Source: Halicephalobus mephisto
Lineage: Eukaryota; Nematoda; Chromadorea; Rhabditida; Panagrolaimidae
Reading direction: 5' to 3'
DNA length: 64,000 nt
Assembly (NCBI GenBank): GCA_009193035.1
Contig: SWDT01000009.1
Span: 124,001-188,000, forward strand
Shown here: positions 1-64,000 of the stretch, in pieces
How the letters are laid out: every line of letters begins with the position of its first letter
Position numbering within the stretch: the first letter of the stretch is position 1
Translations under genes and position numbers: made by a program
Notes under the pieces: model-generated
What the model was told of the DNA's origin: nothing
The model's input: only the letters and a program-made list of their open reading frames with translations
Databases searched by the model: none

Positions 1-534
1 TTCCAGACTCCAGACGTGAGTCAGATTAACTTGAAAATCAACTTAAAGATTAACTCAAAAATCAACTTAAAGATTAACTTAAAAAATTTATTTAAAAATT
101 TATTTAGAAATTTATTTAAAAAATGAAATTAAAAATTAACTTAAAAATTAATTTAGAAATTAACTTTAAAAATTTATTTAAAAAATAAACTTGAAAATTA
201 ATTTTAAAATTTATTTAAAGATTTATTTAAAAAATTAACCTAAAAATCAACTCAAAAATTAAATTTTAAAGTTAATTTTAAAATTTATTTAAAAAATGAA
301 ATTAAAAATTAATTTTAAAATTAACACAGATTTTTCATCATAAAAGTATTATTTACAAAGTAAGCATTACTCACATAATCGTTGATCAAATTTGTAGTCG
401 AGGAATAAATATAGTATTATGTGTGACGAAATTTAAACTTTTTCAATTAGAAATATTTCATTAAAAAAGATCAAAAATCAACTATTTTTGGTCCTGATAT
501 GAATGATTCTTAAGTTTATTTTTTTTATAAATTC
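1..534. repeat. AT-rich degenerate repeat
   Basis: From about 20 to 320 the sequence is an irregular array of short units alternating AATTAACTTAAAAA and TTTATTTAAAAA. It then passes into unique AT-rich DNA. No open frame or splice signal with coding potential is seen on either strand. Confidence 0.6.
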
Positions 535-900
535 GATTACTGTAGGTTAGGAAAGTAATAAATTTTAGGTAAAAGTAATATTATTCTCGTCGGAATCGTT
601 TTTTTCTCATTCATCCCCTGAGGGAATATGGGATTTTTGGTCTTGAAGAGAAAGTTGTTAATTTATTTTTAGACTACTGTAGGTTAGGAAAGTAATAAAT
701 TTTAGGTAAAAGTAATATTATTTATGTTGAGATCGTTTTTTCCATTCATCCTCTGAGGGGATATAGGATTTTTGATCTTGAAGGGAAAATTGTTAATTCA
801 TTTTTAGACTACTGTAGGTTAGGAAAGTAATAAATTTTAGGTAAAAGTAATATTATTTATGTCGGAATCGTTTTTTTCCATTTATCCCCTGAGGCAAAAT
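535..900. repeat. Tandem repeat, about 136-bp unit, three copies
   Basis: Three head-to-tail copies begin near 539, 676 and 811. Each starts ACTGTAGGTTAGGAAAGTAA, continues with AATTTTAGGTAAAAGTAATA, and ends with a T-rich run followed by ATCCYCTGAGG. The GGTAAAAGTAA part resembles the ends of the fold-back element at 3837-4232, so the two may be related. Nothing suggests coding. Confidence 0.8.
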
Positions 901-2329
901 TTGGACTTCCAGTTTTGATCCAAATGATCTTGATTCATTTGTTGACCGAAAACGCGATTATTCGTATTTCGATTTGAAGAAACCGATGAAAAAATTTTAT
1001 TTTTTTTAATTTTATTTTTTTTTAAATTTGATTTTTTCAAACATCTCCAAAAATTTTTTTTTGAATTTTTTTACATTCATTCATTTAAAAAAAATTGTTT
1101 AATTTCGGTTTTCGTAAATATTTGCCATAAATTTTTTATTTATTTTAATTTTTTTTATCCATAAACATGAGTGAAATTTTATCGATTGGATGATTCAGAA
1201 GATCTTTGATGACTGTTTGCCCAATTAATCAGCCAAAAAATAAAAATCAACTTTTCTATAAATGAGTCAGAAAAAAGTATATTTTTAGTGGATTCTGAAT
1301 CAATTTAATCCTTTTTTAAATTTCTTTAAAAAATTAATTTTTTCTAAATATTTTTAAAAATTAATTTTTTTTCAAATTTCTTCAAAAAATTAATTTTTTT
1401 AAAATATTTAAAAATTTTTTTTAAATATTTTTAAAAATTAATTTTTTTTTAAATTTCTTCGAAAATTTATTTTTAAACTTTTTTTAAAAATTTATTTTTT
1501 CATTTTTTTTTAAATTTACTTTTTTGTTTTTTTAGAAGTAACTTTTTAAAATTATTATTTCTTCAAAAATTGATTTTTTGATTATCATTCTTTAAAAATA
1601 ATAAAAATGCTTTCTGACGTCATCGGAAAAGAAACGTGGAAAAATGTAGTAATGATTTTTTAGTTTTTTATTATCCAAAGACGTCATAAAATTTCAAAAC
1701 TTAATTTTCTTCATTGTCATAGATATCCCTTATACCGTAATCTTATCTATTTCCTGGAATTATTGTTTCAAAAATTTCGAAAATTAATTTTTTTTTAATT
1801 TTTTAAATTTCGAAATTTATTTTTTTTTGATTTTTAAAATTTAATTTTTTTTAATTTTTTAAAATTTCGAAAATTTAATTTTTTTTTAATTTTTTAAAAT
1901 TTATTTTTTTTTAATTTTTAGAATTATATGAAAATTAATTTTTTCTTTATTTTGAATTTTATTTTAACTTTATTATTATTCCAGAAAAATCATTTCGAAA
2001 CTATTGTTTCTTTTGAAGCTTATTTTCGAAAGCATGTTTATCATTTTGGGTCAGTTTTGAAAAAAAAGAAAAAAAATTACTTTTTTTACAATTTCTAATT
2101 TTTTTTAAATTTAAAATTTCTAAAATTTCTAAAATTTCTAATTTTTTCAAAAATTTTTTTAAATTTTCTTAAAAAATAAACTTTTTTAAAAAATAAAATT
2201 GCTTTAAAACTTAATTTTTTATATAAATTTTTCAAAGTTTAATTTTTTCTATTATCTTAGATCTCATACTGTAATCTGATCTGTATTCTAAAATTATTAT
2301 TGTTTAAAAAATTTGTTTTGAATTCATTA
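901..2329. other. Gene-free AT-rich stretch
   Basis: The sequence is dominated by runs of T and A with units such as AAAATTAATTTTTT. I find no open frame, RNA gene or convincing regulatory site. Confidence 0.5.
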
Positions 2330-3075
2330 TTTTCAATTTTTTCGAAGTTTATCATTCTTTGGCCGTCATTGAAAAAGGAAAAACTGTCCGTTTTTGATTT
2401 AAGTTAATTATGAAAATAAAAATTCATTTTTCGGAATTTTCTTTTCTTATTGTATCTTTGATATTTTTATTTTTGTTTTTATTTTTGTTTTGTATTTATT
2501 TTAAATCTTATTATTATTCCAAAAAGAACTTTTTTTAAATTTTTTTGTTTATCATCCCCAGGCCGTTATTCGAAAAGAAAAATTGTCCGTTTTTGGTTTC
2601 GATCAAGTTTGTAAATAAAGATACAGTAAGAAAGTAAAATTTTCAAAAGTTGTATCTTTGATATTATTCTTGTTTTTGTTTTGTATTTATTTTAAATCTT
2701 ATTATTATTCTAAAAAGAACTTTTTAAAACTTTTTTTTCAATTTTTTTTTGTTTATCATCCCCAGGCCGTTATTCGAAAAAGGAAAAATTGTCCGTTTTT
2801 GGTTTCGATCAAGTTTGTAAATAAGAATTTCTGAAAATTTTATTTTCTTACTGTATCCTGGATATTATTCTTGTTTTTGTTTTGTATTTATTTTACATTT
2901 ACTATTATGTTAGGGAGAAATTCCTAGAACCCATTATTCTCCTCAAATCTTCACTTTCTTCTTTTTCGATGTTTATCACCCCTCGGCCGTCGTCGAAAAA
3001 GGAAAAATCGTCCATTCACGATTCCCGATTTCGGTCAGTCACGCACGATGAGAAATATTCAAAAATCTGTTTTCT
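2330..3075. repeat. Tandem repeat, about 205-bp unit, four diverged copies
   Basis: Copies begin near 2340, 2550, 2755 and 2960. Each carries GTTTATCATCCCCAGGCCGT, a run of AAAAAGGAAAAATTGTCC, GGTTTCGATCAAGTTTGTAA, and then a T-rich half with CTTATTATTATTC. The fourth copy is more diverged and GC-richer. Its 99-codon open frame is a by-product of the repeat, not a gene. Confidence 0.75.
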
Positions 3076-3560
3076 TCCTTATCCCGGATCCTTCGTAGTT
3101 CGATTCAATCGATATCTAAGGCTTAATTGTTATCTTCGAAAAATTCCCAATGTTTATTCTAGTCGAAAAATCTGCAGATAAGATAACCAGGGGATTAAGT
3201 GGTCTTGTTTGGCTTTGTTACCGTATGTTTCATTAAATTTTTACTTTTTTTCTAAAATAAAATTTTTTAAAATTAATTTACAGTTTCCCAAAACATGTAT
3301 TCTTTGGACTTTTTTCTCTAAAATTTTCGTTTTTATTATTGTACTTAAAAAATTATCAAGTTTATGGGTTTTTTATGGACTCCCCAACACCTTTGATTGT
3401 TTTCCACGTTGGAAACTTTTTGATTAATACTGTCATAGAGTACAAAGTTGATTCCCATCGCGGACGTTGCCTAAAGATCAGTGCTAAGGTCTATAAAGTG
3501 GTGAACATCACAATAAAAATCAAATTTAATTTCCTGGCATTAATTAGATAAGCTAACTTT
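3076..3560. other. Gene-free stretch after the 205-bp repeat
   Basis: Small open frames of about 70 codons occur on the plus strand, but they have phenylalanine and lysine-rich composition typical of translated AT-rich DNA. I see no splice sites in sensible phase and no recognisable protein. Confidence 0.4.
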
Positions 3561-3815
3561 CCCGAAATGTTGCGAGCAATGTGCAAATTTTACTTCTATT
3601 TCGAAATTTTTATAAATAAAAATAAAAACTTATCCGACCTGCCAGAATATTGCGGGCAACATGCGGATTTCATTTTGGCGTTATTTTCCGAAATGTTGCG
3701 AGCAATGTGCAAATTTTACTTCCATTTCGAAATTTTTATAAATAAAAAGATAAACTTATTCGATTTGCCGGAATATTGCGGGCAACGTGCGGATTTCGTT
3801 TCCACTTTTATGTTG
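3561..3815. repeat. Direct duplication, about 126-bp unit, with a GC-rich core
   Basis: Two copies start at about 3562 and 3688 with CCGAAATGTTGCGAGCAATG. Each ends with a core reading roughly GAATATTGCGGGCAACRTGC. A related core recurs at about 29195-29225 on the same strand, reading GAACGTTGCCCGCACGTTGC. The core is partly palindromic (TTGCGGGCAA). Confidence 0.75.
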
Positions 3816-3836
3816 ACCTCTGTAAACCTTGGTATA

Positions 3837-4232
3837 GGAAAATTTTACTTTTTTAGGTAAAAGTAAAAATAAAATGTTTTTTGAGATCCAGTTTACGTAA
3901 CAGAAGTCCAGTAATCAACAACAAAAGTTTACTGTATTGTACAGTACCCAGTTCGTTATCGTAGTCTTTTGTAAAATATATCCGTCAATAGATAACTATG
4001 AAGAAATTTTCACAAAAACTCCAGAATCCACGAAAAATGTTTATTTTCGAAGTTTTTCGTAAAATCTTCTTCATAGTTATCCATTGAAGGATAAATTTAA
4101 CAAAATACTACAGTAATGGACTGGGTACTGTACAGTACAGTAAATTTTTGTTGATTACTGTATTTCTGTCACGTAAACTGGATCTTAAAAAACATTTTAT
4201 TTTTACTTTTACCTAAAAAAGTAAAACTTTCC
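3837..4232. mobile_element. 396-bp fold-back (long inverted repeat) element, MITE-like
   Basis: The left arm from 3837 (GGAAAATTTTACTTTTTTAG) is the inverted complement of the right arm ending at 4232 (ending AAAAAAGTAAAACTTTCC). The complementarity continues inward through GATCCAGTTTACGT, the TACAGTACCCAG block and ATAACTATGAAGAA. The arms are therefore about 170 bases with a spacer of a few tens of bases. There is no open frame, so if mobile it is non-autonomous. I could not identify a clear target-site duplication. The single-stranded form would make a very long hairpin. Confidence 0.8.
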
Positions 4233-4409
4233 TGATCTTCGGGTTGTTTTCGCGGTGAGAGTCCACTACAGTAAGAAATCGAAATTCATAAAAATATTTC
4301 AAAGTCCAAATTGACAGTCATGCCTGAGGGGTCTTGCGGTTAATAAATTAATCTAGAACCGTTATCGAAGAAATACAAAAATTACACAGTCCCAGTATTC
4401 TATGAGCTG

Positions 4410-4658
4410 TTAAATTTTTGTTTGTTTTGAAACACTGTTCTCGAGGACGTTATCAATCCGTCTGGCGCCGGAGGGACCTTGTGGTTCTGTTAGTGTCCGC
4501 CTTCGGGTCTCGTGAGGACCTTCGGTCACCAATTTTATCACGTTGTGACGTGTGATTTTTTGTTTTTTTCGCTTAAACTCTTGGCAACAATCTCCGAAAT
4601 CATTCGGCAGGATTTCCGATTTCAGAAATCGTTGCATCTGATCCGTAAAATCCTCCAT
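4410..4658 (-). CDS. Hypothetical 82-residue basic protein (doubtful)
   Basis: An ATG-initiated frame of 82 codons lies in a locally GC-richer patch inside the repeat desert. The product is hydrophilic and basic, with an acidic start (MEDFTDQMQRF) and a middle rich in Lys and Arg. I recognise no domain. There is no clear splice acceptor before the ATG and no second exon was found. It may be a remnant of a mobile element or chance; it is listed because its composition differs from the AT-rich shadows around it. Confidence 0.2.
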   Translation of the reverse strand: MEDFTDQMQRFLKSEILPNDFGDCCQEFKRKKQKITRHNVIKLVTEGPHETRRRTLTEPQGPSGARRIDNVLENSVSKQTKI

Positions 4659-4789
4659 TTTTAAATTTGCCTAATAAATCCGTCTTGAAAACAAAAATAA
4701 AAAAGATTAAGTTAATATATCGAAATCACCGGAAAAATTTGTGGTTTTTTAACTTCGAAATTTTCGTTTTTAGGCTCAGTGGTTTTTTG

Positions 4790-5260
4790 CGCGAGATCCC
4801 ACTCGCACTGGTAAATGGACAAAGTTCTTTGGTTTTCAGGGACTTTCGCTGCGAGAGTCGACTGTTCTTTCGTAAAACTGATTTGCGCCTGATTCCACTC
4901 TCACTGGTAAGTGGACAAAGTTCCTTGATTTTCAGGGAATTGTGCGCCTGTTAAACTTCTTTTGGTTTAAGATTCCACTCGCACTGGCAAGTGGACAAAG
5001 TTTGTTGGTCTTCAGGGACTTTCGCGCCAGGAGTTGATTTTTCCTTCTTAGTTTTGTGAATTTTCATCGATACCTAAAAAAACACTTTTTTTAAAATTTT
5101 TTGTTTTAAAATTTTATTTTTTTTATTGCTTTTGTATTAGACTCCACTCATACTGATAAATGAACAAAGTTCCTTGATTTTTAAGGACTTGTGCGATTTT
5201 TAAACTTGTTTTAGTTTAAAATTCCACCCATATCCGAAACCAGGACCCCGTCATTGTTTT
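4790..5260. repeat. Diverged repeat with GCACTGGTAARTGGACAAAG core
   Basis: At least four copies are seen, near 4797, 4893, 4974 and 5144. Each has a core CCACTCGCACTGGTAARTGG followed by ACAAAGTTYCTTGRTTTTCA and then GGGACTTTCGC or GGAATTGTGCGC. Spacing is about 85-170 bp and later copies are more decayed. Part of the core (AGGGACTTTCG) also occurs in the dispersed element at 7875-8030. Confidence 0.65.
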
Positions 5261-7254
5261 TAGTTACTTTTATTGCGAAAATTAACTTTATTAAGTTTCT
5301 TCTGTGCAAAATTCCACTTACCTAGAGACCTCTCACGACGGTCGTCCTCTATTTCGCAAGATTTATCTCATTTATTTTTTTTATATTAATTTTTCACAAT
5401 TAAATTAATTTGATAATTTAGTTAAGTAAGAAAAAATTAATTTAAAAAGAATTTCGAAATCAATGAGAATTGAAAAAAAAGGAAAAAAACAGGGAGCAAA
5501 CGTCGTACAGTCCCCAAAAAAACCTTCGTCACGGTTTTCGAGAACTGTCAAAACTAAATTAAATTTATTATTTCTCATCAAAATTAAATTCAATAACTTT
5601 TTAAATATTTATAATTTTAATTTTTTAATTTTTTCGAATTAAATTTCATTCAAAATTTTATTTTTTTTTAATAAAAAAAATTTTTTAAATATTTTATTTT
5701 TTATTTTTTTTTAATAAAAAAATTTTTTAAATATTTTATTTTTTATTTTTTTTTAATTAAATAATTTTAAATATTTTATTTTTTATTATTTATTTTTTTA
5801 AATACTTTATTTTATTTCTTTTAATTAAATAATTTTAAAAATATTTATTTTTTTGAATCTTTTTTCAAATGTAATTGAATTAACGGATTTTTGAAATCTT
5901 TACAATTGTTATTTTTTAAAGTTACTTCCTTGTTTTAAATTGAGCGGTTTTTTTCTTTTTCGAAGGCTTTGTTTTATGACTTTTTTATGGATTTTGAGAC
6001 TTATCGGAACTGTTCTTTTTCCATTTTACCGATTTTCTACAGTCATCGATTAATTTTAATTTTTTCAATTTGGATTTTATTTTTCTTTTACCGATCAAAA
6101 ATGAAACAGATGACTACCGTACCCTCGTCGATGCCTATTTCTGGAGACAATCTTGTTTTTTTCCAAGATTGACGTCAATCCTTTATTGAGATCGTTTTTT
6201 CCATAAATATTGAATGATTTCTGAATCCTTATATTTGGACATTTTTATTTTATTAAAAAAATCCCAAACTTTTTATTTTAAAGAAATTAAAAATTTTTAT
6301 TTTTAAAAAAATTTAAAAAATTGGAAATTTTTATTTTTAAAAATCGAAAATTGTCTTGACACGAATTTTTAAATTTTCTAATCGAGACCGAGGACTGAAT
6401 TTTTTTGTTTATTTGCTTAGTTTGAATAACATCCAGTGGATTTTGAAATTACACTGTTATAAACGGCGGAAATATTTACTAAAAAAGTCCAGAAAATTGT
6501 CTCCACGTGAAATCATTGACCTTTTTAGTTATGATAGAAAATCATAGAATTTTCAACTTATTCTATTTTAGATTCTACTATTTTGAAAATTAAAAAGCTT
6601 AAAAATTTTGGGAAATTTTCTCAACACGAATTTTTAGAATTTTCCAGTTAAGACCCAAAATTATAAAATTTTTAATTTTCTCAAAAAATTTCGAATTATA
6701 TTATTATAAAAATTAAAAAGCTTAAAAATTTCGGGAAATTTTCTCAACGCGAATTTTTAGATTTTTCCAGTTAAGACCCAAAATTATAAAATTTTTAATT
6801 TATTTTCTCAAAAAATTTCGAATTACTTTATTTTGGAAATTTTTCTATAAATTTATAATATTTTCTAAAAACTGAATTTTTCCGATTTTTTGTAATCTGA
6901 TTCAGATACCGTAATCAATGAAATTTTCGAATCAAAAATGATGCATTTTTTGACATTTAATGATTTTAAATTTGTGATTCAACATTCGTCAATTGCTAAC
7001 TTTGAACCAGTTTGACCCAATTGACCTTTGTTTTTTTCAAATCAAATTTACAAATTCAGTCAATAACAATTTTCAAAATAAAACAAAAAATAAACAAAAA
7101 TCTTTTAAATTTCAAATTTTAAAAAAAATTTTCTGTTTTAATTTTTTTAAAAGAATTTTTAAATTTTTTTGAATTTTAAATTTCGAAGTTTTTCTTTGAA
7201 TTTTAAATTTAAAAAAAATGTTTTTGTTTTTTTAATTTTTTAAAATTTTAAAAT
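5261..7254. other. Gene-free AT-rich region with a 130-bp direct duplication
   Basis: No gene is recognisable. From about 6580 to 6850 a unit of about 130 bp occurs twice: TTAAAAAGCTTAAAAATTT, then GGGAAATTTTCTCAACRCGA, then CCAGTTAAGACCCAAAATTA. The short word CTCAACACGAATTTT belongs to a motif (GTCTCGACACGAA and variants) that recurs through the window. Small open frames here have AT-driven composition. Confidence 0.45.
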
Positions 7255-7435
7255 TTTTTGATTTTTTTTAAATATTTTGATTTTTTTTAAATTTTTTAAG
7301 TTTTTTTTAAATTTTTTAAGTTTTTTTTTTTAATTTTTTAAGTTTTTTTTAAATTTTTTAAGTTTTTTTTTTAAATTTTTTAAGTTTTTTTTAAATTTTT
7401 TAAGTTTTTTTTAAATTTTTTAAGTTTTTGAATAA
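7255..7435. repeat. Minisatellite of about 18-20 bp units
   Basis: At least eight consecutive units of AAGTTTTTTTTAAATTTTTT occur, with variation only in the length of the T runs. This looks like slippage-generated low-complexity DNA. Confidence 0.8.
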
Positions 7436-7874
7436 ACTACAAACTTTACAATTCTAAAAATGTCTCTGTAGTCACCACCCCCTTTCAATGATGGTGTTTC
7501 TGTCGACTAAATTCCAAAAAAAAAATATTTGGCCGATCATTGACGTCATTTTCTTTTTAAACTTGATTCTAAAGCACTTAAAAGACCACAAACGGAGTGG
7601 GAGTCGGTTTAAATGGATTATTTCACTTGATCGTCTGATGTTCGTTTTTAAAAACACCAAAATTCCGAATGATTGAAGTTGGTTTTATTTTTGACGGTTT
7701 TTGTAACAGAACTTTGGGGAAAATTTTAGAATCTAGAAGAAATTTCTGAAGTCTCCGAGAAAATTACAGAAGTTTCTGAAATCTGAATTTTTCGAAATTT
7801 TATAAAATCCACAAAAACTTCCAGAATCTAATGGAAATTTTGCTTCTGGAGTTTTTAAAATGATTTTCTTAGAT

Positions 7875-8030
7875 GGAGTTCCTCTAGTGGCGAGGAAGAC
7901 GAGATTTGATAGTCCTTTATCCAACGATATCCATTATGTAAAACAACGCCACAAAACTTGATTCCGAAATCGCGGGAACCGTCCTAGCAGGGACTTTCGT
8001 GGCAAGAATGCACATTTGGTTCCACCTCAT
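7875..8030. mobile_element. Dispersed element, copy A
   Basis: This stretch is highly similar in sequence and direction to 21829-21985. Both carry CTCTAGTGGC, GACGAGATTTG, CCTTTATCCAACGATATCC, then AAATCGCGGGAACCGTCCTA and GCAGGGACTTTCGTGGCA. The two copies are about 14 kb apart in unrelated flanks, which indicates dispersal. No open frame is shared and no terminal inverted repeats were found, so the class is unknown. Confidence 0.7.
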
Positions 8031-8035
8031 TACTT

Positions 8036-8355
8036 TAATCTAAGAATCCTAAAAACTTTCAAAAATCTAACTTAAGATAGTTTGATGTGAACTTCTGATT
8101 TTTTACAAAGGCGTAGTTGTTTTTAAAACTTTTCAGAATCTTCAAAAATTTTCTCAGAATCCTAAAAACCTTCAAAAATCTAACCCAAGATAGTTTGATG
8201 TGAATTTCTGATTTTTTACAATGATGTAGTTGCTTTTTTTTAACTTTTCCGAATTTTATAGAATCTTCAAAAATTTTCTCAGAATCCTAAAAACCTTCAA
8301 AAATCTAACTCAAAATAGTTTAATGTGAACTTCTGATTTTTTACAATGGTGTAAT
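8036..8355. repeat. Tandem repeat, about 115-125-bp unit, three copies
   Basis: The unit runs CTAAAAACCTTCAAAAATC, then TAGTTTGATGTGAACTTCTG, then TTTTTTACAATGGTGTAGTT, then TCAAAAATTTTCTCAGAATC. Copies start near 8047, 8159 and 8284. No coding potential is seen. Confidence 0.8.
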
Positions 8356-8924
8356 TGCTTCCGACGGAAATCAAGTTTGGGTCTTCGGCGTCGCGTTAAA
8401 TCTCTTCAGAAACAAAACGCCGATTCTTATCAATTTTCTTTCGTTTTTGTCAATTTTATTTTTTCATTTACGTCAATCTCAAATTTACAGTTGTTTTCGA
8501 TTTTTAAGTTTTTTAATATTTTTAAAAATTTAAATTTTTTTGAATATTTTTTGGATTTTATTTTCAGTAAATTTTGATCATTGGTTTTCTGTGACTTCAT
8601 ATATGGATTTTTGTACTTTTGATTTTTATCAGCTCAGTAGCGTTGCCGGATCCCGTGGCTCCTCTGGTTATCAGTCCCCATTTGCGATCTCATTGTTTTT
8701 CTCTTAATTCATTTAAAATCGCGGAATATTCGAGTTGTTTTATATCGATTTTTCGATATTTTTATTATTATTAATTCCATAACCGCATCAGATCCCATGT
8801 AGCCTAAAATTTCCAAATTCTCATTCTTTAATTTCATGATTTTTAATTATTTCAAAATCCTAAATTTTCGAAACCTTTCATATATCAATTCTTCGTATTT
8901 TGTATTGTTAATACTTCAGTAACT

Positions 8925-9195
8925 TTACTAGATCCTATTCATCCTAAAATTTTGTGTTTTCATTGATTTTTGTTCGTCTATTTCGAAATCATCTAATAAT
9001 GGTGTTGTTCGATATATCGATCCTACATGTCCCTATTATCACTTCAGTAACTTTCCTAGATCTTATTCATCCTAAAATTTCGTATTTTCATTGATTTTTA
9101 TTCATTGCTTTCGAAATAGCCTAATAATGGTGTTGTTCGATATATCGATCCTACATGTCCCTATTATCAGTGCAATAACCTTACCGGATCCCAGT
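8925..9195. repeat. Tandem repeat, about 125-bp unit, two full copies
   Basis: The two copies share CAGTAACTTTCCTAGATCTT, ATCCTAAAATTTCGTATTTT, AATAATGGTGTTGTTCGATA and TCGATCCTACATGTCCCTAT. Partial, more diverged relatives occur just upstream (8640, 8780) and downstream (9175), each beginning near AGTAACNTTACCGGATCC. Confidence 0.75.
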
Positions 9196-9533
9196 TTTCT
9201 ACAATTATCAGTTTTTTCATTTTTCATCCTATTGTACTTGTTTTAATTCATTCAAAAAATAATATTATTGAAATCTATTTCTGGAAACTACTTTTTATCT
9301 TTTCATTTTTGAACTTGAAGCGATCCAAAAATAACCATGTTTGGCGAGTCTTTATCGAGCTTCAGTTGGAGCCGATTTTTATTTTCCAAGAACTTCTGCA
9401 CCAGTTTTATCGTTTTTGTACAATTTCCGTGGTTCGTGATCTTAAAAAAAATAAAAAAATTTAATTTCTTTTAGTTTTACGTAAGAAAATTGTTAATTGA
9501 CTCTTTAAAGAGTCGGAATTTGTCAAAATTCAG

Positions 9534-11259
9534 TCTTCAACAAAAACTGAATCTTCAATCCTGGCGGATATCTTCCGGATCAAGGACCAATCCCGAGTCA
9601 AGAAAACGACACAGATCTTGGCTGGGAAAAAACTGAAGCACTGGTGTAGTCAACTTTGTGTTTGTGTCATCAAGTCTTCTGAAGTTAATGAAAGCGGCAA
9701 TCTGAAGGACAAGCAACTCCAGGAGCAGATGGCAACTGTGTCCAGGAGACTCGTGTCTCCGGTAGAACCGTGTTCCTCGAATTCCCCGTGTTGTGGAGAA
9801 GTAGTCCAATCGGAGTCTCTGAAACAGCACATTCAAAATCTCAGATATCTCAGAAGTTCTGATTCTCAGTCTTTTGATTCTGTTTTGAAAAATTCTCTCT
9901 TGAAGGTAATTGAGTGCTCCTGGGGGTCCTTATTGAATCTTAAAAGATATCTAATCTAAGTTTTCCAGGTTTCTGTCGACACTATGGCGATAACAGCTCT
10001 GCCGTTGGATTGCTGGCTGAAAGAAAGACTGAAAAATTGGGTCCAATTGTCAGGACATTACGGAACAATCGTACCTGCAACTAATCAGACTTTGTGGAAA
10101 AAAATTGGAGATCCTGTTGAAGCAAGAGCTTACGAAAAAATCATGTCTGATGAAGCATTGACAGGATTTACTCCTAAATTCTACAAGGAAATCCAGCATA
10201 AAAATGACTCTTTTATTGAAATCCAAGATTTACTTGCGGATTTTCCAAACATGAACACAAGGACAGTCATAGACGTCAAAATTGGAACGAGGTAAGTCAT
10301 TAGGAAATAACCACAATATAGTAAAAATCTAAAAATAGAAATCATTATGAAATTACTTGGAGAAAAACAACTAGAATGTTCGAGAACGTTCAGGATTTAA
10401 GTAAAGGGAGAAAAACGAGAGTGGAGAGCGAGCGAGTTCCCAGATTTACCAATTTTGCCTTTTTTGTAGAATCTTCGTTCTTTGCGCGGCAATTCAAAAT
10501 CATTCTTATAAAAAAATTAAAGTTTTTCAAAACTTCCTCGACATTAATTTTCAAGATATTTAAATTTTCTGAAATTTAGGTATAAAAAAAACAAAAAATT
10601 GTCAGATTTATCATTTTTTAACTTTCCACGGGAATTCGAAAATTTCAAAAATTAATTATAATGCTCATAATTATTAAATTAAATTTTTCAGAACGTTCTT
10701 GGAAAGTGAAGTTACGAACATGAAAAAACGAAACGACTTATATAAAAAAATGATCGAAATTGACCCCAACGAACCTACAGAAGAGGAAAACGAAGAACAG
10801 GCGATCACGAAACTTCGATACATGCAATTCCGAGAGAGGGAGAGCACTTCTGAAAGCCTCGGATTCAGGATAGAGGCGGCCCAACTCCCTGGGGGAATTT
10901 TACAAAAGTCTTTCAAAAAAATCAAAGATCGCGATCAGGTCCTGGACACCTTCAGAAATGTCCTCGGGGACAGACTGGAAGAAGTTTCGAAACAATTTGA
11001 AAACAGACTTCGAAACATGAGAAATGCCGTTGAAAAAAGTACATTTTTCAAGACCCATGAAGTCGTGGGATCGAGTTTACTTTTTATTTTCGACGAAGAA
11101 AAAAGTGGAACTTGGATGATAGATTTCGCAAAATCCAACCAAGTCGATGAAAACGTCAATCTTAATCATCGAGATACTTGGGATATTGGAAATCATGAAG
11201 ACGGATATTTGGTCGGATTGGATAACCTTATTGAAATTTTCGCCGAATGTCATTCTTGA
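9534..11259 (+). CDS. lfe-2: Inositol 1,4,5-trisphosphate 3-kinase (LFE-2 type)
   Basis: Predicted to phosphorylate Ins(1,4,5)P3 to Ins(1,3,4,5)P4, lowering IP3 signalling in the cytoplasm. Coding exons are 9534-9905, 9969-10291 and 10692-11259; both junctions keep the frame. Seen in the sequence: the inositol-polyphosphate-kinase signature DVKIGTR spliced onto TFLESE across the last intron, the SSLLFIFD strand near 11071, the metal and catalytic IDFAKS near 11119, and a C-terminal NHEDGYLVGLDNLIEI. These match the IPK family in order. The N-terminal exon is low-complexity and has no Met in frame; it starts after an AG at 9533, so at least one 5' exon is missing or lies upstream. The last intron contains a dispersed element. 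The family assignment is firm; the lfe-2 orthology follows from C. elegans having that gene. Confidence 0.85.
10370..10640 (+). mobile_element. Dispersed element (monomer) in the IP3 3-kinase intron
   Basis: The block runs from CTAGAATGTTCGAGAACGTT through GAGAAAAACGAGAGTGGAGA and TTCTTTGCGCGGCAATTCAA to CATTTTTTAACTTTCCACGG. It is nearly identical to 28308-28560 (same strand) and to 12470-12765 (opposite strand). It carries an open frame of 67 codons that stays open in all three copies, most likely because the copies are young. It sits in the intron in the sense direction and contains a GCGCGG patch. No terminal inverted repeat was recognised. Confidence 0.8.
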
Positions 11260-11476
11260 TCCCATTTTTGTTTTTTCCTAATTCTCCAAGCAAATCGATC
11301 ATAATCATCTACCGAAATCCCCTTAGGCCAGATCGTTTTCCAGTTTTTGTATAAAATCGCCAAATTTTAATGATTGTACAAAATGTCGATATTGATGAAA
11401 TTATAAAATTTTCGAAAATAATTGTTTAAAGCAATTTCCATGGATGTCCGAAAAAGTATCTCGGGTTTATTTCAAA

Positions 11477-11498
11477 CTCAAACTTGGGCAATTACACC
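11477..11498 (-). other. SL1-like spliced-leader sequence without a splice donor
   Basis: Read on the minus strand, these 22 bases match the nematode SL1 leader at 20 positions; leader position 4 is G instead of T and position 10 is G instead of A. A functional SL RNA gene would have GT right after the leader, but here the next bases are TTTGAAA. No Sm-binding site or stem-loops like those of an SL RNA were found at the expected distance. It therefore looks like a leader copy inserted by reverse transcription of a trans-spliced message, or an SL RNA pseudogene. Confidence 0.6.
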
Positions 11499-11499
11499 G

Positions 11500-11620
11500 T
11501 CGGATCGTGCATATATCAATTTGAACGGGTACCTATTTGAGCGGATATCAATTTGAACGGGTATACATTTAAGTGGATATCAATTTGAAAGGGTATCCAC
11601 ATAATGCTAGTCCCGAAGGG
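11500..11620. repeat. Short tandem repeat, about 30-bp unit
   Basis: Three or more units of ATATCAATTTGAACGGGTA alternating with a CATTTAAGTGG or CTATTTGAGCGG half occur in a row. The block sits right beside the SL1-like sequence. Confidence 0.65.
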
Positions 11621-12440
11621 AAGTGCCCTGAGGGTTATTGAGGGATATACTACGGGTCTTCGGAGCTGTGTAGAATGTTGAGTGTTCAATGATAGTTACA
11701 CGGTTCCGGGATTTAGTGGAGGATTGAAGTTCTTACCATAGGCAGTTTGCCAAATAAGTTTATTCAAATTTATCAAGGGAATAGAAAAGAGATCTCCCAG
11801 ACTCGTCAACCCGAGTCGACTGAACTCCGCAGAAATCCAACAGATTCAATAGACCATCTGATTCCTTCTCTCCGTGAGGTTCAGTTTCCCTCGTCTTATA
11901 ACGATCCGTAATTTTTACAAAGCCAAAAGTTACGTTTTTTTGTGTAATGAATCTGTTTTTACTTATTTTTCATCTCCACGTGAACCAGGAGTCCCACCAC
12001 GATCTAACATGAAATTCACCGTAAACTTGTTATAAAATACAAAACGCCATATGATTGATTGATTTTTATCAAGATTGTTAGCAACCTTTCTGGATAAGCG
12101 ACGTTATCGCCGGTCTTTGGGGTACTGTAATGTTAAATGTAATTTAAAAAATTTTTCAATTTAAAATAAATTCGCTTATTTTTTGGATGAAATTTTAAGA
12201 TATTTTTAAAATTTGAAATTTATATTAAAATTAAAATTTTATTTATTTTATTTTATTTTTAAAAAATTAAAATTTTATTTATTTTTAAAAAATTAAAATT
12301 TCGTTTTGGAAAATTCGCTCTTGAAGTCAGGAACTTCGTCGTCCAGAAATCTACGTCACTTGCGGATTTTCGGTAATCTTTCATTTTCAACCTATGAGTC
12401 ACAAGGACTAAGGGATTTTGTGAATAATATTAAAATTAAT
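11621..12440. other. Gene-free stretch downstream of the kinase
   Basis: The first 300 bases are GC-richer than their surroundings and carry words such as CCCGAAGGGAAGTGCCC and CTCGTCAACCCGAGTCGAC. No open frame or known RNA fold was recognised. The remainder is AT-rich. It could hold a decayed mobile-element end, but I see no paired repeat to support that. Confidence 0.35.
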
Positions 12441-12990
12441 ATTTTTAGCCAGGTGTTGTAAATTAATTAATTTTTTCGATATTTTCGAATTCCCGCGGAA
12501 AGTTAAAAAATGATAAATCTGACAATTTTTTGTTTTTTTATACCTAAATTTCAGAAAATTTAAATATCTTGAAAATTAATATCGAGGAAGTTTTGAAAAA
12601 CTTTAATTTTAATTTTTTTATAAGAATGATTTTGAATTGCCGCGCAAAGAGCGAAGAGTTTACAAAAAAGGAAAAATTGGTATATCCGGCAACTCGCTCG
12701 CTCTCCACTTTCGTTTTTCTCCCTTTACTTAAATCCTGAACGTTCTCGAACATTCTAGTTGTTTTTCTCCAAGTAATTTCATAATAACGCTTAATTTTAA
12801 GTTTTACAGTAGTATGATTACGGTACTTAATTCCCTACACAAAGAGCGAAGAGTTTACAAAAAAGGAAAAATTGGTACATCTGATCACTCTCCACTCTCG
12901 TTTTTCTCCCTTTACCTAAATTCTGAACTTTGTCGAACATTCTAGTTATTTTTCTCCAATTAATTTCATAATGGTTTTTATTTTCCGATT
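12441..12990 (-). mobile_element. Dispersed element, dimeric copy, reverse orientation
   Basis: Read on the minus strand this holds a partial monomer (about 12835-12985) followed by a complete monomer (about 12470-12775). They are joined by a linker with TACCGTAATCATACTACTGT. The same order of partial monomer, linker and full monomer occurs at 28140-28570 on the plus strand. Conservation of the dimer arrangement, linker included, shows the dimer itself has been dispersed. The full monomer differs from the copy at 10370 by a 6-base insertion. Confidence 0.8.
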
Positions 12991-13495
12991 TTTACAACAG
13001 TGCGAATTTAGGAAGAATGATTTCAGATTTATATATCATCTGTAAAACTTCAATTTTCACTCATCTTCGCAATCCCCCAGATCCCATTGTTTTGACGGAT
13101 CTGGGCCAGTCATAACCTTGTCAAGTAAGAGTGCAAATATGGCTCTGCTTTCATTGGATTGCGCAAGAAGCAACAGACCCGACTGTAAACTTTTTTGACC
13201 AAATTTTTTTCAAATGATCCCCAATTAGTTAATCCCGATTAATCCTGAGAAATCCAATCGGCATAAAAGTTTACGGATCTGGATACGGCCAAGTTTGGTC
13301 ATTTGAGACTTTGAAAATAATTTCCAAATTCGATTTGCGCAAATCTCGAAAAAAAACAAGTTCATCTTCACTCAAGAACCTCTTGTTGCTTCATATCCAC
13401 TCAAAACAATTTTATTCTGTTTTCAATAAAGTAATTTCAGACAAATTAAAGCACTAACCAGAGCAAAAGTGAAAAATAAAAATAAAGTTTAATTT
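12991..13495. other. Gene-free stretch
   Basis: Moderately GC-rich for this window, but with frequent stops in all frames. CCAGATCCCATTG, GACGGATCTGGGCC and TTTACGGATCTGGATACGG show a recurring GGATCTGG word. I see nothing else to annotate. Confidence 0.3.
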
Positions 13496-13800
13496 TATGG
13501 AAGATTCCAGAATCAAGTAGAAGGTTTTTGAAATTTTCGAAGATCTAAGAGAAGCTTCTGAAAACTTTTGGAATTTTCGAAGGTTTCTAGGGTTTGAAAA
13601 GGGACTTCTGGAGACTTCTAGAATTTTAGAAGGAGCTTCTGAAATCTTCTAGAATTTTAAAAGACTTTTTAAAGACTTCTGGAATCTCAGAGAAGCTTCT
13701 GAAGACTTCTAGAATTTTAGGAACTCTTGAAGACTTCTGAAATCTTGAAAAAACTGAAGATTTCTAGAATTTTAGACAAGTTTCGGAAAATTTATTTTTA
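13496..13800. repeat. GAA/TTC-rich degenerate repeat with heat-shock-element-like arrays
   Basis: Irregular units of about 30-40 bp read like AGAAGCTTCTGAAGACTTCT followed by AGAATTTTAG. This spacing gives alternating GAA and TTC blocks every five bases, the arrangement recognised by HSF-1. The best run is at about 13692-13714. Similar arrays occur at 22030-22390 and 46260-46740. The repeat is downstream of the bHLH gene. Whether it binds HSF-1 is unknown. Confidence 0.6.
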
Positions 13801-14017
13801 ATTTTTAAAATACTGTAATTTTGAAATTATCAAAAACCGAAGATTCTAGAAAATTCGTTTCAAAAATATTTCATAAAAAATAATTTTCAATTTTTTAAAA
13901 ATGCTTTACAAAAAATAGTTTTTAATTTTTTTAAATGGTTATTCGAATCGCCGAATAACGCCCGTGGCAAGGACCGACGGCATGCTGTCAGGTGCTGTGG
14001 ATACTGTAGAAGTGGAT

Positions 14018-15035
14018 TCAGCAACCCATGCCCCAGTAGGTTCGGTGCTGGTACTGGTTACTGTAGTCGAAGTTTTGGAATTTCGGGTTGATTTCGTAAT
14101 CGGGTTCGAATCCTTGTTTCCTCGAAAAATAAGAATTCTCCATCGACGGATACTGTAATCCTGACGAAGGAAAGTTGTAATTCGAACTGAATCCAGAATA
14201 CTGTGGAATACAGTAATTTTGGGAGGATTCTGGAGCGTCGATTGGAGAGTTCGAAAAACTGGAACTCGGGGTCAAGGACCCGTACCCCGGGTCCAGAGGC
14301 GGACTGGGGGCGTTGGAGGTCGACGAACTGTTGTTCATTTCTTCAGAAGCCCTCTGGGTGTAGCAATTTTTAATCTGCATCTCATGGACCACCTTCGGCA
14401 GGAAATTCTCCGATATCGATTCCTCCGAACATCCTTCTGGCTGAAAAATCACGAAATTACAGTAATTTAATAAAAATTTTCATCATTACAGTAACCCGGT
14501 GAAAATTCGCAAAATTACAGTAACTTAGTCGAAAATTTCCATTCTACAGTAACCTAGTAAAGAATTTCACAACTACAGTATCCCGATTGGAAATTTCTGT
14601 AACTACAGTATCCCAGTCGGAAATTTCCATTCTACAGTAACCTAGTAAAGAATTTCACAATTACAGTATCCCAATCAAAAATTTCCATTTTACAGTAACC
14701 TGATTAAAGACTTCTTTAATTACAGTAATTTGGTTAGAGATTTTCGTCGTTACAGTAACTTAATTAAAACTTACAGAATTTAGAGAATTCATTAATTCCA
14801 TTATGTACAATTTCGCCAATTTTAAAATTTTAATTTTTGGAGCTTTTTGGCTGACGTGAGGGATTCTGTTCTGGAGGTCCTGGAAGGCTTCGTTGATGGC
14901 CTGGTTCCGTTCTTTCTCCTTCGCGGCGCATTTCTTTCTTTTCGGCTTCGGAAATCCGGCTTCTGGCCTTCTGGAGCACTTCTTCTGGATCCGGTCATGC
15001 ACCCCGAGAACGTAGGAAGATCCCCACTGATCCAT
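14018..15035 (-). CDS. bHLH transcription factor, HAND-like (HND-1 type)
   Basis: A nuclear DNA-binding protein of 227 residues, encoded by exons 15035-14775 and 14440-14018, joined in phase 0 with a GTAAGT donor and a TTTTTCAG acceptor. Residues about 32-85 form a basic helix-loop-helix domain: a basic stretch KRKKCAAKEKERNQ, helix 1 AINEAFQDLQNRIP, a loop, and helix 2 KIKILKLAKLYIMELM. The helices resemble HAND/Twist class II proteins, HAND most (IP-V loop start, LMNSL end). The basic region keeps the E of the ERxR motif but has N where R is usual. The C-terminal exon is Ser, Pro, Tyr and Asn-rich, as in an activation region. The start is the ATG right after a TTTCGAAG acceptor-like sequence. 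Orthology to C. elegans hnd-1 is an inference from helix similarity and length. Confidence 0.7.
14470..14765. repeat. TACAGTA-centred array in the bHLH intron
   Basis: About ten irregular units of 30-40 bp each contain CTACAGTA or TTACAGTAACCTAGT followed by AATTTCC or AATTTC. The TACAGTA/TACTGTA word is scattered throughout the window, but this is its densest cluster. Confidence 0.7.
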
Positions 15036-15534
15036 CTTCGAAAAAAAAAAATAATGAAAAACCGTTGAGGAAGTTCTGGATCGAAAATCGGCCCTCCGAT
15101 GACCTGAGCAAACCGGGGGAGGAGTCAGATTACGGTAGACCGCCCGCGTTCGTTTCAGAGTTGTAAAAATTTTAAAAACACCGAAAACTGAAAAAATACC
15201 AAAAATTAAAAAATACCAAAAACTGAAAACTGAAAAAATTAAAAACATCAAAAATCAAAAATACCAAAAATTTAAAAATATCGAAAATTGAAAAAATTTA
15301 AAAAATTAGAAAATAATTTTCTTCTACAAAAATGGATTCAATATGAATTTTTAAAATATTTTAGAAATTTTTTTGATTTTTAAAAGTAAAAAATTCTTAA
15401 AAATTAAAGGAATTTTTTAATTTTTTAGTTTTTTTAAATAAAAAACTTTAAAATATAGAACTTTTCTAACATTTTTGGCTTTTAAAAGTAAAAAATTTTT
15501 AAAAATTAAAGGAATTTTTTAATTTTTTCGGCTT
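15036..15534. other. Upstream region of the bHLH gene
   Basis: The first 130 bases are GC-rich (GAGCAAACCGGGGGAGGAG) and may contain the promoter or 5' untranslated exon. The rest is a run of AAAATACCAAAAAYTGAAAA units followed by AT-rich DNA. No core promoter element can be assigned. Confidence 0.3.
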
Positions 15535-15870
15535 TTAAAAGTAAAAAAAAAATGAAAAGCGTCGGATTGGGGTCTTTTTGACCTCGGCACTGGAGACGGA
15601 CTGATCCGGCCCCGAGTGCCCCACCCTCGAGCCCCCTTCTCGCCTTTGTCCTTCTCCACTCCCGTTTCCCTTCAGGACCTTGTTGGAATACCCCTCAGGC
15701 CGTTTGGTAGATTGTAAAACGACACCGCCTTTGCCGTAAAAGGAAGAAGAGCGAGAAATGACCCCAAGGCACCAGATACCGCCTTTCAACCCCGTGTTCA
15801 GGACTGGCCTCGACCCGGGTCACCTGGTATCTGCCAAAAAGGTCCTTTGATGAGATGTCCGCGAAACAAC
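15535..15870. other. GC-rich island of unknown nature
   Basis: This block of about 330 bp has much higher G+C than the flanking DNA and sharp edges. A minus-strand frame of 84 codons crosses it (Gly, Ser, Arg-rich) but matches no family I know and has no clear Met context. The right part contains the inverted pair CAGATACC / GGTATCTG about 40 bases apart. It could be a non-coding RNA gene, an exon, or the edge of a mobile element. Confidence 0.3.
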
Positions 15871-16835
15871 CGAGTATAATTTTACAGCTTTTTCAAAAAA
15901 ATGCAAATTTCACAATTTCACATTTTTACATTTTAAAAGAAATATGAAAATTCCACAATTTCGCATTTAAAAAAACAAAAAATTTATAATTCTATTTTTT
16001 AAATAAAAATTTTACGATTCTACAGTACTTAAAAAATTTATAATTTTATAATTTAAAAAATTTGTAATTCTACAGTACTTTAAAAAATTAGAAATTTCAT
16101 AATTTAAAAAATTTATAATTCTATTTTTTTAATAAAAATTTTACAATTCTACAGTACTTTAAAAATTAATAATTTTATAATTTAAATAAATTTTGTAATT
16201 TTATTTTTTAGATAAGAATTTTGTAATTCTACTTTTTTCAATAAAAATTTCATAATTTTGCATTTCTTTAATCGAAAATTTTATTTAAATTGGAAATTTT
16301 TTATTCTTAATTTTTAAATTTCGAATTTAATTTAATTTTTTTAATTTTAAAAACAAAAAATTTAAAAAATCAGTCAAGTTTAAATTTTGAACCTAATTAG
16401 TTCAATTCGAATTTGGTTCAAATTTCAATCATTCTAATTTCGAATTTAAATTTTTTTTTAAATTTTAAATTTTTTATTTTTTTTTAAATTTAAATTTTTT
16501 TTTAATTTTAAATTTTTAAATTTTAATTAATTTTTAAATTCTTAATAAACTTAATTTAAATTAAATTCAAAAATCAGTTTGAAATTTAAATTAAAAAATA
16601 AAAAAATTTTAATAATAATAAATTTAAATTTTTCATTTCGCGGGCACTTTGGCGAAATGTGAATTGTTGCAAAATTGTTCAATCATTTTTGAATTTTCCC
16701 ACTTTACGTTTTCGAATTTTTTTTACTTTTTTATTTTTATTTTTTGAATTTTTTTATTTAAATTTTATTTAATTTTGTTGAATTTTCGCTTTTTTACATT
16801 TTTTTGATTTTTTTGATTTTTTTGATTTTAATTTT

Positions 16836-17117
16836 TAATTTTTTTGGTCCAATAGTCCACGTAAACCAATGTTCGGTTTCGCGATTTTTGTCTGAAGTAT
16901 CTCTTTCAACCCAAAAGCGAGTTCTTTGATGTTTTTCAGGATTCGAAGTTTATTATTTAGCTCAAGAGCCAGATGATCCACTTTATTAAAACAACTGTCC
17001 TCACAGTTCTTTTGTGGATCGGCCGACAAACGATTATCTAATCTGTTTAACGCGTGTCGTTGCTTTGAATCCTGTCTCGCGTTTTCCGTTCTCGCGATTG
17101 TTATGTAACAAGTTTTT
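16836..17117 (-). CDS. Possible coding exon of unknown gene
   Basis: An open frame of about 93 codons with no Met ends in a stop at 16836. Its composition is unlike the translated AT-rich DNA around it: it is charged, with a leucine-spaced segment (LALELNNKLRILKNI) suggesting an amphipathic helix. A stop lies just upstream at 17118, so any real exon would begin at a splice acceptor inside the frame. I do not recognise the protein. It could be the last exon of a minus-strand gene, a retroelement remnant, or chance. Confidence 0.25.
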
Positions 17118-18640
17118 TAAGAAGATTTGCCCGCCCGGATCACTATTTCAGGGACCGACTGATTTGGGCATCTGTTGACCAGAAGAGCAGAAGCTGTTTT
17201 TTCTATCAATAGTTCTCCCAGGGCAAGATAGAAGCTCTCTCATGTTTTATGGCAACTCTGGCTATGGTCCAAATTGTACTTTTAGGGATTTATTAAAGGA
17301 CTAAAAAGTGCATTTCTTTTTTAAAATTATTTGCACAGGTTTGATTCCATTTTAGGTACGTTGCGGTTCTGTTTCTTAACAGCAGTTGTTTTAGGATGAT
17401 TTTTCTGGAATTTTAGGTGGATTTTTGGGATTTCACATAACTTTAAATTTCTAAGAATTTACAACTTTTTAAATATTTTACATAACTCAAAATTTCCGAA
17501 ATTTCAGATGAATTTTTTTAGAAATTTTATATAATTTTCGTCTCGGGATTTCATATAACTTCTTTTTTAAGACTAAATTTTTTAGGATTTTGTGTGAATT
17601 TTTAAAATTTTGCCTAACTTTTACTTTAGAACCTTGCATAAGTTTCATTTTTAGGATTTTACATAATTTTCATTCTAGAGTTTTATATGGATTTTTTAGG
17701 ATTTTACATAATTTTTATTTTAGGAGTTTGTGTAAATTTTGCTTTAGGGTTTCTTTCCGAATTTTCTTTTTAAAATTTTATAAATCTTTGGGGGTTTTTT
17801 TATAATTTTTGTTTTAGGATGAAAATTAGACAAGTCAAAATTTGCGCAATGTTCTATCCGTCGGCGCGGTCCTCTTCCTTCGGCGTTCTCTTGGTGCCGG
17901 TCGGTGACGTCACGTGCTCGCACCGACTTTCACCACGACCAACATTGCCCTTGCGCTCCGGAGTTGTCTATGAAAAACTGCGGTATTTTTATACATTTTT
18001 TTTTGCGGATTGTGTTGAATAGACATTTTAAAAAAGCATTGAATGATGGTATTGACCAACTGGTCAATTGACATACATGCGCGCGATTCATTGACCAACG
18101 AAAAATGGATTTTTAAGTCAAACCAATAGAATCGTAGATTTGATTTATTGATTGATTTTTTTTTGCGACCATGGATATCGCAAAAAATCCGCGATTTTTT
18201 TTTCATCAATTTTAAAACATGAAACAGCTGTCTATTTTTTAATTTTTTACTTTAAATTTTTAGTTTTTTTTGATTATTTATATATGAGATTCAATATTCC
18301 CGCAGGCAACTTCCAGTTATCCCCCTCTGCTGTATGTTTTATTCAAACTGACTGCAGATCCGTTATTGATTGATATTTCGACACTGGCGAAGAACTCGGG
18401 AAGTATATTTGACCTTAGAAACCGGGTCGATAAATCGACAAAGATGTTTGGTTTTGGCGCGCGATAGTCAATTTTACAGTTTTATTTAAATTTTTTACCT
18501 TTTTATGTTTTATATTCGTAACGTGGTATTTTTGTCAAATCGTCCTTGAACGTCGCATTTGTATCATTTGGAGAAAATTGAATTACGCTAGTTTTCGTGT
18601 CGTGTTATGGATCTGATTTATTGATTTTTTGAAATTATTT
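17118..18640. other. Intergenic region before the MATH-BTB gene, with a CRE/E-box cluster
   Basis: From 17400 to 17820 there are degenerate units of about 40 bp reading TTTAGGATTTTACATAATTT. Near 17905 the sequence GGTGACGTCACGTGCTC overlaps a full cAMP-response element (TGACGTCA) with an E-box (CACGTG), inside a GC-rich patch (about 17850-17985). A small plus-strand frame through that patch is not recognisable as a protein. Confidence 0.4.
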
Positions 18641-18683
18641 CAGGGTTTTTTATTCCTCAACAAGGGAAAGCCGTCTTTCAATT

Positions 18684-20111
18684 ATGGATGCTCAAATTCA
18701 CCAAGATGCCGCTATGGTTCCTCCTCAGCAAGCTGGCAATCATTCGTCGGATTCGTCTCCGTCAACTTCTAGAGGACCCACGAAAGCACCTCATCAATGT
18801 GTTACTATATGGGAACCAGTTAGTCTAAAACAAGAATGGACGGTAAAAAAGGATTTTTGATATATGGATATATTTAAAAAATTGATTTTTAGATAGCGAA
18901 TTTTGATAAAGCTATGGAACTTGCTATTCCGGGCATGTGCATGCGCTCCAAGCCTTTTTGTGATGAATCAATGCCGGATATTCATTGGCAACTGTGCTTG
19001 TATCCTGGAGGAAAACGAGAGGAAAACATGCATAATGTTTCGTTATTTTTGAAGATGTCCTCTGCGACACCTCGGGAATACACCGTTAGAGCGGAATATC
19101 GATTTTATTTTGTTGATGAATTGGGAAATCCGAAATTCAGCAATGTCAATGTTGGTGATTTCAAAGTTAAACCTCAAAAGGGAAGTCATTCATGGGGATT
19201 ACGAAATATACCGAAAACGAAAGTTACACCATGTTTGTGGAATGATAAATCTTTGAGAATTGTGTGCCAAATTGAACTTATTCCGGAAGTGAACAAAATG
19301 CAACCTGTTGACGTCATTGAGAAAAGTTTTGACCATTCGGCTGTAAGTGAATGTTGAATAATGTGTAATATATGGGGTTTTTTAGATTCAACAAACGTTT
19401 ATTAACAATATTCGTAGTATGTTTAATGACGATTCGGCTGATTGCTTGATTATTTGTGAAAATGAGGAATTTAAAGTTCATAAATTTCTCCTTATGGCTC
19501 ATAGTGACGCTTTTCGTGCAATGCTTACTCATGATACGATTGAAAAACGTGAATCTGTTATTCGGGTAAGAGATGGAACAAAAGCAATAGCTATAAAATA
19601 TTTGTTGGATTATTTGTATTCAAGTACTTTACCAGAAGAATTTTCTGATGATGATGCGACGTGTGTTATGCAACTTGCTGATATGTATCATATTGAACCA
19701 TTGAAATTGTTGGTTCAGAAGAAATTGGCAGAAAGATTAACTGCAGGAAACGTTTGTGCAATGTTTTTGAAAGCTCATTTATATAATGCGACTAGTCTGA
19801 TGGATGCATGTGTTCCTGTGGTATGTTTTTTAAAGAAAAAGTAAAAATGATAATGTTTTTTTTAGTTTTTTACAAATAGTAAAACAATTATGAATTCTGA
19901 TGACTATTTAACATTTAAAGCAGAATATCCATTAGCTGCAAATTGTTTGTTGGAAAAATATGTTTCATATACGGAAGAAAGAACTCATCCTTCAATGTCT
20001 CCACCACATAAGAAATATAGAATTTCAGCTGATGGAGCAAGAATTTATGGATCACAGAATTTGCAAAATTATAATTTTAGAAATTATTTTTCTCAACAGA
20101 ATATTCGATAA
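18684..20111 (+). CDS. MATH-BTB domain protein (Cullin-3 adaptor, MEL-26/SPOP type)
   Basis: Likely substrate adaptor of a Cullin-3 ubiquitin ligase: the MATH domain binds the substrate and BTB binds CUL-3. Four exons (18684-18842, 18893-19342, 19386-19820, 19866-20111) give 429 residues, and every junction is phase 0. After a Ser, Pro and Gln-rich start comes MATH (about residues 50-185, from EWTIANFDKAM to LIPEVN). BTB follows (about 207-310: DDSADCLIICENEEFKVHKF through the YLLDYLYSSTLPEEF strand), then a helical BACK-like tail. Domain order matches SPOP and C. elegans MEL-26. A TTTCAG acceptor at 18638-18643, 40 bases before the ATG, suggests trans-splicing or a 5'UTR intron. Whether it is the mel-26 orthologue or another MATH-BTB member cannot be settled by eye. 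Confidence 0.85.
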
Positions 20112-20681
20112 TTGGATGAAAAATGCTGGTTCATTTGAATTCGATATATTGAATAATCTGGGAGTTTTATTATATTCATTCCTTTTGAATAGCTGCCGTT
20201 TTGATCTGTGATTTTTTTGTTTTTTGAGATCCAGAAGATATAAAATCCAATTTGGTCGATTTTGGGTTTTCTGGATGTCTTGGATGGTGCTTTTCAATCG
20301 TTCTTTCATATTTCATCTTGATTGGCATTTTTTTGTCTTTTTTTAATCTTAAAAATGTGTTTTTTTGATGTTTTTCTGTGGATAAAGTAAATTTCGAAAT
20401 AATGTGGAAATTTTAGGATTTTAGAATTTTAGTAATTTTGGCGTTGTGTTCTTAGTGATTTATGTGGGCGATTCGGCGCGCGTTGATTATTCTCGAATTT
20501 GTTTTTTAAAATTATTTTATATTTTTAAATTATGTATATATTATTTTTGATATATTATAATTGATAATTACTGAGTAATATTTAGAAATTATTCGTGATT
20601 TTTTAATAATTGTGAAATTTTTTAAGTTTTATTTTTTTTTTGTTTTTATTTTTTTTATTTTTATTTTTTTTTGTTTTAGAT
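20112..20681. other. Intergenic spacer, MATH-BTB to eIF4B-like
   Basis: Contains the 3'UTR of the MATH-BTB gene and AT-rich DNA ending in a long T-rich tract with TTGTTTTAG, a splice acceptor directly before the next gene. No canonical AATAAA was noticed close to the stop. The spacing is larger than a typical nematode operon gap. Confidence 0.4.
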
Positions 20682-21712
20682 ATGAAGAATAACGAAGATT
20701 ATGTAACTGAACCATCTGAAGATCCTCGAGGTGTTTCTAATGTTGAGAAGCTGATCCGAACAACGTCATATAAATCCGTTGATTGGGTCGTTCTTACAGG
20801 AGAAGTTCCGGTTTGTTATATGTTTTAATTTCATTAATTTCATTTTTTTACTACTTATATTTCAGTAGTTTCGTAGTTTACTACTTTAACTGTGGTAATT
20901 TCGTAATTTTATTAATTTTATTTTATTTTATTTTACTTTTTTATTAATTTTATTTTACTTTTTAGCCATTACCTGAAAATCAACGTCGTATTTACAAACC
21001 TGTCACACCTCAAGAACCTCGCAAACCACCCAGTACTAGGAAACCATCGAAACCAGATAAACGTCTGTCTTCGAGGAACGGCAACCGGTATTCCCGACCT
21101 AATCGTGATGAAAATTGCCCGTCTGTTCGTGGAACAGTTCCGCCGAATTTTAGTAAGTTTAAAAATTATTCGATAAATGTTGATTTTGTAATTTTAGCAC
21201 TTCTTCGCAGAGAACCAGGATTGTCGAGTGATGTCCGGGTGACTTTGGGCACAACTATCACTAGGAACGTTTACGATCCGAAGAAATCAGAATCCAAAAA
21301 TGCTGAAGCTTCGACGAAACAAGTGTCTCAATCCAGAAGAAACAAAACTTTGACAAACGAGAAATACCGTAAGACGCCAAGACAGAATCTAACGAAATCA
21401 AGAAATCCGAAGAAAACCCAATCTAAGGATATCCAACCCCTCGATGAACCCAGAAAATCCCCCTTTGATTTTACGCCTTTGTCGATGCCCAGGAGGTCGA
21501 TGTCAGAACAAAATCTCGGATCGTCTTTGATGGATAATCAAGCACCGTATTTTCCGCTAAATGCAACCAAAACAATAATTAAACAAGATGAATCCCGTCA
21601 GAAGCCAAACCTTCGACCTGTGAAACCGGCAAAATCGATTTTTGGAGACGCGAAACCAGTGGACACCGCCAAGAAAATGGCCGAAATCGAAGCAAGACTC
21701 CGCAAGGTGTAA
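20682..21712 (+). CDS. eIF4B-like protein lacking an RRM
   Basis: Exons 20682-20810, 20966-21152 and 21198-21712 encode 276 residues, with junctions in phase 0 and 1. The C-terminus, SIFGDAKPVDTAKKMAEIEA followed by RLRK, is the conserved eIF4B/eIF4H-type motif (SIFGxAKPVDT plus a charged helix). The rest is low-complexity, basic and Pro, Ser and Arg-rich, without the RNA-recognition motif that eIF4B and eIF4H carry. A role assisting eIF4A in translation initiation is inferred only from the motif. The ATG lies two bases after a TTTTAG acceptor, so either the mRNA is trans-spliced there or an upstream exon exists; the 570-bp AT-rich spacer offers no room for an RRM. Confidence 0.6.
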
Positions 21713-21828
21713 ATCGTAGTTTTTTAGTTTTGTATGCTTTCTTTTGTAAACTCTAAGATTTGGTTTGATTGTAATTGGTTAATTATTCTAACAAGTGCTT
21801 ATGAACTAATTTCATCTTGATGTGATGT

Positions 21829-21990
21829 GGAGGCCCTCTAGTGGCAGGGAAGACGAGATTTGGCAATCCTTTATCCAACGATATCCATTATGCAAAACGC
21901 CACGAAACTCGATTTCGAAATCGCGGGAACCGTCCTAGCAGGAACTTTCGTGGCAGGAGTGCACTCTCGGTTCCGTCTTGTCTTTTAGCA
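21829..21990. mobile_element. Dispersed element, copy B
   Basis: Direct-orientation partner of 7875-8030. It retains CTCTAGTGGCAGGGAAGACG, the TTATCCAACGATATCC block and CGGGAACCGTCCTAGCAGG. The copies differ by scattered substitutions and small indels. It is about 120 bp downstream of the eIF4B-like stop codon. Confidence 0.7.
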
Positions 21991-22019
21991 ATTGGTCAGG
22001 TATAATTTTACTTGTAAAA

Positions 22020-22400
22020 TTTGAATTCCGTGAAAGGTTTTAGAACTTTTCAGAATCCTATGAGGATTCTAGAATCTCAGAAATTCCTAGAATCAAAGAA
22101 AAGGTTCTAAATCCTTCAAGAATCTCTAGATTGTTTGGGAAATTCTAAAACCTCAAAAATCTTCTGAAACTTCTCCAGAATACATCAGAAGATTGTAGGA
22201 TCTTTCTGGAACCTTCTAGAACCTCTGAAATCTTCTGAAACTTCTCCAGAATATATCAGAAGATTGTAAGATCTTTCTGGAACCTTCTAGGATCTTTTGA
22301 ATCTTTCTAGAATCCTAAAAATCTTCTAAGGCCTTTTCAGAATTTCTTCAAAACTTCTGAGATTTTTCCAGAATCCAGTGAAAACTTCTGGGACATCTGT
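22020..22400. repeat. GAA/TTC-rich repeat with heat-shock-element-like arrays
   Basis: Contains a clear tandem duplication of about 70-80 bp (AAATCTTCTGAAACTTCTCC, CAGAAGATTGTARGATCTTT, CTGGAACCTTCTAG) inside a wider block of TTCTAGAA and AGAATCTC words. It lies between the eIF4B-like gene and RIO2, so it could act as an enhancer for RIO2. The overlapping minus-strand open frame is judged non-coding. Confidence 0.6.
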
Positions 22401-22610
22401 AGCTTTGAGGTTTTTAAATAATTTCGAAAATTCGTCTCGAGACAAATTCGCGAAAAGCATTTCGTAATAGTTTGGTTGTTTCTGCTTTTGTCTCGACTGG
22501 AAAATTCTCTCTTTGTCGCACATTTTCCTAAGTTTTGTTTTGATTTTTTATATTCTTGTAGACTTTATTCTTTTTGGTTATATAATCAAATTGATTAATA
22601 AGTTGTAAAA

Positions 22611-24421
<1,811 letters not shown>

Positions 24422-25345
24422 TCTAGTTTTGTTTTGTTGATTTTATTGCAGATTTTATGGAATAAAAGTGGTTAAAAGATTAGAGATGATTATGAGTTTT
24501 TTCTGCTCTGATTGATTTATCTTTTTTTGATTACTAGATTGACTGAGAAAATGTCGAAAGTGATGGCCTAAATTGGGTATTGATTACTAGGTCGATTTTG
24601 GAAGGTTGTACTTTTTAGGATTGGAATTTTTTTTATTTTTTTAAAAATATTTTTGATTTTTAACGACGAGAAAAAGAAAAAAGGATGTTATTTTATCGGA
24701 ATTTTAGTTTTTTTTGCTGTCTGAGAAAAAATAATTTTTAAAAAATTTCAATTTTTTTAGTTTTTTTTAAATTTTTGTAAAAAATTATTTTTTTGTTTTT
24801 AGAAAAATTTTAAATTATTACTGTATTGGAAGTTTTTTAATTTTTCTACAGTAATCGAGGTAAAACAGAAATTTTTAAAAAATAATTAATGTTTTATTTT
24901 TTTATAAATTTTAATTTTTCGATTTTTTTATTTACAGTAATTGAGAAAAAAATTAGTTTTTTGAAAATCTAAAAAATTAATTTTTTGAGATATTAATTGA
25001 ATGGAAGTGCCTTAGGGTTTATATACCAAGGAGAGAGGATTATACTCAGTCCAAGGTCCGGTGCAAGCACAAAGGACAATCTTTGGTTTGCGCGACTGGT
25101 TTCGTTGTTATTGATTATCAATTTTGTTTCATCAGTACGAGTTCGTTTCCTGTGTTTTTGTGGAAAATAATTTTTAATTTTACTTTCTGAAAAAACAAAT
25201 TATTTAAGACATTTTAGTGAAAATCACGATTTTCGATATATTTATAATTTCATATATGGAAATTAATCCTAGCGGGTTATGTACATTATATAGCTCTGAT
25301 TTAGAAGGCTCTAAATCTATTTAGGAGAAATATAGTTCTGTAAAA
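24422..25345. other. Intergenic region, RIO2 to HPRT
   Basis: Holds the RIO2 3'UTR, AT-rich DNA with a few ACAGTAAT words, and, near 24995-25090, a short less AT-biased segment (GCCTTAGGGTTTATATACCA). From about 25250 a copy of the CATATATG-type dispersed family begins. No gene is seen. Confidence 0.4.
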
Positions 25346-25695
25346 ATAATTGCGAAATAATCACCGCGTAAAGTCAAAATTTTAGGCCAGTTTCTTTTCT
25401 AAAATTTTCGTGTTGAGATAATTTTGCAAGATATTCATATATGGATTTTGCAATATATAACTGATTATGAAATAATCACCGCGTCAAGTTAAAATTTTAG
25501 GCCAGTTTTTTTTCTAAAATTTTCGTGTTGAGATAATTTTGCAAGATATTCATATATGGATTTTGCAATATATAACTGATTATGAAATAATCACCGCGTA
25601 AAGTCAAAATTTTAGGCCAGTTTCTTTTCTAAAATTTTCGTGTTGAGATAATTTTGCAGGATGTTCATATATGGATTTTATAATTATGTGGTTTT
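25250..25695 (+). repeat. CATATATG-family dispersed repeat with a three-fold 118-bp tandem block
   Basis: It starts TTTCATATATGGAAATTAAT CCTAG. Near 25354 begins a unit with GAAATAATCACCGCGTAAAG, AATTTTAGGCCAGTTTCTTT, AAAATTTTCGTGTTGAGATA and ATATTCATATATGGATTTT. The unit repeats three times (about 25350, 25468, 25587). The last copy ends about 20 bases before the HPRT ATG, so the array forms the immediate 5' region of HPRT. Related single copies are at 26540-26815, 36590-36960, 39770-40200 (reverse), 53740-54240 (reverse) and 56325-56560. Confidence 0.75.
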
Positions 25696-25713
25696 TAGGC
25701 TTAGTTCCTGAAA

Positions 25714-27086
25714 ATGCCGGTTTACAAAGGAGTACCTGTTCCTGATGAACTGGAATATGAAACGAATCTTTTTTTGGTTCCTGGGTGTTATCAAGGTGAT
25801 TTGAAATCTGTCATTATCCCTGAAGGCTTGATTAGAGATAGAATTAAACAATTAGCAAGAGAAATCCATAACGAAATAGGAGACAAGGTTGGAAATTTTT
25901 TAAATTAAAAAAATTTTAATTTTTTTAGCCGTTAATTATGCTTTGTGTTTTGAAAGGATCATATAGATTTTTCACAGCTCTTGTGGATGAATTGACTGTT
26001 GCGAGATATACTTGCAAATCTCCACTTGTTGTGGATTTCATAAGAGCTAAAAGTTACGAAGATACAGAATCTACAGGAACCTTGGAATTGATCGGATTAG
26101 CTAGTCTCGATGAACTCAAGAATCAAAACGTTTTGGTAGGTTTTTCATTTATGCATATATTGGAAAAATTTTATTTTTATATATATTTGAAAATTTTGTT
26201 TTTATATTCAAAAAATTTATTCATATATATATTCGAAAAATTTTCTTTTTATATATATTCAAAAAATTTATTTATGCATATATTCGAAAATTTTCTTTTT
26301 ATATATATTCAAAAAATTTATTCATATATATATTCGAAAAATTTTGTTTTTATATATATTCAAAAAATTTATTTATGCATATATTCGAAAAATTTTTATA
26401 TATATTTGAAAAATTTTATTTTCGATGATACTTTTGGGTTGTAATTTCTCGATATTTATTACCTTTATATGTAACTATTAATTTTTGAAGATGGATAAAA
26501 AGTTTTATACTTTGTGTATCCTGATGCGAAAATTCTCAAGTTTAAGTTAGATGTACTTTTAAAAAGTTATTGAAATCACAAAATTACGAAATAATCTTTG
26601 TCTAATTTGCTTTAATTCCTAAAATTTCGTTTCGGGACCATTTTGTAAAAAATGTTTATTTTTAATTTTTTACAATAATATGATTGTGAAATCACAAGAT
26701 TACGAAATAACCGTCATATATGAAATTAAAATTGTAAGTTTGGTTTTTAAAAATTCAAAAATTTAAAAATTATTTTGTAAAAAATTTTTTTTACAAAAAT
26801 GTGATTTTGAATTTTTCAGATTGTGGATGACATTGTTGACAGTGGAGTGACCATGTCGAGATTGATTACGACGATTAAGAAATTGGGAGCAAAACAATGT
26901 TGGACATCTTTGTTGTTGTCGAAGAGAGTCCCTAGGAAAATAGAAGTTGATGAAAATTTTGTTGCTTTCAACATCCCTGATAAGTTTATTGTTGGCTACG
27001 GATTGGACTATAATCAGAAGTTTCGGGATTTGAATCATATCTGTGTCATGAGTGAATCTGGGATCGCTAAATATAAATCCAAATAA
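25714..27086 (+). CDS. hprt-1: Hypoxanthine-guanine phosphoribosyltransferase
   Basis: Purine salvage enzyme converting hypoxanthine or guanine plus PRPP to IMP or GMP in the cytosol. Exons 25714-25887, 25929-26135 and 26820-27086 encode 215 residues, close to the usual 218, with phase-0 junctions. Seen: the LCVLKGSYRFFTALVDEL segment, the FIRAKSYEDTEST flexible loop, and the PRPP-binding motif IVDDIVDSGVTM at residues 128-139. Also present are the base-binding lysine in LLLSKRVPR and the conserved GYGLDYNQKFRDL near the end. The first donor is GTTGGA, weaker than consensus. A TTTTTAG acceptor 14 bases before the ATG suggests trans-splicing. AATAAA lies at 27159. The 5' flank is the tandem array described separately. 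Confidence 0.96.
26145..26425. repeat. TATATATTCGAAAAATTT tandem repeat in HPRT intron 2
   Basis: About eight units of TTTTTATATATATTCAAAAA alternating with TTTATTYATATATATTCGAA occur just after the donor of intron 2. The array stays open in the frame of exon 2 for about 100 codons, but the product is Phe, Tyr and Ile low-complexity and is interpreted as intron. A CATATATG-family copy lies further along the same intron (26540-26815). Confidence 0.75.
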
Positions 27087-27822
27087 TCTGAAGACATTTA
27101 GGATTTATTTCGTTTTAGTTGTAAAGTTTAAAAGTAATTGTTAAATTTTTCATAGAGGAATAAAAAATTGGAATTTTTTAAGTTTTAGATTTCGTCAGAT
27201 TCAGAGTTGGTTTCTGACGTCATTTTTATTTTGACAAGCTCCAGAAAGGAAAGTCGGTCCTTGGACTGAATTGAGGTTTTTTATAAATAACATTTTTGAC
27301 TAATTTGTTGAGTTTAAATTTTTTAAAATCCATCAATGGATTATTTTCAAAGATTTATTTTCTGAAAAAATTAATATAGTAATTTATTTTTTAATTTTTA
27401 TTTATTTTTTTGTTTTTATTTATTTTTAATTTTTTAATTTTTAATTTATTTTTTATTTTTTGTTTTTATTTATTTTTAATTTTAAATTTTTATTTATTTT
27501 TTATTTTTTATTTACATCGAGAGCCTCTTCTTGACTTTCGCGGAAGACTGTAAAGTATTACTGTAACGGTTCATTGTTGTATTTTATTAACTTTTGTATA
27601 CAGTAAGAATGCAGAAGACAGATGACGGAGACTACGGGATAAGGAAGGATTATGGGGTGGCTAAAAATCCCAAAAACCCTGGGATACTGTATGTCTCTAG
27701 TTTCACGTAACTTCATTCTTCCGGAAGTACAGTATCCCAAATCCAACAAAATCTTGGAAAATTTTAATCCGGTAATTTTTCTGAAATTGTTTTTCGTTTT
27801 TAAAAATTATTTTATAAAAATT
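27087..27822. other. Convergent intergenic region, HPRT and Ly6-like gene
   Basis: Contains the HPRT 3'UTR and poly(A) signal, then TTTATTTTTAATTTTTAATT low-complexity DNA. At about 27678-27733 the inverted pair GGGATACTGTA / TACAGTATCCC is separated by roughly 35 bases. No gene is recognised. Confidence 0.4.
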
Positions 27823-29318
27823 TCAACGAAAATTAAAAAAACTTAAAATTGATAAAAATAAAATAAATGGAATAAAAGTGGTTTTTTTGGAGGAATTACA
27901 CCAGTCGGAGTAACAGACGCATTCGGTCCCCAGATTCCCCTGCCACAGGAGGGATTCTCGACAAGCAGCTTCAGAAGAACCTTTCCTGGACCCAGGACTC
28001 GGGATTCCTCCGGATACTTGGCACATTTTCTGAACTCTCAATTGTCCTGAAACGAAAAATTTAGCTTTTACAGTAATCATACTGTTGTAAAATTAAAAAT
28101 TAAATGTTTTCGAAATCCCTTCAAGAAGAATTTGAACGATTTTTAAACTTCTAAAATTTAGGTAAGAGAAACAAGAAAGTTGCCAGATATACCAATTTTG
28201 CCTTTTTTGTAAATTCTTCGCTCTTTGTGTGGGGAATTAAATACCGTAATCATACTACTGTAAAACTTAAAATTAAGCGTTATTATGAAATTACTTGAAG
28301 AAAAACAACTAGAATGTTCGAGAACGTTCAGGATTTAGGTAAAGGGAGAAAAACGAGAGTGGAGAGCGAGCGAGTTCCCAGATTTACCAATTTTGCCTTT
28401 TTTGTAAACTCTTCGCTCTTTGCGCGGCAATTCAAAATCATTCTTATAAAAAAATTAAAGTTTTTCAAAACTTCCTCGACATTAATTTTCAAGATATTTA
28501 AATTTTCTGAAATTTAGGTAAAAGTGAACTGCCGAATTTATCATTTTTGTTTTACGCGGGAATTCAGAAATTTAAAAAATTATGTATCAATTTTTTGAAA
28601 ATTGAATTTTTTAAATTAACATAAAACTGACCTTCAAAGTAGGCTTCTCGTTTGATACAGGCGATTCCTACGCAGCTGGTTCCTTGGCAGTTATCTTCTC
28701 CTTCGCAAAGATGACAGGAAATTGAGTATCCTAAATTACGAAATTACGAAATTACAACAATTACTGAATAAGACTACATATCAATATTAAAATTAAAATA
28801 AAATCCAATTTGTGAATAACGTTCGGGCAGATAGGGATGGCTGAAATTCAACTTTTTCCAGATCCTATCAATCGGCCTAAAATCCATGTAATCCTCTGTA
28901 TCTGTATAAACAAGCAACATCCAAGGTAAATAAACATTCCTAACACCCAGACTTATGAAATTAAGTTAATTGAACAAAAATCGATATATGAACAAACCTC
29001 CAAAGTTCCTCAGCAACCTAAAATCAATTTCCTATTTTTAAAATTAAAAATCACGATATTAATTATATTAAACACCTAAATCACATCGTTATTCACAAAT
29101 TAAAAACAAAAATAAATTTTAAAAATATTAAAAATTTTAAATTTAAAAAAAATTGTTTTTTTTTAAATTTCGAAGTAGTTAGACAGCGCCTCGTCGACCT
29201 GCCCGAACGTTGCCCGCACGTTGCGGATTTTAATTTTAATTTTAGTTTTTATAAGTGAAATTAACCTACCTGATTTAAAAAATAAACTAAACACGACCAA
29301 AATAAGAGCAAATTTCAT
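27823..29318 (-). CDS. Secreted or GPI-anchored Ly6/three-finger (activin-receptor-like) protein
   Basis: Three exons (29318-29270, 28730-28632, 28046-27823) give 123 residues; both junctions are phase 1 with canonical donors and TTTAG/TTTCAG acceptors. The first exon is a signal peptide (MKFALILVVFSLFF). The mature part has ten cysteines, enough for five disulfides, beginning ISCHLCEGEDNC and ending with ECVCYSDWCN, the CxC..CN end typical of Ly6/uPAR and TGF-beta receptor ectodomains. The protein ends in a hydrophobic tail after KKTT, so a GPI-anchor signal is likely. The exact nematode subfamily and role are unknown. The second intron contains the dimeric dispersed element; the first is plain AT-rich DNA. 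The gene is easy to miss because two exons are short. Confidence 0.75.
28140..28575 (+). mobile_element. Dispersed element, dimeric copy, inside the Ly6-like gene intron
   Basis: Partial monomer (28150-28240), linker with ACCGTAATCATACTACTGTA, then a full monomer (28308-28560). It matches the monomer in the IP3 3-kinase intron and, as a dimer, the inverted copy at 12441-12990. It lies antisense to its host gene. The 67-codon frame is again open. Confidence 0.8.
29190..29235. repeat. Isolated copy of the TTGCGGGCAACGTGCGG core
   Basis: This short GC-rich segment in the Ly6-like first intron (GACCTGCCCGAACGTTGCCC then GCACGTTGCGGATTTT) is a relative of the core duplicated at 3561-3815, 25 kb away. 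Confidence 0.5.
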
Positions 29319-29579
29319 AATTTCTCAATCTCGAAAGACTTTCAAGAGTCTCCAAGTCATCTTTTATCCAAAAATCGGTTGAATGGGATCTGCGTGAACC
29401 GAATTCGGACAATAGGTCGATATCCCAGGTACTCGACTTTTGTCAGAAAAGGATTCTGTCCACAAGAAAATAAAACAACGGATTTAAAAGTGGGACTTAT
29501 TCATCCAAGTTTGTTTGCACTCCAACCGAAGATCTCTTGCCGTCTCAGATGACTGCCGAGTGATCTCACGTCGATATCC

Positions 29580-30310
29580 CATTAACGGACCACTAGTCAA
29601 TGTTGTAAACAGAAAAAATCAAACACCTTTCGTTTCAAAACCGAGAATTTTTTAAACAAAAAAATTAAATTATCAAAAATACGAATTTTGGTCCCGACAC
29701 GAATGATCTTTAATTCATTATTTAGCTCCAGATTTCTCATCCATTAAAGGATTATTAACCGGTTTTGTAAGCAGAAAAAATCAAACATCTTTCGTCTCAA
29801 AACCGAGAATTTTTTAAACAAAAAAATTAAAACTTGGTCCTGACACGAATATTGTTTATTTTTGTTTTTTTGACTAAGTTACTGTATTTTTGATTATACA
29901 GTAATAGTTTCTAAAATTATTGTAATTCAGAAAATATGAAAAAATTAAATTTTGGTCCTGACACGAAAATTGTTTATTTTTGTTTTTTTGACTAGATTAC
30001 TGTATTTTTGATTATACAGTAATGGTTTCTAAAATTATTGTAATTCAAAAAATACGAAAAAATTAAATTTTGGTCCTGACACGAATGTTGTTTATTTTTG
30101 TTTTTTGGAATAAATTACTGTATTTTTGATTATACATTAATAAATCGTTACTAAAATTATTGTAATTCAGAAAATACGAAAAAAATTAAAACTTGGTCTG
30201 ACACGAATATTGTTTATTTTTGTTTTTTTGACTAGATTACTGTATTTTTGATTATACAGTAATAGTTTCTAAAATTATTGTAATTCAGAAAATACGAAAA
30301 AATGAAGATA
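29580..30310. repeat. Tandem repeat, about 120-bp unit, with GTCCTGACACGAA and an inverted TACTGTA pair
   Basis: Five or six units run from about 29690 to 30310. Each has TTGGTCCTGACACGAATRTT, GTTTATTTTTGTTTTTTTGA, ATTACTGTATTTTTGATTAT with ACAGTAAT, and AAAATTATTGTAATTCAGAA. TTACTGTATTTTTGATTATACAGTAA is a hairpin. Upstream, a related pair (29600 and 29765) carries AATCAAACAYCTTTCGTYTC and CAAAACCGAGAATTTTTTAA. Confidence 0.8.
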
Positions 30311-31883
30311 TCTGAAAAAATCCAATTAGAAAGATCAAAATTGGCCTTGAAGCGTCATCGAGTCCGATTTCGTGCGTCCAAACCACCAGTTTTTCCTTTT
30401 TTGCCATATCTGAGAAAAACAAAAATTTTTCCAATTCTGATAATAATTATATATTGATTATTTAAGTTTATTTAAATTATGAATTTTAAAAAATTTGAAT
30501 TTTTTTGATTATTTTGGAATTTGGATTTTTGAAAAAACGAAAACAAACAAGTTTGGCCATCCGCCTCTTTTATCGATTGACTGGCTTCATGACTCGCTCG
30601 GGCTCGAATTCGGCACGTTTTTTCCAAAATTTATTTTTAAAAATTTATTTCTTTTTTATTTTTATTATTTTTTATAAAAATTTTTAAAACCTTCAAAAAT
30701 TTAATATAAACTTCCAAAAAAATAAAAAAATCAAAATTTTGAAAGAGTTTATTGAACGATTTCGTGATAATTTTTATTTTTTTATTTTTATAAAAAATTT
30801 TTTTTTAAATTTTCGAAATTTTTTAAAATTTAATAGAAATTGCTAAAAATGTTGAAAATTTATAATTCTGAAGGTTTTTTTGATTTATATTTATTTTAAA
30901 ATTTTTTAATTTTTTTTAAATTTTAAATTTTTTAATTTTTCTTAAATTTTAAATTTTAATTTTTTTAATTTTTCTAAAAATTTTTAATTTTTATTTTTTA
31001 TAAATAAAATTTTCCAAAATTAAAGATTTCCGAAATTTTTTAATTTTGAAAATTTTCATTTTACTGATTTCGTAATATTTATTTTTTTTGTTTTTATATT
31101 AATTTAGTTTTTTATAACTTGATTTTTTTTTACCAACTTTTATTTTAATCAATTTTTTAGATAATCTCAGCAGCTGTGCCAGTTTCCAATTTTTTCAGTT
31201 TTTCTTTTGCCGTGTTTTAGAACGTTTGTCTGTCCCGTTGTTTTTGAAACGATTGACTCGAATTTAATCAAAATTTTTTTTTATTTTGATCCAAAAACAC
31301 TCAAAATCGGATATCCAAAATCCAAACCAGATTTTTTAAGAAATTTAAGATAAAAAATTTTCGACTTTTTAAAAAAATTATATAATTTAAAAAATTAAAA
31401 AAATCTAAATTAAATTTTTCAAAAAATTTTAAATTTTAAAAATTTTCGACTTTTTAAAAAAATTATATAATTTAAAAAAATTAAATTTTTCGAAAAATTT
31501 TAAATTTTAAAAATTAATTTTTAAGAATTCAAAAATTTTTAATTTTTAATTTTGAAAAAAGTTTTATTTTTTAAATAAAATCTGAAAACTACAATTTTTG
31601 TTTTTATTTTTTTTTTGATAATTTTTTGTGTCGGTTTCATCGTTCAATTGTCAGTTATTCCTTTTTTATCGGGGTTTTGTGGAATGATTTTCTGGGACGA
31701 TTGGCGTGTTGCCAGACAAAGATCGTTCTTTGAAGTCTGTTTACCAGTTTTTCCTTCGTATTTATCTTTTCGAAGCTGATTGATCGGGGAATTTATAGGT
31801 TTCGATATATCAATTTTCAGGTGATTAAGGAAATCCAAAAGTGTTGTTAATTTCCGCCGGGATAAGAATCCATAATCCTGAGG
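30311..31883. other. Intergenic AT-rich region upstream of glycerol-3-phosphate dehydrogenase
   Basis: Mostly TTTTAAATTTTTTAATTTTT low-complexity DNA. A TTTTCAG acceptor at about 31814-31820 precedes the dehydrogenase ATG by 63 bases and may be a trans-splice site. A minus-strand open frame over 31644-32015 is antisense to the first coding exon and is not taken as a gene. Confidence 0.4.
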
Positions 31884-34800
31884 ATGTCGAAAATCCTTCT
31901 CGCCGGCCGTCGGATTCTGAAATCGAAGAAGTTTGTGGTTTTCGGAGGAGCTACGTTGATCGGAGCCGGACTCTACTACATCGACGCCACAAATGAAGAC
32001 AGATTCAGAAGACAAATGGTTTTTTTTTGTTTATTTTTTTTATGAAATTTAATTTTAGCAAAATCACTTCGGCATCACCCAGACGGCTCATGCCGATATC
32101 TTGACCGAACTGAACAAACGTCCCTCGAGCGCTCTGCCCCCGAGATCCGAGCTCATCAAGTCTCTGAAAGAAGAGGAATACGACATCCTGGTCATCGGCG
32201 GAGGTGCCACAGGTGAAATTTACAAAATTTGTTTAAAAATTAACCAATTTCAATTAACTTGTTTAAAATTCCTCAAATTTTATTTATTTAAAAATTTTAT
32301 TTATTTATTTAAAATTTTATTCAATTTCGGAGATTTTTGATATATGAAGTTTCTTCCAGGAGCTGGAGTCGCCCTCGATTCGACGACGAGAGGATTGAAG
32401 ACCGCTTTAGTTGAATACGACGATTATTCTTCTGGTACTAGCTCTAGATCAACGAAATTAATCCATGGAGGTGTTAGATATCTCCAAGCAGCCATTTTTG
32501 GCTTGGATTTGGAGCAGTATAGAATGGTCAAGGAAGCCTTGTTCGAGAGGGCAAACTTGCTCGAAATCGCTCCTCACTTGAGTTATCCATTGCCAATCAT
32601 GTTGCCTGTTTACAAGTAAGGTTTCCATTATATATATGAATTTTAATTAATTTCATATATGGATTTTTATCTGTTTTATATATAGGTTTTAATTAATTTC
32701 ACATATGGGTTTTAACTAATTTCATATATGGGTTTTAATTAATTTCACATATGGGTTTTAACTAATTTCATATATGGATTTTAACTAATTTCATATATGG
32801 GTTTTAACTAATTTCATATATGGATTTTAACTAATTTCATATATGGGTTTTAACTAATTTCATATATAGGTTTTAATTAATTTCATATATGGGTTTTAAT
32901 TAATTTCACATATGGGTTTTAACTAATTTCATATATGGATTTTAACTAATTTCATATATGGATTTTAACTAATTTCATATATGAATTTCTGTTTTATATA
33001 TGGGTTTTTTTAGACTTTGGCAAGTTCCGTATTTTTGGTTCGGAAGAGTTTTTAATTAATCTATCACATTTCACATATGGATTTTAATTAATTTCATATA
33101 TGAATTTCTGTTTTATATATGGGTTTTTTTAGACTTTGGCAAGTTCCGTATTTTTGGTTCGGAATTAAGATGTACGACTTTGTTTCTGGCAAACGTGTTC
33201 TGAAGAATTCCTACTTCATCACGAAAGCTCAAGCTCTGGAACGTTTTCCTATGCTGAAGAAGGAATCTTTGAAAGGGGCGATTATTTACTACGATGGACA
33301 GCATAACGACGCTAGAATGAACTTGGGAATCGTTCTGACTGCTATTAGACATGGAGCCAAAGCGGCAAATCACGTTAAAGTTGAGAAACTTTTGAAAAAT
33401 GAAAATGGGAAACTTTGTGGAGCTCGTGTGAAGGACATGATTACAGGAGCGGAATGGAATATCAGAGCCAAATGCGTCGTCAACGCAACAGGTCCATTTA
33501 CGGACTCTATCAGAATGATGGCAGATCCGGACACGACTCCGATTTGTCTTCCGTCTGCGGGAGTCCATATTGTTCTTCCTGGATACTATTCTCCTTTCAA
33601 TACTGGTCTTCTGGATCCGTCCACTTCTGACGGAAGAGTGATTTTTTTCCTGCCTTGGGAAAAAATGACCGTTGCTGGAACGACAGATGCGAGTTCTGAA
33701 CTGACTTTTTCGCCCAGTCCTCACAATAGGGACATAGAATTCATCCTTTCCGAAATCAGGAACTACTTGGGTAAGGATGTGTCTGTCAGAAGAGGTGACG
33801 TCATGAGTGCTTGGAGCGGATTACGACCATTGGTGAGGGATCCTAATAAAAAAGACACAAAAAGTCTAGCAAGAAATCATATTATTGAAGTTTCTGAATC
33901 TGGACTTGTGACGATTGCCGGAGGGAAATGGACGACTTACCGTCACATGGCGGAGGAAACGGTAGATGCCGCGATTAAAGCCCATAATTTAGAACCTAAA
34001 AATGGATGTGTGACTCCTGGATTACTGCTTGATGGAGCTCATAATTACGATCCATTACTGTACATTCATCTTGTTCAAGATTACGGTCTAGAAGTGGATG
34101 TGGCTCAGCACTTGGCAAACACGTACGGCGATAGGGCTTTTGTTGTCGCGAGAATGTGCAAAATGACGGGAAAAAGATGGCCGATTGTCGGACATAGACT
34201 TCATGAAGAATTTCCGTACTTGGAAGCAGAAGTGTATTACGCAATTAGAGAATATGCTTGTACTGCTATAGATGTAATTGCAAGAAGAATGAGAATTGCA
34301 TTTTTAAACACATATGCTGCACATGAAGTATTAGAAAAAGTCGTGCAAATTATGGGAAAAGAATTAAATTGGTCATCAGCTGAATGTAGAAAACAACTTG
34401 AAATTGCTAGAAATTTTATTGATAGAGAAATGGGACAAGAAGCAAGAATGCAATCTGTTTCTGAAGTTGCGTTAAATTTGACGAAAGAAGAAATGCAAAC
34501 TGCAAAAGACAGATTCAATCAACTTGATCGTGATAGAAAAGGCCATATTACTGTCAATGACATCAGAAGACATTTTAGGGTATGTAATTTTTGGTTTTGT
34601 AATTTTATAATTTATAATTTATCATTTTTTTTTTAATTTTTAATTTTTGAAATAGTCTAAAATGACTATTGTAGCTAAAAAGTTAATTTTAAAAATAGAT
34701 TATATAATTTTTTTCGACTTTGTAATATTAATTTTTATTTATTTATTTATTAATTTTATTTTTGTTTTATTAATTTTTATTAATTTTTTTTTAAAATTTT

Positions 34801-36195
34801 TATTTTTCAAAATAGTCTAAAATGACTATTGTAGCTAAAAAGTTAATTTTAAAAATAGATTATATAATTTTTTTCGACTTTGTAATATTAATTTTTATTT
34901 ATTTATTTATTAATTTTATTTTTGTTTTATTTATTAATTTTTTATTTTTGTTTTTTTTATTAATTTTATTAATTTTATTTTTGTTTTATTAATTTTTATT
35001 AATTTTTATTAATTTTTTTTTTAATTTTTAATTTTTGAAATAGTCTAAAATGACTATTGTAGCTAAAAAAGCTAATTTTAAAAATGGTTTATATAATTTT
35101 TTTCGACTTTGTAATATTAATTTTTATTTATTTATTTATTAATTTTATTTTTGTTTTATTTATTAATTTTTTATTTTTGTTTTTTTTATTAATTTTATTT
35201 TTGTTTTATTAATTTTTATTAATTTTTTTTTTTAATTTTTAATTTTTGAAATAATCTAAAATGACTATTGTAGCTAAAAAAGTTAATTTTAAAAATAGAT
35301 TATATAGTTTTTTTCGACTTTGTAATATTAATTTTTATTTATTTTTTTTATTAATTTTTATTTATTTTATTTTTATTTTTAGTTTTTTTTAAATTTTTTA
35401 TTTTTTGAAAGAGTCTAAATTGAGAACTGTGACCAAAAAACTGATCTAAAAAGGAAAAAATGGACTGTATGCCGATTATTTGCTTGATTTCACAACATTG
35501 ATCTTATTTTTTATCTTTTTAGATAAGTTTTTTGGTTTTTGAAGAAAATTAAAATGATAATTATGTTCAAAAAATTCAAAAAATGAACAATATTTGTTTT
35601 TCTTGATTTTGTAATTTTATTTTTATTTTTTTTATCAATTTTTTACTTTTTTAATGTTCTTCGATTACTGTATTAGCTTTGATATATTATTACAGTAATC
35701 GAAAAATTAATTTAAAAAAATTTAAAATTAGCGAAAATTTAAAATTCGAAGACTAATTTTTTAATTTACAGTATAACCAACAATTGTCAAACTATAGGCT
35801 ATAATTTACCCTGAATACTGTAATTCCTAAAAAATTTCGCAATTTTTTAATTTTCTAATTTTTAAAAATTTCGTAATTTTTTAATTTTAATAATTTTTTT
35901 ATTTTAAATAATTTCGAAATATACAGTACTGTTACTGTATTGTGAAGAAAATTATGAACCATATTGAAATTTAATAATTATGATTTTTTAGGATCATGGA
36001 GAAAAAATTGATGAACGATTGTTACATGAACTTTTGAATGAAGTTGATCTTAACAAAAATGGAGAATTGGAATTGGCAGAATTTTTCCAACTTTATTCTG
36101 GACTTAAAAATGGACAAATAGCTCAAAATCGTCTTGTTCGGTATCTGGATGAACTTCAGCCAGTTTCTGTGAATCGAAGTGGAGGCGGTATATGA
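31884..36195 (+). CDS. Mitochondrial FAD-dependent glycerol-3-phosphate dehydrogenase (GPD2 type)
   Basis: Oxidises sn-glycerol-3-phosphate to dihydroxyacetone phosphate at the outer face of the inner mitochondrial membrane and feeds electrons to ubiquinone. Exons 31884-32018, 32059-32212, 32360-32615, 33133-34579 and 35992-36195 give 731 residues, near the usual 727. A basic N-terminus and a hydrophobic segment (FVVFGGATLIGAGLYYI) fit mitochondrial targeting. The FAD-binding motif ILVIGGGATGAGVALD spans the second intron. RSTKLIHGGVRYLQ and the SAGVHIVLPGYY and GGKWTTYRHMAEE segments are family hallmarks. Two C-terminal EF-hands (DRDRKGHITVND; DLNKNGELELAE) suggest calcium regulation. Introns 3 and 4 are packed with repeats, and intron 3 holds a duplicated acceptor. 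AATAAA is at 36470. Confidence 0.95.
32630..33132. repeat. CATATATGGGTTTTAACTAA tandem repeat in intron 3, with a duplicated 3' splice site
   Basis: About fifteen units of TTTCATATATGGGTTTTAAC fill the intron. Positions 32957-33045 are repeated at 33076-33164, 119 bp downstream. The repeat unit includes the polypyrimidine tract, the AG and the first 32 bases of exon 4 (ACTTTGGCAAGTTCCGTATT and on). The upstream copy thus carries a perfect acceptor at 33013. Its use would read 14 codons and hit a stop at 33057-33059. Confidence 0.9.
34620..35430. repeat. Tandem repeat, about 170-230-bp unit, in intron 4 of the dehydrogenase
   Basis: Four clear copies (near 34650, 34813, 35039, 35249) and a decayed fifth (35405) carry AAATAGTCTAAAATGACTAT, TGTAGCTAAAAAGTTAATTT and TTTTTTCGACTTTGTAATAT, then variable runs of TTTATTAATTTTATTTTTG. 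The unit length varies because of the TTTATTAATTTT tail. The unit contains GTCTAAAATGAC, an imperfect palindrome. Confidence 0.8.
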
Positions 36196-37054
36196 TTTAT
36201 TTTACTTAAAAAATTGCAGTTTTGCCTCGGGCAATAGCCGCTAGAATTGAATTTTCAAAAGTAGGATTTCAAAAAATATTTTTTTGCTTTTTAAATTGTA
36301 TTTTGTGCTTGATTGGCACCTTATTATTTGGTATAGTAGGATCCATAAGTTTTGTGATATTTTTGATAATTTTAATCAAGACGAAAGAGTCGTGAGTCTT
36401 GGAGAAAGATCATTCCTTTCACATCTGACGAGGAAACTGCTCTGATTGGTCTTGTTTGGTTGGATAGACAATAAATAAAGGTTATTAATCTAATTAGAAT
36501 TGTTGACAGGTTACTTAATGGAATAATTAAGCAAATACTTGAATAATAAATGCAGTAACCGGTGTTTGAAAAGTTATTTCGGTATTAAGTGATTTTTAGG
36601 ATGTTTATTAATAATTTCATATATGGAAACTAATTATAGAGGATAGACGGAAGGTTCTAGATCTATTCAAGCAGAATATATTTCGAAAGAAAGTAATTCT
36701 ATGAGATTACGAAATAATCACAAAACAGAAATCACGTATTTGATATCTGGAAATTCGCGTCGAGACATTTTCGCAATGAGTTCGAGTTTTTAAATTTCAT
36801 AATAGTATAATTAGATAGAATATATTTCGAAAGAAAATAATTCTATGAGATTACGAAATAATTACAAAACAGAAATCGTTATATAATTTAATGCTTAGAA
36901 ACCCCTGAAAATTCGTGTCGAGACAACTTCGCAATGAGTTCGAGTTTTTGTGTTTCATGATGACATGATAATTTTAATATTTAATTACTTCAATTTTTTA
37001 AAAATTTATTTAAATATTAATTAATTTAATTAATTTAATTAAGTGATTATTTAT
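36196..37054 (+). repeat. Intergenic region with two tandem CATATATG-family copies
   Basis: After the dehydrogenase 3'UTR, a family copy begins at about 36615 (TTTCATATATGGAAACTAAT) and continues with GAAGGTTCTAGATCTATTC. It then has AGAATATATTTCGAAAGAAA, ATTCTATGAGATTACGAAAT and AATTCGCGTCGAGACATTTT. The second half (about 36815-36935) repeats. No gene is recognised. Confidence 0.6.
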
Positions 37055-39070
37055 TTATTCGCTTTCTGAAGAAGAATGTTCGGGAATGAAGGCAGATGGA
37101 CGGTTCAGTTCGACTTCGATTGAAGAAATAACATGTGGAATTTCGGCGTCAGAATACGGTGAAAAATCTCCATTATTTTTTGCCCAATGAAGAAAATCCG
37201 CCAATTCCATCGAAACGGATTTTTTCGAAACTGTTTTTGCAAGTTTTCCTAAATTTTCGACAACTTCGGATTTCGATTGGTCTTGAAGATAAGGTTCTTT
37301 TTCCAAAAACGATGTAAAAAGTTCGATGGATTTATCTACCATGTTGTTGATGGATTTGATTTCTTTTCCTTTGATAGATTTAATATTTTTTAAAAAAGAA
37401 AAAAAAGTTTCGAGGTTGTTCGAAGTTGTGTCCCAGTAGTACTCGAAGTCCTCCGGGGTCCTGACTTTGCTGTAGGTGATGCCCTGGGCCGTGGCAATGA
37501 GGTACTTGAAGGCGTCTGAATCCACAGTACAGGAGTTTTCTGGAGTCAATTCGAATTCGATTTTGTTTTTTCTGAAAAATTCCTCCAGGGGATTCGTGAC
37601 GTCACCGATGCCGAAGAAAGTGCCGCTGGCGAAGGTGAAAAAGAAGAATAAATTCGTCGAAATGGCAGTTCTGGGGATCAAAGAAAAGATCTCCTTCAAA
37701 GTCAGCTCCAACTCGGGGCCCAGCCGACTTTCGTTCGACTTCAGAACGACGCAAATCGCGTGGATCTCGTCCTGGTCCTCCATGGCCCCCCGGATGGCCC
37801 CCAGGTTGTCCTTATCCTGATCCATCCCTCGAGAATCCCGCAATCCTGGAGTATCTAAAATCTCCACAATATCGTTTTTAATTTTAAAAAAATGAAGTTT
37901 CGGATTCTGAGTGACGGACTGTCCGACGTCATTGAAGCACTCGTTGTCTTCAGATTCCCCCGCGCTGACCTTCACCGGATCCTCGTCCTTGGAATAAACC
38001 ACGAATTCCACAGGAATACAAAGCTCAATTTCGTGGTTTTTCGCTTCTTGAAACCTCGGATGAGAAAAATAATTCGAAATTCCGCTGATCAACGTCGATT
38101 TTCCGGCTCCAGATTCTCCGAGAAAAATAACTTTGAAATTTCTGTTTTTTTCTTGATTTTTTTTATTTTCTTCGTGAATTTCATTTTTTGGATTTTCATT
38201 TTTTTCTTCAGATTCTGCTTCGATCAATTCCGGACTCGAAGTCCCCGTTGAAAATTGACTAAAAGCGGATTCTGTTCTTACCGTATGCCCTGGAGGAGAC
38301 AACATCGTCTGTGGATGGCTTCCGTCGTTTTCTTCCAGTTGATCCAGATCCAATTTTGGATAATGAATTTTCGAATTATCCTGATGAGGTCCAGTAGAAT
38401 CTTCTGGAGCCGTGGGCACTTCGATTTTGATTTCTAGGCTTTCTGAAGATTCCAGAGGTTGGAGCGATTCTGAATTTTCTAAAATCTCCGGAAATTTGAA
38501 GGATTCTGGAACTTTCAAAATCTCCAAAATTTCTAATGTTTCCGAATTCTCTGGAACTTCCAAATTTCCCAAAGATTCCGAATCTTCCAAACCTGTTCTA
38601 ACTTCCTAAAAATAAAAAAAAATAAAAATAAAAAAATAAATTTTAAATTTAAAAAATAAAAAAAATAAAAAATAAAAAAATAAATTTTAAATTTAAAAAA
38701 TAAAAAATAAATAAAAAATAAAATAAAAAATAAAAAAATAAATTTTAAATTTAAAAAAATTTAAAAATTTAAAATAAAAAAAATAAAAAAATAAATTTTA
38801 AATTTAAAATCGAAAAAAATTTTTTTGTATTTGAAAAAAAAAAATAAAACTAACTTTTTTGTTAGTTCCGTAGTCCGTTTTTCCTTTTTTCTTTATTAAT
38901 TCTTCTTTTTCATCTGAATGCTTGTTTTTTTTACAAAAACAACAGAAATACATCAGATGTTCCATGACTTCAGTACGACAGAAACTGCAGGAACCACAGG
39001 ACTTCAGTTGATCCGCCAAATCCTGACGACAGAAACAACAACAAAAAAAACAATTTCTTTTAGTTTTCAT
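37055..39070 (-). CDS. P-loop GTPase with cysteine-rich N-terminus, function unknown
   Basis: Exons 39070-38855 and 38605-37055 encode 588 residues (phase-0 junction, GTTAGT donor, TTTTTAG acceptor). Residues 1-50 hold clustered cysteines (CFFCCCFC, CGSCSFC, CCFC), candidates for zinc binding or palmitoylation. A long acidic Ser, Glu and Leu-rich linker (about 75-225) follows. The G domain has G1 GESGAGKS at about 235-242 and G3 DTPG at about 323-326. No NKxD guanine-specificity motif is evident; a segment FTFASGTFF occupies about that position. It resembles AIG1/septin-like GTPases of the TRAFAC class, but no characterised homologue is recognised. It follows CDK11 on the same strand by 196 bp, so co-transcription is possible. 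The intron is an AAATAAAAAAATAAATTTT repeat. Confidence 0.75.
38625..38850. repeat. AT microrepeat filling the GTPase intron
   Basis: Reiterated AAATAAAAAATAAAAAAATA and AAATTTTAAATTTAAAAAA units occupy almost the whole intron between the cysteine-rich exon and the GTPase exon. Confidence 0.75.
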
Positions 39071-39266
39071 TTTTTTCAAGAATGCATTAAATATCGCTCC
39101 GATTGAGGTTTTATACACGTGGTCCTGTGCCTCGTAAAATCACCGATAAGGACTCCCGGACCTCGTGTCCATGTCAGCTCAAGTTATAGATCACTATCTC
39201 CAAAAAACTGATAACTCTAATTGACTTGAAAAACAAGTACAAAAATCCTTCATTAAAAAAGTGAAA

Positions 39267-41269
39267 TCACCTCTTGATATCGAACTTAAGGTTGAAAGAC
39301 CCTCTGGCTTTTTTGACCTTCGCGGCGTCGATGTTGAGCTGTTTGTAGAGTTCCTTCGTGTGGTCGTCCAGGTCAGGCATCGTCGGGCTGGGCTCGGGAG
39401 GGGGTGCTTGGGATTGGGGTGGGATCTTGCCTTTCTCCGACTTAGCAGGCCAAGTGGGGAACTGCTCCGGAGGGGTCGGCAACGGATGTTCCTCAAACCA
39501 CGGACTTTTCAATGCTTGATCTGCCGTTAATCGATTATCCGGATCGTAAATCAACAATCCATTCAGCAATCCCAATCCGTTTTCACTGATAACATTGCTT
39601 CCAAATTGTTTCCTCAATTGATTATATGGATACTGCTTGAAAGTGATCTTGCTCGCCAAAGGGAGACTTTCGAAACCAGGCCACGTCCTCGAAGTCGGAG
39701 TACCAAGTTGCTGAAAAACCGAAATAATTATAAAATTTTAAATTTTTCCATTAAATGATTTCGAGGGGAATTTCTAGAAGCTTTTAAAATCCAAATTAAT
39801 TTAAAATTTGATTTTTTCAGTAATTACTTCTTAGTCTTATACAATTTCGAAATCAATCATGTATTGTGAAATTCATATATGAATTTTTTACAAAGTTGTT
39901 TTAACAAGAATTTCCCCAGAGTTTAAAACCTAAACCTTAAATTCTGAACATGGATCATTTCGAAGTCAATTATGTATTGTGAAATTCATATATGAATTTT
40001 TTACAAAGTTGTTTTAACAAAAATTTCTTTAATTTTTTAGATTTAAAATAACATAAAATTTAATTTTTGCACAGTGATTATTTCGAATTCACTTTTTTAA
40101 AACTATTTTCTCCATAAGTACCCCTAGGACGTTTTAAATTAGAGTTACATAGGACAGATAGCTTTCTAGGATTAATTTTCATATATGAAATTATAAACAT
40201 ATCGAAAATCACGACTAAAACACCCCGAATGAAAGTGGATTGTTTGGCTGAAATGTAGAAATAAACTTACATGAAAAATTTTGTCCAATTGGTCGAATTC
40301 TCCTTTGCCCATGAACAGCGGCTTCAGCTTGAGCAGCTCGGCCATGATGCAGCCGGTGGACCACATGTCGACGGGGGTGGAGTATTCTTTGATTCCTAGC
40401 AGCAATTCTGGGCTTCTGTACCATAGGGTAACGACGATAGGGGTGTAGGGCTTCAATGGCTGTCCGTAGGTCCTTGCCAGTCCGAAATCACCGATTTTTA
40501 GGATTCCTTTGTGAGAAAGCAACAAATTTGAAGTTTTCAAATCTCGATGGATCATCCAGTTGTCATGCATGAAGGACAAACCTGACAGCAATTGGTGTGT
40601 TAGTGTCTTAATCTGACCCGTTGTGAATTTCTTCCCGCGGTTCCTGAGCTGGTCGATGAGGGCCTTGAGATCGTGCTCGACGTACTCCATCACGAGATAC
40701 ACCTTGTCCATCTGCTGTCCAACAACGATTTCCTTGACGTTGACGACGTTAGGATGGTCTCTGCACATGAGAAGCAAGTTGACTTCCCTCAGGGACGTGA
40801 TGGGGAATCCGTCCCTTTCGCGTTCCAATTTTAGTCTTTTTAAAGCGCAAATTTCGCCAGTTCTTTTTTCCTGAGCCCGGTACACAATTCCGAAAGTTCC
40901 TTCGTCGATCTTGTTGAGACAATTGTATTCAGAAACACTCCTACAGCCCCTCAGTCCGGGGAAGTACTTGGGCAGCTGGCTCACGTAGTAGGCCTGGGTC
41001 CTGTCCTCTACCCTCTGGAGCTCTCGCGGATCCATTTTGGCTTTCATTTCCTCCGTCAAGTCCTCCAGAAGTAACTCTCTACCATCATTATCGTCAATTA
41101 ACCTCGGTGATTCGTCTTCTGAAACGGCTTCTAGGTCATCTTTAGGAGATTCGTTGTTCCATTCGGATTCGGTTTCCATAGATTCCATTTCAGGAACAGA
41201 AATAGCGGCTTCGGCGAAACTGTCCGGTGTAGATGACAGTCCTCGATCTGGATTAGAATTTGCAGACAT
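39267..41269 (-). CDS. cdk-11: Cyclin-dependent kinase 11 (PITSLRE kinase)
   Basis: Nuclear kinase linked to transcription and pre-mRNA splicing and, in animals, to cell-cycle control. Exons 41269-40271 and 39710-39267 give 480 residues. The cyclin-binding helix reads PITSLRE (156-162), which defines the family. Also seen are the glycine loop EGTFGIVY (123-130), Lys144 in [15 protein letters not shown] (241-248), DFG (261-263), and the activation segment ending [14 protein letters not shown]. The second exon continues [13 protein letters not shown] as in CDK11. The N-terminal region is only about 110 residues and acidic, much shorter than the RE-rich region of vertebrate p110, so this resembles a short form or a paralogue; C. 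elegans has two cdk-11 genes. An ATATTAG acceptor two bases before the ATG suggests trans-splicing. Confidence 0.93.
39740..40230 (-). repeat. CATATATG-family copies in the CDK11 intron
   Basis: On the minus strand a copy starts at about 40188 (TTTCATATATGAAAATTAAT CCTAG) and continues to the AACAACTTTGTAAAAAATTC part. The half carrying TTCATATATGAATTTTTTAC, AAAGTTGTTTTAACAARAAT is duplicated (about 39870-39920 and 39985-40035). Confidence 0.65.
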
Positions 41270-41619
41270 TTCTAATATAAAATTTTAAAATAAAAACGGG
41301 CGATTTCGAAATATAGAAGCCGGATTGATCGAGTCAAACAAGCGCAAAGCGAGAAAAAGGTCCCAGCGCGAAAATCCCAAGTACTCCCACTGCCCTAATG
41401 TTACATCACCTCTAATTTCGACTGAATTATCCGTCTTTACTCGGTCCAAATTTTTTCTAAATCCCCTTTAAAACCTTCAGAGTATCCAAATCTCAAACTC
41501 CCAGAAAGTTTTAAATGATTCTAAAAAACTCGTGTCGAAATAAAATTTACTTTCAATTTTCCACAACTATTTTTTTAAATACTTTTATTATGTTTAAATT
41601 TCAGACGGTGGAAAACGAC
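41270..41619. promoter_or_regulatory. Divergent promoter region, CDK11 and arginyl-tRNA synthetase
   Basis: The two start codons are 350 bp apart on opposite strands. The CDK11-proximal 130 bases are GC-richer (AAGCGCAAAGCGAGAAAAAG). The synthetase ATG is preceded by TTTAAATTTCAG ending at 41604, 15 bases upstream, which fits a trans-splice acceptor. No TATA box can be assigned with confidence. Confidence 0.5.
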
Positions 41620-43901
41620 ATGACGGACTCCCAGAGTCAAATCCTCAATCGGATCCGTGACTTTGTAAGTTTTGGTTTTGCAAATTTTCCTATTTCTCGG
41701 TATTTCAGAACTCTCGAATCAAGAAGCTTTCGGAGTTGTTCAACTCTTTGAAAGCTGAGGAACCGGCTGAAGAACTTCTCGATTTGATGCCGGGGTATGT
41801 CGAGGTCCAGAAGGAGAACAGTAAACTGAAATACAGAAAGAACATTCTCCAGAAGGTTGGTTATATATCAATGTTTTAAAATTTGCTTTCATTCTAGTCC
41901 ATCCAAGAGAGAATGAAGTCCAATCCAGGCACTGCTGGTCCGTCGAATCCCGGACCCCCGACGAAGAAGGAAAAGAAGGAAGCCAAGCCGGCTCCTCAGA
42001 AAGAACAAAAAGTTGAGCCCCCAAAGATCGATTACGTGAAAATCGAAGACTTTGGGAACTCCACTGTAGCTCGACTGAAGGACATTTTTACCAAGGCACA
42101 AGAGGCTGTTTATCCTCAGGTCACCAATTTCCCCTGTATATTGAGTGAAGCAGGAAAGAAGACATTTGGCGACTACCAATGCAACACTGCCCTTACTTTA
42201 AGCAAAAAGCTGCAATCGTTGGGAATCAATGATGCTCCTCCTGTTATTGCCCAGAAGATTATTGATGCTACCGATAAAGGAGATATCATCAAGGAATTGA
42301 ATATCTCCGGACCTGGCTTTATCAACATCTCCTTGAATCTGGAGTTTGTTGGCTCCCGTATTGCTGGATTGCTAAAAGATGGCATTCGTCCTCCGAAGAT
42401 CGCAAAGAAGAAGGCTCTTGTTGATTTTTCTGCTCCGAACATTGCAAAGGAAATGCACGTTGGTCATTTGAGATCAACGATTATCGGTGATTCCATTTGC
42501 CGTCTCCTGGAGTTTATTGGTTTCGAAGTGCTGAGGATTAATCACGTCGGAGATTGGGGTACTCAATTCGGTATGCTAATTGCTCATTTACAAGACCAAT
42601 TCCCAAACTACTTGAACGAAACTCCTCCTCTTGGAGACTTGCAAGCTTTCTACAAGGTTTGTTTTCCTGTTTTTTGGATTTACTTTACAAAATAATCCCA
42701 GGAATCGAAAAAACGCTTCGATGAAGATGAAAAATTCAAAGCTCGTGCTTATGAATGTGTTGTCAAGCTTCAGACTTTTGATCCTGATATTGTCAAAGCT
42801 TGGAAGATGATTTGTGAAGTGAGCAGAGCTGATTTTGGTAAAATTTATGAACGATTGGATATCCGAATTGAAGAACGTGGCGAATCTTTCTATCAACAGA
42901 GAATGGTGGATCTTGTGAAAGAACTCGAAGAACGAGGTGTTTTGGCACTTGAAGATGGTAGAAAAGTTCTCTTTCCTCCTGGCTTAACTGTTCCTTTGAC
43001 GATTGTGAAGAGTGATGGTGGTTATACATATGACACCAGTGATTTGGCTGCATTGAAACAACGGCTCTTTGAGGATAATGTTGATTGGATTATTTATGTT
43101 GTTGATGCTGGACAAAGTTTGCATCTTGAAACTGTTTATGCTGCTGGTCGACAATTGGATTACTATAAACCAGAAGAGAAACGTGTTCAACATGTTGGTT
43201 TTGGTCTTGTTCTTGGAGAAGACAAGTAAGTAGTATTGGGAATATTTAGATAATGCTTTAATTGCAGGAAGAAATTTAAAACTCGTTCTGGAGATACTGT
43301 TCGTTTGACTGATTTGCTTAATGAGGGTATTAGTAGAGCAGAAACTAAGATGATTGAGAAAGCTAAAGAACGTGATATTGGTCTAACAGAAGATGAATCT
43401 AATGCTGCTAAAGAAGCAATTGCTTATGGTTGCATCAAATATGCTGATTTGTCTCATAGTCGTGTCAATGATTATGTTTTCTCCTTTGATAGAATGCTGG
43501 ATGATCGTGGAAATACTGCTCTATATTTACTGTATGCTTATGTTCGAATTCGTGCCATTGGTCGCAATGCTAAAGTTGACCGTCAAACGTTGTTGGAACA
43601 TATTCAGAAGCAAAACGGAATGGTTAAAGTTGAACATCCTGCTGAAATCAAACTGGCTAAGCAGGTGCTTAAATTCTCTGATGTTTTGTTGACTGTTTTG
43701 GATACTTTGCTTCTCCATACGATTTGTGACTATGTCTATAACTTGTCAACTACATTTACTGACTTTTATTCGGCTTGCAGAGTTGTTAGTCAGAAGGAAA
43801 ATACTGTTGATTTGAACCGCTTGGCATTGTGCGAAGCTACAGCAGATACGATGGCGACTTGCTTCCAGATTCTTGGAATTCGTACTTTGGAGAGAATTTA
43901 A
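41620..43901 (+). CDS. rars-1: Cytoplasmic arginyl-tRNA synthetase
   Basis: Charges tRNA-Arg with arginine. Exons 41620-41664, 41709-41855, 41898-42656, 42702-43225 and 43268-43901 give 702 residues. An N-terminal helical extension and Lys, Pro-rich linker (as in metazoan ArgRS that join the multisynthetase complex) precede the N-terminal additional domain. The class I signature reads HVGHLRS after [40 protein letters not shown] and [12 protein letters not shown] follow, then a DALR anticodon-binding domain ([16 protein letters not shown] ... LGIRTLERI). There is no KMSKS, as usual in eukaryotic ArgRS, which use a degenerate loop. Introns are short (42-46 bases). The stop is 90 bases from the end of the convergent TMEM200-like gene. 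Confidence 0.97.
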
Positions 43902-43991
43902 TGTGTTAAGTGCCTTTTTATACGTGTTTGTTATTAATATTAAATGGTTTTATTTATGATGATAAGTGAGATCAGAGCAAATTTCATCATG

Positions 43992-45073
43992 TTAATTCGA
44001 AGATTGAGAAGGCAACAGAGGAACAGAATGAAGGTCGACGATAGAGTCGGCTTCTGCGATGGGAGCGGGACCTTTTGGTTTTCTGGTGTTGACGTTGAGG
44101 AACTTGTGGACGTCTAGTTCTGTTGGTTGAATACTTGATGAAAGAGGTTCTGTTTGATTTGGATTGGTTTCAAGGGTTTTAGGAGGTGATTCTTCTTCGA
44201 TTTCGATTGTTTCTTCAAATGGAGAAAGAAGAGAAGTTTTTGTAGATTCTTTTTCGATTCTTGTTTTTCTGAATTCATTTGATTCTTCTTGGATTATTTG
44301 GGCATGTTTATCACGACTTTCTAATGTCATTACACATGCTACAATTAACGATATAGATCCAAAACCCATTAATATTGGACCTATGTATTGCATGGATTTA
44401 AAAAAGTATCTTTTTTTGTCATCCATTTGAGTTGTGTTAGTTTCTAAAGTTGAATTATAGATTATTTCCTGAAAAATAATAATTATTTTTAAAGAAAATT
44501 AGTTGTTTGAAAATTTTTTAAAAATTAATTTTTTTACAAAATTTAAATTTATTTTTCAAATTAATTTTTAAATAAAGATTTTTTATGAAATTTAAATTTA
44601 TTTTTCGAATTAATTTTTAAATTAAGTTTTTTAAAAAATTTTAAAATTAACTTAAAAGTTCTTTTGAAATTTAAATTTATTTAAAAATAAATTCAAAAAA
44701 TAAGTTTTTTTGTGAAATTTAAATTTATTTAAAAATTAATTCAAAAAATAAGTTTTTTTATGAAATTTAAATTTATTTTTCGAATTAATTTTTAAATTAA
44801 AATTTTTTATGAAATTCAAAACTTACTGTAGCGAGTTCCTTGTCGAAGTACCCTAGTACTGTCATTGCGAATCCTGCTGTGATGAAGATAGCGCCGAAAA
44901 TTACTGCTTTACAAGCTGCGAATAATGTCTAAAAAATAACTAATTATTTTTTGAAAATTTAAAAATTTAAAATAAACCTTTTTATTTCGAGAATAATAAC
45001 TTTTGAGAAAAACCGCATTTGCCCTTTTTATTCTGGCTTTTCGGTTTTTTCTTTCTCGTTTTCGTTGAAGCAT
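43992..45073 (-). CDS. TMEM200-like two-pass membrane protein
   Basis: Exons 45073-44978, 44928-44827 and 44468-43992 give 224 residues with phase-0 junctions. The first exon is strongly basic (MLQRKRERKNRKARIKRANA). Two hydrophobic segments follow: CKAVIFGAIFITAGFAMTVL (about 39-58) and YIGPILMGFGSISLIVACVM (about 93-112), the latter followed by LESRDK. This FGP/IGP-I-MG-G...ESRD arrangement is characteristic of TMEM200 family proteins, of unknown molecular function. The C-terminal 105 residues are Ser, Pro, Glu and Thr-rich and probably cytoplasmic. Both transmembrane exons are short and the gene is only evident once spliced. Family assignment rests on the second segment and overall layout. 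Confidence 0.7.
44500..44820. repeat. TGAAATTTAAATTTATTTTT repeat in the TMEM200-like intron
   Basis: Five units of about 60-70 bp read TTTTTTATGAAATTTAAATT then TATTTTTCGAATTAATTTTT and AAATTAAG. Confined to the second intron. Confidence 0.7.
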
Positions 45074-45139
45074 TTTTGATCTGGCAAAACTGTCAATGAA
45101 TATTTGAATTTCTCGTAATTACAAAAAAATGGAATTTTT

Positions 45140-45535
45140 AAATTAAAAAAATTTGAAATTTCGAAAAAAAAATAAATTTAAAAAAATATTTTTAATTTAA
45201 TAAACTTTTAAAATAAAAAATAGAATTTTTAAATAAAAAAAATTTGAAATTTCGAAGAAAATATTTTTAATTTAATAAACTTAAAATTTTTTAAAATAAA
45301 AAAAATGGAATTTTTAAATTAAAAAAATTTAAAAAAATATTTTTAATAAATTTTTAAAATAAAAAATGGAATTTTTATAAAATTTGAAATTCTGAAAAAA
45401 AATAAATTTTAAAAATTAGAATATTTTTTAAAAAAAGTAGAGTTTTTTATTTTTTAAAAATTAGAAATTTTCGATTTTTTGAAATTATTTAAAAAATTGT
45501 AAAAGAAAAAAATTAAAAAAGGAAGACAAAAATGG
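45140..45535. other. AT-rich repeats upstream of the TMEM200-like gene
   Basis: Units of AATGGAATTTTTAAATTAAA and TTTGAAATTTCGAAAAAAAA recur several times. No gene-specific signal is seen other than possible promoter DNA next to 45073. Confidence 0.4.
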
Positions 45536-46127
45536 TCGGATGCCATGACAGCCAGAGGCAACAGGACCAGTTTTAATAAACGCCTTTTTTGACCTGAGGT
45601 AATTGTAAAAAAATCCAATTTTGAACAAGACTCAAGGAACAGCCAGAATCCAATATGGATGACTTCGGTCTCAAGAAATTTTTCGACGTTTTTCTGGCAC
45701 GAAAAAAACCATATTTATGAATTTCTTAAATATAAAAAAATTTAAAATTGAATTTCTTATATATAAAAAAAAAATTTAAAATTCAACTTTGTTAATATAG
45801 AAAATTTAAAAAAACTGAATTTTTTAAATATAAAAAAATTTAAAATTTAATTTTTTTAATATAAAAAAATTTAAAATTTAATTTTTTTAATATAAAAAAT
45901 TTTAAAATTCAACTTTTTTAATATAAAAAATTTTAAAATTTAATTTTAAGGAAACCGACCTGTTTGTCAACTTTTTTCTTCACTATGTACTTGGGTTGAA
46001 CTGATTCTCGTTTTTTTTTGGCTTTGGCCATCCTTCCGAGAGTTGCCCGATCTGCTAGAGGCAGTTGATTCAGCTCCGAGAGGTTGATCTTCCCCAGACC
46101 GAGGGAGACCCCTCGGGCAGCCAGCAT
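45454..46127 (-). CDS. Possible small gene of unknown function
   Basis: The first exon (46127-45960) encodes MLAARGVSLGLGKINLSELN and a basic Lys-rich segment ending VKKKVDKQ; its codon use is GC-richer than the surroundings and looks coding. A GTCGGT donor and a GTGCCAG acceptor could join it in phase to an exon from 45693 (KNVEKFLETEVIHIGFWLFL and on) that runs to a stop at 45454. The last 25 codons are AT-driven and doubtful, so the true end may be earlier. The N-terminus (hydrophobic, Arg-containing, no acid at first) could be a mitochondrial presequence. No family recognised. Confidence 0.35.
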
Positions 46128-46239
46128 CTTGATTAAATTAAGTTTATTATTCGCCAAATACACAAATAAACCAAGTTTCAATTACCTAAAATTTAATCAT
46201 CAAAAAAAATTTAAAAAAGGAATTTTTTTGAAATTTGTC

Positions 46240-46760
46240 TCAACACGAATTTTCGAAATTTTTATTTTAGAAGATTCTGGAAGAATTAAAAAAGTGAGAT
46301 TTTAGAAATTCCTACAAAAATCAGAAATATTTCAAGAATTTCTGAAAATTCCAGAAGACTCCAGAAATTTACATAAGACATTCCAGAAGCCTTCAGAAAT
46401 TTCCATAACTTTTTAGAAGGATTCTAAAGCCTTCTACAGAATCTTAGAAGATTTCACAAATTTATACGAGATATTCTAGAAGCCTTCAGAAATTTCCATA
46501 ACTTTTTAGAAGGATTATAAAATTTTCTACAGAATCCTAGAAGATTTCACAAATTTACGAGATATCCTAGAAGCCTTCAGAAGTTTCTATAATCTTTTAA
46601 AAAAATTCTAAAACCTTGTACAGAATCCCAGAAGATTTCACAAATTTATACGAGATATTCTAGAAGCCTTCAGAAGTTTCCATATTCTCTAAAAAGAACC
46701 CGAATTTTTCCACAAAATTCTAATATTTTTCAGAAACCTTGTATTTTCAAAAATTTCAAA
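46240..46760. repeat. GAA/TTC-rich repeat, about 95-110-bp unit
   Basis: Four tandem units carry AGATATYCTAGAAGCCTTCAG then AARTTTCCATAACTTTTTAG and AAGGATTCTAAARCCTTCTA. GAA and TTC blocks alternate as in the repeats at 13496 and 22020. It lies upstream of the small minus-strand gene. Confidence 0.65.
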
Positions 46761-47135
46761 ACATCCCATTAAATCCTAAAACGTCGAAAAAACTGCAAAA
46801 ATTTCATTAATAAAATGTTAAATAACTTTTTCGAAAATTTAATTTTCAAAAAAACTAAAGTGGTCGTGAAAAACAGAAAATTCATCTCCATAAAGTTTTA
46901 AAGCTTTTCTGGAGGCCATTTTTGGAAATTCTAAATCTCGTTTTCAAGTAATGTCCCATTTTTTTTCGCTCAAAAAAAAAACAATTTATCAGCTCGACTG
47001 AATTTTGAATATTTACGAAATTCTGAAGAACTTTAAATTCAATTTGTAACTCCTTTTTATTCTTCCAGTCATCCAGAAACTCAAAAATCACATTACTGTA
47101 AAAAACTAAAAACAAAAATAAAAAAGTTCCGGGAT
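46761..47135. other. Gene-free AT-rich stretch
   Basis: A minus-strand frame of 77 codons is Phe, Asn and Lys-rich with no recognisable motif and is judged non-coding. Nothing else is seen. Confidence 0.35.
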
Positions 47136-47450
47136 TTTAGGATTAGAAAAAAGTCACTCTTATTGCAGTTACCAGATTTGCCATTTTTTCCACTTTTGTA
47201 AATCTCACGTCCTTTGCGCGGGAAATTGAAAATTCAAAAATCACATTACTGTAAGAATTCTAAAATTAGAAAAGTCGGTTTTAGTGTAGTTACCAAATTT
47301 TCCACTTTTGTAAATCTCGCGTCCTTTTACGCGGGAAATTGAAAGTTCAAAAATCACATTACTGTAAGAATTCTAAAACTAGAAAAGTCACTCTCATTGC
47401 AGTTACCATTTTTTCCACTTTTGTAAATCTCGCGTCCTTTATGTGGATAT
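47136..47450. repeat. Tandem repeat, about 110-130-bp unit, related to the dimeric dispersed element
   Basis: Three copies carry GCAGTTACCAGATTTGCCAT, CCACTTTTGTAAATCTCGCG, TCCTTTGCGCGGGAAATTGA and CAAAAATCACATTACTGTAA. The order 'TACCA-ATTT, CTTTTGTAAA, TC-CG, CTTTGCGCGG, AATT' parallels the core of the elements at 10370, 12441 and 28140, so these are likely distant relatives. Confidence 0.6.
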
Positions 47451-48042
47451 CCAAAAATCTCAAAAATCATAAAAAATTAAACACAAATATTTCGAAATTG
47501 TCTCGTCATGAATTTCCTGATTTTTTAAAAAACTTCCGAAATTATCCTAAAAACAAAAAATACAACAAATTTCTAAAACAAATTGCCGAATTTACCATTT
47601 TTTCCATTTCTATCAAGCGTCTCTCCTTTTGCACTAAAATTCAGATATTCCAAAAAATTATATCAATTTTCCATCTTATTATACTACTTATTTTTAAAAT
47701 ACGGATCCCAAAGACAAAAAAATGGAAACTGGCCAAATTTTCCAAAAATTTAACATTTCTCGTGGCGAAAATTACAAGTAACAAAAAAATGGTTAAAATT
47801 GACAATTATGGAATTCTCGGATTTCCAAAGTTGCAGAATGGAGAGTGTGTATCCAGTCTTTGTTTTGCCAAAAAAGTCGGGCATTTCGGCGGCCGCCTTA
47901 GGCTCTAACCGACAAACTAGTGACTGGCTTTTCGACAGCCTCTCCATCCTGACTCAACGAGGACAGCTGTCCTATTGGATCATGTGTTTATCTCTTCAAA
48001 CCAATTACATAAAAGTAATATCCATATCAAATCTAATTCCAA
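47451..48042. other. Intergenic region with a possible plus-strand exon at 47838
   Basis: AT-rich except for a GC-richer patch at about 47830-47980. There, TTTCCAAAGTTGCAG (an acceptor) is followed after one base by an ATG at 47838 opening a frame MESVYPVFVLPKKSGISAAA and on. The frame stays open to 48128, overlapping the ACBP gene on the other strand, but no convincing donor or second exon was found. It may be an unfinished first exon or chance; I give it about 0.2. Confidence 0.25.
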
Positions 48043-48388
48043 TTACTGAAGTCCGTACTTGCCAACGAGTTCATCGACCTTGGCAATGTAGAGTTCTTTG
48101 GCTTTATCTTGAGCCATCCCTGAATTAATTATCCATTAGTGAAAAATGATAAAAACAATAGTCAAACCTTTTTTGCCGTCCCAGGCGCTCCACTTGGCCT
48201 TGCCCTTCATGTCCAGCATCCCGGGCTTCGCCGTGGTGTTGTCCCCGACCGTCCCTTGCTTGTACAAGGCGTACAACTCCAGCAATTCATCGTTGTTGGG
48301 GGAAGTTTTGAGTTTCTTAACCTTCGCGGCAGATTCTTCGAACTACAAAAAATTGAAATTCATATATGAAAAAGAAACTTACAGTCAT
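48043..48388 (-). CDS. acbp-1: Acyl-CoA-binding protein (ACBP)
   Basis: Small cytosolic protein that binds and transports medium- and long-chain acyl-CoA esters. Three exons: 48388-48383 (only ATG ACT), 48342-48168 and 48119-48043, giving 85 residues against the usual 86. Seen are FEESAAKVKKLKTSPNNDEL (helix 1), ELYALYKQGTVGD with the ligand-contacting Tyr and Lys, the signature GMLDMKGKAKWSAWDGKKG, and a final helix YIAKVDELVGKYG. The 6-base first coding exon and the three-part structure hide it from open-frame scans. A TTTTTCAG acceptor 27 bases before the ATG suggests trans-splicing. The symbol follows the short soluble nematode ACBP and is less certain than the family. Confidence 0.93.
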
Positions 48389-50016
48389 GGTTGATTTCTC
48401 GGAGTTTCTTAGACCTGAAAAATAAGGAATCAGCAAGGTGGAAAATAATACAACTGAAATTCCGCGTTTCCGTAAATCTAAGGAGATTAAAGAAGAGACT
48501 GGAGAAAGCAGATAATCAAGACGGAAATAAACTGGACTGTTATCAGGCCCCTCCCCCAATATCAGGCCATTTCAACGACACGAAAGTAGAGAATTTTAAG
48601 CATATTTGTTTCTATGATTAGCAGCTTAAAGGCAAATTAATCACAGAACACGTTGGGACTGTTCATAACTTATGAACCTTCAAAACTACACCTTTGGACA
48701 GTTGCTAAAACACAACCAATACTACAGATACAATTCTTCAAAAAAGCAAAGTAATAAAAATAAAAAATAAAAAGCAAAAAAATAAAAAATGAAAAGTAAA
48801 AAAGTGGGACATCGATGTTAGTCAAATAATTAATCAAATTCCAAAACAAGTTTCTTCTTTCCATCAGAACGAAAAAGGAAAATAGGGTCGTTCATATATG
48901 GAATTGGATTCTACAATAGTCACATATCAATCTGAATATAAAAATTAATAAATTTACAAGGTTCCAATTCCATATAAATCCGACAAAGCAGAGCACTTTG
49001 GCACTCGAAAAAAACAATTTGAATGGTTTCGCCGCGAATTTACCATGCAAGATTCCGTAGAAATGGCACTGATATCAATGAAGTTGTTCTTCGGAAATTT
49101 CCACACAGTTATATAACAAAAACGCGGAAATTTACATAATTAAAAGAATAATGTTCGTTCAAATAGGACTGATCGCAGGACGAAGAGCGAGGGTTCTCTC
49201 GCACTGGTCACGGCGATGACTCTGGCATGAATTTTCACGAGAAGAATGGCCACTATCCAGAAGAAAAATGATAGAAATCTGTCCGAGAAAAGTAAGATTT
49301 CATCGAAAACAAAAATCCAAAAATATCGAAAAACAAATTTTATAAAAATTGTAAAAGTTAAAATTTAGGATCAAAGAGATCTAGAAAGTAAAGTTGAAGA
49401 AGATCGAAAATGGATATCCAGGATTAAGGACATCCAAAATTGGAGGATTAAGAAAAAGTTGATCAAAGTTATCAGAAAAGAATAAAAATCTCCTTAATGA
49501 CCTAGATTATGACTTATCCTCGTTCTTGAGTTGCTAGGTGATCCGTCAATGTCCCAAATCCGAAATTCCGAGATTTCAAGTGGACTACGAAGAAGTTTTA
49601 ATTTTTCGGATAGAAATTGACACTCAATTTTCTGCTTAATTTCATATATTAACTCAAATAAGCATTTCTATTTCGTCATAGAATTGATCAAAAATTAAAA
49701 ATTTGCATTTTATATAAAAATTAATTCAAAAATAAAAATTATCCTGAAATTTCCATTTATTCCAAGAAAATAACATGAAAAATGCCAGATAAATCGTTTA
49801 CAAAGAGGAATCCAAGTGGTCCCGCCGCGACTTTTCTCCTTCTTCGTCAAAAATCGGAGTCGAAGTCTAGTCCTGATTTTCCTAATTTCGACGTCGTTTT
49901 TTATATAAATTTGCTTTTTTTTGTATTAATTTTTGTATGAACTTTTCCTTCCTGGTGTTATCTTGTTAATTTTCATTTATACTTATATCAATCATTAATG
50001 AATAGATTTTTTTCAG
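48389..50016. other. Divergent intergenic region, ACBP and RSL1D1-like gene
   Basis: No gene is recognised. It contains an isolated CATATATG word (48892), moderately GC-rich DNA at 49150-49260 (GAGCGAGGGTTCTCTCGCAC, an inverted pair) and AT-rich DNA. The final TTTTTTTCAG ends directly at the ATG of the downstream gene, a typical trans-splice acceptor. Confidence 0.45.
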
Positions 50017-52200
50017 ATGGGTAGAAAAAATAACAAGACAGGTCCTGGGCCTCAAGCGAAGAGTCCTCAGAAGCCAAAAGAAACTACGGTGAAGAATCCT
50101 CAGATTTCAAAGGAAACAAAGCCTAAGAACTCTCCGAAGCCAAAAGAAACTCCACTGAAGAGTCCCCAGACCCCTAAAGAAACCAACTCGAAGAATTCAC
50201 AGAATGCTAAAGGAAGCCAGGCGAAAAGTCCTCAGACTCCCAAAGAAACCAAGCCGAAGAGTCCTCAGGTTTCAAAGGAAACTCCATTGAAGAGTCCTAA
50301 AACCCCGAAAGAAACCAAACCGAAGAGTCCCCAGACTCCTAAAGAAATCAAACCGAAGAGTCCCCAGACTCCCAAAGAAACCAAACCGAAGAGTCCCCAG
50401 ACTCCCAAAGAAACCAAACCGAAGAGTCCCCAGACTCCTAAAGAAACCAAGCCGAAGAGTCCCCAGACTCCCAAAGAAACCAAACCGAAGAGTCCCCAGA
50501 CTCCTAAAGAAATCAAGCCGGAGAATCTCCCGAAATCGAAAGAAACCCAGCTGAAGAGTCCATATAACTCTAAAGAAACCAAGCCAAAGAGTCCCCAAAA
50601 TTCTAAAGAAAACAAGAAACCAACACCGAAGATTGCTGTTAATTCTACTGCTGGGAAGAAAGCAGGAAAGGGGCCCACTGTTTTAAAGAAGATTATTGAC
50701 GAACAAAACCTTTCCTCTGACGAACTCGACAGTGACTTGGATCTCTACGAAGATAGTGATGATGGACTCATTTACGCCGAAGACGATGACGAATTACTGG
50801 AAGCAGAAGACGACGAGTTGATGGAAGCAGAAGACGAACTCAGTGGTGAAGAAAGTGAATTCGAATTTGAAGATTCTGAAGACGGAAGCATCGTTGACTC
50901 TGATGAAGAAGTTCCGGAACTCATTCCAGCCACTGATGAAGAAGATGAAGGAGTGAAAATCACGAAAACTGTGAGAAGTCTTGATGAAAATTCCAGCAAG
51001 AGAAAGTTCGAGTTCATCACTCAAGGCCGTGTAGCCATCAAAGCCTTGATGGAGAGTGATCTGAAAAAGTCGAAGAACAAACTATTCCAAGATAACGACC
51101 TCTACCTTCACGTCCGCTATAAACTCCCGGCTTATCCCTCCCATGTTTCCGGACAAGGTGGACGTCGTTTGATGTAAGTTTTTATTTCAAATTTACCAAA
51201 TTTAAATATTTTCTTCAGTGAGCTTCCTTTCCCAGACAGGAATCCGCAAAATTCCAGTTTGTGTTTGATTCTCCCGGATATTTACTTGTCGAAGAAGGAT
51301 AAGAAGGACCCCGATGTCGATAAACAAGCCAGAGATTGGGCTGATATCTTGAGGGAAAAGTTTGGAATAACTTCACGTGATGTTTCGAAGATCTACACCC
51401 TCAACCAGCTTCGTCGGGAGATCACAACCCAAGATCAGAAACGTAAATTGGCTTTAACTTACGATATCTTCGTAGTTGATCGTTCTGTCATCGGACCGAC
51501 TATATATCATCTGGAGAAATTTATCAAGAAGAGCGGAAGGGTTCCTTTGCCTATTTGTATCACGAAGAAAGACGTCCCGGAGCAGATCCGTCGAGCTTAT
51601 AAACTTGTCCAGTACGATCTTCGTCCTGCTATTGAAGACGTCAATATTAGAATTGGAAGTAGAACTCAATCTGCTTCACAATTGAGCGCAAATTTTACTA
51701 CGATTGCTGATGCTGTATTCAAGCATATTCCTGGAGGTGAACGTAACATCAAGACGGCTGATATTGGAGATCATGATTCAACTTCTTTACCAATTTATGT
51801 GGATTTTGGTGCAAAATGTGATGTTGGACTTTCGAAACCCAAATTTGAGAAACCTGAACCTTTGATTGAAGAAGTCGATACATTGCCTGATGGATTGAGA
51901 GTCAAATTTGATGGAAATGATTTCACAATCATCGACGAAGAAGGAAAAGAAGTGTTATATCCTTTTGATGAGTCAGAAAAAGATGCTCTCGATGATCTAA
52001 AGTTGCCTACTCGAGAGCAAATGGAAGCTGCTGACCAAAGAAAGAAGAAAGCCGAAGAGAAAAGAAAGAAGAAGGAACAAGAAAACAGAGAAAAAGCCAT
52101 TTTGAAACGTCTCAAGTACCTAAAACGAAAAAGAGAAAGAAAAATCACCGAATCCGAAGCAAAAATCAAACAACCAAAAATAGAAAAAAAGAAGAAATAA
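50017..52200 (+). CDS. Ribosomal L1 domain nucleolar protein (RSL1D1/UTP30-like) with KSPQTPKE repeats
   Basis: Exons 50017-51173 and 51219-52200 join in phase 2 to give 712 residues. The N-terminal 215 residues are a basic repeat with a 12-residue period, KETKPKSPQTPK; at least six consecutive units are nearly identical. An acidic segment (about 235-310, DDELLEAEDDELMEAEDELS) follows. The ribosomal L1 fold then runs from about residue 335 to 570 (ALMESDLKKSK; LCLILPDIYLSKKD; YDIFVVDRSVIGPTIYHLEK; VPLPICITKKD; RIGSRTQSASQLSAN). The C-terminus is a Lys, Glu and Arg-rich coiled region. The basic-acidic-L1-basic layout fits a nucleolar ribosome-biogenesis factor; precise orthology is not settled. 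AATAAA is at 52277. Confidence 0.85.
50220..50520 (+). repeat. 36-bp coding minisatellite
   Basis: Units of AAACCGAAGAGTCCCCAGAC TCCYAAAGAAACC repeat with few differences, encoding the KPKSPQTPKET period. Neighbouring units at both ends are more diverged, which points to recent unit expansion in the centre. Copy number is likely to vary between individuals. Confidence 0.9.
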
Positions 52201-52428
52201 ATTCTGGATAAACAAATCCAGATTACTGTTGCGTTAATACCCTTATTGTTGTTGTTGAATTATTAAATTTCATTTAAATAAAAATGAAATAATTAAATCT
52301 ACTAAAAATATTCCTCATCAGAGGATAAATTTATTTTTCTTTTTTGATTTCTATCAACTATGTTTTTTCTTCAATAACAGATTTCAAAAAATTCTATAAT
52401 GAAAATCCCTAACTTACTGTAGCAATAA

Positions 52429-55400
52429 TCAGGATTTCATTTCAGTTCTGATGTCATAAAAATTCTAAAAAAAATTTTTTTATTTTTTTTTTAAATTTTA
52501 AAATTTACCTTAGTTTCATAAAAAACTGAATTATTGGATTCTTGAGCATCTTTTTCAATAACTTTTTCATAAAATAATTTATCCAAATTCACTAAACGAA
52601 TAAATGAATTGATATATTTTTCTGAATTTGCTAGATCCATATTCACTCTCATTAAAACAGAAATTATTTTTGAAGCAATCATGAATGAATTTAATCCATT
52701 AATATGGGATTTTTCAAGAATTCTTTTAAAATGAAGACATAAATATGCTAAAGTATTTCTATGAGGTTTTGGTAAATCCATAATAACAGATTCAAGTTCT
52801 GAATTTTTTGCATTTTCACAAGCAGTTAGAAATTCATCTGATGACGTCTTCAAAATCACAGGTTCACGTAATTCAGATAGAAATTTCAATAAAGCTTGAG
52901 AAATAAGTTTAGCAGAATACCCTTCAAATTTCGTCAAGTTTTTAGAATATATCAAATTCAAACATAATACTCGAACAGCTTCAGGATTCCTAAAATCAAG
53001 GAATTTTAAAAATAAAAATAATTTTTAAATTCTTAAAAAGCAAAATTTTTACAATTTAAATTTAAAAACCTTAAAAATCTCAGAAAACTTCAAAAACTAA
53101 AAACCTAAATTAAGAAAATTATAAATTTTAAAAACCCAAATCAAGGAAAGTTTAAATTTTAAAAATCTAAATTAAGAAAATTTCAAAAATTAAAAACCTA
53201 CATCAAGAAAATTATAAATCTTAAAAACCCAAATTTTAAAAAATTAAATTTTAAAAATCTAAATTACGAAAACTTCAAAAATTAAAAACCTAAATTAAGA
53301 AAACTAAAAACTAATTTTAAAACTTACGCTTCATGAACATATAAATCTGTAGATTCTAACATTCCATCTAGAACAGTAACACATCGAATAATTGGATGAG
53401 GAATACGAGGTCGAGCATCGGAACAGTAATCCAGAAGTTTCAAACGACCATTGGAAGGTTTTTGAACTTCTTTGAATGGGATACAAGCCATTGTTACTTT
53501 TCTTCGGCATTTTGGATGACAAATCAATTTGCAAACTAAAATTAAATTCAAAATTTAAAATTTCAATTCAAAATTTAACGATTTTAAAAAATTGTTTTAA
53601 GTTTATAATTTTAAATTTCTTTTGAAAATATTTTAGAAATTCAAAGATTCTAAAAATCCAAAATATTTCATAAAATTTTCAAAAATGTCAGAAAATTCAA
53701 CTGATTTAAAGTATTTTTTAAAATTTAATAAATCTTATAGTAGTCTAAAATTTCGGTTTTAAATGATTAAAAAATAATCACCAGTCTCACATCGTAAAAT
53801 TCATATATAAACTTTCTACAAAATTGTCTAAACTTCAATTTTTCGGATTTTTAAAACCTAAATTAATTTGAGATTTTGATTTTTCACAATAGTTACTACA
53901 AAATCGGTCATAAAATTCATATATAAACTTTCTACAAAATTGTCTAAACTCCAATTTTTCGGATTTTCAAAATCCTAAATTAATTTGAAATTTTAATTTT
54001 CTATGATAGTCATTTTATAATCAGTAATTTGTCATAAAATTCATATATAAACTTTCTACAAAATTGTCTAAACTCCAATTTTTCGGATTTTTAAAATCCT
54101 AAATTAATTTGAAATTTCTAATTTCTCATGTTAGTTATTTCATAATCTAACGTTATTTCCTAATTAACATTTTAGAAGATAGTTTTGTACATCACAGGAC
54201 TTGGACTTAGATTTCTAAGTTTAATTTCCACATATAAAACACTAAAAAACCAAAAATTCTCCATTTAAAAAAATTTTGTTAAATAAAATCCATAAAAAAT
54301 TACCTTTACATCTTGAAGCTTCATTCCCAAACCGAAAACTTTCTTTACAAGTCATACAGGACAACTTTGTGAAAATTCTACGAATTCCAAATTGATGAGG
54401 ACGTTTTTCAACAACATCCTGATAACGTCTCACAATGTGCGGTCGTGGATGGAGATGGACGGCAGAAGTACATCTAGCAATGTCCAAATTCGCTGCCGGA
54501 GGAAGGGAGACGGATTTCCGATGGGATAAAGCCAAACCAGGCAGAGAAACCGATCTTCGAAGTTTCGATTCTTCAGAAAATCTTTGTTTTTGTCCATCGA
54601 TTGACAATTCGGATGGATTTGTGACTTCTACAATGTCTTCAGAAATCTCTCCAGCTGGTTTCTGATCAGATTCAGATTTAGTGTAAGTACTATTCTGTTC
54701 TGGAACGTCAATATTCATTTCTTCCTGATTTTCGTCATCACTGTCGATTGTGGACAAAGTCATAGAAACATCTGCTTCGTTCTTTCTTCTCCGATTCTGA
54801 ACCACATCTTTCACCATCACAGACAGCTGCATCTGACAAAGCTTCAGTCGTTCCTGAAGGACAGCGTTCGCTTCCTTCAGTTCCTCCACCTCTGCCAGAG
54901 CTGCCTTCCATTTCAGCCTAGTTTCGTCCAGCAAATTGACAAGAGCAAGACATTCTGAAAACTCCTAAATTGTATAAAAATAAAAATAAAAACCACAGAA
55001 ATTAGAATTATTACGAAATATTTAGGACGAATTTCTAGATTTTTTAGAAACTTTTGAAGTTTCAGATATCATATAGGTATTTACTTTTAAGCCTAAATTA
55101 AAAGTAAAAATTATTGAGAAATAATTTCAAAAAGAAATCCTAAATCTGGAAATTCCGAACTTTATTGATAAAATTTGTTTTTTTACAAAAGAATTTTTAA
55201 GTTCAAAGTCTGGATGAAAATATTCGAAATTTCAGAACATTCGGAAATTTAATGTAAATTTTCGAAATCATTCCAAAGTTCCTACGATATTCCAAAAATT
55301 CCCAAAAATAATCGTAAAATTCTCAAAAATATTTTAGAAGGCTTCAAAAACAAAGATATTCTATTTTTTAGAACACTTAACTAGATCCTAAAAAACACCA

Positions 55401-55794
55401 GAAACCTCTAACATCATAGAGGTCAGAAATTAGAATATTCAAAATTAAAAATTAATATATTTAAAAGTAAAAAAAGTATTTTTCAAGTTTAAAATATTAA
55501 AAATTGATATATTAAAAATCCAAAAATTGATATATTAAAAAAGTTCAAAAATTGATATATTAAAAAGTTCAAAAATTGATATATTAAAAAAGTTCAAAAA
55601 TTGGTATATTAAAAAATCCAAAAATTAATATATTAAAAAGTTCAAAAATTGATATATTAAAAAATTCAAAAATTGATATATTAAAAAAAATCCAAAACTT
55701 TACCATTCTCTAACGGTGGAAAAAGGCTTAACTGGCACAAATAACGACTGAAGGTTGCGAGAATTTCAGATTCCTTGCTACATATCGGGGCCAT
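52429..55794 (-). CDS. cyk-4: Centralspindlin RhoGAP, CYK-4/RACGAP1 homologue, lacking the arginine finger
   Basis: Partner of kinesin-6 in centralspindlin at the spindle midzone. Exons 55794-55699, 54964-54304, 53535-53328, 52989-52509 and 52464-52429 give 493 residues. An N-terminal coiled coil (about 43-90, TRLKWKAALAEVEELKEANA) precedes a Ser-rich linker. A complete C1 zinc domain (about 222-270) follows: H, SCMTC, RCKVC, ICHPKC, MAC. The RhoGAP domain (about 280-445) keeps LISQALLKFLSELREPVI and LPKPHRNTLAYLCLHF. Where GAPs have GLYRVSG this protein reads DLYVHEA, so the catalytic arginine is absent (Val319). The first donor (AAA|GTTTTG) is weak; a better GTAAAG three codons upstream breaks the frame. 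The protein is shorter than human RACGAP1 (632). Confidence 0.88.
53740..54240 (-). repeat. CATATATG-family copies in the CYK-4 intron
   Basis: On the minus strand a copy begins at about 54236 (TTATATGTGGAAATTAAAC). The part with AATTTAGGATTTTAAAAATC, GGAGTTTAGACAATTTTGTA and GAAAGTTTATATATGAATTT is repeated three times (near 54110, 53990, 53860). Confidence 0.65.
54965..55698. repeat. First intron of CYK-4: GAA/TTC-rich DNA and a 27-30-bp tandem repeat
   Basis: The first 400 bases hold TTCTAGA, GAAATTC and CAGAA words. From about 55490 to 55690 about eight units of AAAATTGATATATTAAAAAA with TTC between them form a regular array. Confidence 0.7.
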
Positions 55795-56036
55795 CCTTGG
55801 AGACTAGCTTGTGTGGAAGTAATAATCAAAGGAAAAAAAATACGTTGAACGATTAAGCATTGCCAGTTTTCAACGACTCGCTCTCCCGCAATTCTCCCAT
55901 TCGCCCTTTATTTTCGTTTCGAGACCGATTTGACGGAACAGAACCTAATGTTTCTTTATTTTTTAAAATTTTATTTTTCGTTAATTTTTTTTTCGAATTT
56001 GTTTTTTTTAAATTTTTTTAAATTTCCGTGAAAACA
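55795..56036. promoter_or_regulatory. Divergent promoter region, CYK-4 and PDCD5
   Basis: The two ATGs are 242 bases apart on opposite strands. The centre is GC-richer (AACGACTCGCTCTCCCGCAA) and the PDCD5 side is T-rich. No defined elements could be assigned. Confidence 0.45.
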
Positions 56037-57022
56037 ATGGAAAACGACGAATTGAACGCGGCTAGAGCTGGACAAATGGCCCAAATGCAGGTTTGTTTTT
56101 TGTTGTTTATTTTTCAAATTTTTTCATATATCAATTTCGAACAAAAATCACAAATTCCATTCCAGGGTGGTCATGGCAAAGGTCCAAGTGCAGAAGACAA
56201 AGCTAAAGCAGCTGAAGAACAAGAAAAAATGAAAACAAATATCCTTACTCAGGTTCGTTTTTTATTTTTTATAAAAATTATTTATTTTCTGAAATATTTC
56301 CAATGGTTGTAATTTCAATATCCGCCAGTATTTCATATATGATGCTTAACCCTGAAGGTGGATGCAAGCTCATAAAGGATATATATAGCCTTGATTCGGA
56401 AGTTCCCAGATCTGCCTGGAGGAATATGTTCAAAGCCTTGTTTACGAAGTCATAAAGTTACGAAACACCGATCACGCACTCAAGTTTCCGATCAATTTTA
56501 AATTTTCATGTCGAGACAATTTGCGGCAATCCTAATTTCTAATCTTTAAAGTAGTACGATTTCTTGAGCATCCATCGTTATTTCATATATGACCCTTAAT
56601 CCTCGAGGACGGACATGTGCTTCTAAGCCCTGTAGCCCAACTCCAGCTTCCCACACCTATCTAAGCAGGACATCCCCCAAAACATTGATAAAAACTAAAA
56701 TACAGTTACTTCGTTACCAAGTTGTTGAATTCAGAACAATCCTAATTTTCAATTTCACTATTATTTTAACTTCCAGATCCTACATCAAGACGCCATGGCT
56801 CGTTTGAGTACCTTGAGAGCTGCCAAACCGGAACGAGCACAACAAATCGAATCAATGCTCATCAACATGGCCAGAACAGGAAGAATCGGAGGCAAACTCA
56901 ACGACGAACAATTCAAAGGCCTTCTGAATCAAGTCACTGACAATCAACCAAAGAAAACAACAACTGTAAAATTCGATCGTCGACGAGCTGCTCTAGATTC
57001 CGATGACGAGGATTACGAGTAA
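56037..57022 (+). CDS. PDCD5 family DNA-binding protein (programmed cell death 5)
   Basis: Exons 56037-56090, 56166-56252 and 56778-57022 with the acceptor AG at 56775-56776 give 128 residues, the usual size (about 125); the third exon begins ATCCTACATCAAGAC (ILHQDAMARLSTLR). Seen: an N-terminal ELNAARAGQM helix, a short Gly, Glu and Lys-rich linker, the core three-helix bundle ARLSTLRAAKPERAQQIESM and RTGRIGGKLNDEQFKGLL, and a C-terminal FDRRRAALDSDDEDYE. That order is diagnostic for PDCD5/TFAR19. Roles reported for the family are in apoptosis and CCT chaperonin binding; the molecular role in nematodes is uncertain. Intron 2 contains a CATATATG-family copy. Confidence 0.95.
56320..56680 (+). 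repeat. CATATATG-family copies in PDCD5 intron 2
   Basis: Copy 1 (about 56329-56555) has TATTTCATATATGATGCTTA, CCAGATCTGCCTGGAGGAAT, AAGTTACGAAACACCGATCA and TTTTCATGTCGAGACAATTT. A second, shorter start (TATTTCATATATGACCCTTA, CCTCGAGGACGG) follows at 56580. Confidence 0.7.
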
Positions 57023-57285
57023 GCCCAATCTTGTCTGTAAGCTTAAATTTACTATTTGCTCATTTATCCTCAAGCATAAAACTGACAATAATGACAATAG
57101 ATATCTTTGAGTAAAAAACTTAAACTTCCGGGAATACAAATTTGTGGAATGAAGATGAGCCTTTGCTTCAAAATCAAAAAAAACCTGAAAAATTAAAAAA
57201 ATAATCAAGTAGATTGAACGGAACACGTTCTTTTCAACAGGCTAAGAACCATTAATGGCACGTTTCGAATATATTCCTTCCATAA

Positions 57286-58435
57286 TCAAACATCAAGTCC
57301 ATTTCTTCGAATTTCAGACAAAACATCTTCAGGTAAAGTATGTGTTTTAGTTGGAGCTTGAAGAGTTTCTCTTTGATTTGTAAAAATGTTCAATTGTTCT
57401 TTATAATGATGTAAAATATCTTGATCAGCAGGACATGATTCAATAAAAGCAGCTGTACGATATCCAGTCAAAATATAATTCCACAAATGAATAAATTCAT
57501 GCGGGATATCAAAGTTAAGCAAATAACGTCCAATAATTCTCATATGATGAAGTCTTGGTAAAAGTTCACAATCATATTCTGTCATACTTGATCCAACAAG
57601 ATAACGAGATTTACGATCACCAAGTAATTGATCAATTCCAGCTAATTGTTCAACCAACTTATTATGTGAAGCAACAATCTGAGGTGGAAGGCCTTCAATC
57701 GTACTCGGTTGACGTTTTCCCTTGTCATGTGCAACTTTCGCTTGCAAGAAAACTTTAAAATTCTAAAAACACTCACATATTTAAAACATTTCAACAAAAC
57801 ACAAACCCTGTACAAGTTTTGAATACTTTTCTCCACAATTGGATCTTTCTCAAATAGAGGAACACGAAACTCCTTAGCCAAATGGAAAATACGTCCTTCG
57901 ATTTCTCTATTATCAGAATAAGTCAGTCCTTTCTCTTCCTCAATCATAATTGGTGGTTGAGCTCCCAGAAAATTGCGTTTAAAAACCTCCGAATTAACAT
58001 TGACAGTTTTAACTTCAACACGAACAACTCCGACTTCGTAAAGGGCATAGAGTTCCATCCAAAACTCTTGGCAGAAAATACAAGCTCCAATTCTTCTACT
58101 GTCGATTCCAGAGGCCTAAAAAATTACTTTTATATATAAAATTAACCTTTAAAAATACTCCTAACATATAAAGCTAATTATACACATTAAAAAACTAGTT
58201 TTTTAAATTTTTACATGAAAAAACCAACTTTTTTAAGCTTTTTGACATATAAAATTACTTTTTTAAAGCGAAAAGTAAACTTTTAAAAACTAATTTTATA
58301 TTTTAAAAGTTTTTTTAAAAGTTTTTTTGAAGTAAAAATCCAAACCTTGACATAAAGTTCTAAAAGCGGTTTAGAACTGCCATTCTGTGCCCCGTTAATG
58401 AACTGATCACCATGATTTTCGGCAACAGCTGCCAT
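57286..58435 (-). CDS. exc-4: Chloride intracellular channel protein EXC-4 (CLIC family)
   Basis: Needed in C. elegans for excretory canal lumen formation; exists as soluble and membrane-inserted forms. Exons 58435-58346, 58115-57807 and 57762-57286 give 291 residues, the EXC-4 length. The thioredoxin-like N-terminal domain has ACIFCQEFWMELYALYEVGV with a CxxC-type pair (Cys42, Cys45), followed by KTVNVNSEVFKRNFLGAQPP. The helical C-terminal domain carries SRYLVGSSMTEYDCELLPRL, HIRII-like HMRIIGRYLLNFDIP and IESCPADQDILHHYKEQLN, all near-invariant in CLICs. The ATG lies two bases after a TATCAG acceptor. The gene converges on PDCD5 with 263 bases between stop codons. Confidence 0.96.
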
Positions 58436-59280
58436 TTCTGATATTTAATATTTCAAAAATATCAAAAGCAATCAGATACACCAAAACTTGATCTAAAAAT
58501 TATATTTAAAATCAATAATATAAAACAAACAGAAACACGAAAAATTGGAACTTAAATCTAAAGCGGATTAACAAACTTGAATAAACGAAAACCAACCAAT
58601 ATTATTTGGCGGGAAATTTAGAATTATCCAGAAAACTAATATCACGAAAATAAAAGTAGAAAATTTTAAAACTTCAAAAAAACAATAAAAAAATTAAAAA
58701 CTTTAAAATTTAAAAAAACTATAAAATTAAAAACTTTAAAATTTAAAAAAACTATAAAATTAAAAACTTTAAAATTTAAAAAAACTATAAAATTAAAAAC
58801 TTTAAAATTTTAAAAAACTATAAAATTAAAAACTTTAAATTTAAAAAATTCCAAAATTAGAAAAATTAAACTTTAAAATTTAAAAAAATTATGAGAACAC
58901 GGAAAACGAACAAACAGGAGCGCAAAAGGAAGATAGGTCGATTGATTTTAAAATCGAAAAAAAATTTTTATTCAATAGTAAAAAAACTTTCAAATTAACA
59001 ATAGAATTTTGGTTTTTTCTTCAATGACACAATTCCATCGTCAAAACCATGGGAATATGACATTAATAATAAATAAATTTTTTTAAATATTTCCACAAAA
59101 ATTTTTATTTTTTTACTTTTTTTAAAATTAAAAACAGTTGTAAAAATTCCAAGAACCGATAAGCTTCAAAAAGAAATATGGCGCCAAACAAAACGATTAC
59201 AGTCGATCAAATGACAAAATTCAATATTTTATCGAAAAATCTTTCAAAATTTACGGATGATTGAATTCAACAAATTCCGA
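58436..59280. other. Upstream region of exc-4 with a 38-bp tandem repeat
   Basis: From about 58670 to 58880 there are five units of AAACTTTAAAATTTAAAAAA then ACTATAAAATTAA. Near 58900 a GC-richer patch (CACGGAAAACGAACAAACAG) may be promoter-related. No gene seen. Confidence 0.5.
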
Positions 59281-61020
59281 TTTTAGGGAAAAAGTGATTG
59301 ATTACAATATCTTTTTCAAAAAAGAAAAAAATACCAAAATTTTCTCAATTCACTAAAATTCATCACATTACCAGTCTTTCCTTTTTTCATCAACCACAAA
59401 TAATCAAAAATAAGTTTTTTTTCGCATCAACAAGTAGAAAAAAAAATAAATCTGATCAAAAAACCTTCAACTCAAATTTCTTAGATAAAACGAAAAAATT
59501 GAAGCAGGTTAGAAATCGAGATTGAGTTAATCTGAAAGCAAGACGGTAAGTAAAAAAGAAAAAAAAGAAACAGAAAAGCCCAAAGTCAAGCACTCTGGAA
59601 CGGGGTCCGAATTGAGCGCCAAATAGAATCCATCAACCAAAGAGGATTGACTACTTTCCTTCCTGATGGTCAAAATTATTTCTGTAAGAAAAAAAAATTA
59701 TTTCATTTTCAGAAACAAGTCATCCTAGAAAAACAAAAAAAAATTCCTTAAAAGGATTGTAAATTTCTTTTCCGATTTCATAAGGCTAGTTTTGTTTCCT
59801 TTTTAGATCAGCGTTTTCTGATCGCTAAAATGGCCTAGCATGCTAATTAAGGGACCGAAAATGTTGATCTAAAAAAAACAAAAATTCTACAAAACACTTT
59901 TCGAGCATTCATTCCCTTCGATTTCCACTTATTCCAAAATTTACTTTTTTCGATCAATTTTTTCATCACCAAAATAATGACTATTGCATGATCAAAAAAC
60001 CGATCTAAATAAAAACTCCAAAAAACGCAAGTTGAAAGGGGATCAAATGTCCTCAAGGAGTAACTATTGTATAGACTACTTTTTACCTTTTAAACCAGTC
60101 CTCTTTCGTAATTAAAATAACCCAGCATGTCAACAGAGTAACTAAATATTGATCCAAAATGGAAAAAATAAAATCATTACGAAATAAGAGTAAATACCAC
60201 CTTAAACTGAATTTTTTAATTATCAAAATACTTCCAAAACCTAAAAAAACAGATTTAAAAAGAAAAAAATACCATAAAATTCATTTCGAACAAGTCTTTG
60301 ATCGTCAAAGTATCTCAAAAAACCCAAAAAAACAGATTTGAAAAGAAAAAAATCAACCTTATGAAATTGGGGATCGAAAATCACAAGGAAGCAACTACCA
60401 TACAGCCGCTTGGAACGAAAGACCATTACTGCTGAAAACTTTGGCCTTTTGCGTTCTGACTCAGGACCAAAATCAGAAAAGGAATTTAAGAAAATCAATG
60501 AGACAATTTGGTCTGATCAAAGGACCGTTGAGAGAAAAAGCAAACATTCCAATTTCCAAAAGCTATCAATTTCTCAAAGTTTATACAAAATTTTTTAGAG
60601 GTTTTCAATTTCAAAACTCAGTTAACGAATTGAATAATTTATAACTTTTTAAATTTCTCCCGGAATATCCAAAAAAGTAAAAAATTCAAAGAGAATAACT
60701 GGTCAATGAAGAAAAATGAAGAACAAAAAGCACTTGAGGGGTTTTTAGTACAGTTTCAGTCGGGAACGGAGGCTTAACAGTGGCCGAGTGGAATCTTCTT
60801 CAAACAAAAAACACGGACAGCGCAATCGATCGAGATGAGGAATGGGCAAGGGGCCAGTTGGACGACCTTGGATTGAAGGCCGACTATCACCCAAAAAGGA
60901 TCAAGATAAAACAAATCTCCCGACGGAACTGAAACTATTTTTACCTTCGAGAATGCGATGGCTATAAAATTGTCCCCTGAGTAATAAAACCGAACGAAAT
61001 CTAATGAAACAGTTACGAAA
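59281..61020. other. Gene-free region
   Basis: Open frames of 60-85 codons on both strands are Lys, Asn and Phe-rich and not recognisable. A less AT-biased patch at 60745-60940 contains TGGCCGAGTGG, which recalls a tRNA D-arm, but no tRNA fold completes around it. An exon on the minus strand there cannot be excluded. Confidence 0.35.
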
Positions 61021-61400
61021 CTAAACGCATAGAGAATTTTCCCATAAAAACTATTGTAATAAATCTACTAAAACAAATCAAAAGTCATTATCGAAGATAG
61101 ATGGAAAATTTAAAAGAATCCTAAAATCACATCTCGGAAAAGTTCGTATATGAACAATCTTTGGATGGAACCCAAACAAATAATTATCAAAGTACTGCCA
61201 ATAATTAAGCTGTAATATATAATAAAGAAAGTCATTATTAGAAAATTAAAAAAAAGAATCCTAAAATCACGTCTCTGAAGTGTTCATATATGAAACATTC
61301 TCGAATGGAATTCAAACAAATAATTATCAAAGTACTGCCAATAATTAAGCTATAATGCAGAATCAATAAGAGCACCATCAAAAGTCAATTAAACGCCCAA
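61021..61400. repeat. Direct duplication of about 125 bp
   Basis: Two copies carry GAATCCTAAAATCACRTCTC, TGGAAYYCAAACAAATAATT and ATCAAAGTACTGCCAATAAT followed by TAAGCT. Each contains a TTCRTATATGAA word, so they may be distant CATATATG-family members. Confidence 0.65.
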
Positions 61401-62150
61401 AAGAAACTAAAAATCAAGAATGATAAACCGCTCAATTTGGGCCTGACCTTTCGATAAGAAAGCGGATACACAATTTAGAATTGAATGGACACTTTCAACA
61501 AAAATTGATGAAATCGAGAACTTAGAAAGCTTAATTTTTTTCAAAAAAATCGGAATTGAAAAAAAAGAAAAAGCGGGAACGAAAAAGAAGATCACCGACG
61601 AGGACGAACAAGGATCGAAAGTTGGCGCGCAAAACAACTGGCAGCTGTCCGACTCGCGCACTGGCAAAAATTGACATTTTTTGGAAAAATTGGCTCCGTT
61701 TTCAGTAAAAACGACTTTAAAGGTCAAGAACTTTATTTTATTTTTTTTTTAATTTACGGTTATTTCGAAATTGTTGTTTTCCCAATTATGAAAATTAGAA
61801 ATTATTATTTTTCAAGGTTTTCGAATTAAAAAATTGCAAAATTCAATTTTTTTAATTAAAAAATTTTCAAATAACTTTAAAAAATCCAAAAATTTTAATT
61901 TTTCTTTAATTTTAGAATTTTTATTTTAATTTAAAAAAATTTGGAAACTTTAATTTTCTAATTTTTTTTAATTTTTCGATTTTTTAAAATTTTAATTTTT
62001 TTTATTTTTTTCGATTTTCCAACATTTTTAAATTTTTATTTTATTTTCCAACATAATATCATCAAAATAAAACTTCAAAGAAGTTGAACAATTCTCCTAT
62101 TTTATCTATTAAACATAAATTTAAAAACAAAAAGAAATTTAAGAAAACAA
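61401..62150. other. Gene-free stretch
   Basis: The patch 61560-61680 is GC-richer (AAAGTTGGCGCGCAAAACAA, CTGGCAGCTGTCC). The rest is AT low-complexity. No gene recognised. Confidence 0.35.
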
Positions 62151-62154
62151 AATA

Positions 62155-63035
62155 CTTCTTTTTTCGTCCTCAGACCCTGAAAATAGTCTTGGAGCGAAAA
62201 TACTTTTCCCGTCATGAGACCTCTAAAGATCCTCTCAGAGCGAAAATACTTTTCCTGTTTTGAAACTTTTAAAATTCGTCTCAGAGCCAAAATACTTTTC
62301 TCGTCTTGAGACCTTTAAAATTCGTCTCAGAGCAAAAATACTTTTCTCGTTTTGAGACCTTTAAAGATTGTCTCAAAGCGAAAATACTTTTCCCGTTTTC
62401 AGACTTGAAGCACGTCCGAAACTTAAGTATTTTTAACTTGAGACTTTCAAAGTTCATCTTCAAGCGAAAGCACTTCTTCGTTTCGAGACTAAAAAAACAT
62501 CTTAAAACGAAAGACACTTTTAAAATTATTAAAATTAGTCTGAAAAAGAAACTTTTTTCCGTCATGAAAGCTTTCAATTTGGCCGCGAAACAAAAGTATT
62601 TTTTTTCGTCTTAAAAATTGATCTTAACAAGAAAGTACTTTTTCATGTCAGACTAAAAAGTGGTCCTGACACGAAAGTACTTTTTTCCGTGTTAGACTAA
62701 AAAGCGGTCTCGAAACGAAAGTACTTTTTTCCGTGTTAGACTAAAAAGTGGTCCTGACACGAAAGTACTTTTTTTCCCTGTTAGACTAAAAAGTGGTCTC
62801 GAAACGAAAGTACTTTTTTTCGTCATAAGTAAAATTTGGTCCTGCCACGAAAATAACTTTTCCATGTTAAGCAAAGAAATTGGTCCCGAAACGAAAGTAC
62901 TTTTTTCCGTGTTAGACTAACAATTGCTCTTGACAGGAAAGACCTTTCTTCGCTTTCAGATTGAAAGGTGTCTCAAAACGAAACACTTTTTCGCGTTGAG
63001 AGCTTTAAAGCTTGTCTCGTGACGAAAGATGGCAT
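62155..63035. repeat. Minisatellite of about 45-60-bp units, roughly 15 copies
   Basis: The left half uses GAGACCTTTAAAATTCGTCT then CAGAGCGAAAATACTTTTCY. The right half uses AGACTAAAAAGTGGTCCTGA then CACGAAAGTACTTTTTTCCG. Unit identity is moderate, with the most uniform copies at 62640-62830. The unit joins the window-wide word GTCCTGACACGAA to a CGAAAGTACTTTTT stretch that is partly palindromic. Confidence 0.85.
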
Positions 63036-63239
63036 CACAGATAAAAGCCTAGGGCTTCTGACTGGCAATGAAGGATTTGACGACTTGAACCCATCTCGGA
63101 ATAAATTAACTACCGTATACTGGCTGGACTAGGAAGTTGAAGAAAATCAGAAAGAATAAACACTCGGATTTTTTAATTTATAAAAATAAAAAATTTGAAG
63201 GAATACATGCCCCGTCATCGGATTTTTGGTTTTTTGGGA

Positions 63240-64000
63240 TTATCGGCCAGAAATCAGCTCGAGCGTTCCTTGTTTGAGATTCAGAAGACTAGGGTTGCCG
63301 TTCGGGGCCAACATCGTCAACATGGCGTTGTTCTGGGCCATCTGAAGAGCAGACACTTTATCCTTCCCATTAGTTGGAGAATTGTCGCAACTTTGATCAG
63401 AATCCGATCCTGTAGTATTCGCTGAGAAGATTCCAGAAGAGCTACTAGAGCTGTTCATCGAGGTATTCATCGATCCAGCTCCCTGAGGATGAGTAGCTTC
63501 ATGACCAATTTGCTGGGATCTCTGACGGAAACTTCTGCCGCAATACTGACATTGGAACGGCTTCAGACCAGTGTGGATACGTTCATGTTGATCCAAGTGG
63601 GATTTCTGAGTGAATCTCTTCGGACAAAACCGACAAGCATACGGTCGTTCTTGGAGATGGATTCTGTTGTGCTGCTGAAGCCCCCCTCTGGCCTTGAACC
63701 TTTTTCCACATTGGGCGCATTCATGGCATCTCATCTGACGACATTCATTTCTGTGGGTGTCAATCTGCAAAAATCCATCTTCAATCCTACTGTAGTCTTT
63801 AAAAAATTCAAAATCGTTTCGAAATCAATTCTCGAAAATTTGCATAAACTAATAAATCCCAAAATATCCACAAGAATCCGAATCATCGTGGAAATCACTT
63901 TAAAATCCATAAATGGAAGATGATCTTTCCGTTTAATCTTGCAATGGAGAAATCATTGCCAACTTTCAAGAACCGTACCTGACTAGATGGGAACTTCTTC
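63240..64000 (-). CDS. C2H2 zinc-finger transcription factor, 3' part
   Basis: The gene runs off the right edge. Exon 63979-64000 (partial, ends KKFPSSQ) joins in phase 0 to the last exon 63764-63240. Visible protein: an incomplete first finger, then three C2H2 fingers, HECAQCGKRFKARGGLQQHN, YACRFCPKRFTQKSHLDQHE and FQCQYCGRSFRQRSQQIGHE, with Kruppel-type linkers (HTGLKPF). A Ser, Asn-rich tail with LSY-2/ZTF-6-like spacing follows. The final finger with RQRSQQ-GHEATH recalls nematode LSY-2-type factors, but this is a weak inference. Function is presumably sequence-specific DNA binding in the nucleus. Confidence 0.8.

What the first reader, a model, noticed from the sequence alone, without database searches (positions are those of the whole stretch)
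53328..53400. CYK-4/RACGAP1 homologue without a catalytic arginine finger
The RhoGAP domain keeps its other conserved segments, but at the arginine-finger site (GLYRxSG in active GAPs) the translation reads DLYVHEA. The intact C1 domain, coiled coil and open frame argue against a pseudogene. If real, centralspindlin in this species would act as a scaffold or GTPase binder without GAP activity, relevant to the debate on what CYK-4 GAP activity does.
Basis: partly seen in the sequence, partly recalled or inferred. Interest (0 to 1): 0.75.

Follow-up and report, generated by a model that had tools for sequence, protein, structure and literature searches.

The report
GAP-dead spare copy of CYK-4
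This worm gene is a duplicated, conserved relative of the cell-division protein CYK-4 that has lost the enzyme's key arginine and its partner-binding lysine, but the same genome also has a normal-looking CYK-4, so cell division here need not run without the enzyme.

Summary
The core observation is real. A five-exon minus-strand gene (55794-52429, 488 aa) encodes a CYK-4/RACGAP1-like protein whose arginine-finger site reads DLYVHEA across exons 3 and 4. A copy on contig C74 and relatives from Halicephalobus NKZ332, Panagrolaimus JU765 and an unnamed ENA source also lack the arginine (5 of 5 with the window gene); 30 of 30 canonical CYK-4 rows keep it. Error or mis-splicing is unlikely. The domain does not otherwise keep its conserved segments: 21 of 53 conserved canonical GAP positions are replaced in all four full-length members, including a GTPase-contact lysine.

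The window gene is a paralogue, by the tree from a duplication older than the Halicephalobus-Panagrolaimus split; its C1 and GAP-fold regions are under purifying selection (pN/pS 0.19 and 0.20). Most likely it is a non-catalytic, weakly or non-GTPase-binding C1/pseudo-GAP scaffold; the window copy can probably still dimerise and join centralspindlin (inferred). A GAP-dead CYK-4 paralogue: new variant of a known kind, moderate interest.

The parts
55704..55794 (-). Exon 1 (aa 1-30): start codon and N-terminal segment CSKES..., the region that precedes the coiled coil
   Evidence: aa 1-95 match the canonical copy's first 125 aa with score 120 against a shuffled mean of 29.8, 0 of 500 shuffles as high; intron 1 has the same alignment column and phase as in the canonical gene
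54304..54954 (-). Exon 2: coiled-coil helix (aa 31-82, about 54954-54800), linker, and first part of the C1 domain (from about 54397)
   Evidence: weak heptad signal, p 0.033 for aa 31-82 by my own crude score; ENA partial P0039 is 69% identical over 214 aa of this exon
53328..53535 (-). Exon 3: rest of the C1 domain, start of the RhoGAP domain (about 53401-53328), DLYVHE at its end
   Evidence: donor gtaag; the following intron is shared with C74 at column 790, phase 2
53336..53338 (-). Val314 codon at the arginine-finger position (R459 of C. elegans CYK-4)
   Evidence: R in 30 of 30 canonical rows; V, I, I, S, I in the five finger-less rows that cover the site
52509..52989 (-). Exon 4: rest of the RhoGAP fold (to about 52647) and tail
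   Evidence: pN/pS 0.20 against C74 over the GAP region
52887..52889 (-). Leu351 codon at the conserved lysine of KxFLR (taken as K495 of C. elegans CYK-4 from numbering; the C. elegans sequence was not aligned)
   Evidence: K in 29 of 29 canonical rows with a residue there; L in 4 of 4 finger-less rows
52429..52464 (-). Exon 5: short C-terminal tail (aa 478-488) and stop; the 44-base intron before it is predicted, not proven
   Evidence: the matching intron in C74 lies one column away (997 against 998)

Best explanation
The window gene is a catalytically dead paralogue of CYK-4, not the species' canonical cyk-4. Shown by sequence: the finger arginine and the GTPase-contact lysine are gone, while the C1 domain, the RhoGAP fold and, in the window copy, the CYK-4 N-terminus and coiled-coil helix are kept, with purifying selection on C1 and GAP; a second such copy (C74) lacks the N-terminal part; a canonical copy coexists. 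Supported by trees: one duplication before Halicephalobus and Panagrolaimus split. Inferred: the C1/pseudo-GAP half works as a membrane or protein docking module with no GTP hydrolysis and little or no Rho binding, and the window copy can still dimerise, with itself or canonical CYK-4, and bind kinesin-6, giving centralspindlin with fewer or no active GAP heads.
Against: No expression, localisation or binding data. C74 and P0001 lack the coiled coil, so part of the subfamily works without CYK-4-type dimerisation. Dimerisation with canonical CYK-4 is untested, and the window's heptad signal is weak. pS is saturated (0.76), so pN/pS averages over both branches. Both trees carry long-branch warnings, P0002 among the long rows. 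C. elegans R459A alone still binds RhoA-GTP, so some GTPase binding could persist. In C. elegans embryos R459A as the only CYK-4 fails cytokinesis, so such a protein could not simply replace the active one.
Confidence: 0.6

Rival explanations
1. The paralogue works outside centralspindlin: a stand-alone C1-anchored pseudo-GAP scaffold with a new protein partner, the coiled coil being a remnant or used only for self-association.
For: C74 has no detectable CYK-4 N-terminus (its aa 1-95 score no better than shuffles, 496 and 500 of 500 as high), and P0001 aligns like it, yet both conserve C1 and GAP. The canonical IDYDKT-type box of the linker is changed in the finger-less rows that cover it. Fifteen positions are fixed in the four finger-less rows and differ from a residue conserved in at least 80% of canonical rows.
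Against: The window gene keeps the N-terminus strongly against the canonical copy, Plectus and P0002, and the coiled-coil start is nearly identical in P0039, which a remnant would not be.
Confidence: 0.25
2. A GTPase binder without catalysis: the dead GAP domain holds active Rho-family GTPases and shields or recruits them.
For: C. elegans R459A keeps RhoA-GTP binding and over-accumulates on membrane (PMC4552957 section 11). Pseudo-RhoGAPs such as the OCRL and p85 domains have the same fold; that they lack the finger and bind GTPases is recalled.
Against: The contact lysine is also lost in 4 of 4; K495E/R499E reduces RhoA binding (passage). In the germline R459A alone already prevents CYK-4 from reaching the rachis surface and bridges (PMC6056237 section 9).
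Confidence: 0.12
3. A decaying duplicate on its way to a pseudogene, or a copy with an assembly or splicing artefact at the finger.
For: Lower GC3 (0.27 against 0.49 in both relatives) and partial loss of conserved GAP positions.
Against: Open 488-codon frame with consensus splice sites, shared introns, purifying selection in C1 and GAP, loss of the arginine in four other sequences too, no YR in the intron.
Confidence: 0.03

Closest known systems
CYK-4 / RACGAP1 / RacGAP50C (centralspindlin RhoGAP)
   Same: N-terminal segment and coiled-coil helix, C1 with the zinc ligands, RhoGAP fold directly after C1; intron 1 shared with the canonical copy in the same genome
   Different: No arginine finger, no KxFLR lysine, canonical IDYDKT box changed, short C-terminal tail; paralogous clade, not the orthologue
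Pseudo-RhoGAP domains (OCRL, p85 BH domain)
   Same: RhoGAP fold without an active finger; their structures are among the fold matches. That they lack the finger is recalled, not tested here
   Different: Unrelated architecture; those proteins are not CYK-4 duplicates and are not tied to cytokinesis (recalled)
C. elegans CYK-4 R459A and R459A/K495A/R499E (engineered)
   Same: The window gene differs at what numbering makes the same three sites (R to V, K to L, R to S); R499 alone is uninformative, as only 16 of 29 canonical rows have R there
   Different: Natural, long-standing, and alongside a canonical copy rather than replacing it

Membership tests
CYK-4/RACGAP1 | N-terminal segment plus coiled coil homologous to CYK-4 | tested here: met
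   score 120 against shuffled mean 29.8, 0 of 500; 39% identity over aa 22-82, E 2.5e-5. The coiled coil itself rests on a weak heptad test (p 0.033) and on the P0002 model
CYK-4/RACGAP1 | C1 domain with zinc ligands | tested here: met
   (30.2 bits, cut-off 26.5)
CYK-4/RACGAP1 | RhoGAP domain fold | tested here: met
   (62 bits, cut-off 24.5); fold model made on the 61%-identical relative P0001, not on the window protein itself
CYK-4/RACGAP1 | Catalytic arginine finger | tested here: not met
   V at the position; R in 30 of 30 canonical rows
CYK-4/RACGAP1 | Orthologous position (the species' canonical copy) | tested here: not met
   separate clade at 100/100; canonical copy on C1
CYK-4/RACGAP1 | Linker box IDYD-K-T (taken as the Plk1/ECT-2 docking region by position) | tested here: inconclusive
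   window reads STIDSDDEN; an ID-x-D core remains, KT is absent; equivalence to the human Plk1 sites (PMC2680336, passages) was not established
CYK-4/RACGAP1 | Binding to kinesin-6 (ZEN-4/MKLP1) | not testable with these tools
   needs a binding assay
Pseudo-RhoGAP | RhoGAP fold without finger arginine | tested here: met
   fold on P0001
Pseudo-RhoGAP | No catalysis; residual GTPase binding | not testable with these tools
   needs purified protein; lysine loss argues against binding

The most novel reading that the evidence does not exclude
Panagrolaimid nematodes have evolved a natural GAP-dead centralspindlin subunit: the window protein joins kinesin-6 in place of canonical CYK-4, as homodimer or mixed dimer, and sets the number of active GAP heads, perhaps in the germline or early embryo, where C. 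elegans needs CYK-4 GAP activity.
Probability: 0.3. Interest if true: 0.65.

Novelty: new variant of a known kind. Interest (0 to 1): 0.42.

Why it matters
[quoted passage not shown] Evolution has run a relevant experiment here: after duplication, one copy kept the catalytic and binding residues and the other lost them while its C1 and GAP fold stayed constrained. That points to a conserved non-catalytic use of the C1-GAP module. The species-wide claim that centralspindlin works without GAP activity falls, because a canonical copy is present.

Tried and rejected
Considered and rejected: (1) sole cyk-4 of the species: a canonical copy is on C1. (2) Assembly mixing two species: three RPB2-family places only and a single-copy COP9-subunit neighbour of the canonical gene. 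Base composition differs between the loci (GC 0.31 window, 0.39 L016, 0.34 L017), which I could not explain. (3) Alternative exon restoring the arginine: no YR in any frame of intron 3; the intron at this place in C74 is 45 bases by its exon coordinates. (4) Loss of R499 as evidence: dropped, since only 16 of 29 canonical rows with a residue have R there; likewise the NLA asparagine is present in only 15 of 27. (5) A compensating arginine nearby: R323 of the window protein is K in C74, P0001 and P0002.

Results that led nowhere or cut against me: the place where the finger-less clade attaches is unsure. With Parastrongyloides in the tree it joins that long branch at 88/79. Without three long rows it falls among Steinernema and panagrolaimids, 81/92, and beside the panagrolaimid canonicals at only 60/23; both runs warn of long branches, P0002 included. 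I did not see whether Panagrolaimus JU765 also has a canonical copy: no JU765 protein came up. No canonical Halicephalobus NKZ332 CYK-4 came up either, and no finger-less copy named from Panagrolaimus ES5, P. superbus, P. davidi or Panagrellus; the protein search is word-limited and capped, so absence is weak. The heptad signal of the window coiled coil is weak (p 0.033; P0002 0.0035, canonical copy 0 of 2000 shuffles, a linker stretch 0.15). Only one of the kinesin candidates was compared with solved structures; the others were judged by eye from 19 sequence contexts. Searches for CYK-4/RACGAP1 paralogues in print found none: one search listed 0 papers, 13, 1, judged by title and abstract start except for the papers named in the report; searches likewise listed none by title (38 and 67 showed 12 of 27 and 10 of 15).

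Rows dropped: of 33 hits, six (P0033-P0038) were left out as other RhoGAP proteins by name and E-value. The alignment holds 37 rows; the tree used 30 (P0003, P0023, P0027, P0030, P0031, P0039, P0040 left out), that used 27 (P0005, P0029, P0032 also left out). The columns from the E before GIYRVPG to the S after it (with an insert of one row) and the lysine column were left out of the trees because they hold the trait. Two of the nine 'canonical panagrolaimid' rows (P0006, P0007) are unnamed JGI proteins placed there by similarity.

Full report
What is there. On the minus strand, exons at 55794-55704, 54954-54304, 53535-53328, 52989-52509 and 52464-52429 join with GT-AG introns into 488 aa. Pfam gives C1 (217-266, 30.2 bits) and RhoGAP (293-431, 62 bits), both over their cut-offs. 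The best solved-structure matches by sequence are the GAP domain and the C1 domain of human RACGAP1. The finger motif of active GAPs (GLYRISG in RACGAP1) is DLYVHEA here, aligned without a gap, with the exon 3/4 junction inside it.

Is it real and more than chance? One search gave five relatives: a Halicephalobus sp. NKZ332 protein (P0001), a Panagrolaimus sp. JU765 protein (P0002), an ENA partial (P0003), and two canonical proteins, Plectus (P0004) and Parastrongyloides (P0005). One search added two ENA partials that do not cover the finger (P0039, P0040). The genome is thus probably a Halicephalobus species; this is inferred. The window gene, C74, P0001, P0002 and P0003 read V, I, I, S, I at the finger. 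All 30 canonical rows (the C1 gene, P0004, P0005 and P0006-P0032), among them Ascaris, filarial worms, Steinernema, Panagrellus, Panagrolaimus and an annelid, read R. The intron at the finger has the same column and phase in the window gene and in C74, and intron 3 holds no YR in any frame. A sequencing error, a mis-spliced model or a hidden exon is thus unlikely.

A search of the window's own assembly (59.9 Mb, 331 contigs) found two relatives. On C1 lies a 649-aa gene with long coiled-coil region, IDYDKT box, C1 and a RhoGAP of 106 bits with GIYRVPGS: the canonical cyk-4. On C74 lies a 444-aa gene, 59% identical to the window protein over 393 aa, reading DLYITDV and with no detectable CYK-4 N-terminus. 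The assembly looks like one species: the RPB2 C-terminal family has three places and the COP9-subunit neighbour of the canonical gene occurs once.

How the copies are related. In two trees with the trait columns removed, the four full-length finger-less proteins form one clade (100/100) and nine canonical panagrolaimid proteins, with the C1 gene inside and two unnamed JGI rows, form another (100/100 and 99/98). Holding the finger-less rows together with the C1 gene alone is rejected (p-AU 0.0004). As Panagrolaimus JU765 has a member, the duplication is, on this tree, older than the split of the two genera. Whether JU765 also has a canonical copy I did not see. Where the clade attaches below that is unsure because of long branches: Parastrongyloides pulls it in one tree (88/79), and its place beside the panagrolaimids has only 60/23 in the other. 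The window gene and the canonical gene share intron 1 in column and phase, which fits a DNA-level duplication.

Is it alive? Between the window gene and C74, synonymous sites are saturated (pS 0.76), yet pN/pS is 0.20 in the GAP region, 0.19 in C1 and 0.59 in the linker; a control of unrelated codons gives 0.99 to 1.13 in 20 draws. The GAP region is therefore held to its sequence although the finger is gone. The partial P0039 is 69% identical to the window protein over 214 aa, and its block ECLALVNLLDETR is identical, so the coiled-coil start seems held too.

How it most likely works. In C. elegans, the R459A GAP domain has no detectable activity on RhoA or Rac but still binds RhoA-GTP; zygotic nulls carrying it reach adulthood but are sterile; embryos with only R459A fail to complete cytokinesis; the allele is recessive (PMC4552957, section 11). 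Charge reversal of K495 and R499 reduces RhoA binding (same paper, passage). [quoted passage not shown] Requirement for the catalytic arginine varies by cell type (PMC5627578, sections 4 and 12). By analogy the window protein should be GAP-dead and weak in Rho binding. Its N-terminus matches canonical CYK-4 far beyond shuffles (120 against 29.8, 0 of 500); in C. elegans a short region before the coiled coil binds ZEN-4 (PMC6056237 introduction, passage). Among the kinesin matches of the genome one motor, on C118, looked like kinesin-6 by eye, and its best solved match is 5x3e, E 5.3e-65; that 5x3e is ZEN-4 is recalled, and the other motors were not compared in this way. The likeliest mechanism is a C1/pseudo-GAP docking module that, in the window copy, can enter centralspindlin and lower its share of active GAP heads. 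The last two steps are inference. C74 and P0001, which lack the N-terminus, suggest that part of the family does something that needs only C1 and the dead GAP fold, which is the main rival.

What it is called. It works like a pseudo-RhoGAP and is a paralogue of CYK-4. It is not CYK-4 itself: the catalytic finger and the orthologous position were tested and not met. I found no report of a CYK-4 or RACGAP1 paralogue without the finger (searches; open-access texts only, judged mostly from listings).

Papers and what I saw of each: PMC6056237 (abstract, passages, section 9); PMC4552957 (passages and section 11); PMC5627578 (abstract, sections 4 and 12); PMC2680336 (passages); PMC6909384 (abstract and opening text); the rest of the listings by title and abstract start only.

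Noticed in passing
P0001 aa 65-147; P0003 aa 38-96; L017 (C74 gene): The linker of the C74-type paralogue carries repeated NSIDFDSE-like units: S[ILM][DG]FD occurs 5 times in Halicephalobus NKZ332 (P0001), 4 in the ENA partial P0003, once in C74 and not in the window gene. The unit resembles the canonical SxIDYDKTGDS box and may be an amplified phospho-docking site.
   Followed up: partly
P0010/P0012 and P0011/P0013: Panagrolaimus davidi and Panagrellus redivivus each have two canonical CYK-4 proteins that both keep the arginine finger, so cyk-4 seems to have duplicated repeatedly in this family.
   Followed up: partly
window 52429-55794: GC3 of the window gene is 0.27 against 0.49 in both relatives and 0.45 in exon 1 of the neighbouring plus-strand gene.
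   Followed up: no
window 50017-52200: Neighbouring plus-strand gene with six exact KPKSPQTPKE units, counted by eye, plus degenerate ones, followed by an acidic stretch; exon 1 has no Pfam match at E 0.01. The second part looks like a ribosomal L1-domain protein by eye (recalled, untested).
   Followed up: no
window 56037-57000: Plus-strand gene beyond the 5' end of the window gene looks like PDCD5 by eye (recalled, untested).
   Followed up: no
window 53800-54080: Intron 2 of the gene holds three near-identical copies of a stretch containing catatataaactttctacaaaattgtctaaact, seen by eye.
   Followed up: no
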